DNA of 64,000 nucleotides, from positions 1-64,000 of the forward strand of contig JAAXJX010000038.1 of the NCBI GenBank assembly GCA_012269595.1, read 5' to 3'. Shown here one piece after another: positions 1-64,000 of the stretch (the first letter of the stretch is position 1; each line of letters begins with the position of its first letter). Position numbers and translations under genes: made by a program. A model generated the notes under the pieces. It did no database searches and was not told where the DNA came from. It saw only the letters and a program-made list of their open reading frames with translations. Origin of the DNA: Planctomycetia bacterium. Lineage in GTDB: Bacteria > Planctomycetota > UBA8108 > UBA1146.

Positions 1-1148
1 TCACCGTCGGGCACACCGTCGTTATCGTCGTCCGTATCGGTCAGGTCGCAGGTGCCGTCAGCATCGGTATCGGTGCCGTCGTTGGAAGGATCGTCGGATC
101 CGCTGGAGCAGTCGTCACAACCGTCCATGTCGGCATCACGGCAAACGGTGTTATCCGTTGGATTACTGTCGTCACCATCCAACACACCGTCATTGTCGTC
201 ATCCGGGTCGCCGAGATCACAGAGTCCATCGCTGTCCGTGTCTGTTCCGTCATTCGCAGGGTTGTCACTACCACTGGAACAATCGTCGCAGCCATCCATG
301 TCCGCATCGCGGCAAACGGTGTTGTCGGTCGGATTGCTGTCGTCACCGTCGGGCACACCGTCGTTGTCGTCGTCGTCGTCACAGTCGTCTTCGGTACCGT
401 CAGTGTCGGTATCGGTCTCACAGGACTGGAGGACACCATCGAGGTCGCAGTCCAGAGCCGGGTTATCGGCAATCTGACAAACGTCGAGAACGCTGTTGCT
501 GTCACAGTCGGCCGCTCCTCCGGCGAGATCACAGGAGTCGAGAACACCGTTGCCATCACAGTCGAGGGAGGCATCGCCACCCAGCTCGGCACTGTACTCA
601 CAGAGGTCGAGAATTCCGTCGACGTCGCAGTCGTTGGCGGGGTTGGCGGTGATTTCACACTCGTCAACCTGACCATTGGAGTCACAGTCGGTTTCACATT
701 CGTCGGGAATCAGGTTTCCGTTACAGTCCGGAGCTCCCAGTGCCACCTCGCAGGGGTCAAGGATTCCGTTGTTGTTGCAGTCTGCACCGGCCAGGAACTG
801 ACAAATGTCGGGAACCCCGTTGTTGTCGCAGTCCTTGTTGGTGCCATCGGCAATATCACAACTGTCGGGGACTCCATTGGAGTTGCAGTCCTCGCTGGTG
901 CCGTCGGTGATATCACACTCGTCGGGTACACCATTGTTGTTGCAGTCCAGGCTGGTGCCGTTGGCGATATCCGTAGCGTCCTCAGTTCCATTGCCATTGC
1001 AGTCGAGCATGGGAATGGTCGGCAGCACAGGAATCAGCAACGCCGCAGAGGCGGTCGATCCAACTCCCAAAGCAACCATGAGAACGATGGCGGATGCCAG
1101 ACATCGCCATACGGAAAGTGAACGTGAATTGGAATTGAGCGGTGACAT
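1..1148 (-). CDS. Secreted protein with thrombospondin type-3-like / DxDxNGxxDxC calcium-binding repeats; 3' end truncated by window edge
   Basis: Open minus frame from ATG at 1148 (RBS GGAGGAG) to the window edge with no stop. N-terminus SVWRCLASAIVLMVALGVGSTASA looks like a signal peptide, followed by DCNGNGTEDATD..DCNNNGVPDECD..DDDNDGVPDGDDSNPTDNTVCRDADMDGCDDC repeats. Absent from the ORF track, which reports only other frames here. Confidence 0.85.
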   Translation of the reverse strand, partial: MSPLNSNSRSLSVWRCLASAIVLMVALGVGSTASAALLIPVLPTIPMLDCNGNGTEDATDIANGTSLDCNNNGVPDECDITDGTSEDCNSNGVPDSCDIADGTNKDCDNNGVPDICQFLAGADCNNNGILDPCEVALGAPDCNGNLIPDECETDCDSNGQVDECEITANPANDCDVDGILDLCEYSAELGGDASLDCDGNGVLDSCDLAGGAADCDSNSVLDVCQIADNPALDCDLDGVLQSCETDTDTDGTEDDCDDDDDNDGVPDGDDSNPTDNTVCRDADMDGCDDCSSGSDNPANDGTDTDSDGLCDLGDPDDDNDGVLDGDDSNPTDNTVCRDADMDGCDDCSSGSDDPSNDGTDTDADGTCDLTDTDDDNDGVPDG

Positions 1149-1808
1149 ATACACTCCTCCAGAAAAATTGAAACTCCGGACAAAACCCGGTGTTGAAAAA
1201 TCAAAATGGCCCCAATGAAAGCCGGCTCTTCCCCCGAGTGTGTGGCCAGGAGTTTCGCGGATTTTCATGAACCCAATAAGTCTGAACAAAAAATACCCAA
1301 TGGTCCAAAATGCGGGCGGGACGCAGATCAGTTACCTGCAAAGAACCGGATTGAATCGGGAACACACCCCCCCGACGCAAAGCCTGCAATAAAGGAAACT
1401 ATAGGTAGTAAACACACTCTCACGAAAAAAATAATAACGAGGAGATGTTGGCGATCAAAAGAAAAAATCGTCATGCAACGGAGTATCTCTCTGCATTCAC
1501 GCTTTACCCAAACTTACAAAAAAACATGCTTTTATGAACATCCATGACATTAAGAACTGTTGTCATGTCAAGTTGAGACGGCCATTCAAAACCTTCTTAC
1601 CTGCATATCAAGACATGCATGTTTTCCAAAGCACTGCCTAATATGCGACTTATGATCAATCTAAAAATCTCCAATCTTCTGGAAGTTTTTTATTACCCTT
1701 TAAGAGAGCCACGGTACTCCAGAAAGATGAGAACTGACAATCACCGTTGTCTGTTTATGGGATCACTATAGACAAAGGTTCCGATCCAATCCTGTTTTTT
1801 TGGGGGCC

Positions 1809-4451
1809 TCAGGCGGTGAAGGACTCACCCGAAGTCTGTTTTTTCAATTCATAAATCAGGTCGAGAGCCTCACGGGGTGACAGTTCGTCCGGCTGGACTG
1901 CCTGAAGTTTTTCCAACAGCCGCCTCTCCATCTGATCAAAGAGACCCGGCTGTTCGACAGGTTGAAGAGATTCATTTGGGAGACTTCGGTTCTGTCCCAC
2001 CTCTTTGGGAGTCGAGGCGTGCGATTCCAGATCGGAAAGAATGGAACGGGCTCGCCCCAACACCGGTGAGGGAACTCCTGCCAGGCGAGCCACATGAATG
2101 CCATAGGATTTGTCTGCCGACCCTGGACGGATCTTGTGAAGGAAGACGATTTCATCCTTCCATTCCTTGACCTCGACACACAGATTGGTCACCTGCTCAG
2201 GCAGCAATTCCTCCAGAGCCACCAACTCATGATAGTGAGTGGCAAAGAAGGTTCGGCAACGGACCCGTTGAGCCAAATCTTCTGCGATCGCCCAGGCGAT
2301 GGAAACACCGTCGTGAGTGCTCGTCCCTCGTCCCACCTCATCCAGAATCACCAGGGATCGTTCGGTGGCATTGTGAAGAATCCGGGCCGTTTCGACCATC
2401 TCCACCATGAAGGTGGATTGTCCGTGAACCAGATCGTCCGCCGCTCCGACACGGGTAAAGATGCGATCCGCCAATCCGAGAACTGCCTTTTTCGCCGGAA
2501 CAAAAGCTCCCATCTGGCCAAGAATACAGATCAGTGCTGTCTGCCGGATATAGGTCGATTTACCCGCCATGTTCGGACCCGTGATCACCGACAGGGTTGC
2601 GCCGGCTCCGCTGGAGACATCATTGGGAGTGAAATCGCTGCGTGCCGCACCAGCTCCCACCACCGGGTGAAATCCCTCCTCGATTTCGAGGATCGGCTCT
2701 TCGACAATCTCGGGTGCACACCATTCCTCTTCCGCTGCAACTTTGGCCAACGATTGAAAAACATCAATTTCTGCAATGATCGCTGAAGCGGTCTGGAAAG
2801 CCTTGATGTGACCCAGAAGTTCTTCCCTGAGTTGTTGGAAGATCTCCAGTTCCAGTTGGTCTGCCCGCTCCTTGGAACCGAGAACCTTTTCCTCCATCTC
2901 TTTCAGCTCAGGAGTGATATAGCGCTCAGCATTCTTGAGAGTTTGCTTGCGGATATAGGTTTCGGGGATGCGCTCAGAGTGGGTATGGGTGATCTCGATG
3001 TAGTAACCAAAGACCCGGTTGTATCCCACCTTGAGGTTGGGAATCCCGGTCTTGGCCGATTCCTCCGCCTCGAAAGCCGCCATCCATGAAACCCCATCTC
3101 TGGAAACAGCCCTCAGTTCATCCAGAGCAGGGTCGAACCCATCACGGATCAACCCCCCTTCTGTCAGGGTCAGGGGCGGCTCTTCCACAAGGGTGTCATG
3201 GATCCGCTCTGCGATCGATCGGGCGAGATCACCGTCCAGATCCTTTTCCAGTTCGATCAATCTTTGCGGCTCGAGTCCCTCCAGGCAGGACTTCAGTTCA
3301 GGAAGTGCCTGCAGAGAACGGGCCAATGCCCGCAAATCGCGGCCATGAATCCTTCCCATTGGCAATCGGGAAGCCAAACGTTCAATATCCCGGACTTCCG
3401 CGAGAGCAGAGCGAAGCTGACCGCGTAACTCCTTGTCGCGAACGAGGCATGAAACAGCCGATTGCCTCGACCGTATCGGTGCCGCATCGGCGAGTGGGGT
3501 CTGAATCCACTCCCTGAGCATCCGTGCACCCATCGCAGTTCGAGTCTTGTCGAGCAATCCGAGCAGGGATCCCCTGCGCTCGCCGGTTCGGGTCACCTCC
3601 AAAAGATCGAGAGCCCTGTGGGTAGAGGCATCCAGCCCCAGTTTTCTCTGGTGGCCAGAACTTCTCAGGGAAGTAATGTGCATCAGGGACTGCCGCTGGG
3701 TTTGCTGAAGATACTCCAGCAATGCCCCTGCCGTGCCGATGGCCCCCTTCAAATGCTCGACTCCAAAACCATCGAGAGTCGTCATAGCAAAATGGGCCAG
3801 TAAACGCTGGCGTGCCGATTCCAACTCAAAGTGCCATTCGGGCCAGCGGGTCAGCGTGCACCCAGGAAGGTAAGCGCTGAGCCAGTCCAGTATGGGATCA
3901 CCGGTGGGATCAAATCCTTCGGGAATCAGGATTTCTCTGGGCTGAATCGCCAGCAGGCTTTCGATGCCCTCCCCGGAATCGAGATCCTGACAATGGAATT
4001 TTCCGGTCGAGAGGTCGACCCAGGCGAGCCCACCCAATCCGTGTTCTGCCGGACGGTATGAGGCCAGATGGATCGGGGAGTGATCTTCGAGACTCTCCTC
4101 AGGCACAAAGGTGCCGGGAGTGACGACGCGAACCACCTTGCGATCGACGATGCCCTTGGCCTCGGCGGCATCCTCCACCTGTTCACAGATGGCGACCCGA
4201 TGCCCCGCCTCAACCAGCCTCTGTATGTAGGAATCCACACTCTTGACCGGGATTCCGGCCATGGGAATTTTTTGACCGCTTTTGTCCTTTGATCGGGAAG
4301 TCAGGGTGATGCCCAGCAACTCTGAAACGAGTCGGGCATCATCGAAGAACATTTCGTAGAAGTCGCCCATACGAAAGAAAAGCACCTCATCCGGGTGTTC
4401 TCCCTTCGCAGCATGAAACTGACGCATCATGGGTGTTTCGGCAGTTGCCAC
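1809..4451 (-). CDS. mutS: DNA mismatch repair protein MutS
   Basis: 880 aa; TPMMRQFHAAKGEHPDEVLFFRMGDFYEMF N-terminus, Walker A ITGPNMAGKSTYIRQ, DEVGRGTSTHDGVSIAWA, FFATHYHEL. Confidence 0.98.
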   Translation of the reverse strand: MATAETPMMRQFHAAKGEHPDEVLFFRMGDFYEMFFDDARLVSELLGITLTSRSKDKSGQKIPMAGIPVKSVDSYIQRLVEAGHRVAICEQVEDAAEAKGIVDRKVVRVVTPGTFVPEESLEDHSPIHLASYRPAEHGLGGLAWVDLSTGKFHCQDLDSGEGIESLLAIQPREILIPEGFDPTGDPILDWLSAYLPGCTLTRWPEWHFELESARQRLLAHFAMTTLDGFGVEHLKGAIGTAGALLEYLQQTQRQSLMHITSLRSSGHQRKLGLDASTHRALDLLEVTRTGERRGSLLGLLDKTRTAMGARMLREWIQTPLADAAPIRSRQSAVSCLVRDKELRGQLRSALAEVRDIERLASRLPMGRIHGRDLRALARSLQALPELKSCLEGLEPQRLIELEKDLDGDLARSIAERIHDTLVEEPPLTLTEGGLIRDGFDPALDELRAVSRDGVSWMAAFEAEESAKTGIPNLKVGYNRVFGYYIEITHTHSERIPETYIRKQTLKNAERYITPELKEMEEKVLGSKERADQLELEIFQQLREELLGHIKAFQTASAIIAEIDVFQSLAKVAAEEEWCAPEIVEEPILEIEEGFHPVVGAGAARSDFTPNDVSSGAGATLSVITGPNMAGKSTYIRQTALICILGQMGAFVPAKKAVLGLADRIFTRVGAADDLVHGQSTFMVEMVETARILHNATERSLVILDEVGRGTSTHDGVSIAWAIAEDLAQRVRCRTFFATHYHELVALEELLPEQVTNLCVEVKEWKDEIVFLHKIRPGSADKSYGIHVARLAGVPSPVLGRARSILSDLESHASTPKEVGQNRSLPNESLQPVEQPGLFDQMERRLLEKLQAVQPDELSPREALDLIYELKKQTSGESFTA

Positions 4452-4694
4452 AGAGTGGTCCCTTCCAGGTGCTTTTCCGACTCCCAGCCAGATCGGGCAT
4501 TCTAGCCGCTCCGTCGGCTCAGGCGAGACGCCGTTGCCACAGATTGAGGTAGAAATTACCTGATTTGTATCGTTCCACTCCGAAAGATTCAGACGTTATG
4601 ATTGTAGGTGGGATTTCGTGCTTAGAATGGACTCTTAGAAGAGTCTGGCGGGAAATCCCCGGCATTAATTTCTCCGAATGAAACAGGAGTGTCC

Positions 4695-7600
4695 ATGCAC
4701 CCCTTTATCAAATCTCTTCGGTTTGCATTTTCGTGGCTGGTGATCGGCCTCGCAGGCACTTTGCATGCTGATATTGTTCAGTGCACGAATCTGCCCAACG
4801 CACTGCCCATCTCTGAAGATGCGGCCAACCCCACCGAAGTGGTCATCTCAGTGACAACGGATGAGCCCGTCACCGACGTCGATATCCTTGTCGACATCGC
4901 CCATGACTACATCGATGACGTCATCGTTGAGATTATCTCCCCCGCAGGAACTCTGGTACGCCTTCATGATCAGGGTGGCGGTAGCAACGACTTCATCAAT
5001 GTGATCTTCGATGATGGTGGAGCTCCCAATGGAAACATCCCGTGGGACTCCGGTTGCAGGGTTCAACCATCCGGCCCCGGCTCCCTTTCCGATCTCGCTT
5101 CGGCAAGCTCCGTTGGAGACTGGACGCTGCGCTGTCAGGATACTTTTGCCGGTGGAGCGACCGGTGCTCTCAGTGGCTGGTGTCTGAATACCTTCGATTC
5201 CACTGTTTCAGGAGCTGTGCTCTCGCCCACCAATTTTCTTTGCAGGGATCTGGGCGGTACGGGCACTGTTGAGATGACCTGGTCCAATCCTCAGGTGTAT
5301 GACGAGATCCAGATTTTGTCTGCAGGTGCCGTCGTCGATATCGTCGCCGGTGACACGACCTCGTACACACTTGCAACCGGATCCGTGGGTGGACTCGTTG
5401 AACTGTGCCTTTTGCCGACACTCGGCGGAGCAATTCCCTGCACGACGACCTGTGCAAATATCACCACTCAGGCAATTACCCCCTCCCTTGAGCAGTGCAA
5501 CACGCCCGGTTCTGTGGTCGGTAACACCGTCACTGAAACGCTCGATGTCATCAACATTGGTACCGACCTAGAAATCGGTGATCTGCAGGTACAGGTCGAC
5601 GTCCAGCATCCCTTTGTCGGCGACCTGGTCGTCGATCTGAGTCATGCGGGAACTACTGTTCGTCTGCACAATGAAAATGGTGGAGCCGCCACGCAGATTG
5701 AAGCAACCTTCTGGGATCTGGGTGCGGCTCAAGGAACGACGGGCGTCAACTGTGGTTGCCCCCTGCAACCCACAGGGCCTGGAGTTCTTGCAGACTTCAA
5801 TGGAAGTTCATCCCTCGGTGACTGGACTCTGCGACTGGCAGACGTCTTCTCTGGAGGCGGTCCCCGAATCGGCTCTCTCGACTCATGGTGCTTCCGCGCC
5901 TTTGAGCTGGGCAGTGTGACGGATCTTGTTTGTGACACTCCATCGGGAAGTACCACTTCCACCCTTACATGGACCAACCCCCAGGATTTCGATGGCTTTG
6001 AAATTTACGCCAACGGAGTGCTGGAAACTGTGATCTCCAACGGAACAGCCACCAGTTATGTGACCGCCCCGCAAACATTGCCAGCACAGGTGGTCTACTG
6101 CATCGTTCCGCTGCTGACCGGTGAGATCGTGCCGCAGAACTGCTGCGAGGCGAACTTCCTCGTCCAGCCGATGACAGACGTTCTTGCCAGTGCACAGCCG
6201 GGAACGGGTGTGATCAGTGCCAGCTGGGTCAATGCGACCGCCTATGACCTGATCAACGTGTACGTCGACGGAAACCTCGAGGCCTCCCTCCCGGGAGACG
6301 CCACCTCCTGGAGTGGCGGTTCAGCGACTGCGCCCGGCACAGCAGAGTTTTGTCTCGAAGCTTCGCAAAACAGCTTTGTTTCCGATTTTGTTTGCAAAAA
6401 TGTTGCTCTTCTTCAGCAGCGGGATTACTCCGCTTGCAGAACTCCAGGGTCACCGATCAATCAGGCGGTCAGCCCGGTTACAGACATCATTTTTGTTCCC
6501 ACCAACAATCTCATCGGCGATATCGATGTCCTCGTCGATCTCCGTCACCCCTTCATCGGTGACTTGACCGTGGACCTCGCTTCTCCCGGAGGTGTCGGTA
6601 TTCGATTGCATGACCTCCTCGGTGGAGCAGATGCGGACATGAATGTGGTCTACTCCAACGGTGCTCCTGCCAATGCGGGCCCTTACAACTGTGGCTGTGC
6701 CATGGAAGCCAGTGGCCCCGGTTCAATGGCGGATTTCATCAATACACCGAGTATTGGTCCCTGGTTGATGTCCATCTCGGATATCTACCCAGGCAACATT
6801 TCCACCTTTGATCGTTGGTGCCTGCAGATTGATGCCGGTTGCCAGACCCTTCCGCCGCAAGATGTCACGGCTGTTTCTGACGGTACGGAAGTGACCCTCA
6901 GTTGGACCAATGCATCGCCCTACGACGAGATCCAGTTGATGCGAAACGGCGCCATCGTGGCTACCGGAATCTCCGGAACCGCGACCAGCTATGTGGATAC
7001 TCCCCCTGCCGGAGCATACGAATATGAACTGATCGGCTTTGATTTTGGCCAGGGTTGCAGCAACACCAGTGACAAGATCATTGCGGGTGTCGGAATCACC
7101 GACGTGGTCTGGATCGGTGAAACCGGAGGAAATGTCCTGAGCGGCGCCCTCCTTGCCGACAGTCTCTTCCAGTTGGGAAGAATGGTCATGACGGTCGATA
7201 CCCTGACCCCCGATCTGATGGATCGCTCTGGAGTCCCTGAAGTTCTCTGGGCATGCCTTGGAACCTACCCGGAGCGTTATGAACTGACCGCTGCTGACGG
7301 ACTTCTGTTGGCAGAGTTTCACACCGGAGACGATGGCCTCAATGGTTCACAGGAACGGGCCCCGGTCTCCATCTACATCGAGAGCAACGACGCCTGGGGC
7401 TACGACCCGCAGACCATCTTTGCCAACTACGATGGAGTCGAGGACACTTCCCTGGGCAATGTCGAAAATGGTGATGACTCACTGGTCAATCTCGTTGGAT
7501 TCGACTCGGGCTACGGCCTCGACTGTTCATTCCTCGATGCACCGTACATTCAGGACTCTGCCGGCAACGACTACACCGACCGCCTCTTCCCCTGCAACCT

Positions 7601-8102
7601 GAACCCCGATCTGGGTGGAGATCGATCCGGAGTAATCTGGCAAGGCTCCGACCTCTTCGGTCCCTACACTGTCGGTATTCACTATGACAGTGAGATCGCC
7701 CCGGTGATCAGTCAGACCTGGGAAATCGGTGGTTACGGAAATGACATCTTCCAGATTCTGCCCCTTTACCTGGCAGCACTGGAAAACAATGTCGCTCCTC
7801 CTCCTGTTGACCCCGAGTTCATTCGTGGCGACGTCAACAATGACGGTGGTCGCAATGTGGCAGATGCCATCTTCCTTCTTGCAAGCCTGTTTGTTCCCGG
7901 AAGCCCTGCGGCCTCCTGCGCCGATTCGGCCGATTGCAATGACGATGGCGGAACCAATGTCGCTGATGCTGTTTACCTGCTGAACAATCTGTTCATTCCG
8001 GGAAGCGCGCCGATTCCGGCACCGGGTACCAATCTCGATTGTGGTCCGGATCCGACCGCCGACAGCCTCGATTGCCTGAGCACGGGGGCCAGCTGCCCCT
8101 AG
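4695..8102 (+). CDS. Secreted protein: three P-domain-like (proprotein convertase P/Homo B) repeats, Fn3-like spacers, C-terminal dockerin-like repeat pair
   Basis: ATG 4695 after AGGAG (GTG 4689 also possible). Three repeats of the form GDLxVDLxHPxxGDLxVDLxSPxGTxVRLHDxxGG...GPGSLxDFxxxSSxGDWTLRxxDxFxGxxGxLDSWCF. C-terminus FIRGDVNNDGGRNVADAIFLLASLF...CNDDGGTNVADAVYLLNNLF. Confidence 0.85.
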   Translation: MHPFIKSLRFAFSWLVIGLAGTLHADIVQCTNLPNALPISEDAANPTEVVISVTTDEPVTDVDILVDIAHDYIDDVIVEIISPAGTLVRLHDQGGGSNDFINVIFDDGGAPNGNIPWDSGCRVQPSGPGSLSDLASASSVGDWTLRCQDTFAGGATGALSGWCLNTFDSTVSGAVLSPTNFLCRDLGGTGTVEMTWSNPQVYDEIQILSAGAVVDIVAGDTTSYTLATGSVGGLVELCLLPTLGGAIPCTTTCANITTQAITPSLEQCNTPGSVVGNTVTETLDVINIGTDLEIGDLQVQVDVQHPFVGDLVVDLSHAGTTVRLHNENGGAATQIEATFWDLGAAQGTTGVNCGCPLQPTGPGVLADFNGSSSLGDWTLRLADVFSGGGPRIGSLDSWCFRAFELGSVTDLVCDTPSGSTTSTLTWTNPQDFDGFEIYANGVLETVISNGTATSYVTAPQTLPAQVVYCIVPLLTGEIVPQNCCEANFLVQPMTDVLASAQPGTGVISASWVNATAYDLINVYVDGNLEASLPGDATSWSGGSATAPGTAEFCLEASQNSFVSDFVCKNVALLQQRDYSACRTPGSPINQAVSPVTDIIFVPTNNLIGDIDVLVDLRHPFIGDLTVDLASPGGVGIRLHDLLGGADADMNVVYSNGAPANAGPYNCGCAMEASGPGSMADFINTPSIGPWLMSISDIYPGNISTFDRWCLQIDAGCQTLPPQDVTAVSDGTEVTLSWTNASPYDEIQLMRNGAIVATGISGTATSYVDTPPAGAYEYELIGFDFGQGCSNTSDKIIAGVGITDVVWIGETGGNVLSGALLADSLFQLGRMVMTVDTLTPDLMDRSGVPEVLWACLGTYPERYELTAADGLLLAEFHTGDDGLNGSQERAPVSIYIESNDAWGYDPQTIFANYDGVEDTSLGNVENGDDSLVNLVGFDSGYGLDCSFLDAPYIQDSAGNDYTDRLFPCNLNPDLGGDRSGVIWQGSDLFGPYTVGIHYDSEIAPVISQTWEIGGYGNDIFQILPLYLAALENNVAPPPVDPEFIRGDVNNDGGRNVADAIFLLASLFVPGSPAASCADSADCNDDGGTNVADAVYLLNNLFIPGSAPIPAPGTNLDCGPDPTADSLDCLSTGASCP

Positions 8103-8144
8103 ACGCCTGAGCCCAAGTCTCTGCGTCCTTTGCAAAGAATGAAA

Positions 8145-8185
8145 CACGCCCCCGGAACGAGTCGTTCCGGGGGCGTGATTTTTTT
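8145..8185 (+). terminator. Rho-independent terminator
   Basis: CACGCCCCCGGAACGA-G-TCGTTCCGGGGGCGTG perfect inverted repeat followed by ATTTTTTT; 42 nt after the upstream CDS stop. Confidence 0.93.
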
Positions 8186-8207
8186 CAGCTCATGAAAAAC
8201 GTGAAGC

Positions 8208-9542
8208 TCAGGGAAGAGCCTTGATCAATCTTCCCAAACCCAAAACCAGGATCGCTCCAAAAATCGCCCCGAGGATGATTTCTCTGGCACCCCCTCCCGT
8301 ACCACTGACTGGAGGTTCTTCGACAGGGCTTTCTGGCTCAGGACGATCAGTGTCTCCTGCCGGTCGGGCATTGGTCCTTTTCCCGGAATCAGAGGAAACA
8401 GCGGGCTTCTGATCAACAGGTTTCAACAACTGCGGTTGATTGCCAGGTTGATTTTCAGAAGGAGTGGTTGGATCCACTGCTTGCTCTTTAAAGCTCGAAG
8501 GAATAATGGAGACCTGTTTTTCCAATGTCCGGGCGTCGGCTCCTGCAGCCTGAACAGATCTCTTTGCTGACGAATCGACACCCGCCAACTCAGTCGTTTC
8601 CCTGAGAAGCAGTACAGGGTTTCCGAGGGAGTCGAGTCCGTCTGCACATGCCATCTCGAGCGATTCCAACTCACCCAATTTTTCTTCACACCGAAGAATA
8701 CGCTGGCGGATCCTGTCGATCACTTCCGGCAAGTCCCGAACCTTCAGATGGCCCTGCCCTGTCTGTTCTCTCACTCGGACGATTTCTTTCAGACGAGATT
8801 TCAAACTCTTCTTCAGCGATTCCGCCGCCTCGACAATCGAATGTGACTCGCTCTTGAGGGCATGAAAAACCCGAGGCTTGGAATCACTCTCCTGACCCCA
8901 TGATTTGAGATGGGAGACGAAGCCCTCACCAGAATCGAGAACCCCCTGAATGCGAGCCTGCATTCCTTCGACCCGATTGCCGAAATCTTCCAGCAGGTTC
9001 AGATATCCCTGCTTGCCAAGTTCGCGGGAAACCTCTTCATGAATCACGCTTCCAGTGGCTGAGTTTGATCTGACTCCATTAGAGGATCCTGAATTGGAAA
9101 CCCCTCTTTCAGGCGCTGTTTTTTCTGCCCTCGCTTTTTCCCGTCGCTCAGCTCTGATGACTTCTCTTTCGCGAACCAGTTCAGATCTTTGCTGAGTAAT
9201 CTGTTCAGAGACCACAGAACCCAGGGGTTGAGTCGAGATCAGGTCTGCACTGGGAATTTTCACCGAATAGTAGGAGGCGAGCTTTTCATTGAAGAGCCTC
9301 AGATGATACTCGTCTCCCTCAAGGCGAATCTCGGCAACGCCCTCTTTTTCGTTTCCGAACAAACGGAAACGGACCTTCTCCAGCATTCGATCCTCTTGGG
9401 AAAGCGAAGAATCGGCAGCGCCCAATCCCGGGAGGGAGCAGAGGCAAAGGCAGAGGAGTGCCAGGCCACAGAAAATGGGCCGCAAATTGGGCCGTAATCG
9501 GTGCATTCGCGAAAGCTTTCCAGATGAGGAAAACAGAACCAC
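8208..9542 (-). CDS. Hypothetical exported coiled-coil protein with C-terminal TM anchor
   Basis: 444 aa; N-terminal hydrophobic segment (LRPIFCGLALLCLCLCSLPGLGAADS), charged helical middle, C-terminal REIILGAIFGAILVLGLGRLIKALP. Confidence 0.7.
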   Translation of the reverse strand: MVLFSSSGKLSRMHRLRPNLRPIFCGLALLCLCLCSLPGLGAADSSLSQEDRMLEKVRFRLFGNEKEGVAEIRLEGDEYHLRLFNEKLASYYSVKIPSADLISTQPLGSVVSEQITQQRSELVREREVIRAERREKARAEKTAPERGVSNSGSSNGVRSNSATGSVIHEEVSRELGKQGYLNLLEDFGNRVEGMQARIQGVLDSGEGFVSHLKSWGQESDSKPRVFHALKSESHSIVEAAESLKKSLKSRLKEIVRVREQTGQGHLKVRDLPEVIDRIRQRILRCEEKLGELESLEMACADGLDSLGNPVLLLRETTELAGVDSSAKRSVQAAGADARTLEKQVSIIPSSFKEQAVDPTTPSENQPGNQPQLLKPVDQKPAVSSDSGKRTNARPAGDTDRPEPESPVEEPPVSGTGGGAREIILGAIFGAILVLGLGRLIKALP

Positions 9543-9734
9543 TTATGAAATCGGGACTACCGACTCGGGATTTGGAAGTCCCGAGCCCTGCCTCTGAATG
9601 GTTGAGTTATCCCCGTCGCATTTCTTTCCAATCCCGATCTTACATCATTACAGACTGGATTTCCGTAATGTTTCGAGGGGGTTGAACCGTGCTAATATCT
9701 GGACAGTCCCATTTCCAAAGGAATCGAGCAAACG

Positions 9735-10049
9735 GTGATCCGCCTCATCATGGTGTCCCATCCCGCAGAAAATGCATCGGGATTGGCTCATCAACTGGTC
9801 GAGCAAAATCTCGCAGCATGTGTCCACCTTCTGCCTCAGGGAACGTCTGTTTACCGATGGGAAGGCAACGTCTGTGAGGAAAAAGAAACTCTCCTGTTGA
9901 TCAAGACCGCCGCAGAACCGGATCGTGTGAAGTCCGCCGTTCTCAAAGCTCATCCCCATGATTGCCCTGAAATCATTTTCCTCGAAATCAAGGATGGCCA
10001 CCGGGAATATCTCGACTGGGTCATCCAATCGACGAAGGAGACCTCTTGA
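9735..10049 (+). CDS. cutA: Divalent-cation tolerance protein CutA
   Basis: 104 aa; LAHQLVEQNLAACVHLLPQGTSVYRWEGNVCEEKETLLLIKT...HPHDCPEIIFLEIKDGHREYLDWV typical of CutA1. GTG start. Confidence 0.92.
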   Translation: MIRLIMVSHPAENASGLAHQLVEQNLAACVHLLPQGTSVYRWEGNVCEEKETLLLIKTAAEPDRVKSAVLKAHPHDCPEIIFLEIKDGHREYLDWVIQSTKETS

Positions 10050-11281
10050 TCTCTCTCGAAGAAGTCCGTCACAACATCCTCGAACGGATCCCCGTTCTTC
10101 CCGCCGAGAAAGTAGAACTTTCATCGGCCAATGGGAGAACCCTTGCCAGTCCGGTTCAATCCGCAGACGCCATCCCGCCCTTCGACAATACCGCCATGGA
10201 CGGGTTTGTCGTCAAGAGTGAAGACATTGCCGCGGCCACCGAAGATCAGCCAATCACTCTGCCGGTGACCGCCATCGTCGAAGCGGGGATGCCCGGTGAT
10301 CAACCGCTCAATTCCGGAGAAGCGATGCGAATTTATACGGGTGCGGTGATTCCACCCGGTGGTACCGCCGTGGTCCCTTTTGAAATCTGCCAACAGGAAG
10401 GCCGTGAGGCCGTGACCTTCACCCGTCCGGCGGCTGAAGGAGCACACATTCGCAGGCGGGGAGAAGACGTCGAACAGGGTGGTGAAGTTCTCGCTGCAGG
10501 AACACGGCTCAGCCCTGCCGGTATCGGATTACTGGCAAGCATCGGAGCCACCCACGTTTCGGTCTACCGTACGCCCCGAGTTGCGGTTCATTCGAGTGGT
10601 AATGAATTGGTGCCGATCGAATCTCCGCTAACACCGGGAAAGATCCGTAATTCAAACCTCTATTCACTGTGTGCCCGTCTAAAAAGCTGGGGAGCGATTC
10701 CGGTTCCCCGCCCCGTCCTCAGTGACGACCTCGATTCGATCCGTGACGGTCTCCAGCAAACTCTGGCGGAAAAACCGGATGCCATCATCACCACCGGAGG
10801 AATCAGTGCCGGGGACCTGGATTACATCCGGGAAGTCGCCAGAGAGATGGGCGAAGACGTTCACATTCGCAAAGTCGCCATGAAACCGGGAAAGCCTCTG
10901 GTGGACGGAACTCTCGGAGGAATCCCCTTTTTCGGACTTCCCGGAAACCCTGCAGCATGCCTCGTTTCATTTGAGATGTTTGTGCGACCTGCCCTTGCCC
11001 ATATGGAAGGCAGAAAAGATGGAATCCCCCCCATGAGACCCGGGGTTCTCGCAGAGGGGTGTCATTTGGGGCCAGGTCAACGGATGCGTTGGCTTCGGGG
11101 AAGAGCGGTTCCGGACCCCCATGGAGGGCCAGATCAGATCAACCTGCCCACGGGGCAGGGTTCGCACCTGCTGACAGGATTTGCGACAGCGAACTGCCTG
11201 GTCCACGTTCCAGCCAGCGAGACGGAACTCGCTGCCGGATCACCTATCGAGTACTGGTCACTGACAGAAGAAGAAGCATGA
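10046..11281 (+). CDS. moeA: Molybdopterin molybdenumtransferase MoeA
   Basis: 411 aa; PPFDNTAMDGFVV, RIYTGAVIPPGGTAVVPFE, TTGGISAGDLDYIREV, KPLVDGTLGGIPFFGLPGNPAACLVSFE. TTG start overlaps cutA stop. Confidence 0.95.
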   Translation: MISLEEVRHNILERIPVLPAEKVELSSANGRTLASPVQSADAIPPFDNTAMDGFVVKSEDIAAATEDQPITLPVTAIVEAGMPGDQPLNSGEAMRIYTGAVIPPGGTAVVPFEICQQEGREAVTFTRPAAEGAHIRRRGEDVEQGGEVLAAGTRLSPAGIGLLASIGATHVSVYRTPRVAVHSSGNELVPIESPLTPGKIRNSNLYSLCARLKSWGAIPVPRPVLSDDLDSIRDGLQQTLAEKPDAIITTGGISAGDLDYIREVAREMGEDVHIRKVAMKPGKPLVDGTLGGIPFFGLPGNPAACLVSFEMFVRPALAHMEGRKDGIPPMRPGVLAEGCHLGPGQRMRWLRGRAVPDPHGGPDQINLPTGQGSHLLTGFATANCLVHVPASETELAAGSPIEYWSLTEEEA

Positions 11282-14200
11282 GCAACAAACCCAAACTCAA
11301 ATTAAGCATCAAAGACCAACAGGGACGCCGTGAAATCTCCTTGGGCGGAAATGGCCCCTGGGTCATCGGTCGAGGCGAAGATGTGGAAGTGACTCTGTTG
11401 GAAAAGCGCTCCTCGAGACGCCACGCCCGCATCACCGTCGAATCGGGAACCCTGTTGATCGAGGATCTCAAAAGTACCAATGGAACCCTCCTCAACGGCA
11501 AGCCTTTGACAGAAAAAACCAGGCTTCGATCCGACTCTGTCATCGCCATTGGTGACTCCCGAATTCAATTCGCCAAACCGGCTGAAAAGGTGATGCCAAA
11601 GGAAGCAGGGACTCCGGAACGAAAACCAACGTCACAAGGAGCCGGCCCCTCACGTCCTTCTCGCAGCAGGGCACGAAGGAAAGAGTCCTCCCCAGCAGGC
11701 ACCATTTTGCTGATCGTTGGAGCTCTTCTGGCAACCGGTTGGTTGTTGAGTACTCAGTTTGGAGGCGATGCCGAGCAAGAACCGACAAAGGTTTCCAGCC
11801 TCACTCCTTCCACTGAAGAAAAGGTCTCCTCCCCTGTCTCGGGTGACTCGGAATTGTCGATTCCAACACTTCAACCACTGGATGATCTGACCCAAACCCA
11901 ACCTGTTTCAACTGCAGATCTTGAAGAGGACTATCTATCCGTACCCAAGAGGGGCAACTCCTTCGATGCAGATTCCCGATTTGATGTGGATCTGGATCAA
12001 TTCCATGATGCTGAGGATTCAGAGACTCCCGTCTCGGATGCAAAAGTCATCTCTCCTGAAACAGAATCCCGAGGGACTCTGCAACTCCTGATTCTGGACG
12101 AAGCGTGGCCGCCTTCTGAGCGGATCATCGCCTATGAATTTCACCAAAAGGACCACCACGGAGGGCCAGACTTTATCGATCGGATGGGCGACCCCATCGA
12201 AAGACGGGGAGCAGGAAATCGAAAGCAATACCGGGTGATCGCTCTCGAAGTCCGTAACGGCGAAGAGGAAGAACGCCTCGTCCAGTTGACGACACCCCTG
12301 CGCAAGGATCTTGAAATGCGTTTCAGGGTTCCCGCCGGGAGAAGCCTGCGCCGCTATATGGCGATAGAAGATCCCGGGGACGAACCGATTCTCGTCGAAA
12401 TGCTCGACGGCGAAGGTGAATTGATTCAGTCCGCAGAAAAACGACTGGGCCCAGGGCACCGCACTGAAAATCTTCGGGAAGCCCTCGCAGTTGCCCGAGA
12501 GCGGGAACGGGAAGAATGGATCCGGGAGCAATTCCAACTTCGATCTGTACAGGTAAATGTTGTCGATGAAGCGGGCAGCCCCATCAAGGGTGCCAGAGTG
12601 TTGCTTCTCAACAAGGAGAGTCTGGCCGTCGTCGAGGGCCGTACCGGTGAAGACGGATCCTGGCAATCATTGGTCGTTCCCGGTGGCTGGACCGTTGTTG
12701 CCCAAGGAGAGATCGAAGACGAAATCGACCCGGATGCAACGACAGCGGTCTTCCGATTGCCAAGAGTTTTCCTTCTACAGGGTGATATGACCGCCACCGA
12801 CGACCAGATCACTCTCGCGCCGGAAAAGGACGTGGAGATCCAGGTCGTCGACGATCAACAAAAACCGATCGCTGTCGAAAAAATCTGGATTACTCCCCAA
12901 AGCATTGCCGAGGCGTATACCACCGAGCGGGTTGCCCGTGAGGTCGGCCCCCGCGGAAGATTGGAGTCATCCAAAGAAGCTCCCCGTGGACGCTTCCGTC
13001 TGTTGCTTTCAGGTATGGCTGTAGAGATTTGTGTTCTTGGAAGGGCCTCAGACGGAGATCTTGCTCTTCTGCGTCAGCGAACCGAAGGAAATCGGTCTCT
13101 GGTCAATATCATCCTAGATCGTTCAGTGATGGGTCGTCTGGAGTATCGGGCCAACGCTGCATACGGCGGGGCTGATCAAGGAAGCGTCGAGGTGATCTCT
13201 ACCGATGGATTCAGGGAGCGCTTCTCCATGAACACCATGGAGACAGCGCGCGCCTGGGTCTTCCCGGGAACCTACCGACTGACAGTGAGTAGCCAACTCG
13301 CCGCCGGTGGAACCTGTCGGTTCCTGCCCTACCGTACAACTGTCGGTCCCGGTGAACGCCATGATCTGCAGCCGACAGGTCCGTGGACTTCCATCCTTCA
13401 TTACGAACGCAAGGATGATGTCATTCAGATGAGACTCTCCATCACGGACAGTGCCGGTCGAATTCTGGAAGGAGTTCCATCGGGTACTGGATCTCTGGCT
13501 GCAGTGGATGCCCGAGGCAATGTGCTGATCGATCGTGAGCTCGGCTCCATGAGCTGGGCAGAACCGGGAACGCTGGCACGCGTCGACCTCGACAAGGTCA
13601 AAATCCAGATCGACGTTCCCTTCGGCGATGCCCCGATCCAGGGGATCGCCAGCGCAGAAACCCCCGTCACCATCAATGCCGCCGGAAGCAGTGCCTCTGG
13701 CCCCAGTGTTTTCCGCCGGAGGATGACGGACATGATGCCCGAGGTATCCAAGAGTCTTCTCGGTTGCAGGGATCACCTGGGCTGTGCAGACGGTGTCCAG
13801 AGACTTCACATGGACTTTGACATCTTCCTGCCGCCGGGTGTCGGTGGACTTGGTGGTGGCGGAGTCATCGTGCTCGATGCCGCCCAACTGCATCAGTACA
13901 CCGGTGCAGGCGACATCCTGCCCTTCGCCTTCACCCACGAGCTGGGTCACAACATCGGATTTGGCCACGATCCGTATATGCTGTTGGCAGACTGCGGAGT
14001 GGATGAGGGAATCTATGGTGAGTTGGGATACCGCCTGCTGAATGCCCAGGCATTTCAGAACACCATCGACTGGCTCCTGAACAGGGCCAGCGACCGTCCC
14101 CAACGCTGGCAACCGAACGCTTCCGTCTTTGCAGCAATGCGGTTTATTCACGGGCTCGGTGTGCACCGGAAAATGTTCACCGAAAGACGGGCGTCTGAAG

Positions 14201-15336
14201 TCACCCTGCTTCTCCATGGATTGTCGAGTATCGAAAGAATCGCCGCTCTCTACTCCCTGGCTCTTGGAAAAAATGTGGCATGGATCTTCAGGGCCAATGG
14301 CTGGCCCGTCTTCGATGAACGTATCGATCTGGGTGGCTCTTCGGTCAAGTTTGTCAAAAAGCATCCCAAGAAGCTCAACTACAACCGCCTCGATGGCACG
14401 ATCATCAATGGCTGGTGGGTCCGGGGACCTGTGGAGGACAAGAAGGACGACAAATCTCCATGGAAGAGAATGGTATGGCCGACCCCGTTCACCGATCTTT
14501 CTGCTGAAGTTTCAGTCCCCACCAAAAACAGAAGATGGCTTCTCTTCAGAAGAATTGCGGTCAACAGGGACATGGAAGCTCGATTGGCGATCGCTGCAGA
14601 CGTCAAATTGCAGGTCAGCGTCAATGGTTCTCCCGTCGGGTTCATGGATGCCAGTGCACAGATGACACAACCGATGCACGACGAATTGATGCTCAATCAG
14701 AAAAAGCCGTTCCCCGTCACTCTCCTCAAGGGAGAAAACGTGATCGAGATCTCCGCCACCCAGTTGCTGGGCACCCGGGGCTTCCGAGTGGAGCTGATGA
14801 CCCCCGATGGAACCCCGGTTCCGATGGGTGTCCTCGATGAGGGTCCGCCAGGTGAAGAGCTTCTCGACGAAGTCGTCAGAGTGGAAACCCATCAACCACT
14901 GCTGAATGGCGATTTTGAAGCTGAGGGCTTCATGGATGGCTGGATCCGCGGTGAGGTGGATCCCGGTGGATCAATCCGCTTTGAGGCAGAGAAGGAAGAG
15001 ATTGGTACCGGTACCTGTGCTCTGCGCGCCACACTGCGGGAAGCGGGAGCAGGGGGCATCATTCAGCGAATCGTGGTCACCCCGGGAAAGCGTTATGAAG
15101 TCAGCGGAATCCTCAAATCAGAAGGATTCAAGGGAGAGGCCCTGATCGGATTCTTCACCGGCCGAATCGGCTCCTGGTCCGGCCGCTCCAAACCCCTCCG
15201 GGGCGATTCGGATTGGCGACGAGTCAAGTTTGAGTGGTCCCCCGGCCAGAGTAGAACTACCTATTTGGCCTGTTACGTCAGAGGTCTCGAGGGTACGGTC
15301 TGGTTTGACGAAATTCAGTTCAAGGAGTTGCCGTGA
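11278..15336 (+). CDS. FHA-domain, single-TM protein with extracytoplasmic HExxHxxGxxH metallopeptidase-like domain and C-terminal carbohydrate-binding-like module
   Basis: ATG 11278 overlaps the moeA stop (ATGA). The track's 11059 start lies inside moeA. FHA signature WVIGRGEDVEVTLLEKRSSRRHARI...LKSTNGTLLNGKPL; TM GTILLIVGALLATGWLLSTQF; FAFTHELGHNIGFGHDP; C-terminal NGDFEAEGFMDGWIRG...YLACYVRGLEGTVWFDEIQFKEL. Confidence 0.85.
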   Translation: MSNKPKLKLSIKDQQGRREISLGGNGPWVIGRGEDVEVTLLEKRSSRRHARITVESGTLLIEDLKSTNGTLLNGKPLTEKTRLRSDSVIAIGDSRIQFAKPAEKVMPKEAGTPERKPTSQGAGPSRPSRSRARRKESSPAGTILLIVGALLATGWLLSTQFGGDAEQEPTKVSSLTPSTEEKVSSPVSGDSELSIPTLQPLDDLTQTQPVSTADLEEDYLSVPKRGNSFDADSRFDVDLDQFHDAEDSETPVSDAKVISPETESRGTLQLLILDEAWPPSERIIAYEFHQKDHHGGPDFIDRMGDPIERRGAGNRKQYRVIALEVRNGEEEERLVQLTTPLRKDLEMRFRVPAGRSLRRYMAIEDPGDEPILVEMLDGEGELIQSAEKRLGPGHRTENLREALAVAREREREEWIREQFQLRSVQVNVVDEAGSPIKGARVLLLNKESLAVVEGRTGEDGSWQSLVVPGGWTVVAQGEIEDEIDPDATTAVFRLPRVFLLQGDMTATDDQITLAPEKDVEIQVVDDQQKPIAVEKIWITPQSIAEAYTTERVAREVGPRGRLESSKEAPRGRFRLLLSGMAVEICVLGRASDGDLALLRQRTEGNRSLVNIILDRSVMGRLEYRANAAYGGADQGSVEVISTDGFRERFSMNTMETARAWVFPGTYRLTVSSQLAAGGTCRFLPYRTTVGPGERHDLQPTGPWTSILHYERKDDVIQMRLSITDSAGRILEGVPSGTGSLAAVDARGNVLIDRELGSMSWAEPGTLARVDLDKVKIQIDVPFGDAPIQGIASAETPVTINAAGSSASGPSVFRRRMTDMMPEVSKSLLGCRDHLGCADGVQRLHMDFDIFLPPGVGGLGGGGVIVLDAAQLHQYTGAGDILPFAFTHELGHNIGFGHDPYMLLADCGVDEGIYGELGYRLLNAQAFQNTIDWLLNRASDRPQRWQPNASVFAAMRFIHGLGVHRKMFTERRASEVTLLLHGLSSIERIAALYSLALGKNVAWIFRANGWPVFDERIDLGGSSVKFVKKHPKKLNYNRLDGTIINGWWVRGPVEDKKDDKSPWKRMVWPTPFTDLSAEVSVPTKNRRWLLFRRIAVNRDMEARLAIAADVKLQVSVNGSPVGFMDASAQMTQPMHDELMLNQKKPFPVTLLKGENVIEISATQLLGTRGFRVELMTPDGTPVPMGVLDEGPPGEELLDEVVRVETHQPLLNGDFEAEGFMDGWIRGEVDPGGSIRFEAEKEEIGTGTCALRATLREAGAGGIIQRIVVTPGKRYEVSGILKSEGFKGEALIGFFTGRIGSWSGRSKPLRGDSDWRRVKFEWSPGQSRTTYLACYVRGLEGTVWFDEIQFKELP

Positions 15337-16124
15337 ACTCTCAGCCGAACCCCTACGAAGAAAACTGGCCTGTTCTCAAGGATATCTTCGAATCCGACGG
15401 AGCAGAGGCGTTGGTGAAATTCATCACTTCGAGAACTGAACTTCTCGAAAGACGTGCTCTTTTCCTGATGTCGAGCCAAAGAATCTCCCGGGGACAAGAC
15501 CTCGCCCGAAACCTTGATGACGTCATTACCATTTCCAGGGCCGCCATCGATGAGTTCCATCACCAGTCCACCATCGATGACGAACCGGAACAGGCACGCC
15601 TCCGTCTCGAAGGAGCCAATATCCTTTCCTACAATCTGGCAGCGGACCTTGCTCCCTGCTGGGTGGACGACGACGAAAACCGTGAAAGACGACATTTCGA
15701 GGAGGGGCTTCGCTGCGCACAGGATTGCATTCGCTGGCGTGAGCAACTCGAAAAGGGAGCCGTCGCTTTGAGTATGGCCTGGTGGGCAGAGGGAGTTCAC
15801 AACGCAGGGCTGGGACGCTGGGGACTCGCCTGTGAATCATTCCAGTCCGCCCTCGATGCCGCCAAGGATGATGCCCGTGAAAACGGTGCTCCTGAGACGG
15901 TCGGCCCCGATTCCAGTTTCTCCGTCAATATCGCTTCCGGGTGGCTGGAGTTCGCCCGCTGGAGAAACGGAGACAGCACCTCCTACGATCGATTCCTGGA
16001 AGCGATGGGGGCATTCTCCAAACAGATCGATCGCGAAGATGCTGGCCGGGATGAAGCTCTGATCGGGGTCCAACAACTGCAAATCGCTGCTCAAAGACTT
16101 CCAGGCAAGGAACAACAGACTTGA
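15333..16124 (+). CDS. Hypothetical protein, probably helical repeat
   Basis: 263 aa, GTG start overlapping upstream stop, same operon; no family recognised. Confidence 0.65.
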   Translation: MNSQPNPYEENWPVLKDIFESDGAEALVKFITSRTELLERRALFLMSSQRISRGQDLARNLDDVITISRAAIDEFHHQSTIDDEPEQARLRLEGANILSYNLAADLAPCWVDDDENRERRHFEEGLRCAQDCIRWREQLEKGAVALSMAWWAEGVHNAGLGRWGLACESFQSALDAAKDDARENGAPETVGPDSSFSVNIASGWLEFARWRNGDSTSYDRFLEAMGAFSKQIDREDAGRDEALIGVQQLQIAAQRLPGKEQQT

Positions 16125-16879
16125 GCCGCCGAAAAACGGCAGAGCTCACCCTTCTCCATTCGGATGAAGATTTTGTTGCCGTCAACAAACCCGCTGGAGT
16201 GAGCAGTGTCAGTGAACGCTGGGACCCCGAAAAAAAATGCCTGATCGATCTGCTTTGGGATCTCTGGAAAAAAGAAGACCCCAATGCCCCCCGCCCCCAT
16301 GTGGTCCATCGTCTCGACAAGGACACGACCGGTGTCATCCTTTTTGCTCGGCACGGCGAAGCACAGGCAACACTGCGTCAACAATTCATGGATCGGACGA
16401 CACAGAAGACCTACCACACTCTGGTCGAAGGGCTTCCCGAACCCACCCAAGGCGACATCACTTTTCATGTCGAAGAACACCCTGGCAAACCGGGGACGAT
16501 GAGGATCTGTCGTCAGGGCAAGGAGTGTGAATCCGCATTCGATCTGCAGAGGGCATACGATCACCACTCCTGGGTGGAAGTCAGGCCGAAAACTGGCAGA
16601 ACTCATCAGGTACGACTGACGATGGCACAACTGGGTTCACCCTGTTGCTCTGACCCGGTCTATGGATCGGGGTCTCCGCTTCTGCTCTCAACCTACAAGC
16701 GATCCTACAAGCCCGGTCGTGGTGAGGAAGAGCGTCCATTGCTTTCAAGGCTGGGGCTGCACGCTTCAAAGATCATCTTCCGTCATCCCCGCAACGGCGA
16801 GACCACGGAGATTGAAGCCCCCCTTCCCAAGGATCTGCGGGCGAGCCTTCGCCAACTGGACCGCTGGTCCAGACAATAG
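16121..16879 (+). CDS. RluA-family RNA pseudouridine synthase
   Basis: 252 aa; DEDFVAVNKPAGVSS, HVVHRLDKDTTGVILFAR, RQFMDRTTQKTYHTLVEG, VRPKTGRTHQVRL. Confidence 0.95.
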   Translation: MSRRKTAELTLLHSDEDFVAVNKPAGVSSVSERWDPEKKCLIDLLWDLWKKEDPNAPRPHVVHRLDKDTTGVILFARHGEAQATLRQQFMDRTTQKTYHTLVEGLPEPTQGDITFHVEEHPGKPGTMRICRQGKECESAFDLQRAYDHHSWVEVRPKTGRTHQVRLTMAQLGSPCCSDPVYGSGSPLLLSTYKRSYKPGRGEEERPLLSRLGLHASKIIFRHPRNGETTEIEAPLPKDLRASLRQLDRWSRQ

Positions 16880-16948
16880 TCGCTTTTCCCGGGTGAATCT
16901 TGATCACGCGGTGTAGCCCTATACCCTGTTGCAGATCAGGGGGATATT

Positions 16949-17575
16949 TTGAACCAGCCGCCGAACACGAATGGCATCGATCGTATTCAGGAAGTCTCGG
17001 ATTGCGTCGTCCTCGCAGGAGGAGCGGGAAAGCGCATGGGAGGGCCGAAAGCACTCCTCGAATATGAAGGCATGCTGCTGATCGAGAGAATCCACCAAAC
17101 CGTATCGCCACTCTTTGACAGGGTTTGCGTCTCCGTCAAATCAGCGGATGTCCCTGAAGCGATCTCCGAATTACCCTGGCACGCGGTGATTCAGGACCCA
17201 GCGGAGGCGACCTCTCTTCATCAAGTCCTCGAAAATCTGATCTCGACGGTTCAGGCTCCCGTCTTTGTCGTTGCAGTTGATCTACCGGAACTGTCCCCCA
17301 CTCTGATCCGCAAGCTCTGTGCAGTGTACACTCCCGGGACTTCCGTCATCGCCGTGGCTGACGATCGCCCTCAACCCCTCGCCGCAGTCTGGGATCCGAC
17401 CGCTCTCGATTTCGCCACACCACAGGACGGTGACCTCGCCCTGCTTGCATGGGTGAGGAGAGCTCCTTTCTTGCAGTTATCCTGGCCCAAGGATTTCCCT
17501 GAAGTCGACTCGTCAGCTCCCTTCAAAAACCTGAATGAGCCCGGTGACCTCGATCACGGAGGCAATGCAAATTGA
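16949..17575 (+). CDS. mobA: MobA-like molybdenum cofactor nucleotidyltransferase
   Basis: 208 aa; CVVLAGGAGKRMGGPKALLEYEGMLLIERI, VFVVAVDLPELSP, RPQPLAAVW. Confidence 0.85.
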   Translation: MNQPPNTNGIDRIQEVSDCVVLAGGAGKRMGGPKALLEYEGMLLIERIHQTVSPLFDRVCVSVKSADVPEAISELPWHAVIQDPAEATSLHQVLENLISTVQAPVFVVAVDLPELSPTLIRKLCAVYTPGTSVIAVADDRPQPLAAVWDPTALDFATPQDGDLALLAWVRRAPFLQLSWPKDFPEVDSSAPFKNLNEPGDLDHGGNAN

Positions 17576-19203
17576 ACCAGTCCCATGAATCTCCCCGATC
17601 ACGACTGCTGAGAATCCAGCGTGAACTTGCAGAAAGTACAAAAGAGGAGATCGGCTGGAACAGTGGAGACCTGGACAAAATCGAAGAGGTCTATCAAAGG
17701 TGTACTGCACAGGAGTTTACACCTGCAAAGTTCTCCGATCTGGTTCAATCCGCTTCTGATTCGAGAATCGTCTACGTGGGTGACTACCACACTTTGAGAG
17801 AGTCCCAGAAAACTCCCCTTCGACTTGCCAGTCATCTTCTCACTGAAAATCGAAAACTGATTTTTTGTACGGAAGCATTTCACATCGACGATCAACCTCA
17901 CCTCGAAGAATGGTTCACAAAAAAAGTCGACGACAATGAACTGCTGAAAAAAACGGACTGGAATTCAAAATGGGGCTTCCCCTGGCGTAATTTCGGCATG
18001 CAAATGCAGTACTTCAGGGATCGTGATATCCCCATCGTCGCACTCAACTCCCATGAAAAGATCGTCGGAAAGTCTTTCGCAGCCAGAGACCGTATTGCGG
18101 CCATGCGCATCGTCGAGGTTTTAAGGGAGCACCCGGAAGCGACTCTAATTGTCTCATTCGGTGATTTGCATATGGCTCCCGAACATCTTCCCCGCGAGGT
18201 GGAACTCGTTCTCAAATCGTTGGGAAGGGAGCCTGCCACTTCGACCATCCTCTACCAGAATGTCGATCAGATTTATTGGCAACTGGCTGAGTCGGGTCTG
18301 GAGCAGACAGTTTCAACAGTTCGCCTTGATGATGGCAACTTCTGTTTTTTGGGGACGACTCCTCTGGTCAAAATCCAGTCTGCTTTGAACTGGTACTCCA
18401 ACGAGTCAGAGCTGGAAGAGTCCATCGGACTCGAATCACCACCGACCATATCCTCCTCTGTCATGAATGATCAAATCTGGCTGATCATTGAGACCATCTG
18501 CGAGTTTCTCGAAGTGTCGCCCGATCAGTTTCAGGACTTCAGCGTCTACACCAGCAGGAACCTGGATCTGCTCGACCATCTTTCCGGCGAGCGGAAACTG
18601 ACACCCGAAGAGATCGAAGTCGTCCAACAACAATATGAGCGGGAAGAATCCTGTTACCTTCCCAGGCAACGAATTATCTTTTTGGGAAATCTTTCGATGA
18701 GGCACGCTGCAGAAGAAGCCTCCCACCACATCAACTTCGTCATGTGTGGAGACTCACTCAAGGATTCCAGTCCCAATGACCTCTTTTACGAAATCACCAT
18801 TCGTGAATGCCTCGGTTTTCTGGGGACCAAGGTCATGGATCACAACAGGAAACCGCTGGGATCTTCAGAGATCCGGCGAGTACTTGAAGACCTCGACTCC
18901 GGCCTGACACATCCCTTTCATGCAGAAACCCGCGAGTCGCTCCTGGCAACCCAGCGCTTCCTCGATCAGGGCAACAGCTCTGAATCCACAGCTTTTCTGC
19001 CAAAGGGTGCCAGTGAGGAAGTGGTCTCAGGAACAGGGCACCTGATCGGATACCTTCTGGGGAATTGGATCTATGAAGCACTCATGTCTGGAAAACTATC
19101 GAGGGGGGAAGTCCGTGAATTATTTTCGGAATCCCTGGCCGCCAGCGGATCTGGAGAAAGACTCTTTGACCACTGGCTCTCGAAAGTCGCGGATCAGGCC
19201 TGA
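17572..19203 (+). CDS. ChaN-like / haem-binding-uptake (Tiki superfamily) domain protein
   Basis: 543 aa; RIVYVGDYHTLRESQKTPLRLASHLL..LIFCTEAFHIDDQPHLEEWF, IVSFGDLHMAPEHLP. Overlaps the mobA-like stop. Confidence 0.75.
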   Translation: MNQSHESPRSRLLRIQRELAESTKEEIGWNSGDLDKIEEVYQRCTAQEFTPAKFSDLVQSASDSRIVYVGDYHTLRESQKTPLRLASHLLTENRKLIFCTEAFHIDDQPHLEEWFTKKVDDNELLKKTDWNSKWGFPWRNFGMQMQYFRDRDIPIVALNSHEKIVGKSFAARDRIAAMRIVEVLREHPEATLIVSFGDLHMAPEHLPREVELVLKSLGREPATSTILYQNVDQIYWQLAESGLEQTVSTVRLDDGNFCFLGTTPLVKIQSALNWYSNESELEESIGLESPPTISSSVMNDQIWLIIETICEFLEVSPDQFQDFSVYTSRNLDLLDHLSGERKLTPEEIEVVQQQYEREESCYLPRQRIIFLGNLSMRHAAEEASHHINFVMCGDSLKDSSPNDLFYEITIRECLGFLGTKVMDHNRKPLGSSEIRRVLEDLDSGLTHPFHAETRESLLATQRFLDQGNSSESTAFLPKGASEEVVSGTGHLIGYLLGNWIYEALMSGKLSRGEVRELFSESLAASGSGERLFDHWLSKVADQA

Positions 19204-20858
19204 TCCTCTTCCAGTTCCAGACGTGGGTAGACGATTCCCGGAGGGGAAAGCTCTCCTCCAGCGGTCAGCACTTCACACTCACCCAGTGTTTTCAACGCTT
19301 CTGCCGGTTCAGGTGCACAGAGAGAAAAGGCTGACAGCATCTTCTCTGAGGTGCTCGGCAGGAAGGGACTCAGCAAAACCCCGATGGCATGAACCACTTC
19401 GAGAAGAGCGGCCAGGTCCGCACCACAACGATCCAGATCCTCTTTACGACTCTTCCACGGTTCAGCCTGATCGAAGAGCCTGTTTCCATGGCGGGCCAAA
19501 GTCAAAACCCTGTCGAGGGCATCCCTGAACTTCTGCCTACCGAGGGAATCGTCCCATTTTTCACGGGCTTCTCTGATCACTGAGAGAATTTCCTCTCTCA
19601 AATTGGAATCCGCAGCATTCACAGGAACTCTGGAATCAAAGTTCTTCGCTGTGAAGGTCAACATTCTGTGTGCGAAGTTTCCGACAACATCAGACAGTTC
19701 ATCGTTGTTACGCTGGATAAAGTCTTCCCAGGTAAAGGAAGTATCTTTCCCCTCGGGAGCCACGGCAGTCAGGTAGTAACGAACGCGATCCGCATCAAAC
19801 CGCTCCAGGATCTCTTCGGCAGTGACCCCGACTCCTCTGGATTTTGAGAACTTCTCGCCCTTGAAGTTGAGATATTCGTTGGCCGGAATCGAAGTGGGCA
19901 AGTGGTATTCCCCCTGCCCCATCAACATGGCGGGCCAAATCACCGCATGGAAGATGATGTTGTCTTTACCGAGGAAGTGGACCAACTCCACATCCGGATC
20001 GACCCACCAGTCTTTCCATCCGTCTGGATTCCCCTGGTTCACAAAATGCTCTCTTGTGAAGGAGATATAGCCGATCGGTGCATCGAACCAGACGTAGAGA
20101 ACCTTGTCCTTCGCTTCCTCCAGAGGAACAGGCACTCCCCATTCAAGATCGCGGGTAATCGACCTTGCCGGCAGCCCTTCCCGAACGATTCCCCTGGCGA
20201 AGTTTCTGACATTGTCACGCCAGCCTTCACAGGATTTGAGCCACTCTTCCAAGCGTTCTTCGTAGCGATCCAGCCTGAAGAACCAATGGCGAGTGGGTAC
20301 GATCTGGGGTGTCCCCTTGCATACCGCACATTCCGGATCTTTCAGTTCTTCCTGTTCGTAGGACTTGCCACAGGCATCACACTGGTCACCCCGTGCTCCC
20401 TCTGCACCACAATGTGGGCAGGTTCCCTCCACGTACCTGTCAGGCAGAAATCGCTGACAGGGATCACAGAAGAATTGCTGGGTCACTTTCTCTTCGATGT
20501 CTCCACGCTCAAGAATCTTGCTGAAAAATTCCTGGGAGAGTTCCGCATGGCCTTCACAGGTGGACGTCCCGCTGTAGTGGTCAAAGGAGATCCCCAATGA
20601 GCCAAAGACTTTTTCCTGAATCCCCCTGTAGCGGGAAACCACTTCTTCAGGGGTACTGTTTTCATTTTGTGCAGAGATGGTCACTGGAACACCGTGATCA
20701 TCACTTCCACAAATGAAAACTGTCTCCACACCCTTGAGTCGCAAGTAGCGGTTGTAGGTATCCGCCGGCAGATACACTCCGGCGACATGACCCAAATGAG
20801 GGTGGTTATTGGCGTAGGGAAGTGCAGCGGTGATAAGGACCCGTCGCGGCTTGGTCAT
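19194..20858 (-). CDS. metG: Methionyl-tRNA synthetase
   Basis: VLITAALPYANNHPHLGHVAGVYLPADTYNRYLR, zinc motifs CDPC/CPHCG/CDACG, KFSKSRGVGVTAEEILERFDADRVRYYL. ATG 20858 preferred over GTG 20873. Confidence 0.95.
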   Translation of the reverse strand: MTKPRRVLITAALPYANNHPHLGHVAGVYLPADTYNRYLRLKGVETVFICGSDDHGVPVTISAQNENSTPEEVVSRYRGIQEKVFGSLGISFDHYSGTSTCEGHAELSQEFFSKILERGDIEEKVTQQFFCDPCQRFLPDRYVEGTCPHCGAEGARGDQCDACGKSYEQEELKDPECAVCKGTPQIVPTRHWFFRLDRYEERLEEWLKSCEGWRDNVRNFARGIVREGLPARSITRDLEWGVPVPLEEAKDKVLYVWFDAPIGYISFTREHFVNQGNPDGWKDWWVDPDVELVHFLGKDNIIFHAVIWPAMLMGQGEYHLPTSIPANEYLNFKGEKFSKSRGVGVTAEEILERFDADRVRYYLTAVAPEGKDTSFTWEDFIQRNNDELSDVVGNFAHRMLTFTAKNFDSRVPVNAADSNLREEILSVIREAREKWDDSLGRQKFRDALDRVLTLARHGNRLFDQAEPWKSRKEDLDRCGADLAALLEVVHAIGVLLSPFLPSTSEKMLSAFSLCAPEPAEALKTLGECEVLTAGGELSPPGIVYPRLELEEDQA

Positions 20859-20869
20859 GATGCTCCGGA

Positions 20870-22949
<2,080 letters not shown>

Positions 22950-23087
22950 CTAACAAAAACTTCGACTCCCACTGTCAGAAGCTTCTTCTCACAACATCAA
23001 ATCCACAGGTCACAAATCAGTCGAGGCGACGACAAATTTTGGCCACTGGAATTACCCTTACTGGACAGAATTCATCTGCCACAAGGA

Positions 23088-23858
23088 TCAGTCACTCCCT
23101 GCATCTTCCCGCATCCTGAGCGTCTTCTCCACGAATCGTTGATAATCTTCTTCAGTATCAATCCCCGGAGCAGCCCCTGAAACCTCCCCAACTGCGATTT
23201 CATGGCCAAATTCGAGCAATCTGAGTTGTTCCAGCCGTTCCTGGGACTCCAATTTGCCCACCGGCAGGGTCGTAAATTTTTTCAGCGATGAGGGCCTGAA
23301 ACCGTAAATTCCAATGTGCTGGAGCCACCCCTGCACCGGAATCTTCCCCGTCTCACTGTGAGGGATCGGTTCGCGGCTGAAAAATCGGGCTCGTCCCCGG
23401 TCGTCGAGGACCACCTTTACCCGATTGGGATCCCTGAATTGGCCTTCGGAATCGGGGTCGGTGTGGCGTGCCACCAACGTGGCTGCACTGCATTCCGGCT
23501 CCGACTCGAGCAGGTCAAAAAGCTTGAGGACGTGATCCGGATCCAGATCGGGTTCATCACCCTGAACATTCACCACACTGGTGTCCGCAGGGAGATCCAA
23601 CAGCTGGCACGCCTGGGCCACACGATCGGTTCCGCTCGCCAGCTCGGGTGAAGTTTCCACCACTTCACCACCAAACTCGCGAACCACATCGCCGATTTCA
23701 GGACCATCGGCGGCGACCACGACACGGGTGACTCCGGGAACAGATTTGCACACTTCATGTACATGGCGGATCAGCGGCCAACCGGTTCGGTCGAGCAGCA
23801 TCTTCCCCGGCAATCTGCTGGAGGCGATTCGGGCAGGAATGACAATTACGCGTGGCAT
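23088..23858 (-). CDS. kdsB: 3-deoxy-manno-octulosonate cytidylyltransferase
   Basis: 256 aa; VIPARIASSRLPGKMLLDRTGWPLIRHVHE, VNVQGDEPDLDPDHV, FFSREPIPH, LQHIGIYGFR. Confidence 0.95.
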   Translation of the reverse strand: MPRVIVIPARIASSRLPGKMLLDRTGWPLIRHVHEVCKSVPGVTRVVVAADGPEIGDVVREFGGEVVETSPELASGTDRVAQACQLLDLPADTSVVNVQGDEPDLDPDHVLKLFDLLESEPECSAATLVARHTDPDSEGQFRDPNRVKVVLDDRGRARFFSREPIPHSETGKIPVQGWLQHIGIYGFRPSSLKKFTTLPVGKLESQERLEQLRLLEFGHEIAVGEVSGAAPGIDTEEDYQRFVEKTLRMREDAGSD

Positions 23859-23957
23859 CGAAGCAAATTAAATCGCCGGACCTGTCGTGTCCAGCCACCA
23901 ACCCCGTGTCAGGGATGATCCTCTTCGAGAGGTCCGCCCCCTCATGAGGTCAAACTC

Positions 23958-25007
23958 TCAAGAGGTGGACTGTGTGCTCAGGTTTTCATGAAGGGCTTCC
24001 AACTTGTCGAGCATCGTTCTCATGGGGAAGTGCTCACGGACATGCTCAATCCCCTTGCTGGCTTGACGCTGTGCCTTCTCGGGATCGGCGAGCAACTCCC
24101 TGCCCGCTTCTGCCAGAGCCTCGGGATCCCCGGGTTTGACGAGGGTACAGATCCCCTCCTCTCCCAAAAGAGAGAGGATTTCTCCTCCACCGGTCGCAAT
24201 CGTCGGAACTCCCCTCGCCAGACCCTCGAGAAGATGCAGACCTGAACCACCCCAATCGCTCACCAGCATCAGCAGATCGACTGCACGATAGACAGAATCC
24301 GGATCGGCTGGAGGAGCCGCAAAGGTCAGGACTCCATCCATATCCAGGGACTTGCTGAATCCCCGCAGCCGGGTTTCGTCGGGCCCCTCTCCCAGAATTG
24401 TGAACATTTTGTCGCCACTGGTTTTTCTCAGGATTGCCGCAGCTTCAATGAAATCATCGAGGCGACGACCTTTTTCCAATCGCCCCACAGTTCCGATCAC
24501 AGGAATCCCCGAAAAGCCTTTGGGTTCGTGATCGCTATTCGCCACTTCAATCCCGTAGGGGATCACCCGAATCTTGTCTTTGACGATTCCCAATTCATTG
24601 ACCAGGTGCTCACGCAAATCCTGATTGACGACCACTACCGCTGCAGCTGAGCGGGTCGAACGGGCAGACCGTTCCGAGCGCAACCATGAGTGAACAGTGT
24701 GCACGAAGGGAGTGTCGAGAGCTGCCGAAAGGCGATTGCTGATTCGAAGTGAACCGGGCCCTCCGGTCGCATGGATCAAATGTGGGTCAAACTCCTGAAG
24801 GAAACCCTGCATTTTCCTGCGAGCCAACCACGACGATGGGTTTTCGTAAACCTCGATGCCCAGTGAACGGAAGAGAGGCATGAACACACCTCCCCTGCAA
24901 ACCATTTGGATCTCGTGACCTCTCTGGAGAAGTCCGCGAACCATGCTGAGGGCGTAGGTAGTGGGGACAGACCAATCCAGTCGACCGGAAACGACCAACA
25001 AGCGCAT
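23958..25007 (-). CDS. Glycosyltransferase family 4-type
   Basis: MRLLVVSGRLDWSVPTTYALSMVRGLLQRGHEIQMVCRGG...VIPYGIEVANSD...VIGTVGRLEKGRRLDDFIEAAA...VSDWGGSGLHLLEGLARGVPTIATGGG. Confidence 0.9.
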   Translation of the reverse strand: MRLLVVSGRLDWSVPTTYALSMVRGLLQRGHEIQMVCRGGVFMPLFRSLGIEVYENPSSWLARRKMQGFLQEFDPHLIHATGGPGSLRISNRLSAALDTPFVHTVHSWLRSERSARSTRSAAAVVVVNQDLREHLVNELGIVKDKIRVIPYGIEVANSDHEPKGFSGIPVIGTVGRLEKGRRLDDFIEAAAILRKTSGDKMFTILGEGPDETRLRGFSKSLDMDGVLTFAAPPADPDSVYRAVDLLMLVSDWGGSGLHLLEGLARGVPTIATGGGEILSLLGEEGICTLVKPGDPEALAEAGRELLADPEKAQRQASKGIEHVREHFPMRTMLDKLEALHENLSTQSTS

Positions 25008-25108
25008 TGAATCCCCCTGACTCTGCAGATCCCATGAGCCGGGACTTGTTCCCCGACAAAGGTCAGGATATACGACAGAAACCCTTTCGACCAACAGGAG
25101 ATCCACCG

Positions 25109-25840
25109 ATGGCGATTCCTCCAGCCTTATCCGACTGTGATTCGATTGCACTGGCCAGTGGCGGACTCGATTCGTCCACAGTTCTGGCGATCGCCAGAGA
25201 TCAGGGATACAGACCTCTTCCACTCGCATTCCGTTACGGCCAACGCCATGAAGTGGAGTTGGATTGTGTCACCCGTGTGGCTGAGGCATTGGAACTGCCC
25301 GAGCCGCTGATCCTGGATCTTCCCTATTCAGCCATCGGCGGATCTGCGCTTCTCGGTGAAGGGGAAATCCCTCCTGAACCCGGAGATGGAGCGCAGAATC
25401 GTGATCACATTCCCAGCACCTACGTTCCTGCCAGAAATCTCGTTTTCCTCTCTCTTGCGGTAGCAGCGGCGGAAGCCAGGGGAGTCCGCGACATCTGGAT
25501 CGGCGTCAATTCCCTGGATTACAGCGGATACCCGGACTGTCGCCCGGAATTCCTCGAGGCTTTCCTGCGTACGATTCACCTTGGAACCCGTGACGGCTCC
25601 GGGTCCGATGAGCAGGGTGAACCCTATTGGCGTCTGCAAGCCCCCCTCGCACAGATGAGCAAGGCAGACATCGTCCTCAAGGCGACGGAACTGAATTTCG
25701 ATCTCTCTCTGACCCATTCCTGCTATGCCCCCACTGAGGATGGCTCTGCCTGTGGAATCTGCGACTCCTGTGGCCTGAGAAAAAGAGGCTTTGAAGAAGC
25801 AGGAGTCGAGGACCCCACCCGCTATGCTGAGAATGACTGA
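25109..25840 (+). CDS. queC: 7-cyano-7-deazaguanine synthase QueC
   Basis: IALASGGLDSSTVLAIARDQGYRPLPLAFRYGQRHEVEL, STYVPARNLVFLSLA, CYAPTEDGSACGICDSCGLRKRGFEEAG; GGAG before ATG 25109. Confidence 0.96.
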   Translation: MAIPPALSDCDSIALASGGLDSSTVLAIARDQGYRPLPLAFRYGQRHEVELDCVTRVAEALELPEPLILDLPYSAIGGSALLGEGEIPPEPGDGAQNRDHIPSTYVPARNLVFLSLAVAAAEARGVRDIWIGVNSLDYSGYPDCRPEFLEAFLRTIHLGTRDGSGSDEQGEPYWRLQAPLAQMSKADIVLKATELNFDLSLTHSCYAPTEDGSACGICDSCGLRKRGFEEAGVEDPTRYAEND

Positions 25841-25971
25841 AGTTCCACCAGGCAAATTTCTCTGCTGGGATAGAAATTTCTCCTGCTCTCAATGAGATCT
25901 CCACGTTAGCATCCCCGATAGTCTGTCCTGTGATGGGGTGGATATTGGCCTGTTCCGAGAGGATCTGAAAC

Positions 25972-26940
25972 GTGTCGAGAAGCATTCTGGTCACAGGGGG
26001 TGCCGGTTTTATCGGTAGCCACGTCTGTGAACACTTGCTCCAACGCGGCGATGAAGTCATCAGTCTCGATAATCTCGATGATTATTACGACCCCGCAATC
26101 AAGAAAGCACACCTGCAGCATCTTGCAGGGTTCCCGGGATTCACCTCTGTGGAGGGTGATATCCGCGATGGAGACTTCCTCGGCCAACTTGCAGGAAACT
26201 ACCGCATTGACGGAATCATTCACCTTGCCGCCCGTGCAGGAGTTCGTCCATCCATCCAGCAGCCAGGGCTCTATGTGGATGTCAATTTGAATGGAACCAC
26301 CCAACTGCTGGAGATGGCCAGAAACCATTCGATTGACCACTTCGTCTTCGCCTCATCCTCCTCGGTTTACGGTGACCGCAACGAAGTCCCCTTCCATGAA
26401 GAAGATCCCGTCGACAAACCGGTCTCTCCCTACGCTGCCACCAAAAAGGCCGGCGAAGTGATCTGTCATGCATTCCACCATTTGCATGGCATCAATATCT
26501 TTTGCCTGCGCTACTTCACCGTCTATGGCCCTCGACAAAGACCGGAAATGGCGATTCACCGCTTCACCTCACTCATCCAGAGTGGTCAGCCTGTCCCGAT
26601 GTTTGGGGACGGTTCGATGGAGCGTGATTTCACATATATCGACGACATCGTCAGGGGAACTGTTGCTGCACTCGACCGGGTCAACGGGTTCGAGATTCTC
26701 AACCTCGGCAATCATCGCAGTATTCGGCTGGATGCACTGATCGAGCTGATCGGTCAATCCTGCGGTAAGGATGTCATCATCGATCGCCAGCCAGCCCCGC
26801 CGGGAGATGTCTCGAAAACCTGTGCTTCTGTGGACAAGGCCGCAAAGTTGATCGGCTACAGCCCTGAGACTTCCATAGAGGACGGCATTGAAAAGTTTAT
26901 CACCTGGTACAACACCTCCGGGAATGCACACCAGCACTAG
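25972..26940 (+). CDS. NAD-dependent epimerase (UDP-glucuronate 4-epimerase-like)
   Basis: ILVTGGAGFIGSHVCEHLLQRGDEVISLDNLDDYYD, FASSSSVYGDRNEVPFHEEDPVDKPVSPYAATKKAGE, LRYFTVYGPRQRPEMAIHRF. Confidence 0.92.
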   Translation: MSRSILVTGGAGFIGSHVCEHLLQRGDEVISLDNLDDYYDPAIKKAHLQHLAGFPGFTSVEGDIRDGDFLGQLAGNYRIDGIIHLAARAGVRPSIQQPGLYVDVNLNGTTQLLEMARNHSIDHFVFASSSSVYGDRNEVPFHEEDPVDKPVSPYAATKKAGEVICHAFHHLHGINIFCLRYFTVYGPRQRPEMAIHRFTSLIQSGQPVPMFGDGSMERDFTYIDDIVRGTVAALDRVNGFEILNLGNHRSIRLDALIELIGQSCGKDVIIDRQPAPPGDVSKTCASVDKAAKLIGYSPETSIEDGIEKFITWYNTSGNAHQH

Positions 26941-26952
26941 AAGAGGTTCCTC

Positions 26953-28086
26953 ATGAGCGACTCAACAAGAATCCGCATGGTGGCTGTCGGGCCCGATGAT
27001 GAGTTGGAAAAACGAGCCTGGCTCGATGCCCTTGAAAACGTGATCGACAACAATGGCTATTGCCTTGGTGCTTCGGTGGAAGAGTTTGAATCCCGCTGCA
27101 AGGAAGAACTGGGAGTCCGTCACGCACTCGGTGTTTCCAATGGAACTGATGGACTCAAACTGGCCCTGAAGGCGGTAGGAGTGAACGCAGGCGATGAGGT
27201 GATCCTTCCTGCATACAGCTTCTTTTCGACTGCCTCAGTGATAGCACACCTGGGCGCAATCCCTGTCTTCGTCGACCTTGACCCCAAGACACTGCTGATG
27301 GATCCAGAACGGATCCCTTCGGTGATCACAGAGAAGACGAAAGCCATCATGCCGGTCCAGCTGTATGGGCAGACCGCCGACATGAGTGCCATCATGAAGA
27401 TTTCAGCCGACTCCGGGATTCCTGTCGTCGAGGATGCGGCCCAGTCATTCGGAGTGCGTTACGAGGATCAGCCCGCAGGAGCCATCGGAAGTGCTGGGGC
27501 ATTCTCTTTTTATCCCACAAAAAACTTGGCTGCCGCAGGTGATGCAGGAATGGTTGTGACCCAGGACGACGAAATCGCAGAACGCATGCGTCAACTCAGG
27601 GTTCATGGTGACCTGGGTGGATACCGTCATCACAGTCTCGGCTGGAATGCACGGATGGACGGGTTTCAGGGTGCGATCCTGTCGATTCGCCTCGAACGAC
27701 TGGCAGGCCAACAGGAAGTACGTCAGCGAAACGCACAGGAGTACATCGAATCATTGACCCAACTTCAACTGCTGGATCGAATCCAACTGCTCGAAAGAAC
27801 TCCCGGTTCGGATCACTGTTGGCATCAATTCATTATTCTCGTCGAGGACAGAGACAAGGTTCGCCAACAACTGTCAGAAAAAGGAATAGACAGTGGCATC
27901 TACTATCCGGGAACCTTGCCTGCCCAACCCTGCTTTACTGATCTGGGTTACAAGGCGGAGAACTTCCCCATAGCCCAGGAAGCGGCCGAAAAGGTCCTCG
28001 CACTGCCGATTCACCACCGCCTGAATGAAGGCGACCCGCGACGGGTTGTGGAGACCCTGGCGGAGATCCTGCAGCCCACTCATTAA
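26953..28086 (+). CDS. DegT/DnrJ/EryC1/StrS family aminotransferase
   Basis: GVSNGTDGLKLALKAVGVNAGDEVILPAYSFFSTA, VEDAAQSFGVRYEDQPAGAIGSAGAFSFYPTKNLAAAGDAGMV. Confidence 0.95.
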   Translation: MSDSTRIRMVAVGPDDELEKRAWLDALENVIDNNGYCLGASVEEFESRCKEELGVRHALGVSNGTDGLKLALKAVGVNAGDEVILPAYSFFSTASVIAHLGAIPVFVDLDPKTLLMDPERIPSVITEKTKAIMPVQLYGQTADMSAIMKISADSGIPVVEDAAQSFGVRYEDQPAGAIGSAGAFSFYPTKNLAAAGDAGMVVTQDDEIAERMRQLRVHGDLGGYRHHSLGWNARMDGFQGAILSIRLERLAGQQEVRQRNAQEYIESLTQLQLLDRIQLLERTPGSDHCWHQFIILVEDRDKVRQQLSEKGIDSGIYYPGTLPAQPCFTDLGYKAENFPIAQEAAEKVLALPIHHRLNEGDPRRVVETLAEILQPTH

Positions 28087-28429
28087 GGGATTCATCTGTG
28101 AAAAAGCAGGAGCAGGGTGGGTAAAAAATTTGGGAGGTGCTTCCGGTGATATAGAGGAACCGGTCGCACGCTCCCAAACAGCGAGGAAGAGTCTTGTTAA
28201 TGGCCCTGACTGTCCCGTCCTTCGACATGACCGATCTGGGCTTTGATTGTTAATAAGCAATCACGATGCCAATTCCGGGGAAAAATTCCCGGAATTCTCT
28301 CCAAATGGCAGTATTCGACGATTGGAGCAGTATTGGGCTGAAGGTGTCTTTCACGCCCCAATGACTAAACGAACATTCGGGAAAGACTAACAAACACCAT
28401 TTGGGTCAGTTGGCCAGATGTGGCCACAG

Positions 28430-30565
28430 TTATTGGCCTTTTTCGGCCACCCCGAGTTCCTGGAGATCCCTGAGACGCGAATAAAGGCCGCCCTGTGCCC
28501 TGAGTTCCTGATCCGACCCCTGCTCGACGATACGCCCCGATTCGAGGACCAGAACCCTGTTGGAATCCTGAATCGTCGCCAGACGGTGGGCGATGACCAG
28601 GACTGTGCGATCCTTCATCAGTCTTTCGAGGGCCGATTGGACCAGCTGTTCACTTTCCGAATCCAGTGCGGCCGTCGCTTCATCCAGAAGCAGAATCGGG
28701 GCGTCTCTGAGGAATGCCCGGGCAATGGTCAATCGTTGACGCTGTCCACCGGAGAGACGGTCTCCACGCTCACCCAGAACGGTCTGATAGCCATTGGGCA
28801 AGGCCATGATGTCCTCGTGGATCGCAGCCGCTTTGGCAGCGGCCTTCACCTGATCCGCCGTCGCATTCTGATCCGCACCTCGAATGTTGTCCTCAACAGT
28901 GGTGTTGAAGAGGAAGGGCTCCTGCCCCACATAGGCCATGTGCGACAAAAGCGAAGACCGGGTCACTGATTTGCTGTCGACGCCATCAAACAGGATTTCA
29001 CCCGAGTCCTGCTCCCGCAAACGGGCCAGCAAATCAAAAAGGGTCGACTTCCCGGCTCCGGACGGTCCCACCAGGGCGACTTTCTCCCCCTGACGAATCA
29101 CGAAAGAGATGCCCTCCACAGCCTGCTCTTCCTGACCAGGATAGCGATAAGAGACTTCGCGAAACTCGATCTTGTCAGAGAATCCGGTGAACTCATTTGC
29201 GCCCGGGTCATCCTGCATGCTGACCGGTGAATCGATGAGATCAAAGATACGATCTGTTGCAGCGGTGGACTCTGCAAGGGTGGTAATGATCTTGGCAACA
29301 TTCTTGATGGGTGTGTAACAGGAAACGATGGCTGCAAGGAAAATCGTGAAATCACCGAAACTGATGTCGACCAAGTCATTCAGCAAAAACCAACCACCGA
29401 AACCGATGACGGCTGCGGACAGAAGATTGTAGAGCCCTTCGACAAAGCTGCGTCCCTTCGCTCGGGCGATCTCTGTTCTGATCTGGGCTTTCTGGAGTGC
29501 CTCCGAGGTTTCACCAAACTGTTGCTGCCGTCTCTCTTCCAATCCAAAGGTTTTGACAACCCGGATTCCTGACATCAACTGGGACAAGCCCTCCGTCGTT
29601 TCGCCAACATGCGAAAGTGCTCCCTTGGTCCCCTTGCGAACTTTACGTGCCTGCCTGAAGACAGGAATCGTCAACAAGATCAGGAACGGAATCGTCAGCA
29701 GGGTCAATTTCCAGGAAGCAAAAAATGCCAGAGCCAACGAGAACAGGATCGTCAAAGGACTTTGAAGAAAATCTCCAAACAACAATTGGATCGATGACGA
29801 AAGAGTATTCACATCACCGACAGTCCTCGAGATGACGTCTCCATGAGTTCTCGATTCGTAAAAATCGAGAGACTGCGTCGAGAGTTTCCCAAACAGCTTT
29901 TTTCGGATATCGATGATCACCCGGATGCGAACTTCTTGCCCCATGATCACCCTGTAAAAGCCGGAAAACGCCACGGCGAGGGAAATCACAGCGAGAAAAG
30001 CCGCGCAAATCCAAAGCAGATTGGCTCCACCCGAACCGGGTGAGCCCGCAACGATCTCCAACTCCACAGGACCGGGGACCTCGACACGTCGGTATGCATC
30101 GCCTCTGCTATCCGCGATCCAATCCAGTTTGCCGTCAGTTCGAAATCTCAGAAGAACTGATTCTCCGGAGGAAGTGGTCGAAAGTTGACCTCCACCGACC
30201 AATACCGCACTTTCGATCAGGCCTTCCCTGACCTGAACCTGCCCTGCTTCATCACGGTCTGCTGGTATTCCCGAGATGGTGACAGATTCAAGAGCAAGTG
30301 ATGAGACTGTTTCGCTCGGAAGTTGAATGTCCCCGGGAATCACCGGGAGCACCTGATCTTCGACAAAAGAACTGACGCGACCACGCTCTTCGCGGTCACC
30401 CGGAGAAACGATACCGTCAATCACCAGTCCAATAGTGGCAATTCGAAGGCTGTTTGCCCCTGAATAAACCACCAACAGGAACAAAATAAACAGCACGGTA
30501 CCCCGATAGGGCCTCACATGACTCAGCAATCTCCATAGTCCGTGGGTTTTTTCAGGGGCGCTCAT
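28430..30565 (-). CDS. MsbA-like ABC exporter, fused permease-ATPase, with long extracytoplasmic insertion after TM1
   Basis: 711 aa; ALVGPSGAGKSTLFDLLARL, LSGGQRQRLTIARAFLRDAPILLLDEATAALDSESE, VIAHRLATI; about 140 aa between TM1 and TM2. Confidence 0.93.
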   Translation of the reverse strand: MSAPEKTHGLWRLLSHVRPYRGTVLFILFLLVVYSGANSLRIATIGLVIDGIVSPGDREERGRVSSFVEDQVLPVIPGDIQLPSETVSSLALESVTISGIPADRDEAGQVQVREGLIESAVLVGGGQLSTTSSGESVLLRFRTDGKLDWIADSRGDAYRRVEVPGPVELEIVAGSPGSGGANLLWICAAFLAVISLAVAFSGFYRVIMGQEVRIRVIIDIRKKLFGKLSTQSLDFYESRTHGDVISRTVGDVNTLSSSIQLLFGDFLQSPLTILFSLALAFFASWKLTLLTIPFLILLTIPVFRQARKVRKGTKGALSHVGETTEGLSQLMSGIRVVKTFGLEERRQQQFGETSEALQKAQIRTEIARAKGRSFVEGLYNLLSAAVIGFGGWFLLNDLVDISFGDFTIFLAAIVSCYTPIKNVAKIITTLAESTAATDRIFDLIDSPVSMQDDPGANEFTGFSDKIEFREVSYRYPGQEEQAVEGISFVIRQGEKVALVGPSGAGKSTLFDLLARLREQDSGEILFDGVDSKSVTRSSLLSHMAYVGQEPFLFNTTVEDNIRGADQNATADQVKAAAKAAAIHEDIMALPNGYQTVLGERGDRLSGGQRQRLTIARAFLRDAPILLLDEATAALDSESEQLVQSALERLMKDRTVLVIAHRLATIQDSNRVLVLESGRIVEQGSDQELRAQGGLYSRLRDLQELGVAEKGQ

Positions 30566-31404
30566 GTTTGTTTTTCCCGTATGTATTCCCAGGCTTTTGC
30601 CTGTTCAACGAAAAGGTACGCAGCAAGCATAAATGCAATGATGAATCCTGCCATCCCATCCCTGAACCCCCGGTGCTTAATGTAACGAGTCCAGAAGAAG
30701 GACGCACTTGCCTGGAACCAACGCCACCTTGATTCGGGTAATCGAACTCTCTTGCGTAGTCCTCCCGGCTTGCCACTGGCCAGGGTTTCGGCACTTTGAG
30801 TCGTATAGCGATTCATACGCATGAGGAAATCGTGAATCGTCGGATGGGCAAAATGCAGGATTTGGCCTTTCAGCTGGCCCACAAGCCCTTCCACATTGGC
30901 ATCTGCATGAATCTTTCCGGGTGTGTAGTGACCTTTCCCCGCCCGGAAGAGACGCAAATGCTCATCGTCCCACCCGCCATGTTTCATCCAACGTCCAAAC
31001 ACGTAGTGACGGAATGGAATTCGAAAACCGTCCTCCTCAGGGTTGGACGTAATTGCCGATTCGATTTCTTCCCTGAGCTCCTGAGTGACACGTTCATCCA
31101 TGTCAAGAACGAGCACCCAGCCATCCTCGACAACAGCCAGCCCATGGGAACGGATATCCTCTATCAGACCCTCACCCTTTGTCGCAGAAACACATTGACA
31201 CTGAGGCTGTTTTTTCATGAACTCGAGAGAACCGTCGCTGCTGCCATGATCGACGATGACGATGTGGTCAACCCACGACAGGTTTTCCAGCCAGGACTCG
31301 AGTTGGCCACGTTCATTCAACATGGCAGCAACGACGGTCAGGTTGGGGCAAGTCCCCTTCCCCAATCCGTGAAGATTTTCTGCCGGTGCTTCTGTTGAAC
31401 TCAT
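30562..31404 (-). CDS. Glycosyltransferase family 2 (WaaE/KdtX-like)
   Basis: LTVVAAMLNERGQLESWLENLSWVDHIVIVDHGSSDGSLEFMKK...VLVLDMDERVTQELREEI; ATG 31404 after GGAGGCCCC. Confidence 0.88.
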   Translation of the reverse strand: MSSTEAPAENLHGLGKGTCPNLTVVAAMLNERGQLESWLENLSWVDHIVIVDHGSSDGSLEFMKKQPQCQCVSATKGEGLIEDIRSHGLAVVEDGWVLVLDMDERVTQELREEIESAITSNPEEDGFRIPFRHYVFGRWMKHGGWDDEHLRLFRAGKGHYTPGKIHADANVEGLVGQLKGQILHFAHPTIHDFLMRMNRYTTQSAETLASGKPGGLRKRVRLPESRWRWFQASASFFWTRYIKHRGFRDGMAGFIIAFMLAAYLFVEQAKAWEYIREKQT

Positions 31405-31495
31405 GGGGCCTCCAGAACCGTGGTGCCTGACCACGGATCATTGCTGATAAAGATGTTGGGCATGGGCTGTGAAAAGGTCAACCGCAGGTACAGGA

Positions 31496-34276
31496 TTACT
31501 CCGACTTTCCCGGATTGCCCTTTCTCTTGCGATTTTTGGCTCGCAGAAGGGCTTTCAGGTTTTCGCTGCCTTCTCCCTCCGGCTCGTTGGCATTCTTGTC
31601 CGAGTCGGTTTTGGAGGGTTTCGAAGGGTCCGGCTCGATTTCTCTCCGCCCACGCAAACGGGGGCGCCTGGGAGCTTCTTTGATTTCAGACTCTATATCC
31701 AGTGCAGAAACTGGAGTCTTCCTTTTCTGTATCGGCCCAAAATGAACCCTTCGAATCACGACATCGATGAAAAATAAAACCAATGCCCATCGTGTCAACA
31801 ATGGCCAAAGAGGAGTTTGGCTACTGTTTTGAACCTCGGGCCTCTCAAGCAAATCGGTTGAGGAATCGATCACTCGCCCCCTCGACTCCAGCGCAATCGA
31901 TCCGAGAAATTCCTCATCGGAACTCAAGGTGCGATATTCCGCGGGATATCCGACGGAGAAAGTACGAGCCATGTTGGCACTGGATCCATCAGGCATGGAT
32001 CCATCGATGGTCACGAGGTAATCGCCCTGTTGCCGAACCGGGAAATTCCCGATGTATCTCCCTGGGCCATCCTGACGTATCTCGATCAACTTCGTCTTCA
32101 GATCAGGTCCAAGAACACTCCCTGACAAATCAAGTCCATCCACAAATTGACCGGCTTCGTCGATGGCATCGATGAGGATGACTCCTCCCCTTCCATCGAC
32201 ACGCGTAACCGCCTGCAATGCATCCGTCTCTTCAGGCCGAGAGATAGAGCGAACCAGTTGGGCCCAAAATTTGGAGTTCCCTTCCCAGCCGGCCCATTCA
32301 GTTGACCAGCGGTTTCCAGAATCACTGGTGAAGGCAGCAGTCACGCCGATGCCGTGGCGTTTGAGTGCCAAAAGAGGGTCTTCCTCATCATTGATCAAGA
32401 TCTCAGAGGCAAGTGGTTTGATGGTTGTCAAAACGATGCCGTTAACGGAGGGAAATCCGGAGATCCCCATGACTGGATCTGCTGTCTCTCTCAATACGGG
32501 AACAAACGTACTCTCGTCGATCAGGTTCTTTCTGACCTGGAGTGCTTCCCTGAAAAAAATGCGGGGTAACTGAGTAGGGTCATCCATTCGATAGAATCTG
32601 CCACCCGTATCCGCTGCGATTTTTCTGAGAACCAACTCGGGAAATTCTCCGGAATGGGGCTGAATGCAGATGGTAGAGACTTTGATTTGTTGATCCGCAT
32701 ATTGCTTCAATAACCCCTGATTGGGTGGAGAGGGATCTCCATCAGAAATGATGATCATGTGCCGAGACTGGGCGTCGGTCGCCATCAATCCTGCAAAGGC
32801 CAACTGCATGGAAGGCTGAAACAGCAGCATGTCTTCCGGAGACATGGTGTTGATCTGGGCAGACAGGGCGGATTTATCATCCACAGGGGTCATGGGGATT
32901 CCCCATTTGTCGACCCCGTTCTTGTAAATCAGTAATCCGAAATAATCCTTGGGTGTCAATGCATCCAGTGCCGTCAAACTGATTTGCCGTGCCCATAAAT
33001 TTCCCTGAGGAAATTCACAGGTATGCAAAATGATGGCGAGCGCACCGTTGGGGATGATCTTCCGTTGGCGGATATCCATCGTCACTGGCAAGGCTTCCTC
33101 AACAGGAGTACCTTTCCAGCCTCCTGCTCCAAAGGAGTCGCTCCCGCCCACCATTAACAGCCCAACTCCATTGGAATGCACCAGACCCTCCAGCAGCTGG
33201 GCGACTTCCTTGCGTATTGAAAAATAGGAAACATTGTCCAGGATCACAGAGGAGTAGCCGGTGTAATCGGTCACAACTGCTGACAGATCCGCAGCAGCCT
33301 GCTCTTCTACCAGGATCTCGGAGCCGTTGAGATAACCCCGGATCGGGGATGCCCCATCTGCTGAGACGATCAAAACCTTCGAATTTTCACGGCTCGAAAC
33401 CATGACTGAACCGGCGTTGTTGAGCGGAATCGAATCGGTTCCCTCGGAGGGTTGAATCTGAACCTGAAAGCGACGCTGACCCGTTCCCGAAACTACAGGG
33501 AATGAAATCCGATTTTTCCCCACCGCAAGATCCATTTCCTGCCGGGACAGGAGTTCTCCATCTTCTCTGAGAACGACAGAAGCGGTCGTCTCAACCGTCG
33601 ATTCGAGAACAGCAGCCACCTCAAAGGTTTGACCCGGTTCCACTTCCTGGGGAGCGGCAACCGATTCGACCAATACTTCATTGAATCGGTCGTACACGAT
33701 GGGCCAGACATCCACGGAGATTCCCGCTGCCGCAAGATTGCGAGCTTCACGAATCGCGTCTCCTTCAGTGGGATTACCATCACTGAGAAGGATGATTCGC
33801 TTGCCACCCGTCCCTCCATTAGCCGTCAAAAAGCTGGAGGCATATCGGAATGCAGCACTGATGTCCGTCACACCCTGATTCAAGGAGACCGGTTTTCCTG
33901 ATCCCAGGTTGAGGGCGAAACCCTGTTCCAGTACAGGTTCAGAACCGAACGAGATCAACGCGACCTGGTCTGGGACAGTCAGCGTGCCCAGTCTTCTTGA
34001 GATCTGCTCAAGAACTGCATCCGTCTCCAATCTGGAGACCGATTCGGATAGATCTCTCAGGACAACGATGGAGAGCCCGTCGTTTTCAGATTCGAGAGAG
34101 AATCCTGCAAGCCCGAGAAACAAAAGCAATACTGCCACGATCCTCAGGATCAATGATGAGTTGCGGATCACCGGTGAAGTGGCCGCACGACTCGATTTCC
34201 ACAGGAAAAGCAGAATGGCGAGGGCAGGCACAGCCCAAAGCAACAACGAAGGCTGGGCGAATTCAAAAGTCATCAC
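31496..34276 (-). CDS. Membrane-anchored VWA-domain protein with glutamine-amidotransferase-like region
   Basis: 926 aa; two N-terminal TMs, IVVLRDLSESVSRLE, MIIISDGDPSPPNQGLLKQYADQQIKVSTI, MVGGSDSFGAGGWKGTPVEEALPV, C-terminal TM and charged tail. Confidence 0.85.
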   Translation of the reverse strand: MMTFEFAQPSLLLWAVPALAILLFLWKSSRAATSPVIRNSSLILRIVAVLLLFLGLAGFSLESENDGLSIVVLRDLSESVSRLETDAVLEQISRRLGTLTVPDQVALISFGSEPVLEQGFALNLGSGKPVSLNQGVTDISAAFRYASSFLTANGGTGGKRIILLSDGNPTEGDAIREARNLAAAGISVDVWPIVYDRFNEVLVESVAAPQEVEPGQTFEVAAVLESTVETTASVVLREDGELLSRQEMDLAVGKNRISFPVVSGTGQRRFQVQIQPSEGTDSIPLNNAGSVMVSSRENSKVLIVSADGASPIRGYLNGSEILVEEQAAADLSAVVTDYTGYSSVILDNVSYFSIRKEVAQLLEGLVHSNGVGLLMVGGSDSFGAGGWKGTPVEEALPVTMDIRQRKIIPNGALAIILHTCEFPQGNLWARQISLTALDALTPKDYFGLLIYKNGVDKWGIPMTPVDDKSALSAQINTMSPEDMLLFQPSMQLAFAGLMATDAQSRHMIIISDGDPSPPNQGLLKQYADQQIKVSTICIQPHSGEFPELVLRKIAADTGGRFYRMDDPTQLPRIFFREALQVRKNLIDESTFVPVLRETADPVMGISGFPSVNGIVLTTIKPLASEILINDEEDPLLALKRHGIGVTAAFTSDSGNRWSTEWAGWEGNSKFWAQLVRSISRPEETDALQAVTRVDGRGGVILIDAIDEAGQFVDGLDLSGSVLGPDLKTKLIEIRQDGPGRYIGNFPVRQQGDYLVTIDGSMPDGSSANMARTFSVGYPAEYRTLSSDEEFLGSIALESRGRVIDSSTDLLERPEVQNSSQTPLWPLLTRWALVLFFIDVVIRRVHFGPIQKRKTPVSALDIESEIKEAPRRPRLRGRREIEPDPSKPSKTDSDKNANEPEGEGSENLKALLRAKNRKRKGNPGKSE

Positions 34277-35247
34277 CTCAGATCCTTCCCTGAAAGCCGG
34301 AGCCTGCTGATTCGATTATTGCCAGTATCGGCAATGTAGATCTCCACCTCACCTGACTGCATTTTTGCCGAGATCCCCCTCGGTTCATGCAGTTGACCAC
34401 TGCCTCTACCCAAGCCGCCGTATTGTGCCAGACAGCCCCCCTCGGCAGTGAAAACCTGCAACAAACAACCTGATCGATCAACCACCAGGATTTTGCCGTC
34501 ACTGAGAACATCGACATCGAATGGTACGACAAACTCTCCCTGTGCAGTGCCTGGTCCACCAATCTGCTGTAGCAGTTCACCCTCCGCTGAAAACCGAAGA
34601 ACCCTCTGATGACCGCAATCGACGACCAGAACTGTTCCATCAGGAGCGACTGCCAGACCCTCAGGCCTCAGTAATTGGCCGGGGCCGTCCCCGCGTTCCC
34701 CCCAGAAATCGATCAGTTCCCCCTCGCGGGTAAACCGGAAAATCCTGTCCCTTTCGCCATAGGAAGCGACGAAAATGGTGCCGTCTGGAGCGATGTCAAT
34801 TCCCCTGACCAATTCGAGGTCACTTCCCTCACCAAACCGCCGAATCTCAACGCCCATCGAATCAAACTCTAGGATTCGCATGTAATGGGTATCCGCAACC
34901 AGATAGTGGCCATCAGGAGTTTGACAGAGATCGATGGGATGCCCGGAAGTCCATTCAGGCAACGCCCAAACACCTATGACCTGCCCCTCGTCATTGAAGA
35001 CCTGAGCCCTGCCACTTCGATCGATGATGACACAACCACCTTCATTTCGTGTGGTGATCGCCCTTGGCTGAAACAGTTTCCCAACCCCTCGGCCGGGTCC
35101 ACCCAGAAGGCTCACATTGGGGAGGGGTTGCCAAAGGCCACTATCGGTACAGGAGACAAATATAAAAGGGAGGCACAGGGAAATCCCGAGACGCGATGAA
35201 AGGGGCCTGTGAAGAAAGGATGGGATGGCAGCGAGAAAGCCCATCAA
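34273..35247 (-). CDS. NHL-repeat protein, probably lipoprotein/exported
   Basis: 324 aa; repeats FWGERGDGPGQLLRPEGLAVAPDGTVLVVDCGHQRVLRFSAEGELL; N-terminal hydrophobic segment ending FIFVSC. Overlaps the VWA gene start (ATGA). Confidence 0.87.
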   Translation of the reverse strand: MMGFLAAIPSFLHRPLSSRLGISLCLPFIFVSCTDSGLWQPLPNVSLLGGPGRGVGKLFQPRAITTRNEGGCVIIDRSGRAQVFNDEGQVIGVWALPEWTSGHPIDLCQTPDGHYLVADTHYMRILEFDSMGVEIRRFGEGSDLELVRGIDIAPDGTIFVASYGERDRIFRFTREGELIDFWGERGDGPGQLLRPEGLAVAPDGTVLVVDCGHQRVLRFSAEGELLQQIGGPGTAQGEFVVPFDVDVLSDGKILVVDRSGCLLQVFTAEGGCLAQYGGLGRGSGQLHEPRGISAKMQSGEVEIYIADTGNNRISRLRLSGKDLR

Positions 35248-36881
35248 TCGTCGGAGCGCCCCTGGAGGCGGTCGAAGTAATCGCGGGTCACTTTTTTGAG
35301 GGAAGCGGGAAGCCGCTGCTTTTCAATCTCTGATTCCGCAATTTTGCTGCTGCTCTTTACCGTCTCGACAAACTCCCTGCGGGCTTCACCGGTGGGAGCT
35401 TCTCCACGGGTCAAAATGGTGGAAACAATTTTACCGGGGTTGGGGCCTCCACCGGGAAACTGCTCCGTCTTGAATTCCCCTGGCTTGCCACCAATCTCTT
35501 CGGGATTTCCGCCACCCTGCCCTGGGTTGGTTCCCTGACCCATACCTTTGCCAGCGGAAGCTCCAGCCTGTGCTCCCGATTGCTTGCTCTTTTTGTTGAT
35601 GTGGACAAGACCTTGCCCACCGGAACTGCCCCCGCTTCACGTGCCACCTGAGTTGGCGTCGCACTTTCCGGCGAGGCAATCGGGACAGATTTTCGGCGGA
35701 TCACCTTCAGGCCACTCCTGAGCCAATTGACTCAACTCGGCCTCGGTGAACTCCAGTTGATCCTTGACCTGCTCCAGCATTGCGAGGTCTTTGAGCATCC
35801 GTGAAAGTTGTTCCAGATCATTGACCAGATCTTCATCTTTGGATCCAGACTCACCCGGTTTTCCGCTGCGCCCCGGTTTTCGTCCCATCATTTTGCGGAG
35901 TTGGTCCCCCATACGCTTCATGGCTTCAGGGTTCTCTCCGATTTTTTTTGCCAACGCATCCAAAGCAGTGGCGATTTGACCTGGATCTTCCTCTTGCAAA
36001 GCCTTGGCCAACCTTCGCATCTCAGGGGAGGATTGCTGACTCAACGAATCCAGCCCCTCCTTAAGTCGATTAACCGACTCTTTGGAAGAATCGCTCTTCA
36101 TGCTTTTCTTCGCGGCGGCGACCTTGGACTTCTGTCGATTCAATTGCTCTTGCAGATCTGCGGAAGTCCGCTTCTCCGCAGTTGGAGATTTGGCCGCCTG
36201 AAGGTTTTTCTTCTGATTGTCTGCAATCTTCTGGATGACGTCCCGAACCTCTTTTGAGACCTCATGCTTTTTTGAAATCTCCTCGACCTTTTCCAGACGA
36301 CGGACGAGGGCCTTCTCCTTGCGCAATGCCCGGGCAGAATCTTTGCGCTCCTCCTCGACCATGGCCTGTGTACCCAGCAAATCCATGGCTGGCACGAACA
36401 GGCTGACCAGGAAGAAAGTGGCACAGGTCCAGAGGACCTTTCCCGGCCAAAGATTGGCGACAGGGAGAGCCTGCTTCAGATCGACTGATCCGGAAACCTC
36501 GTTCGCATCCGCGATCACTTTTTTGGAAGTGTCCTCGGTGAGTTTTCCATCCCGGGCGTAGATCGCAGTGGAAATCGTTTGCGGAATGTGTGAGTTCTTT
36601 TCCACTTCGACAGCCCCGGAGAGGGTCGTCGATTTGTATCTGAATACTGAACCGAGGAGATAGAGAAGAAATGCCACTCCCGAAGCCCAAAGTTTTTGGT
36701 CAGTCGCTGTCACCGGTTGGTACAACTTGTCGACCAAAATGAGAACCGCTGCAATCAACAGGCTTCCACACAGAGCGCCCTCCAAAGATCGAAGCATCTT
36801 CAGATAGATCCGCCTGCGCTGAATCCGCTTCAAAAGCAGATCCAGATCTTTACCAGATTGATTTTGGGATTCTGCGTTCAT
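35244..36881 (-). CDS. Coiled-coil membrane protein interrupted by one in-frame TGA (35637-35639): candidate selenoprotein, or stop-interrupted gene
   Basis: Tracks 35637..36953 and 35244..35543 are in one frame, separated by a single TGA plus 31 open codons: ...CPDCLAGKCDANSGGT-[TGA]-SGGSSGGQGLVHINKKSKQSGAQAGASAGKGMGQGTNPG...VTRDYFDRLQGRSDD*. Terminal TGA overlaps the ATG of the NHL gene (TGATG). SECIS-like hairpin follows. ATG 36881 (MNAESQNQ). Confidence 0.6.
35601..35620 (-). promoter_or_regulatory. Candidate bacterial SECIS hairpin
   Basis: RNA GUGGGCAA-GGUC-UUGUCCAC: 8 bp (one G-U), apical loop GGUC starting 25 nt after the UGA. Geometry read by eye. Confidence 0.5.
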
Positions 36882-37025
36882 GGAGATTTCCGGATCCTCA
36901 CAAAAGTGGCACAGCGAAATTAGCACTGGGCTTGTGCTCGATTTTTTCTGCAATAGAAACGGCTGAAGTACGCCAATCAGTTCCAGAAAATCACTGATAC
37001 ATTGTACTTCAGTAACATTGGGTAA

Positions 37026-37601
37026 TCAGTCTTCTTTTGACGGAATATCCGCAGGGGGCATCCACGTCTCCAGATCCACTCCTGTTGCTTCAGCGACTCG
37101 ATTGATGTGACTGAAAAACCCGACGACATGAATCGCCTCTAGGATTTGCAGATCAGTGAATCCCTCTCTCCGCAATATTTGAAGGTCTTCGCCAGAGTGC
37201 TCCCCAGACAACTTTGCGAGCTTGAGTGCAAAGTATCCCAGTGCTTTTTGACGTGAATCGAGGGAGTCGAAGTCAGGCTGTCCCGGTCGTACCGAGCGGG
37301 CGAGAGCCTCACCGCCTTCAGCGGAATCAAGGTCTCTCAGATGGGATTCGATTCAGTAGTGACAGTTATTGGCCTTGCTGGTGATGACGGCGAGCCATTC
37401 ACGTTCAGCGGAAGTCAGTTCCCCGGGGCCTTTCATCAGTTGGACATAGAACTTCATGAAAGAATCGAGAAGGTCCGATCGTAACGACATCACTTTCAGA
37501 ATCTCAGAAACTTCGCCAGCACGCCCACCAGCTGCGGCGTATACCCGCGAAAGAATTCCACTCGAATCATCTTCGGGGTTTTGTTGCTGAATCCAGGACA
37601 T
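37026..37601 (-). CDS. AhpD-like (carboxymuconolactone decarboxylase superfamily, peroxidase-related) selenoprotein; Sec at TGA 37353-37355
   Basis: Continuous frame with one internal TGA: ...SAEREWLAVITSKANNCHY-U-IESHLRDLDSAEGGEALARSVRPGQPDFDSLDSRQKALGYFALKLAK...ILEAIHVVGFFSHINRVAEATGVDLE*. TGA lies at the second Cys of the family motif CxYCxxxH. Start 4 bp from the aroC stop with SD GGAG. Confidence 0.88.
37307..37332 (-). promoter_or_regulatory. Candidate SECIS hairpin for the AhpD-like gene
   Basis: RNA CCUU-GAUU-CCGC-UGAAG-GCGG-U-GAGG; apical loop begins 33 nt after the UGA, G at loop position 2. An alternative hairpin GAAUC...GAUUC (37324..37349) with inner UCU-GAG-AGA competes. Confidence 0.4.
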
Positions 37602-37604
37602 GCA

Positions 37605-38696
37605 TCACTCTCCTTCAAAGGGGGGAATCGCACGCCGTGCCAAAAGCCTGTCAGCAAGGACCAGTGCCAACATCGATTCGACAATCGGGACTGCTCTGGG
37701 GAGTACACAGGGATCGTGTCGTCCGGTTCCTGAAAACGTGGTGGCTTCACCACTCTTTTTGACAGACTCCTGGGATTTGCGGATAGTCGAAGTCGGCTTG
37801 AAACCCACCCTCATCCAAATCGGAGCTCCACTGGTAATCCCGCCCTGCAGACCACCACTGCGATTGGTTTTTTGGATCACAACACCCTCTTCATTGGTGT
37901 CGTAGGCATCGTTGTTGTCACTGCCCGTTCTTCCAGTAGCAGCGATACCGTCGCCTATTTCGAGTGCAACTGTGGCGGGAATCGACAACATGGCAAGCCC
38001 CAGCCATGCTTTCATTTTTCCAAAGACCGGATCCCCCCAGCCAGCGGGAACCCCACGAGCCACAACTCCTACCCAGCCTCCGAGACTCTCGCCTTCGTCT
38101 CTTGCCCGGGCGATTTCCGCTTCAAACCTTGCAGAAGTCTCAGTATCGGGACAACGGATCGGGCTTTGATCCACGTTTTCCACTGTCAGTTGATCGATAT
38201 CGACCGGGGCACGTACCCCCGCCACTTCCGAAACCCAACCGACAATTTCAATCCCGTGCTCGAGTCGAAGAAATTCCGCGGCGATGGCTCCTGCTGCAAC
38301 CCGGGCCGCTGTCTCCCGCGCACTCGCCCGTCCACCTCCACGAGGATCCCGATGGCCGTATCGGGCCTCCGTCGTGAAATCTGCGTGCCCTGGCCGATAG
38401 ATGTCTGCGAGTGACTCATAATCCTGAGAGCGGACGTCGCTACTCTCTATGTAGATAGAGAGAGGGGTTCCGAGGGTTCTTCCCTCAAAAACACCGGAGA
38501 GAATCTGCGGTTCATCCGGCTCCCTGCGAGGAGAAGACAATGCTCCACCCGGCCTGCGCCTTTTGAGTTGCCGTTGAAGCAGCTCGGGTGTGACTGGCAA
38601 ACCGGCGGGCAGGCCGTCGATCACCACACCGATTCCGGGGCCATGGGACTCTCCCCATGTCGTAATACGCAGGTACTCGCCGAAGGTATTGCTCAT
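37605..38696 (-). CDS. aroC: Chorismate synthase
   Basis: MSNTFGEYLRITTWGESHGPGIGVVIDGLPAGLPV, RPGHADFTTEARYGHRDPRGGGRASARETAARVAAGAIA, TGRHDPCVLPRAVPIVESM. Confidence 0.98.
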   Translation of the reverse strand: MSNTFGEYLRITTWGESHGPGIGVVIDGLPAGLPVTPELLQRQLKRRRPGGALSSPRREPDEPQILSGVFEGRTLGTPLSIYIESSDVRSQDYESLADIYRPGHADFTTEARYGHRDPRGGGRASARETAARVAAGAIAAEFLRLEHGIEIVGWVSEVAGVRAPVDIDQLTVENVDQSPIRCPDTETSARFEAEIARARDEGESLGGWVGVVARGVPAGWGDPVFGKMKAWLGLAMLSIPATVALEIGDGIAATGRTGSDNNDAYDTNEEGVVIQKTNRSGGLQGGITSGAPIWMRVGFKPTSTIRKSQESVKKSGEATTFSGTGRHDPCVLPRAVPIVESMLALVLADRLLARRAIPPFEGE

Positions 38697-38759
38697 ACCT
38701 CCGAATTTAGTCAATCTGGGGTCGATTGCCAATCCCATGAACAGGACTTGTCAGGATCC

Positions 38760-39842
38760 ATGAATACTTCAGAGGCCCCGAATCCAATCTCAACACGGCT
38801 TCTTCAGTGGTATACCCCTGATGCTCATGGGATGCCGTGGAGGGGCTGTGGGGATCCCTATGGAATCTGGCTTTCTGAAGTCATGCTTCAACAAACACAG
38901 ATTTCCACTGTCATCCCCTACTGGAACAAGTTCATGGATCACTATCCTGATATCGCCCAACTCGCCAACGCAGATGAGGAGTCGGTCCTCGAGGACTGGG
39001 CAGGCCTGGGTTATTACTCCCGGGGACGAAACCTCCATCGGGCGGCCAAAAAAATGGTCGAGGAACATCGATCGCAGTTTCCCCGTGACCCAGAAAAAGT
39101 CCGGGCATTACCGGGAGTCGGTGAATACACCACAGCCGCCATCTGCAGCATTGCATTTGGCTCCGAACTGGCAGTGGTTGACGGAAATGTGGAACGGGTA
39201 ATTTGTCGTCACCAGAAACTTTCAGGGGATCCCAAGCGAGGTGAAACCAAACTCAGGATCCGTGAAGTCTCTACTGAGTGGCTGCACCCGGATCGACCGG
39301 GAGATCATAACCAGGCGATGATGGACTTGGGAAGAACGGTCTGTACTCCCAGAAATCCGAAATGTGATGAGTGCCCCATCGCTGAGGATTGTCAGGCTCG
39401 AATCGCTGGTGAACCGCATCGTTGGCCGCAACCGAAGAAGCGTCGTACTGTCGAAAAACAACAGTGGATCAGCGCACTTTTTTCATGGAACGAAAAAATA
39501 CTTTTACTCCCGGGCAATACTGAATTGCTCAAAAATCATCCGGGACCGGTCCTCGCCAGATCCGAAGGCGACCTCGACACGGAAACAGCCCTGATTGAAG
39601 AGTTTGCCCGGCGGAATCTTGGAACACCGGTGATCATCGGCTTTGGTGATCGGTTCCGCCACACCATCACACACCGCCAATTGGATGTTCAGCCAGTGCT
39701 CTGCAGTTGGCAGGGCCCCGTTCCTGATGAAGCCCGTCTCATCGACGCTGAAGCTTCCAGCAAACTGCCGGTACTTCATCGAAAAGCCCTGCAGAACCTG
39801 CTCCCCCTTCTCGGAGCGGAATGTGAGAAAGACGAAAAATGA
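38760..39842 (+). CDS. mutY: A/G-specific adenine glycosylase MutY
   Basis: MPWRGCGDPYGIWLSEVMLQQTQISTVIPYW, LPGVGEYTTAAICSIAFGSELAVVDGNVERV, FeS Cys cluster CTPRNPKCDECPIAEDC. Confidence 0.96.
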   Translation: MNTSEAPNPISTRLLQWYTPDAHGMPWRGCGDPYGIWLSEVMLQQTQISTVIPYWNKFMDHYPDIAQLANADEESVLEDWAGLGYYSRGRNLHRAAKKMVEEHRSQFPRDPEKVRALPGVGEYTTAAICSIAFGSELAVVDGNVERVICRHQKLSGDPKRGETKLRIREVSTEWLHPDRPGDHNQAMMDLGRTVCTPRNPKCDECPIAEDCQARIAGEPHRWPQPKKRRTVEKQQWISALFSWNEKILLLPGNTELLKNHPGPVLARSEGDLDTETALIEEFARRNLGTPVIIGFGDRFRHTITHRQLDVQPVLCSWQGPVPDEARLIDAEASSKLPVLHRKALQNLLPLLGAECEKDEK

Positions 39843-40738
39843 AAACGATTCGCAACCTGCAGGAATGGGATTCAACGCGATGGGACAGTTCCCCGCCGGG
39901 GCCAGTCACCGGAGTGCTCGTCGGCCCCCCTCTCTATTTTGATATCACCGACGTCCGAAACGAACATATGAAAGGCCAGATCGGGAATGTCGACAAAAGA
40001 AGAGCCCAGGATCAATGGGAAACCCTGTGCGATAAAATCCGCAGACTCGGCATTACCATTCATGAGCTCGACCCCATGAAAGAACAGGTGGATGCGGTCT
40101 TCACGGCCAATCCTTCCCTTTGTACTTCGGACCGCGCTGGATTACCCAGAGTCATCATCGGTCGCATGAATCACCCCAACCGTGTTCCGGAAAGTGATCA
40201 GCATCGACAGGTCTATCAGCAGTTGGGGCTTCACTGCGATTCACTCCCTGCTGAAATTGTTTCATGGGAGGGAAATGGAGACTCCCTGCGTGATCTCCAG
40301 CGCCCTCTCCTCTGGTGCGGTCTGGGACCACGCAGTGAGGAAGCGGGACATGTCGCCGCCGGTCAACTCCTCGGCCTCGACCTCGCTTTGCTCGAACTTC
40401 CAACTGCAGATTTTTATCACCTCGATACGGCACTCGCCCTGCTCAATGAATCGACTGCCGCATTCGTCCGGGAAGCTTTCACCGCTGAGGGAATCCAGCT
40501 TCTAGAGGCAGCGTTTGAAAACCTCATCGAAGTTGATCCCAATGAAGCGAAAACCAGGTTGGCGGGAAACATGTGGTGCCCGGATGGCTCCCATGTTTTC
40601 ATCACCAGCCAGACCCCACGCACCTGTGCCCAATTGACCGGGAATGGATTCCAGATCATTGAGGTGGATACCGGTGAATTTCTTAAATCGGGTGGAAGCG
40701 TGTTTTGCATGAGACAGGAGATTCGTGATGTCCGCTGA
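39839..40738 (+). CDS. Amidinotransferase / dimethylargininase-like protein
   Basis: 299 aa; DAVFTANPSLC, EGNGDSL, FYHLDTALALL, C-terminal KSGGSVFCMRQEI. Confidence 0.8.
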   Translation: MKTIRNLQEWDSTRWDSSPPGPVTGVLVGPPLYFDITDVRNEHMKGQIGNVDKRRAQDQWETLCDKIRRLGITIHELDPMKEQVDAVFTANPSLCTSDRAGLPRVIIGRMNHPNRVPESDQHRQVYQQLGLHCDSLPAEIVSWEGNGDSLRDLQRPLLWCGLGPRSEEAGHVAAGQLLGLDLALLELPTADFYHLDTALALLNESTAAFVREAFTAEGIQLLEAAFENLIEVDPNEAKTRLAGNMWCPDGSHVFITSQTPRTCAQLTGNGFQIIEVDTGEFLKSGGSVFCMRQEIRDVR

Positions 40739-41396
40739 TTTCAAGAAATCGGTCGACCGTTTTCTGCGCAAGATCTCCGGTCCTTCTCCTGAAAACCTGT
40801 TCAATCCATGGCGCGATCGTGACCCCCAACTGGACCTCTCAAAGGGGCCGGCAATCCGTCGATCAAATCTGCGGCAATATCTCCTCGCCCACGAAGGGGC
40901 ACAGGCGATCCTTGTCGGTGAGGCTGCGGGTTGGGCTGGCTGCCGCTTCACGGGTATTCCTTTTACCGGGGAAAACCTGATCCTCGGACCAGAGACTCTG
41001 GATTGGGCACAGGGAAGACCGATGAAGAGATCTTCCTCTGCGGACAAACCCTACAAGGAAAGATCCGCGACCATCGTCTGGGGCGAGATCGCCGGCGATT
41101 CCAGGCTGGTTCTGTGGAATGCCGTTCCCTGGCACCCCTGCAAATCAGGTGAGCCATTGACCAACAGAAAACCGCGCCGGGATGAAGAGTCGGCGGGTGA
41201 GCCGATCCTGCGCGATTTCATCGCCCTGTTTCCGGGAGCCAGTGTTCACGCCATTGGCCGAGTCTCACAACAGACACTTGCCAATCTGGGATACGACGCA
41301 GGTTACATCCGCCATCCATCGATGGGTGGACAGAAACAGTTCTGCAAAGGGATGCGATCCCTGCGAAAAAACCTCGACAGGTCACTGACGACCTGA
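40728..41396 (+). CDS. Uracil-DNA glycosylase superfamily protein
   Basis: AILVGEAAGWAGCRFTGIPFTGENLILG, LWNAVPWHPCKSGEP, VHAIGRVSQQTL. Confidence 0.8.
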   Translation: MSADFKKSVDRFLRKISGPSPENLFNPWRDRDPQLDLSKGPAIRRSNLRQYLLAHEGAQAILVGEAAGWAGCRFTGIPFTGENLILGPETLDWAQGRPMKRSSSADKPYKERSATIVWGEIAGDSRLVLWNAVPWHPCKSGEPLTNRKPRRDEESAGEPILRDFIALFPGASVHAIGRVSQQTLANLGYDAGYIRHPSMGGQKQFCKGMRSLRKNLDRSLTT

Positions 41397-41443
41397 CGAG
41401 GTTTGATCTCGAAAACCGGGTTTTCCAAGTACAGAGTCTTCGG

Positions 41444-42010
41444 TCAGGCCTTGACCCTTTCAATGAAGTCGCCGGTTTCGGTGGAGATCTTGACCAGATC
41501 ACCTTCATTGACGTGGTTCGGGATCTTGATCTCGAGCCCGGTCTCCAGCTTTGCCGGTTTGTAGACGTTATTCACACTGTCACCCTTGAAGCCGGGCTCC
41601 GTCTCGGCAATCTGCAACACCACTGATGGGGGCAAATCGACGGAAACGGGCTTCTCCTCGTAGAAGGTCACCGTGACGTGCTCGTTGTGTTTCACAAACG
41701 GCATCAGGTCGCCGACAAAGTCTGCGTGCAGTTGGTACTGCTCATAGTCAGCGGTATCCATAAAGATGAAGTTCTCACCCTCGGGGTAGAGGTATTCGCA
41801 ATTCTTTTTGTCGAGGTAAGCCGTCTCAACCTTGTCCGCAGAACGGAACCGGTGAGTGATATGATCCCCGCGCTGCAGGTTCTTCAGCTTTGCCTGGACC
41901 GCTCCTCCGCCCTTGGAGAGTTTCTTCTGTTCAAGTTTTACGCAAACCCACAGATCATCCTCGAAATTGATGACCTGTCCGACTCTCAGCTGCGTTGCGG
42001 GTACTCCCAT
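41444..42010 (-). CDS. efp: Elongation factor P
   Basis: MGVPATQLRVGQVINFEDDLWVCVKLEQKKLSKGGGAVQAKLKNLQRGDHITHRFRSADKVE; C-terminal GLEIKIPNHVNEGDLVKISTETGDFIERV. Confidence 0.96.
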   Translation of the reverse strand: MGVPATQLRVGQVINFEDDLWVCVKLEQKKLSKGGGAVQAKLKNLQRGDHITHRFRSADKVETAYLDKKNCEYLYPEGENFIFMDTADYEQYQLHADFVGDLMPFVKHNEHVTVTFYEEKPVSVDLPPSVVLQIAETEPGFKGDSVNNVYKPAKLETGLEIKIPNHVNEGDLVKISTETGDFIERVKA

Positions 42011-42090
42011 GTCGCGATCCTTCCTTACACATGTCTTGCAGGCCAAAGCATACCATGTCACCTACCTGTGGGGCGAGTCGATCGGGACGG

Positions 42091-43650
42091 TCAACTTTCA
42101 GCGGGTTCCGCAGTCTCAAAGTCACCGAGACCCTTCTCCCCCTCACGGGTCGCCACAATGGCAGAACCGACCGTATCACTCCAGACATTGACCATCGTTC
42201 GGCACATGTCGAGGGGACGGTCCACCGCCAACAAAAGAGCGGCACCTTCCAGGGGCAACTTGAGAGCACTGAGAATCGTCAGCATCATGATCAGTCCAGC
42301 GGAAGGGATTCCTGCCGCACCAATGGAAGCGAGAAATGCTGCCATGACGACTGTGACCTGAGAGCCGAAGGTCAAGACGTAGTCTCCCGCAGTGGCGTAA
42401 TACTGAGCCAGGAACACCACTCCAATGCACTCGTAGAGCGCGGTTCCGTCCATGTTCACCGTCGCTCCCAAAGGTGCCACGAACGAACTGGTCTTATTGG
42501 AAACCTTACCCCGACTCTTGAGGGTATTGAGAGTTGTGGGAAGTGTCAGGGAAGACGAAGAAGTCGAGAATGCGGTCATCAATACCGGACTCATCGCCCT
42601 GAACCATTTCAGCGGAGAGACCCTTGCGACAACGCTGAGCAAAATAGGCAGAACCACAACGGCATGAACCACCAGTGCGAGGAAAACCGTCAGCATGTAG
42701 GTGCTCAATGGAATGAACACATCGAATCCGGTCTCACCCACCACCTTGACCAGCAAGCAGAAGACACCATAAGGAACGAGCTTCATGACCCATGAAGCCA
42801 TCAACATGACCACCTGAAATGCTGAATCGAGGAGTTCGGTCAGGATCTTCTTCGGTTTCTCCGGTGCCCGGGTAATGAAGAAACCAAACAACAAGGCGAA
42901 AAAGATTACCTGCAACATGTTTCCGTTGCCGGTAAACGCATCAAAGACATTCTCTGGAACCATGCGACGAAGAATATCGAGCCAGTTCTCAGACTCCTGA
43001 CCAAACTGGGCCGCAGTCGATAGCCCCAACTGGGCTCCATCTCCGGGTCGGATCAGATTGACAAGAACAAGGCCGAGGCCCACGGCCAGAAATGAAGTTG
43101 TGACGTAGTAACCAAAGGTTCTCCGGCCCAATCGACCGAAGTCCTCGCCACCCCCCAGGCCGGCAACGCCGGTCACGATGGAAGTGAAGACCAGTGGCAT
43201 GATCAGCATCTTCAGCAACCGCATGAAGATGTCTGCCAAAAATACGAATGGGTACAAATAACGGGACCTGTCAGAACCGGGATCCAGAATCACCTGGCAA
43301 CTCTTCTCGGTTCCATCTTCCAGGGTGATGGTCGCCACCCCTCCCGCACCAGCAGCAGCCAGAAATGCGGAGACCTCCTCCGGGCTTGAAACAGCATCGA
43401 GAAGATTTTCATCCGCCATTCCAGCATTGATGGCGATCTTGCTGATCCGGTCTCCCACTGTCAGCTTCTCGGCAGCAGTCCGGCCTTTGGGGGTCAGGTT
43501 TCTGGAGATGGATTGAACCACGACCTTGCCATCGCTGGTCGATCCGAGGGTTGCGCCTATCGATCCGGGAGCCTCCGTGATTTGCTGCAAAAGCAGTCCC
43601 ACGATGACTCCGGCGATGAGCCAGACGAGAATTTTCCAGTGTTGAGCCAT
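42091..43650 (-). CDS. Dicarboxylate/amino acid:cation symporter (DAACS) with inserted PDZ-like domain
   Basis: 519 aa; MLIMPLVFTSIVTGVAGLGG, SFVAPLGATVNMDGTALYECIGVVFLAQ, GIPSAGLIMM; about 100-aa GVVQSISxxxxAxKLxVGDRI-type PDZ-like segment between TM1 and TM2. Confidence 0.9.
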   Translation of the reverse strand: MAQHWKILVWLIAGVIVGLLLQQITEAPGSIGATLGSTSDGKVVVQSISRNLTPKGRTAAEKLTVGDRISKIAINAGMADENLLDAVSSPEEVSAFLAAAGAGGVATITLEDGTEKSCQVILDPGSDRSRYLYPFVFLADIFMRLLKMLIMPLVFTSIVTGVAGLGGGEDFGRLGRRTFGYYVTTSFLAVGLGLVLVNLIRPGDGAQLGLSTAAQFGQESENWLDILRRMVPENVFDAFTGNGNMLQVIFFALLFGFFITRAPEKPKKILTELLDSAFQVVMLMASWVMKLVPYGVFCLLVKVVGETGFDVFIPLSTYMLTVFLALVVHAVVVLPILLSVVARVSPLKWFRAMSPVLMTAFSTSSSSLTLPTTLNTLKSRGKVSNKTSSFVAPLGATVNMDGTALYECIGVVFLAQYYATAGDYVLTFGSQVTVVMAAFLASIGAAGIPSAGLIMMLTILSALKLPLEGAALLLAVDRPLDMCRTMVNVWSDTVGSAIVATREGEKGLGDFETAEPAES

Positions 43651-43759
43651 GATTACTCCCCATCCATCAACCGGTGATCAGATCACCGATCAGGCATTAT
43701 TCGGATCACCGGTGATCGCGATCAACGATCCAGGCTCCGAACTGTATCAGATTTCAGGA

Positions 43760-45064
43760 TCAGCCCTGTGCTGGCGAAATGATCGAACTGACCAGATTCT
43801 CCGGTCGAACATGATCATGTAGCCGGTCTGCCACCTCTAAGGGCTGAATCTTGTTCAGGAGATCAACCACCTCGAAAGGATCTGCTCCCATGAATCGAGA
43901 ACTACAATAACTGCCAGCGATATTCTCAAGCGAGTTGAAACTTTTTAAAAGTTGGCCGGTAGCTGCTTTTCTCTGTCGATCAATATCTGCCTCAGAGATG
44001 CCTGAAGAGAGGATTTGGGGTAACTCTGCCCTAATGACTTCAAGGACCTTTTCAGGGTCGACCACATCTCCGCCGATGGCGGAATGACCCACATCCCCAT
44101 AGATCATGTAGCCCCCACCGAAAGAGTCGTCGACGAGATTGGCTTCCTGCAATTTCTCGAAGAGTGCCCCGCTCTGACCAAAAACACATTCCAGAACCAG
44201 GTCAGAAACCAATTCCTTGCGAACCATATCCTGACCGGAAAGCCCGGGATGAATATCTTTCCAACCGAAGAGCAATTTCGATCGCCCGACCTGCATCTCC
44301 TGACGCACTTGAGCTTGTGCAGGAGCCGCCTCTTCAAGTGTGGCGATCTTTTCAAGTGCAGGAGCGGGACCAAGATCTTTTTCCTGCAACAGGCGATCAG
44401 CATGATCGAAGAACTCTTCTTCGGATTGATCACCCACAGCAAACAGAATCATGTTCGACGGGTGATAAAAAGACTCCCAGCAACGCTGGAGCATCGGTGC
44501 ATCGATTCCCGAAATCGTCTCCACAGTACCGGCAATATCCTTGGATACTGGATGGTGGGCGTACATCCCCTCCAAGAGGTTGAAGTAGACCCGCCAGCCG
44601 GGCATGTCTTCGTACATGCGAATTTCCTGGCCGATGATCCCCTTCTCCTTCTCCACATTTTCCTCGGTGAAGTGGGGAGATTGCACGAACCGGACCAGAT
44701 GGCTCAGACACTCATAAAAATGATCGGTGCATGAAAAGAGGTATGAAGTCCCATTGAATCCAGTGAACGCATTGGCACTCGCACCCAAACGGCTGAACTC
44801 CTGAAAAGCGTCCTCTTCGATTCCTTCAAACATTTTGTGTTCAAGGAAATGTGCGACTCCGTCAGGCAGGACGATTTCGTCCCCTCCACCGATTCGAAAG
44901 CGGTCATCGACGCTGCCAAAGTTGGTGGCGAAACAGGCATAGGTACGCAGATACCCCGGCTTGTAACAAAAAGCCACTCGGGCTCCACTGGAGTGAACTC
45001 TTTCGACCACTCTCTCCTGCAACGTTGAATTTTCGAGAATGGTGGAATCTTCAGACCAACTCAC
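43760..45064 (-). CDS. M16-family peptidase, catalytic-type
   Basis: DGVAHFLEHKMFEG (HxxEH) and NAFTGFNGTSYLFSCTDHFYECLSHLVRFVQSPHF. Confidence 0.92.
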   Translation of the reverse strand: MSWSEDSTILENSTLQERVVERVHSSGARVAFCYKPGYLRTYACFATNFGSVDDRFRIGGGDEIVLPDGVAHFLEHKMFEGIEEDAFQEFSRLGASANAFTGFNGTSYLFSCTDHFYECLSHLVRFVQSPHFTEENVEKEKGIIGQEIRMYEDMPGWRVYFNLLEGMYAHHPVSKDIAGTVETISGIDAPMLQRCWESFYHPSNMILFAVGDQSEEEFFDHADRLLQEKDLGPAPALEKIATLEEAAPAQAQVRQEMQVGRSKLLFGWKDIHPGLSGQDMVRKELVSDLVLECVFGQSGALFEKLQEANLVDDSFGGGYMIYGDVGHSAIGGDVVDPEKVLEVIRAELPQILSSGISEADIDRQRKAATGQLLKSFNSLENIAGSYCSSRFMGADPFEVVDLLNKIQPLEVADRLHDHVRPENLVSSIISPAQG

Positions 45065-46359
45065 GAGCTCTCCTCCGGTGCCAGAACATATGTCAGATCG
45101 GGGTGAACCAATTCCATCGCCGCGACGACTTCGTCTCGGGTCACCGAAGCCACCCGCTTTCGAAGTTTTTCAAGTCCGGGATTTCTGCCTGAGAGACGAC
45201 TGCGAAGATCATAGTCGGCCAGGGCTGCCGGACTGTCCTGAACCATTCTCAGGCGGGAGTCGATGGCTGCCAAAGTCATCTCGAATTCTTCCTCAGAGAA
45301 CTCACCGTTGCGGACAAAAGCCAACTGCTTTTCTATGCCTGTCCGGGCCTGATCCACGGTGTCGTGGTCAACACCGGAACTGATAAACATCATCCCCATA
45401 TTGCTGTCGACCTGTGAGTGGATGGAATAACAAAGGCTTTCTTTTTCCCGGACCTGCGTAAAGAGACGCGAGTGGGGGAAACTGCCGAGAATACCGTTAG
45501 CCACCATCAACGGCTCGTTGAGGGGGTGTTCATAGGAAATCATCGTCCGGAAAGACATGATCAGGTTCGATTGTTGAACCTTTGCATGCTCCACCATTTC
45601 ACGAGGCTCCTTCGCAGCCCGAATTGCCTGGCGTGGTGACAATGAATCCCCAGTGGCATGATTGCCCCTGAAGAGGGTGGAGAGGCGATCCACCACCCGA
45701 TCTTCTGGCATTTTTCCACTGAAGTGGACATGCATCGGCTGATGGGTGATGAGTTCATTCCACAGTGCAGTCAAATCAGCAGGGGTCACATGCTTGAGGT
45801 CGTCCAATGTTCCCTGCTGGTGATAACGCCACGGTTCGTCAAAGCATGCTTCTTCGAGACACCTTTGGTAGGCCCAGCCTGATTTGTTGTCGATGCGACC
45901 CTCGATCGACCGGCGTTGCTGGAGAATCTCCGATTCAACAATCTCTTCAGGAAACAGGCCTTCCACAAGATTGGGCTCGTGGATCAGTTGGTCGAGCAGA
46001 TGGATGGCATCCTCAAAGACCCTTTCCCCATGTGGAAGGTGACCTTCGTCAGGGAATTCGGCTCGCAGGGAGATCAGATGCCTTTGGCCCCACCGATCGA
46101 CGGAAGTGGAAGCGGAAAGCCCCCAAAGTTCTTCAGTTCGAAGATTCAGCAATCTCTGCGAAGGGAACTCACGGGTACCCCTCATCAGGCAAGCGGGAAC
46201 AAGGCATCGCCTGGCATTATGGGGTCCCAGGTCTGCCACCCAGGTCAATCGCAAAGAACTGGTTTTTCTACGCTCTTCCGGACGGATGTGGAGGAGCCCT
46301 CCTGATCCCACCTCCCGGGTCTTGAATCCTGGGACGTGTGTTAACTCAGCTGGGCTCAA
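45061..46359 (-). CDS. M16-family peptidase homologue, apparently non-catalytic partner
   Basis: 432 aa; M16-like fold signatures (PLMVANGILGSFPHSRLFTQVREKESLCYSIHSQV) but no HxxEH. Overlaps the adjacent M16 gene. Confidence 0.88.
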   Translation of the reverse strand: MSPAELTHVPGFKTREVGSGGLLHIRPEERRKTSSLRLTWVADLGPHNARRCLVPACLMRGTREFPSQRLLNLRTEELWGLSASTSVDRWGQRHLISLRAEFPDEGHLPHGERVFEDAIHLLDQLIHEPNLVEGLFPEEIVESEILQQRRSIEGRIDNKSGWAYQRCLEEACFDEPWRYHQQGTLDDLKHVTPADLTALWNELITHQPMHVHFSGKMPEDRVVDRLSTLFRGNHATGDSLSPRQAIRAAKEPREMVEHAKVQQSNLIMSFRTMISYEHPLNEPLMVANGILGSFPHSRLFTQVREKESLCYSIHSQVDSNMGMMFISSGVDHDTVDQARTGIEKQLAFVRNGEFSEEEFEMTLAAIDSRLRMVQDSPAALADYDLRSRLSGRNPGLEKLRKRVASVTRDEVVAAMELVHPDLTYVLAPEESS

Positions 46360-47444
46360 ACTTCCTCCATGCCTCGGGTGCTGGCCACCGCTCCTCCAGA
46401 TCTGGACTCGAGCGATCGAAGCGATTCGTGAAGACCAGAAAGCAACGGTACCAAATTTTTGAACTCTTCCGGTGACAAAGCCTGCCTGCCATCGGACAGG
46501 GCTTCCTCCGGTTGATCGTGAACTTCCACCAGCAATCCGTCTGCCCCTGCAGCAACGGCTGCTTTGGCCAGCGCAGGAACCCGATAGGCTTCTGCAGAGC
46601 CATGGGAAGGATCAACAACGACGGGAAGATGGGTTTTCTTCTTCAACTCAGGAACGACTCCCAGATCGAGAACCACCTGTCTCGAAGCGGCAGCACAACG
46701 GATTCCGCGTTCGCAAAGAATGACATTGGTGTTGCCACCTGAAAGAATGTACTCCGCCGCCAACATGAGTTCTTCACTGGTGGATGAGAAGCCGCGTTTA
46801 AGAAGAATCGGTGCACGAATCTGTCCCAGCTCTTTGAGAAGGGAATAGTTGTGCATGTTTCTGCTGCCCACCTGCAAGAGATCAGCAGACTCGGAAACCT
46901 TTTCAACATCGCGAGGATCAAGGATCTCCGTGACGATGCCGAGCCCGGTTTCCTCTCTGGCTCGCTCCAGTATCTTCAGCCCCTTCTCACCCATTCCCTG
47001 AAACGCATAGGGAGAAGTGCGGGGCTTGTAAGCGCCGCCACGGAAGAGCTGCGCTCCGGAAGATGCCACTGAAGCAGCCAGACGGAGGGTTCTCTCCTCT
47101 TCTTCGACGGCACAGGGACCGGCGATGATAGCGAAGCCACCACCACCCACGGTGATATTTCCCACCTGAACCGTTGAATCATTGCCGTGGGCATTGCGGT
47201 GGACGTGCCGGTGGGCCGTACCGAGGAACAATGCTTTCTCGACTCCCTTCCAGGAATCGAGCGCAAGGGTCCGGAGCGGTTCGACATCTCCGTGGACTTC
47301 CAGATAATTGCGGCCTTGCCCCTCCACCAGCGTCGCCTCCACACCGAAGGATTTCAGGCGATCCCTGATCCTTCTGCGGAATGTCGCTGCCAGACCCGCC
47401 TCAAGGGCGATCAGCAGGGAGGGTTCCTGAGGGGTTTGTTCCAT
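46356..47444 (-). CDS. 3-deoxy-7-phosphoheptulonate synthase (KDOPS-like type) with N-terminal regulatory-like domain
   Basis: FAIIAGPCAVEEEERTLRLAASVASSGAQLFRGGAYKPRTSPYAFQGMGEKGLKIL, LLQVGSRNMHNYSLLKELG, LPVVVDPSHGSAEAYRVPALAKAAVAAGADGLLVEVH. Confidence 0.95.
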   Translation of the reverse strand: MEQTPQEPSLLIALEAGLAATFRRRIRDRLKSFGVEATLVEGQGRNYLEVHGDVEPLRTLALDSWKGVEKALFLGTAHRHVHRNAHGNDSTVQVGNITVGGGGFAIIAGPCAVEEEERTLRLAASVASSGAQLFRGGAYKPRTSPYAFQGMGEKGLKILERAREETGLGIVTEILDPRDVEKVSESADLLQVGSRNMHNYSLLKELGQIRAPILLKRGFSSTSEELMLAAEYILSGGNTNVILCERGIRCAAASRQVVLDLGVVPELKKKTHLPVVVDPSHGSAEAYRVPALAKAAVAAGADGLLVEVHDQPEEALSDGRQALSPEEFKNLVPLLSGLHESLRSLESRSGGAVASTRGMEEV

Positions 47445-47569
47445 CAAAGGCCTTTCGTCAAACCATGGCGAAAAACAGGGCGGCTGTCCCATGGTTCCAG
47501 ATCAGATCTCACGTCTATGATCTTATCTGAAAATTACCACGCTTGCCGGGGGTCAGGAAGAAATCTGGA

Positions 47570-49396
47570 CTATTTGCGATCGAATCGCCGCTGTAATTCC
47601 TGCCACGAAATAAACAATTCAGACGGGCGGCCATGTGGACAGTTTTCTGGCTGAAAGGCTCTGTCTCTCGCCCGGACCAGATCCTCCTGCGCCTCAGGTG
47701 ACAATGGCTGACCCGCCTTGACCGCAGCTTTGCAGGCCATCGTCTGCAGCAGTCGCTCCCTGAGGTCCGGAAGCGGTGCTCCCGATGAAACCACCGGTTC
47801 CATCAGTGAGAGGATATCCCGGAGCAGATTGGCAGGTGATCGCCCCTCGAATCCATGGGGAACTGATCGGATCAATGCGACACCTTCGCCAAACTCTTCC
47901 GCCTGCAACCCCAATTCCGCAAGGGACTCGCGAGTTTCCACAAAGATGGTCCACTGCCGCGGATCAAGATTCACCGTTTCAGGAACCAGCAGCCCCTGGG
48001 TCGCTCCACCCTTTTCCCGTTGCTCGAGAATCTCTTCATAGAGCACCTTTTCATGGAGGGCATGCTGGTCGATCACCCTGAGGCCATCCTCTTCCTCGAG
48101 GATAAGGAACGCATCATTCACCTGAAAAACCCTGACCGATTCTCCGACCAGGTTGCCACTCCCGCCGGAGACCATTTTGTCTACAGGGATTCCGGTTCCA
48201 AATTCTGCGGACCCAGCGACAGAGGCATCAGCTTCCGTGACGATGGTCGAACCTTCTGCCACTGAATGCTCCGGAGAAAAACTGGAACTGGCAGGAGAGT
48301 AGACAGTGTTCTCATTCCCGAGAGACGCCGGCTGTACAACAGGACCCGGGTTTACAACAGGGAGGCCCGAAGGCGTCGACTGGGGTGCATCCATTTGCAG
48401 TTTCGGTACTGAACCCTCTTGCTCGAGGGTCGCCCTGATCGCCCTGCGAATGCGGCGATGAATTTCTTCCCGATTGCGGAATCGGACTTCCAGCTTGGAG
48501 GGATGAACATTGATATCCACCTCACCCGGGTCCACTTCCACTCCGACAACAGCCACAGGGAAAAATCCCGGAATCTGATAACCCCTGAACCCTTCCCTGA
48601 CACCATGCTGCAAGACCTTGTCCTTCAGGGTGCGCCCATTGAGAAAGGTCCAGATCCCATCCGAGTTTCTTCTTTGGACATCCGGCCTGGCAATCCAACC
48701 GCTGACCCCGTCCACCTCCAGAATCGGCAACATCCGGTCCTGCAGATCCTCACCCAATACCTCTGCGATACGCTGAGGAAGAGATTGATCCGCCGGATAT
48801 TTGAGAACCACCCGATCATCGTGACTCAGGCTGAAGGCAACATTGGGATGGGCCATCGCCGCTGCCTTGATGACGGCAGAGCAACGGGCAACTTCAGCGG
48901 AGTTGGACTTGAGAAACTTTCTTCTCGCGGGAACAGAGGAAAAAAGATCCTGCACCCGAATACGGGTGCCCGGACGCATCGCCACCGGCGAGGCCTCTTC
49001 GGTTTGACCATGGCGGCCGATGATCCGGTGAGCAACATCCGAGTCCGCAGTCCGGGAAGATATCTCGATCGTTGACACAGCGGACATACTCGACAGTGCT
49101 TCACCCCGGAATCCCAGGGTCAGGATTCGATCGAGTCCTTCTGCATCCCGCAATTTGGAAGTGGCATGACTGGCCAAAGCCAACGGTAACTGATCAGACT
49201 GTATTCCCTGACCGTCGTCCGTCACCTGAATGAGGCGTTTGCCACCCTCTTCCAACTCGACTTCGATACGCGTCGAACCGGCATCGAGGCAATTTTCAAT
49301 CAACTCTTTCACTACGGAGGCGGGACGTTCGATCACTTCTCCCGCTGCAATCTGATCGATGAGCAGTTGCGGCAGTTGCTGGATCTCACGACTCAT
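47570..49396 (-). CDS. mutL: DNA mismatch repair protein MutL
   Basis: IQQLPQLLIDQIAAGEVIERPASVVKELIENCLDAGSTRIEVELEEGG, ASHATSKLRDAEGLDRILTLGFRGEALSSMSAVS. Confidence 0.98.
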   Translation of the reverse strand: MSREIQQLPQLLIDQIAAGEVIERPASVVKELIENCLDAGSTRIEVELEEGGKRLIQVTDDGQGIQSDQLPLALASHATSKLRDAEGLDRILTLGFRGEALSSMSAVSTIEISSRTADSDVAHRIIGRHGQTEEASPVAMRPGTRIRVQDLFSSVPARRKFLKSNSAEVARCSAVIKAAAMAHPNVAFSLSHDDRVVLKYPADQSLPQRIAEVLGEDLQDRMLPILEVDGVSGWIARPDVQRRNSDGIWTFLNGRTLKDKVLQHGVREGFRGYQIPGFFPVAVVGVEVDPGEVDINVHPSKLEVRFRNREEIHRRIRRAIRATLEQEGSVPKLQMDAPQSTPSGLPVVNPGPVVQPASLGNENTVYSPASSSFSPEHSVAEGSTIVTEADASVAGSAEFGTGIPVDKMVSGGSGNLVGESVRVFQVNDAFLILEEEDGLRVIDQHALHEKVLYEEILEQREKGGATQGLLVPETVNLDPRQWTIFVETRESLAELGLQAEEFGEGVALIRSVPHGFEGRSPANLLRDILSLMEPVVSSGAPLPDLRERLLQTMACKAAVKAGQPLSPEAQEDLVRARDRAFQPENCPHGRPSELFISWQELQRRFDRK

Positions 49397-49433
49397 GGTG
49401 CCCCCTCACAGGCTCTGTTTTTGGCCTCAGCGA

Positions 49434-50303
49434 CTAGACGGTTTTACGCTTGCTCTCTTCGTGGCGAATCGCACCTTCGAGAGTATTCTCCAGCAATTTG
49501 GCCACGGTCATCGGACCAACTCCCCCGGGAACCGGGGTGATACAAGCGGCTCTTTTGGAAGCGGATTCATAGTCCACGTCTCCCACAAGGCGACCATCGT
49601 CCAGTCGGTTGATTCCCACATCGATGACGGCGGCACCTTCCTTGATCCACTCGCCCTGGATCATTTCAGGAACACCCACTGCTGCGACAACGATGTCTGC
49701 CCTGCCCACATGAGCAGCAAGATCTTTCGTTCTGGAGTGACAGATGGTCACTGTCGCTCCCTCTGCAAGCAGGAGCTGCGCAGCCGGTTTGCCGACGATA
49801 TTGGAGCGACCGACAACCACCGCTTCCGCTCCGGACATCTCGACACCCGCAGATCGCAACAAATCGATGCAACCCAACGGAGTACAGGGAACAAAAGTGG
49901 GCTGTCCCACTGCCAAATGGCCGACATTCACGGGGTGGAATCCATCCGCATCTTTTTCTGGAAGGATTCTCAGCAACAGCGGCTCCGCATCCAAATGTGC
50001 GGGAAGAGGAAGCTGCAACAGAATCCCGTGAACATGGGGATCAGCATTGAGCTGATCGATCACTTCTTCCACCTGCTCCTGAGTCGCATTATCAGGAAGC
50101 TGATGATGGAAAGAACGAATCCCCACCTTTTCACAGGCACGTTCCTTGTTACGCACATAAACCGCACTGGCCGGATCACCGCCCACGAGGAGCACGCCCA
50201 GCCCGGGAGGATGTCCCGCTTGCTCTGTGAACTCACTGACCCTGCCCTTGAGTTCCTTGCGCAGCTGTTTCGCCCGCTCTTTGCCATCTATGACCTGTGC
50301 CAT
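49434..50303 (-). CDS. folD: Bifunctional methylenetetrahydrofolate dehydrogenase/cyclohydrolase
   Basis: [91 protein letters not shown]. Confidence 0.98.
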
Positions 50304-50341
50304 ATCTCTCTTCCTCTTTTCAGGGCTCAACCCGTGAGCCG

Positions 50342-50827
50342 CTATGGACGGATCCAGTGACCGGATCGCCCCCCTGATTTTTCAAGCAGTTGGATCTGTC
50401 CGATCTCCATGCCCCTGTCGACCGCTTTGCACATGTCGTAAATCGTCAGCAGTCCGTTACTGACCGCAACGAGAGCTTCCATCTCGACCCCGGTTTTTGC
50501 CTGTACCCGGGTCTGAACACGCACTGTGATCCAGGCCTGATCTTCAGACCTGCCATAGTCCAGTTCGACATCGACATGATCCAGGGGCAACGGGTGACAC
50601 AACGGTATCAAACGGGATGTTTCCTTTGCACCCTGAACAGCCGCCAGTCGGGCAACGGTCAGCACGTCACCTTTTTCAACATCTCCGGCAACAATCAGAT
50701 CCAGAGTAGAAGGCTGCATGTGAATTCGACCTTCGGCAACTGCCCGGCGATCGGTGACAGCCTTGTCGCCGACATCGACCATGCTCGCTTCACCCTCCTC
50801 ATTGACGTGGGAAAGTTCATCGCTCAT
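50342..50827 (-). CDS. moaC: Cyclic pyranopterin monophosphate synthase
   Basis: [76 protein letters not shown]. Confidence 0.96.
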
Positions 50828-50840
50828 GAGCAGGTCCCTT

Positions 50841-51869
50841 CTATAGCTCACGCTGGAGGATGTACTCGGCGAGGTCCTCCAGTCTCTGACGCGCGGGCCC
50901 GGGATCGGCTGCAGCCCGCAGGGAATCCAGAGCATCCTGAATCACGGCTCTGGCCCGCTCCTTCACCTGTTCCATGATTCGGTGTTCAGCAAGCAGGTGG
51001 GCAATCTCTTGACGCTCTTTTGCGGCGTCCTCCGATTCATGACACGTTTTCAACAACTGCAACAGGTGGTCGCGACCACTCTGGTCGAGGGCTTCGCGAA
51101 GCATCAACACCGGCAGAGTCAGTTTGCCATTGCCCAGATCTGTTCCCAGAGACTTTCCGACCAACTCGGGGTCACCGACAAGATCCAGCGAATCGTCGAT
51201 AATCTGGAACGCCTCCCCCATCCGATTGCCGTAGCGCTCGAGTGCATCGGCCTGTTCAGGACTTGCACCGGACAGCATTGCGCCCAGCTTGCAGGAAAGG
51301 CCGTAGAGGATCGCTGTCTTGCGGTGAATGATCTCTTCGTATTGCTGAAGGGTCAGTTCAAGATTCCCGGCATTGCCAACCTGCATGATCTCACCGATGC
51401 AGATCTCCCGGGTACACTCCGCCAAAAGCCTCGCCGCACCCTCCACCTCTGTGGATATGACGAAACCCCGGGCATAAATGATGTCACCCAAAAGAATCGA
51501 TGCACGATCACCGTATCGGGTGTGGATCGTTTCCACCCTTCGCCGGACATCGGCCTGATCGAGAAGATCGTCATGGACCAGAGTAGCAGTGTGAATCAGC
51601 TCGACCACCGCCGCACAGCGGACGTGATCGGTGCGGATCTCACCGAAACAGCGGCCCGCGAGGAACACACATGCAGGTCGAATCTGCTTGCCCCGAAATT
51701 GGGAGAGGTGTTCGAGCAGTTCATGAACGTAGGGTTCGGCGGATTTGAACTCAGCAACGAGGTATTCACGCAACTTCTCCATGTCCCCGGCAATGGGTCC
51801 ATAGAGGTGCGCCAATACCTGCGATCTTCCGATCGGGCTCTCTTCCGCAGCGAGTCCCTCTGCGTTCAC
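50841..51869 (-). CDS. Polyprenyl synthetase family protein
   Basis: GKQIRPACVFLAGRCFGE, IHTATLVHDDLLDQADVRRRVETIH, FQIIDDSLDLVGDPELVGKSLGTDLGNGKLTLP. Confidence 0.95.
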   Translation of the reverse strand: MNAEGLAAEESPIGRSQVLAHLYGPIAGDMEKLREYLVAEFKSAEPYVHELLEHLSQFRGKQIRPACVFLAGRCFGEIRTDHVRCAAVVELIHTATLVHDDLLDQADVRRRVETIHTRYGDRASILLGDIIYARGFVISTEVEGAARLLAECTREICIGEIMQVGNAGNLELTLQQYEEIIHRKTAILYGLSCKLGAMLSGASPEQADALERYGNRMGEAFQIIDDSLDLVGDPELVGKSLGTDLGNGKLTLPVLMLREALDQSGRDHLLQLLKTCHESEDAAKERQEIAHLLAEHRIMEQVKERARAVIQDALDSLRAAADPGPARQRLEDLAEYILQREL

Positions 51870-53008
51870 CGGACCGGCCCACCGATGGCAGGAAGATCAT
51901 CGATGGGATGCAACGGCAACTCGAATGCCTTGCTGACCCCGCGATGGAAAACCTTGCCGCCACAGACATTCAGGCCCTGTGCACGCAGAGGGTCGCGCTT
52001 GACAAAAGCTTCCAGTCCACTCTTTGCCAGGTCGACCAGATAAGGCTGGGTCGCGTTGGTCAGGGCAAAGGTCGACGTTCTGGAAACCGCTCCGGGCATG
52101 TTGGCAACACAGTAATGGACGACCCCGTCGACCACGTAAGTGGGTTCAGCGTGTGTGGTCGCACGACAGGTTTCAACACAGCCACCCTGGTCGACAGCGA
52201 CGTCGACAATGACGGAGCCTTCCGGCATCTCGGCGAGCCATTCTTTTGGCACCAGTACCGGCGCACGGTCTCCGGCGACAAGCACTGCGCCGACGACGAG
52301 ATCCGCTTGCTGAACCGCTTCCCGAATCGAGAAAGGAGTGGAGAAACAGGTATTGACGTTGGCCGGCATGGTGTCGTCGAGATAACGCAGGCGATCGAGA
52401 TCGATATCGAAGATCTTGACCCTTGCTCCCAGACCTGCAGCCATCTTGGCGGCATTTGATCCCACCACTCCACCGCCCAAAACCACGACTCTGCCCGGCT
52501 CCACACCCGGTACTCCGGGCATCAGGACTCCGCGTCCACCATTCTGTCTCTGAAGAACGGTCGCACCTGCAAGAACAGACATGCGGCCGGCGACTTCACT
52601 CATGGGAGTCAGAAGGGGCAAGGCTCCCCGGGAGTCTTCGATGGTCTCGTAGGCGATTGCTGCCACACCAGATTCGAGACAGGCATCCGTCAATTCTCTC
52701 GAAGCGGCGAAGTGGAAGTAGGTGAAGACGATCAGATCCGGTCTCAGATAGCCGTACTCTGAAGCAAGAGGCTCCTTGACCTTGACGACGATCTCCGAGC
52801 GTGACCAGACCTCGGAGGCCTCGGCAACCATCTCACAACCGGCGTCGATATATTCCTGATCCTGGATTCCACTGCCAAGGCCTGCGCCTTTCTCGACGAG
52901 GACCTTATGCCCTGCCTTCACGAGAAGGAATGCTCCGGAAGGAACGACGGAAACCCGTTGCTCCTGCTGTTTGATCTCCTTGGGAACACCGATGGTGCGG
53001 GAACTCAT
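51866..53008 (-). CDS. ald: Alanine dehydrogenase
   Basis: [83 protein letters not shown] 53008 after GGAGT. Confidence 0.96.
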
Positions 53009-53321
53009 GCTCACTCCTTTGGGAATGGTGTTTTCATTGGTCAGGGTCAGGGTTCATTCCCCGGCGGCTTTCAACAACCGGCATTCTTGAAGGGGACGGT
53101 CCCACCGGTGATCTCTCTCCAGAGCCATCTTCGGCTCTTGAAAGATCCTGACCGGGCGACCCGGACCGAACCCGGATTTTATGGGGGCCACCCTGAAGTG
53201 ACAAGCGATGGCGAGCCCTCCAGGGCAGGAAGAAGGCGAATTCTTCACGAAAATGGCAACTCCGTCTGGATGACCCTCTTCAGAGCACCGATGCTGACAA
53301 CGATGACGGCATACACGGGCA

Positions 53322-54029
53322 GTGCCGGGAAAGGGTCCAGAGTTGGGAAACCCCCCTCCAAATGATGACTCCGCTTCTGCTGTCGCCCTTTTGGGGGGAG
53401 TCTTTGACCCTCCGCATCAGGGGCACATCGATATCGGTCATTCCGCTTTGCAACTGGAAGCGGTCGGTGAAGTGATCTGGATCCCCTGTGCCAGAATCCC
53501 CCACCACAAATCCTCACCAGTGGCCCCCGCGGAAGCACGTTTGCAAATGGTTGAGCGCATCTGTGCCGAGATCGATGGCTTTACCGTGGATGACGTCGAG
53601 TTCCATCGTCAGGGCCCCTCCTACACGGTGGATACCGTTCGCAGTCTGTCGCAACGATTTGGTGACAGACCCCTGCTCTGGATCATCGGCGCCGACAATG
53701 CCGACAAGATCGCCCAGTGGAGATCTGCAGAAGAACTGTGGCAAATGGCGATCCCCGTGGTCGCTCCACGACCGGGAGTGGCGGCTGGAACCACAGAAAG
53801 CACTGCTCTGGTCAGGGAGGATTTCCCCTTCATCGACGAAGAGCGCTGGCAGCAGTTTCTGCGCTGGCAGTTGCCACCCGCTTCGGGGGAAATCTCTTCC
53901 AGTGAAATCCGCTCTCGATTGGCCCAAGCAGAAGAACCTCGATCCGTGATCGCTGAACACCCCGGAATTCCTGAGATCCTCAGAGATTTCCTGCTTCAGG
54001 GCGGCTGGTATCACACTTCTTCTGATTAG
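53322..54029 (+). CDS. nadD: Nicotinate-nucleotide adenylyltransferase
   Basis: ALLGGVFDPPHQGHIDIGHSAL, WIPCARIPHHKSSPVAPAEARLQMVE, SYTVDTVRSL, ISSSEIRSRL. Start uncertain. Confidence 0.93.
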   Translation: MPGKGPELGNPPPNDDSASAVALLGGVFDPPHQGHIDIGHSALQLEAVGEVIWIPCARIPHHKSSPVAPAEARLQMVERICAEIDGFTVDDVEFHRQGPSYTVDTVRSLSQRFGDRPLLWIIGADNADKIAQWRSAEELWQMAIPVVAPRPGVAAGTTESTALVREDFPFIDEERWQQFLRWQLPPASGEISSSEIRSRLAQAEEPRSVIAEHPGIPEILRDFLLQGGWYHTSSD

Positions 54030-54108
54030 CTCGCCGGGATCAACTTGATTCACCGTCATCTGACGGCACCATCGGGGGAGTTAACAGAAAACCGGAAGGA
54101 ACCGGAAG

Positions 54109-55404
54109 ATGTCGAGAACACGCGTCAAAGACCTGCTGAACCACACCGGTGAAGACGTCACCCTCAAGGGGTGGCTTTACAACCGTCGGTCATCCAAGAA
54201 ATTTCACTTCGTTCTTTTGAGAGACGGATCCGGCATCGTCCAATGCATCGTCACCAAAGCAGAGATGGATGAAGAGGCCTTTGAGGCCATCGGCAAGATC
54301 CCCTACGAATCTGCCATCGAAATCCGGGGCAAGGCCAACGCCGATGAGCGCTCCCCTGGTGGAGTGGAAATTCACGCCTCCGCGGTGGAGGTCATCAGCG
54401 AAGCGGAAGAGTACCCCATCTCCAAACAGGAGCATGGCCCTGATTTCCTTCTCTCCCACCGTCACCTTTGGCTGCGATCCAAAAAACAGGTCGCTATCAT
54501 GCACATCCGCAATGAAGTGCTGAAAACGATTCGTGATGACATGCATGAGCGTGGATTCCACTGCATCGACGCCCCCGTCTTCACACCCAACTCCTGCGAA
54601 GGCACCAGCACGCTCTTTGAAGTCGACTACTTTGATGATGAAAAGGCTTATCTGACACAGAGTGGCCAGCTTTACATGGAAGCTGCAGCGATGGCTCTGG
54701 GAGATGTCTACTGTCTGGGTCCCACATTCAGAGCTGAAAAATCAAAGACGCGGCGGCATCTGACCGAATTCTGGATGTTCGAGCCGGAGATGGCATTTGC
54801 CGGGATCGATGAAGTCATGGATCTGGCAGAGGCAATGCTCCAGAAAATCGCCGCCAACGTGCTCGAGAACTGTCAGGCCGATCTGGAAGTTCTCGAACGC
54901 GATACCGATCAACTGCGCAAAGCTCTCGCACCCTTCCCGAGGATCTCCTACTCGGAGGCGGTCGAGCGGCTGAATGACGAAGGCCACCCTTTCGAGTGGG
55001 GCGGCGATCTCGGAGCACCCGACGAGACCAAGATTTCTTCCTGGTTTGACACCCCGGTGATGGTTCACCGTTACCCCGAAGCGGTCAAAGCGTTCTATAT
55101 GAAACGCGATCCACAGGATTCCAGAGTGGCCCTGGGCGTCGATGTCCTTGCACCCGAGGGTTATGGCGAAATCATCGGTGGTGGCCAGCGGGAAGAATGC
55201 CTCGAAACCCTCTTGGGCCGAATCAATGAACATGAGCTCGACCCGGAAGATTTTGCTTGGTATCTGGATTTGCGCCGCTATGGGTCTGTTCCCCACGGAG
55301 GCTTCGGCCTTGGCGTAGAGAGAACGGTCTGCTGGCTGGCGGGAATTGAGCATGTCAGGGAATGTATCCCCTTTCCGCGCATGCTTTATCGGATCTACCC
55401 CTAG
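54109..55404 (+). CDS. asnS: Asparaginyl-tRNA synthetase
   Basis: [106 protein letters not shown]. Confidence 0.97.
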
Positions 55405-55572
55405 CACCCTTGCCTGCCTCTACAGGATCGATACAATGAGGTTTACATTCAGGGATGTATGTTCTGAAAGTCTCGATGGAATATTCAGGCTTCAGGACTG
55501 CTACCGGACTTCCCCCGCCTTGGGGTCCGTGACCTGAATTCCGGGACTTCTGAGACCCCCGGCCCCCACTTC

Positions 55573-57651
55573 ATGAGAGGCAAGAGCATGTCAGAGATGC
55601 AATTCGGATCAAGACGTCGATCAGTCATGATTACCGGTACCCTGGCTTCTCTGGTTTGGCTCATCCTTTTGATCCCAGCCACCCCCTCTCATGCACAGAA
55701 TGGTGCGATTCTTCAGCAAACCACGGCCTGTGGTACCAACCCGAAAAGCACTGATTTGACGGTTCGCACCTCCGATGGAACTGTCTGGGGTATCGATGCC
55801 ACCAGCGGCAAAATTTGTGTCTACACCACCGCTGGAACCCTTGCCCTGACCAACATGATCGACCATCCGGTGGGCGCAGCGCAGGCTCCACTCTTCCAGC
55901 CCCAGTGCTCGGGAATCAGTTACTCTGCTGCTACAGACACCTTCTGGATCCTCAACTCGACCGGACTGGAACTCTCCGAGATGGACCCCGCCGGCAACCA
56001 ATTGGGTGCACCAGTCAGTATTCAGGCTTCCACAACCCTGACCGGCCTTGCTCTCAACCCGTTGGACGGCCACCTCTGGACCCTGAATACACAGGACAAC
56101 ACGGCTCTTGAAATTGACCCCCTCGACGGCTCAATTCTCTCGACACTCCCACTTCCCGGTTCGCCGGTCCGTTACAGTTCAGGTCTCGATATCCGCTTCG
56201 ATAACAGCCAGGCCGTGCTCGACTTCACGTACGGCGATGTTTTTGACGCCGGAATTTCCGAAGTCCGCAGTGTCAATCTCACGACCGGATCACTCTCCTG
56301 TTATCAGGTCGATCTGAATCAGATTGAATCGGGAGATTCTCTTTTGGGAATTGCCGTCAGTGGCTCCTCCACCTACGTCACAACCTGTTGCACGGTTTAT
56401 CAGGTCGACTCGATTCAAAACAGCCTGCTGGCCGTTGCAGACCTGCAGGGACTCGTCGACGGTGAAGGTAATCTGACACTCGACTGGCGCAACTGTGGTC
56501 CGGGTACCAACGGCATATACAACTCGATTCGCATTACCCGCAACGGCGCCATCATCGACACCATCAGTGGGTCTGCAAATAACTGGACCGACACTTCACC
56601 CCCTGCTGAAGCCGATATCCTTTATCAGGTTCAGGGCGTCGTCGGATCCAACCTCGCGACTTCCTCGATTTCCCTGAGCAATGCTGCAGGTGGACTTTCA
56701 CAGGTTCTCTCCGTTCCCGGATTTTATCCCAGAGATCTGGCCTATGATCCTGAGCAGGATGATCTCTATGTGACGGACAGTTTCTCCAGCGAAATCCGTG
56801 TCTTCGGTTCTGATCTGGTGCAAAAACGCGTGATCGACACCGGGCTCGCCAATCTTCGTGGAATCGGCTACAACACCCTCCTCGATGTCCTTTTGGTCAG
56901 CAGGGCAAACAGCAGTCTGGTGACCTTTGTCGAGCCGACGACCGGAACTCCCCTGTCTTCATTCCCCAGCTCCAGTTCTGATATTACCTCGATTTCCTAC
57001 GACTCCTCCGCAGATGACTGGCTTCTCTTTCGTAACACCGGCGGCCCCGATGCAGAAGTCTTGCGCATGGAAGCGGCCGATGGCCTCGAAGGAAATCCTC
57101 TGGGCACCATCTCTCCGCCCCAGACTTCCGGACTGGTTCTCAGCAATGGCATGGCTTCCCTCGATGACGGAACCCTGCTGCTTGGAATTGATGCAGCAGG
57201 AATCGGATCGAGTGTCAGCCAGCTGACCTCTTTCGGATTCCCCCTCGCATACAGCATGCCCATGGGAGCGATTGGTAATTCTCTCCAGTTGCTCAATAAT
57301 TCATGGACCGGTCTCGAAGACATCGGAAGCTCCGTCGTCATCGCCGGAAATGCGACCAGTTCTCTCTACAAACTGATCCTCGTCAGTGACGGCCCTGATT
57401 TCCTGCGGGGAGATTCGGACAGCAACAACCTCGTCAACCTCGCCGACGCCATTTACACCGCCATCTGGCTCTATTCCGGAGGCACGACTCCCTCCTGCAT
57501 GGATGCGGTCGACGCCAATGACGATGGCAGGTTGGACATATCTGATCCGTTGTACACCTTGCTCTATCTATTTGCCGGATCTGCCCCACCTCCCATTCCA
57601 TTCCCTCTTTCGGGAGAAGATCCCACCTTCCTCGACAACCTCGGTTGTTAA
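55573..57651 (+). CDS. Secreted beta-propeller-like protein with C-terminal dockerin-like repeat pair
   Basis: SVMITGTLASLVWLILLIPATPSHAQ signal; C-terminus FLRGDSDSNNLVNLADAIYTAIWLYSGG..CMDAVDANDDGRLDISDPLYTLLYLFAG. Confidence 0.83.
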   Translation: MRGKSMSEMQFGSRRRSVMITGTLASLVWLILLIPATPSHAQNGAILQQTTACGTNPKSTDLTVRTSDGTVWGIDATSGKICVYTTAGTLALTNMIDHPVGAAQAPLFQPQCSGISYSAATDTFWILNSTGLELSEMDPAGNQLGAPVSIQASTTLTGLALNPLDGHLWTLNTQDNTALEIDPLDGSILSTLPLPGSPVRYSSGLDIRFDNSQAVLDFTYGDVFDAGISEVRSVNLTTGSLSCYQVDLNQIESGDSLLGIAVSGSSTYVTTCCTVYQVDSIQNSLLAVADLQGLVDGEGNLTLDWRNCGPGTNGIYNSIRITRNGAIIDTISGSANNWTDTSPPAEADILYQVQGVVGSNLATSSISLSNAAGGLSQVLSVPGFYPRDLAYDPEQDDLYVTDSFSSEIRVFGSDLVQKRVIDTGLANLRGIGYNTLLDVLLVSRANSSLVTFVEPTTGTPLSSFPSSSSDITSISYDSSADDWLLFRNTGGPDAEVLRMEAADGLEGNPLGTISPPQTSGLVLSNGMASLDDGTLLLGIDAAGIGSSVSQLTSFGFPLAYSMPMGAIGNSLQLLNNSWTGLEDIGSSVVIAGNATSSLYKLILVSDGPDFLRGDSDSNNLVNLADAIYTAIWLYSGGTTPSCMDAVDANDDGRLDISDPLYTLLYLFAGSAPPPIPFPLSGEDPTFLDNLGC

Positions 57652-57828
57652 TCAACCGAAAGTTGACATAGACCCCTCTGTTAATAAACTTTGTATATCT
57701 CTCTTGCTGAGAGACACCGCCCGACTTGCACCGCAAGCAAGCATGGTGGGGAAGAGTCTTGTGCCAGATTACCTGACACAAGGGGGAAGATATTCATGCG
57801 GGGGCCTCCCAGGAGGCAAGCAGAGGAG

Positions 57829-59685
57829 ATGAAGAAGATGGGTACCTGCATCCAGCAGGTATTCGCGGCGGTGTGTCTGTTTGTATTCATGACGAGTCCA
57901 GTCATGGGTCAGCAATCCCTCACCATCGCGGATGCCACGACTCAGGGGCTATCAGCATTCAATACGGAGGTGGTCCTCCAAAGCACGGGCGATACCCAGG
58001 GCTATGTCCTGGCCATCGGGTTCGACCCCAGCGTGCTCACGGCCACCAACGTCAGTGTGGAAGGGTCAGATGTGGAAAGCATCGGGGCGGAGTTGATCGC
58101 AGCGGAAGTGCTCACTGAGGGGATGACCCTTGGTGTGGTGCTCGATGCGCAAAGTCCATTCGACGGACAGGTGATCCCACCGGGTCAAAGTTCCGTCGGT
58201 GTGCTCTCCTTTACGCCTGCGACTATCGCCACCAGTAACCTGACGACCACATTGAATTTTGTGGATGGAGTGTTCAATTCTCCACCCCTCGACAACATTA
58301 TCGTTCAGGGAGGGCTTTCGATTGGTGCCATTGACGGACTGAGCCTCAATAGCGGCACTGTCACCCTGACCCCTCCGCCACCTGACAGTATCAGCGTGGG
58401 CTCCTCGAGTGTCCTCGCCAACGGATCTGCAGTTGCCGATGTACCGATTCTGCTTTCAAACAGCACGGGTCCGGTTCAAGGCTTTGTGATCGCCGTCGCC
58501 CATGGTCCTAATGAACTGACCCTTGAAGAAATCACCATTGAAGGAACCATCACTGAAAGTGTTGGATCCGAGTTCGAGGTGGCCAATCTTTACGCAGACG
58601 GCGGAACCATCGGAGTCGTTCTCGACTTCATGCCACCCTTCGACGGCCAGGTGATCCCGGTTGGCAATGAACAGCCGATCGCCATCTACCGTTACAGCTG
58701 CAACAACCCGATCTTCCTCCCGGAGGCAGATCTGGCGACACCCTTGACCCCCATCAACAACTACATCGGTGAACCTCCGCTGGAGAATGTCATCGTGGTC
58801 GAGGGTCTGTCCCTGAATCCTTCATTGCAGGCAGGTACCTTGACCTGTATCGCCGTGGAACCGCCCCCTGAGCACAACACGATCATGACTGCGGAAGCAG
58901 TCTTCGACGGTGCCGTGGGCGAATACGCCTACGCAGGGCAAACGGGAACACTCAACATTTACTACAGTGATCCCGACGATGAGATTCAGGGATTCACAGT
59001 GACCATCTGTTACGACTGTGACCTGACCATCGAGGACGGCACCTTCAGCCTTGACGGCTCTATCGTTGAGGAGACAGGCGCTGAGTACCTCAATCACCAG
59101 GTTGACGACGATTGCTCCGACGGTGAAACAGGTGAGCTTATTCTGGCGATCCTGCTGGATGCTTTGCCACCATTTGAAGGCCAGACCCTGCCTCCCACCT
59201 CAGAAGATCTTCTGGTGGGTTCGATTCAGGTCACGGTCGACGAGAGTGCCGAATGCAATCAACTGCAGGAGATCTACTTCTGCGACAACATCAACGGTCT
59301 CGGTACCGTGTTCCTCTACAACAACGTGGTTATCGACTACCAGTCGGTGCAGGACTACGAGCGAATCGATACGGGTATCACCGTGGTTCCGGAGGAAATC
59401 TTCCAGCGCGGAGACTGCAACAGTGACGACAAAGTCGACCTTGCGGATGCCGCCACCATTATCGCTTCACAGTTTCAGGGACTGCCGATCCTTTGCGCAG
59501 ATGCCTGTGACGGAAATGATGATGGACTGATCAACCTTGCAGATTCTGTCTACGTGATGAACTGGCTCTTCAAGTTCGGCCCGATTCCACCGGATCCGGG
59601 ACCGTTCGACAATGGACCCGATCCCACCGACGACGAATTACCAGTGTGCGACAGCAATGACACCGGCTGTGCGGGACAGCCCTAA
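57829..59685 (+). CDS. Secreted protein with three cohesin-like modules and C-terminal dockerin-like repeats
   Basis: MKKMGTCIQQVFAAVCLFVFMTSPVMGQ signal; repeated QGYVLAIGFDPSVLTATNVSVEGSDVESIGAE / QGFVIAVAHGPNELTLEEITIEGT; RGDCNSDDKVDLADAATIIASQF..CDGNDDGLINLADSVYVMNWLF. Confidence 0.83.
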   Translation: MKKMGTCIQQVFAAVCLFVFMTSPVMGQQSLTIADATTQGLSAFNTEVVLQSTGDTQGYVLAIGFDPSVLTATNVSVEGSDVESIGAELIAAEVLTEGMTLGVVLDAQSPFDGQVIPPGQSSVGVLSFTPATIATSNLTTTLNFVDGVFNSPPLDNIIVQGGLSIGAIDGLSLNSGTVTLTPPPPDSISVGSSSVLANGSAVADVPILLSNSTGPVQGFVIAVAHGPNELTLEEITIEGTITESVGSEFEVANLYADGGTIGVVLDFMPPFDGQVIPVGNEQPIAIYRYSCNNPIFLPEADLATPLTPINNYIGEPPLENVIVVEGLSLNPSLQAGTLTCIAVEPPPEHNTIMTAEAVFDGAVGEYAYAGQTGTLNIYYSDPDDEIQGFTVTICYDCDLTIEDGTFSLDGSIVEETGAEYLNHQVDDDCSDGETGELILAILLDALPPFEGQTLPPTSEDLLVGSIQVTVDESAECNQLQEIYFCDNINGLGTVFLYNNVVIDYQSVQDYERIDTGITVVPEEIFQRGDCNSDDKVDLADAATIIASQFQGLPILCADACDGNDDGLINLADSVYVMNWLFKFGPIPPDPGPFDNGPDPTDDELPVCDSNDTGCAGQP

Positions 59686-59778
59686 AGTCAACGAACAAAC
59701 ACTTCCCCTCGTTTGGGGGGGGAAAACTCTATTACGAGCTCACTGACACGGAAGTCGGTGGCGAGGAAGGACAACGAG

Positions 59779-61077
59779 ATGTTAAATCTCACGAAACCAG
59801 GAAAAGCCTGTATCGCTTTTCTACTGACCACGGTAATGCTGTCAGGCTTTGCCCATGCGCAAGACCCTGACCTCTTGGTCAAAATGTCTGACGGTCAGGC
59901 ATTTGGCGGCGGTTCTCTGACCCAATCCATCCTTTTGGATAATTCCCAGCCTGGTGCGATTCAGGGCTGGAGCCTGGGAGTCTGCAATGATCCGGGTTCC
60001 CTGATCCCTGTCAGCTCCGCACTCGGAGCCGATGCTGCTACTGTCAAAAATGGTGCTGCACCTGACTTCGAGACGATGAATCTCACCGATGAAGGGGTGA
60101 CTCAGGGTGTGGTGATTTGCTTCACCGGCTGCGCAACTCTGACCGAGGTCACGGACTTCGAGATGCTCACGATTGACTACAGCGTCCTCGGAGAAGTGGG
60201 AAGTTCTTCCCAGTTGCAGTTCTGCTCATACGGAACTCCTCTCGTGACCACCGTGCTGGTGATCGACAGTGAGAGCGTCATTCCCACCAAGCAGGATTCG
60301 ACCATCGAGATTCTCAGTCCCAACTTCCTGACTCTGGGTTCGGGAATGGGCGTCGTCGGCCAGACCGCCGAGTTGCCCGTCTCCCTGACGACAGAGCGCC
60401 CCATCGATGGGCTTTCCATCGCTGTCGGCTATGACCAGAGCCTGCTTACTTTTGTGGGCGCCTCTGCCGCTGGTGCCGCTGCAGATGCGGACTTTGTCGA
60501 AGTTTCCGGAACTGCTGAGCCTGGCACTCTGGGTGTCGGTCTCGTGATGAGCTTCAGCCTTTCCGTGGAAATCCCGGTGGGCGACGATCAGCAAGTCCTC
60601 AGTCTTGCTTTTGACGTTGCCAATGATCTGGGTGGCCAGCCGGCTCCCCTGATTTCGCCTGTCGGCTTCATTCCGTCCTCTGGATCTCCGCCGATCACCA
60701 ACAGGATTGTCGACGGAAGCTACAGTGAAACACCCAATCTGGTTGACGGTTCGATCGAACTGGTCGACTTCAACCCCTTCGTTCGTGGTGACTGTAACCG
60801 CGACAGTTTCGTCGATATCGCAGACGGCATTGCCATTCTGGCTTACCTCTTCCAGGGACAGCCCGTGGGCGGCAACTCCGGCCCCTGCCTTGACGCCTGT
60901 GACATCGATGACAGTGCTACTCCGACCAGTCCTGGTATCGGTATTGGAGACGCAGTTTACGTCTTCACCTACCAGTTCGCCGGTGGATCACCTCCGCCCG
61001 CTCCCTTCCCGGACATGGGAATCGACCCGACTAACGGGGACGGACTGGGCTGTGATGGCGATGGAGATGACCAGTAA
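59779..61077 (+). CDS. Secreted cohesin-like/dockerin-like protein
   Basis: MLNLTKPGKACIAFLLTTVMLSGFAHAQ signal; IDGLSIAVGYDQSLLTFVGASAAG; RGDCNRDSFVDIADGIAILAYLFQGQ..GIGIGDAVYVFTYQFAGG. Confidence 0.83.
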   Translation: MLNLTKPGKACIAFLLTTVMLSGFAHAQDPDLLVKMSDGQAFGGGSLTQSILLDNSQPGAIQGWSLGVCNDPGSLIPVSSALGADAATVKNGAAPDFETMNLTDEGVTQGVVICFTGCATLTEVTDFEMLTIDYSVLGEVGSSSQLQFCSYGTPLVTTVLVIDSESVIPTKQDSTIEILSPNFLTLGSGMGVVGQTAELPVSLTTERPIDGLSIAVGYDQSLLTFVGASAAGAAADADFVEVSGTAEPGTLGVGLVMSFSLSVEIPVGDDQQVLSLAFDVANDLGGQPAPLISPVGFIPSSGSPPITNRIVDGSYSETPNLVDGSIELVDFNPFVRGDCNRDSFVDIADGIAILAYLFQGQPVGGNSGPCLDACDIDDSATPTSPGIGIGDAVYVFTYQFAGGSPPPAPFPDMGIDPTNGDGLGCDGDGDDQ

Positions 61078-61121
61078 AGCGTTGATCTGAAACTGTATCC
61101 AAATCGCTCGTAATGAGTTTT

Positions 61122-61153
61122 GGGCCTCGGGGGAAACTCCGGGGCCCAATTTT
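61122..61153 (+). terminator. Rho-independent terminator
   Basis: GGGCCTCGGGG-GAAA-CTCCGGGGCCC (11 bp, two G-U pairs, GAAA loop) followed by AATTTTT. Confidence 0.85.
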
Positions 61154-61300
61154 TACCGGATTTGAGGCAAGGCAACTATCGGGCCTGCCAGTGTCCTCTC
61201 CGGATGTGGATGGGTGCCACAGGGGTGGTAATATGGGTCTTGGTGAATGATTGTGGTCTTGAAGGAATCTGTTGCTTTTGTGGATTCCAGCCCCCCCACC

Positions 61301-61330
61301 GACCATGAATCATTGGACCATGAATCATTG
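61301..61330. repeat. Perfect 15-bp tandem duplication GACCATGAATCATTG x2
   Basis: Read directly: gaccatgaatcattg gaccatgaatcattg in the intergenic region upstream of the 61378 gene. Confidence 0.97.
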
Positions 61331-61377
61331 ATTCTAAATGATCCCCAGGCCTGTTCTTCAGGAGGAGTCCGATTCCA

Positions 61378-62757
61378 ATGCACTTCCAAAAGTCGCAGCT
61401 CTTCTTCATGTTGGCGCTTCTGATTCTCCCGTTTGGTGAGATGAGAGCAGAGAACAGCCTGAACATCTCCAATGTAAGTGCCAATGCAGGTGAAAGTGGA
61501 ATCCACTGCTTCATCTCTGCGACCAACGATGAGCCAATCGAAGGATTTGCGCTGGGTCTTCAATACCCGATTCCGGATCTTGTTTTGACCGGCGCAGACT
61601 TTACGGACACCGCCGTACTCGATCTTCTTTCGGGGAACCAGCCTGACTTTGCGGGAATCCAGATCGATTCCAACAACGGAACGATGACTGCCGGTGTGAT
61701 TTTCGGTTATGGCAGTCTCGGTCAAGCCCCTCCGGCACTGGACGCTTCCCCTGCGATTCCCCAAACACTGATGCGTCTGACATTCTCAGTCAGCAACGAG
61801 GCTCTTCCTGCAACATTGCCGTTGCAGTTGGTCGATGGGCTTGGAGATCCGGGAATTGACAACGTCCTTTCCGCTGGAGGCTTCACCATCGTTCCAACCC
61901 TCAATGACGGAAGCTTCACGGTGAACAACCAGCACATTCTGAGTTTTGATCCGTTGATTGCGGCACCCGGTGGAACAGTCACTACTGTTCTCAAGTACGA
62001 GCATGTCGACCCCATTCAGGGATATCAGATTGCCATCTCCTACGACAACACTCTCTTGACCCACATCGAGCCCTCCAGTGACTTTGGCTACTTCTCTGGA
62101 TTGACCGCTGACGCAGTCTTCCCTGGAGGACCCGGGGCATTCAACGGTATCGAGCTTTTCTACCCTGCGATGGACCCGAATGTTGCGCCGGGTGTCGGGC
62201 TCGCGACCTTTGCAGCCATCTTTGACTTCCTGCCGCCTTTCAGTGGTCAGGTGCTGCCAGCGGGGACAGACCAGTCCCTGTTACAACTGGAATTTGCGGT
62301 TTCTCCCAGTGCCCAGGTGGGATCGACAACCACCATTGTTCTCGATGATTCCTACAATCTGCCCTCTTGTCCAGCAGCAGACCCCAACTGCGTTCCCGGA
62401 CCTGCGGTCAACTACGTCATCTTCGACGGCCTGTCGATTTCACCGATCAAAATTGACGGTGTGATCGAGTTCGACAGCACCCCCGGGTTCCGCCGCGGCA
62501 ACACCAATGGTGACAGCGGAGTGGATCTGGCAGACGCCCTGTTTGTGGTGAACTATCTCTTTGCAGGTGGACAGCAGCCAAGCTGCCTGGACTCTGCCGA
62601 CATGAATGACGATGGTTCTCTCGACATTTCCGACACCATTTACCTTCTGAACTACCTGTTTGTCAGTGGTCCCACCCCTGCCGCACCTGGTCCCCAGAAC
62701 TGCGGTCCCGACCCGACTGACGACAGCCTCGACTGCATCCTTGCCAGCGGTTGCTGA
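61378..62757 (+). CDS. Secreted cohesin-like/dockerin-like protein
   Basis: SQLFFMLALLILPFGEMRAE signal; IQGYQIAISYDNTLLTHIEPSSDFGYFSGLTAD; RGNTNGDSGVDLADALFVVNYLFAGG..CLDSADMNDDGSLDISDTIYLLNYLF. Confidence 0.83.
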   Translation: MHFQKSQLFFMLALLILPFGEMRAENSLNISNVSANAGESGIHCFISATNDEPIEGFALGLQYPIPDLVLTGADFTDTAVLDLLSGNQPDFAGIQIDSNNGTMTAGVIFGYGSLGQAPPALDASPAIPQTLMRLTFSVSNEALPATLPLQLVDGLGDPGIDNVLSAGGFTIVPTLNDGSFTVNNQHILSFDPLIAAPGGTVTTVLKYEHVDPIQGYQIAISYDNTLLTHIEPSSDFGYFSGLTADAVFPGGPGAFNGIELFYPAMDPNVAPGVGLATFAAIFDFLPPFSGQVLPAGTDQSLLQLEFAVSPSAQVGSTTTIVLDDSYNLPSCPAADPNCVPGPAVNYVIFDGLSISPIKIDGVIEFDSTPGFRRGNTNGDSGVDLADALFVVNYLFAGGQQPSCLDSADMNDDGSLDISDTIYLLNYLFVSGPTPAAPGPQNCGPDPTDDSLDCILASGC

Positions 62758-62853
62758 TCCGAATCAACAACGCTGATCCTGAAATTTTTGACATTTTTCC
62801 CGGGTAGAAGCACCTGACCGGGAGATTCCCCATCCCTCTTGAGGAGGTGTCTC

Positions 62854-63681
62854 ATGCGCTCAACAGTTTTACTGCTGACCGTTTTTCTCTGTTTCCCCCT
62901 GATCGCTCAGGGGCAAAACTCTTTCAGTGTTGACTCTGTTGCCACCATTCCCGGTTCCATGGTCGACGTGGTGATCCGACTCGACAATCAGTCTGAGGTT
63001 CAGGGATACCAGTGTGCCATTACATGGGATTCGAACCTGTTCACGTTTGTGAACACTCATACCAATGGCACGGATGTTGAATCCATCCTTTCCCCTGATT
63101 CCATCGAGTTCTTCACCTATACCAATGAGGATGAAATGGGCGGTGGAGTGGGTTGGGCTGCATGTGCAGCCATCTTCGACTTCAGCCCACCGTTCACAGG
63201 GCATACACTGCCTCCGGGAACCGGTAACTCTGTGGTCAAGTTCCAGCTGGAGAGTGTCGCTGACAACAGCCTCGTCGGATCATGCAGTAGCGTGAGCATG
63301 GTCAATGGACTGGGGTCTCCCCCGATCAACAACATTCTGACCATCAACGGTGTCAGCAATCTGCCGAATCTCTCGGAAGGTGAGGTTTGCTTCACCAACT
63401 CTGCACCGTTTATCCGTGGAGATGCCAACTCGGATGGTTCAGAAAATCTTGCAGACGCCATTTTCCTCATCGGTTACTTCTTCACCGACGGAACCCAGCC
63501 TGCATGCACTTCCAGTGCCGATGCCAATTCAGACCTGAAAGTGGATATTGGAGATGCAATCTTCCTGATCAATCACCAGTTCCTGAACGGCTCAGCACCC
63601 GCTTCGCCTTACCCGAACTGTGGTGGTGATCCGCTTGGAAGTGGTGGGCTCGGCTGCGCAAACTTCTCTGCTTGCCCCTGA
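62854..63681 (+). CDS. Secreted cohesin-like/dockerin-like protein
   Basis: MRSTVLLLTVFLCFPLIAQGQ signal; VQGYQCAITWDSNLFTFVNTHTNGTDVESI; RGDANSDGSENLADAIFLIGYFF..SSADANSDLKVDIGDAIFLINHQF; GGAGG RBS. Confidence 0.83.
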   Translation: MRSTVLLLTVFLCFPLIAQGQNSFSVDSVATIPGSMVDVVIRLDNQSEVQGYQCAITWDSNLFTFVNTHTNGTDVESILSPDSIEFFTYTNEDEMGGGVGWAACAAIFDFSPPFTGHTLPPGTGNSVVKFQLESVADNSLVGSCSSVSMVNGLGSPPINNILTINGVSNLPNLSEGEVCFTNSAPFIRGDANSDGSENLADAIFLIGYFFTDGTQPACTSSADANSDLKVDIGDAIFLINHQFLNGSAPASPYPNCGGDPLGSGGLGCANFSACP

Positions 63682-63705
63682 TAAAGACAATCACTTCAAA
63701 ATCTG

Positions 63706-63745
63706 ATCGAGGGCTGACCATTGAGGTCAGTCCTCGATTTTTTTT
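63706..63745 (+). terminator. Rho-independent terminator
   Basis: ATCGAGGGCTGACC-ATTGA-GGTCAG-TCCTCGAT stem (14 bp, one G-U) followed by a T run. Confidence 0.88.
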
Positions 63746-64000
63746 CTGGCCAGATACCAGTCTGTTTTGTCGAGAGAAGAATCTTCCATACGGTCTTCCG
63801 CCTCTTTCGTGGTCTTTGGCGGCGGAACGATCACGGCATCACCCTGTTTCCAGTTTGCCGGGCAGGCTACTCCTTTTTCATCGACCAATTGAAGCGCTTC
63901 GATCACACGGCATATCTCGGTAAATGACCGGCCTACCTCCGGAGGGTAACTGATCACTGCCCTGACGATTCCCGTTCCATCAATGAAGAACACTGAACGA
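63727..64000 (-). CDS. Peroxiredoxin (1-Cys/Prx6-like), C-terminal part; 5' end beyond window
   Basis: RSVFFIDGTGIVRAVISYPPEVGRSFTEICRVIEALQLVDEKGVACPANWKQGDAVIVPPPKTTKEAEDRM; frame open to the right edge. Confidence 0.88.
   Translation of the reverse strand, partial: RSVFFIDGTGIVRAVISYPPEVGRSFTEICRVIEALQLVDEKGVACPANWKQGDAVIVPPPKTTKEAEDRMEDSSLDKTDWYLARKKIED

Follow-up and report, generated by a model that had tools for sequence, protein, structure and literature searches.

The window, the whole 64,000-nucleotide stretch of planctomycete DNA that was analysed, carries a minus-strand gene whose in-frame UGA, as read from the sequence, very probably encodes selenocysteine by means of a hairpin directly downstream, and whose product would be a membrane-anchored coiled-coil selenoprotein of the Planctomycetota. 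Selenocysteine decoding is supported by the conservation of the UGA, the exchange of UGA and Cys codons among homologues, the covariation of the SECIS stem, the presence of the selenocysteine machinery and the operon context. The UGA would be decoded by the bacterial SelA/SelB/SelC/SelD system, with SelB and Sec-tRNA presumably recruited by the hairpin, which has its GGUC apical loop 24 nt after the UGA. The product would hold its Sec and Cys residues in a small cluster (CPDC...C/U...GGTU) inside a flexible glycine-rich insert.

The predicted selenoprotein gene, its product and its operon

Table 1. Features of the predicted selenoprotein locus in the window
Feature	Position	Strand	Remarks
Predicted selenoprotein gene	35244..36881	-	545 aa; ATG start at 36881; one internal Sec-UGA; terminal TGA stop at 35246-35244
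In-frame UGA, very probably read as selenocysteine	35637..35639	-	residue 415; UGA in same column in 20/20 rows of alignment A1
CPDCLAGKC motif	35661..35687	-	third Cys is residue 407; second Sec-UGA in eight relatives
Putative bSECIS hairpin	35601..35620	-	stem 35613-35620 / 35601-35608; apical loop GGUC 35609-35612
NHL-repeat protein, lipoprotein-like start	34273..35244	-	downstream neighbour; overlaps selenoprotein stop (TGATG)
Membrane protein, VWA and glutamine-amidotransferase-like domains	31496..34276	-	downstream neighbour
AhpD-like / peroxidase-related protein (TIGR01926, CMD domain), CHYU motif	37026..37601	-	upstream neighbour; Sec-UGA 37353-37355
Operon neighbour, presumably chorismate synthase-like	37605..38738	-	position kept in relatives

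The protein begins with N-terminal membrane helices, continues through a long helical, coiled-coil region and a Cys/Sec/Gly-rich insert and ends in a helical C-terminus, with hydrophobic helices close to the N-terminus and at about residue 150, ahead of the long helical region. The AlphaFold2 model is helical with a mean pLDDT of 66 and the Sec insert is predicted to be disordered. A fold search of the PDB with this model gave a best match of only E 0.15, and a sequence search of the PDB returned weak matches only, to designed or coiled-coil proteins. Neither Pfam nor NCBIfam had a family matching the window protein, with nothing near the cut-off, and an Rfam scan of the whole window gave no match at the gathering threshold. 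By a positive-inside reading made by eye, the Sec cluster would face the extracytoplasmic side. The pattern of Cys and Sec residues tentatively suggests that the cluster could bind metal or undergo thiol/selenol redox cycling together with the NHL and VWA proteins of the envelope, a role somewhat less likely than not; the predicted disorder of the insert lends a metal or redox site no structural support.

The gene order, from the presumably chorismate synthase-like gene at 37605..38738 through the AhpD-like (CHYU), selenoprotein and NHL genes to the VWA gene, is kept at every one of the 14 family f1 loci that have sufficient flank, with only a partial match to the first gene in L109. The adjoining of the selenoprotein gene and the NHL gene recurs beyond family f1. 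The UGA of the AhpD-like neighbour (CHYUIESH) is likewise kept in all loci that yielded the motif (L104, L105, L107, L109 and L110), and the best hairpin of this neighbour in a simple bSECIS scan is weak (-5.3 to -5.4 kcal/mol).

The hairpin downstream of the UGA

A preliminary description of this DNA had claimed an 8-bp stem with one G-U pair and a GGUC loop shortly after the UGA, which the sequence matches exactly: the minus strand from 35639 to 35601 reads UGA-AGCGGGGGCAGUUCCG-GUGGGCAA-GGUC-UUGUCCAC, with 16 nt between the UGA and the stem, GUGGGCAA-GGUC-UUGUCCAC corresponding to 35620-35601 and the loop beginning at nt 25 past the UGA. That description likened the GGUC loop to the AGGUCU loop of E. 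coli fdhF. Two of the checks proposed with it, folding in context and conservation of the stem in homologues, both came out in its favour, as the hairpin is present in the MFE as well as the centroid fold of its 70-nt context and the stem is kept with compensatory changes.

Like bacterial SECIS elements of the E. coli formate dehydrogenase type, the hairpin is located directly after the UGA within the coding region, where the bSECIS model requires, 16-37 nt past the UGA, a small apical loop of 3-9 nt with G among its first two positions, on a stem of -7.5 kcal/mol or lower (PMC13188914). With its GGUC loop, its spacing of 24 nt and -9.5 kcal/mol for the hairpin alone, the window element lies inside these limits, and several orthologues fall slightly short on energy, the isolated hairpins of L003, L010, L012, L015, L016 and L017 (-5.6 to -6.8 kcal/mol) being weaker than the limit. 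The bulk fold of the 70-nt context is not unusual (z -0.21), and neither is bulk folding energy past the UGA in GC-rich relatives; bulk z-scores are uninformative and the significance of the hairpin rests on other tests.

Such a test is the association of hairpins with UGA codons. Of the 54 UGA sites tabulated, 38 are followed by a hairpin within the limits of PMC13188914, as are 54 of the 310 Cys codons in these genes; residue 1088 of L052, which is among the UGA sites, is a terminal stop and was excluded from later counts. With a more specific definition (a GGUC or AGUU tetraloop on a stem of at least 5 bp, 16-37 nt after the codon), a hairpin follows 21 of the remaining 53 family Sec sites but none of the 310 Cys codons; for other codons the figure is 53 of 53,445 (0.1%). 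These contrasts are inflated by the relatedness of the genomes, and the two loops were picked after the family had been inspected. An AGUU hairpin with one mismatch is found in L012 and L015. At the terminal TGAs of the same genes, 0 of 17 are accompanied by a hairpin of -7.5 kcal/mol or lower.

Covariation was assessed on segments of 15 genomes, anchored on the protein motif VH (LH in L018), with L017 placed by hand. In this set 93.3% of the cells pair, with 13 two-sided cells distributed over four of the eight pairs, and the stem surpasses all 500 shuffles in pairing and in covariation score (0/500 as high), while shifting the partner by 1-3 columns lowers pairing to only 24-53%. RNAalifold recovers the same stem.

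Conservation of the UGA and alternative readings

Among 60 related genomes searched at the protein level, 22 have the gene, with an in-frame TGA in nearly all close members. Besides the invariant UGA column (U439 in the numbering of alignment A1, which includes the window gene), C423, C426 and C/U431 are invariant. The site is conserved as UGA or Cys in homologues, as expected of a bacterial selenoprotein gene. Eight genomes carry a second UGA, in a column that is Cys in the window gene, and in seven of them this codon is followed by a hairpin of -11 to -17 kcal/mol, the eighth, L014, scoring -6.2 kcal/mol by the strict loop rule because of a 6-nt insertion; in the eight genomes with Cys at this column no hairpin below -6 kcal/mol was found. 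Both states are present within one genus, G010 having Cys and no hairpin and G013 having U and a hairpin. The all-Cys homologue L053, which groups with the four two-UGA genes L019-L021 and L052 with full support, reads GSCSGNG where L019 has GTUSGSG. Downstream of the UGA dN/dS amounts to 0.07-0.35 in eight pairs, similar to upstream, which indicates purifying selection on both sides. The preliminary description had regarded the TGA as functional and the hairpin as a bacterial SECIS, and the conserved UGA, the covarying stem and the Sec machinery support this; it had further called the hairpin the main argument, and an argument it is, but the UGA/Cys exchange and the purifying selection downstream carry no less weight.

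The window genome (G000) possesses the selenoprotein machinery in the form of SelA, SelB, SelD and tRNA-Sec. The genes for SelA, tRNA-Sec and SelD, the last with an internal TGA, form a cluster on one contig, which also carries the gene for SelB. The TGA of selD (L121, G000:C10:10440-11363) lies in the SCAGUAAK motif of the SelD-like stretch IRLTNYASCAGUAAKL and is followed by a hairpin with GGUC in its loop. A second locus matches the tRNA-Sec family (G000:C10:28929-29018; 51.7 bits, gathering cut-off 47) and may be a long-armed tRNA for Ser or Leu. A SelA match is found in every UGA-bearing genome tested, though incomplete, at a contig end, in G197 and G294, and none of the 16 selA-less genomes carries the UGA form (Fisher p about 2e-5 for counts of 32/0 versus 22/16, relatedness being ignored). 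The SelA match G002:C70:14082-15176 holds a TGA and a TAA, which possibly lie outside the true gene or are assembly faults.

These data bear on three other readings of the codon. The draft state of the window assembly (60 contigs) gives some room to a lesion or assembly error in a would-be Cys-codon gene with an incidental hairpin, which is nevertheless extremely improbable, as many species assembled independently of one another have the UGA in this column, at identities as low as about 22-30%, the frame past it is under purifying selection and the second UGA co-occurs with a hairpin of its own. UGA is also the normal terminal stop in these genes, as would suit a true stop that yields two separate proteins or a regulated truncation, reinitiation producing the part after it; this is very unlikely given that Cys replaces UGA in homologues (in L053 at the last site and in the window gene at position 407, the other site), that the terminal UGAs are without hairpins and that the presence of the UGA tracks selA. 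Partial truncation at the UGA under low selenium is possible and compatible with selenocysteine decoding. Insertion of another amino acid, through a suppressor tRNA or a changed code in which UGA means Trp or Gly, has nothing beyond the open frame in its favour and a negligible probability, for terminal TGA stops are common in the gene and its relatives, the exchange partner is Cys and not Trp or Gly, and tRNA-Sec is present with the full Sec machinery.

The hairpin itself might simply reflect conservation of the protein (GQGLVH / ERSFVH) and not be an RNA signal, and indeed the stem overlaps codons of residues conserved within family f1. Synonymous recoding, however, generates the hairpin in only 2.3% of trials for the window gene and in 0.1-6% across genes, with a summed expectation of 0.27 for 14 hairpin-positive genes, which were selected for having the hairpin. 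Moreover, the GGUC loop recurs with similar spacing despite differing protein sequence in L018-L020, L052, L065, L071 and L099, it is found after the UGA of SelD as well, and the stem contains compensatory pairs, all of which leaves very little probability to this reading.

A family across the Planctomycetota and its relation to known selenoproteins

Homologues were found in 141 of 394 sampled Planctomycetota genomes. In a tree of 65 homologues, 32 have one to three UGAs in the Cys/Gly-rich insert and 33 have none, and at least five changes between UGA-bearing and UGA-free forms are needed on well-supported branches, eight in all. The family differs from other bacterial SECIS-containing genes in the recurrence of the GGUC or AGUU tetraloop across much of it and in the position of the second UGA of two-Sec genes in or beside the first apical loop, where it overlaps the loop or its closing pair. 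We lean towards reading these genes as a phylum-wide family of envelope-anchored coiled-coil proteins with zero to three Sec residues in a disordered, metal- or redox-active Cys/Gly-rich cluster, subject to repeated gain and loss of Sec; since the SECIS elements of two-Sec members would be interleaved, their two decoding events would have to be coordinated.

Among the 119 catalogued prokaryotic selenoprotein families (Table 1 of PMC13188914) none fits, there being no coiled-coil or GGTU family, and the family was not found in published selenoprotein catalogues or other papers, in a literature that was mostly openly available. As Pfam and NCBIfam also gave no match, the gene is filed as a new family among bacterial selenoproteins, of which unpublished or unindexed annotation could exist. 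The AhpD-like / CMD selenoproteins (TIGR01926, CxxU), a type already catalogued (2026 catalogue, PMC13188914), are represented by the immediate operon neighbour, itself with a Sec-UGA, but the coiled-coil gene is unrelated and without a CMD domain. Multi-Sec families, among them MbdU and the metal-binding UxxU proteins (PMC13188914 Table 1), share the presence of two or three Sec in a small Cys/Sec cluster, but have another motif, and the window protein is without an NCBIfam match. All-Cys homologues such as L100 show repeats resembling the zinc-binding CxxCxGxG repeats of DnaJ at the corresponding place, whereas Sec members keep one CxxC and single C/U residues; assignment to the DnaJ_CXXCXGXG zinc finger was rejected, as L100 reaches only E 0.0029 and 18.3 bits against a gathering threshold of 32.7 in Pfam and the window protein does not match.

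The gene would add to the known selenoproteins a widespread family of a poorly studied phylum; standard annotation would cut such genes short at the UGA. Its Sec would lie away from the thioredoxin-fold active site that is usual for this residue, in a Cys/Gly-rich segment predicted to be disordered. Members with one, two or three Sec and all-Cys members occur naturally, and a hairpin may be present or absent at the corresponding codon; together they provide a comparative set for the rules of SECIS function and of Sec-for-Cys replacement. The two UGAs are 7-8 codons apart in L009-L015 and L017, and a TAA near the start of the L005 match possibly lies outside the true gene or is an assembly fault. 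L065 and L071, a well-supported pair in the tree, each contain three in-frame UGAs in a stretch of about 20 codons (CPSUG...U...U).
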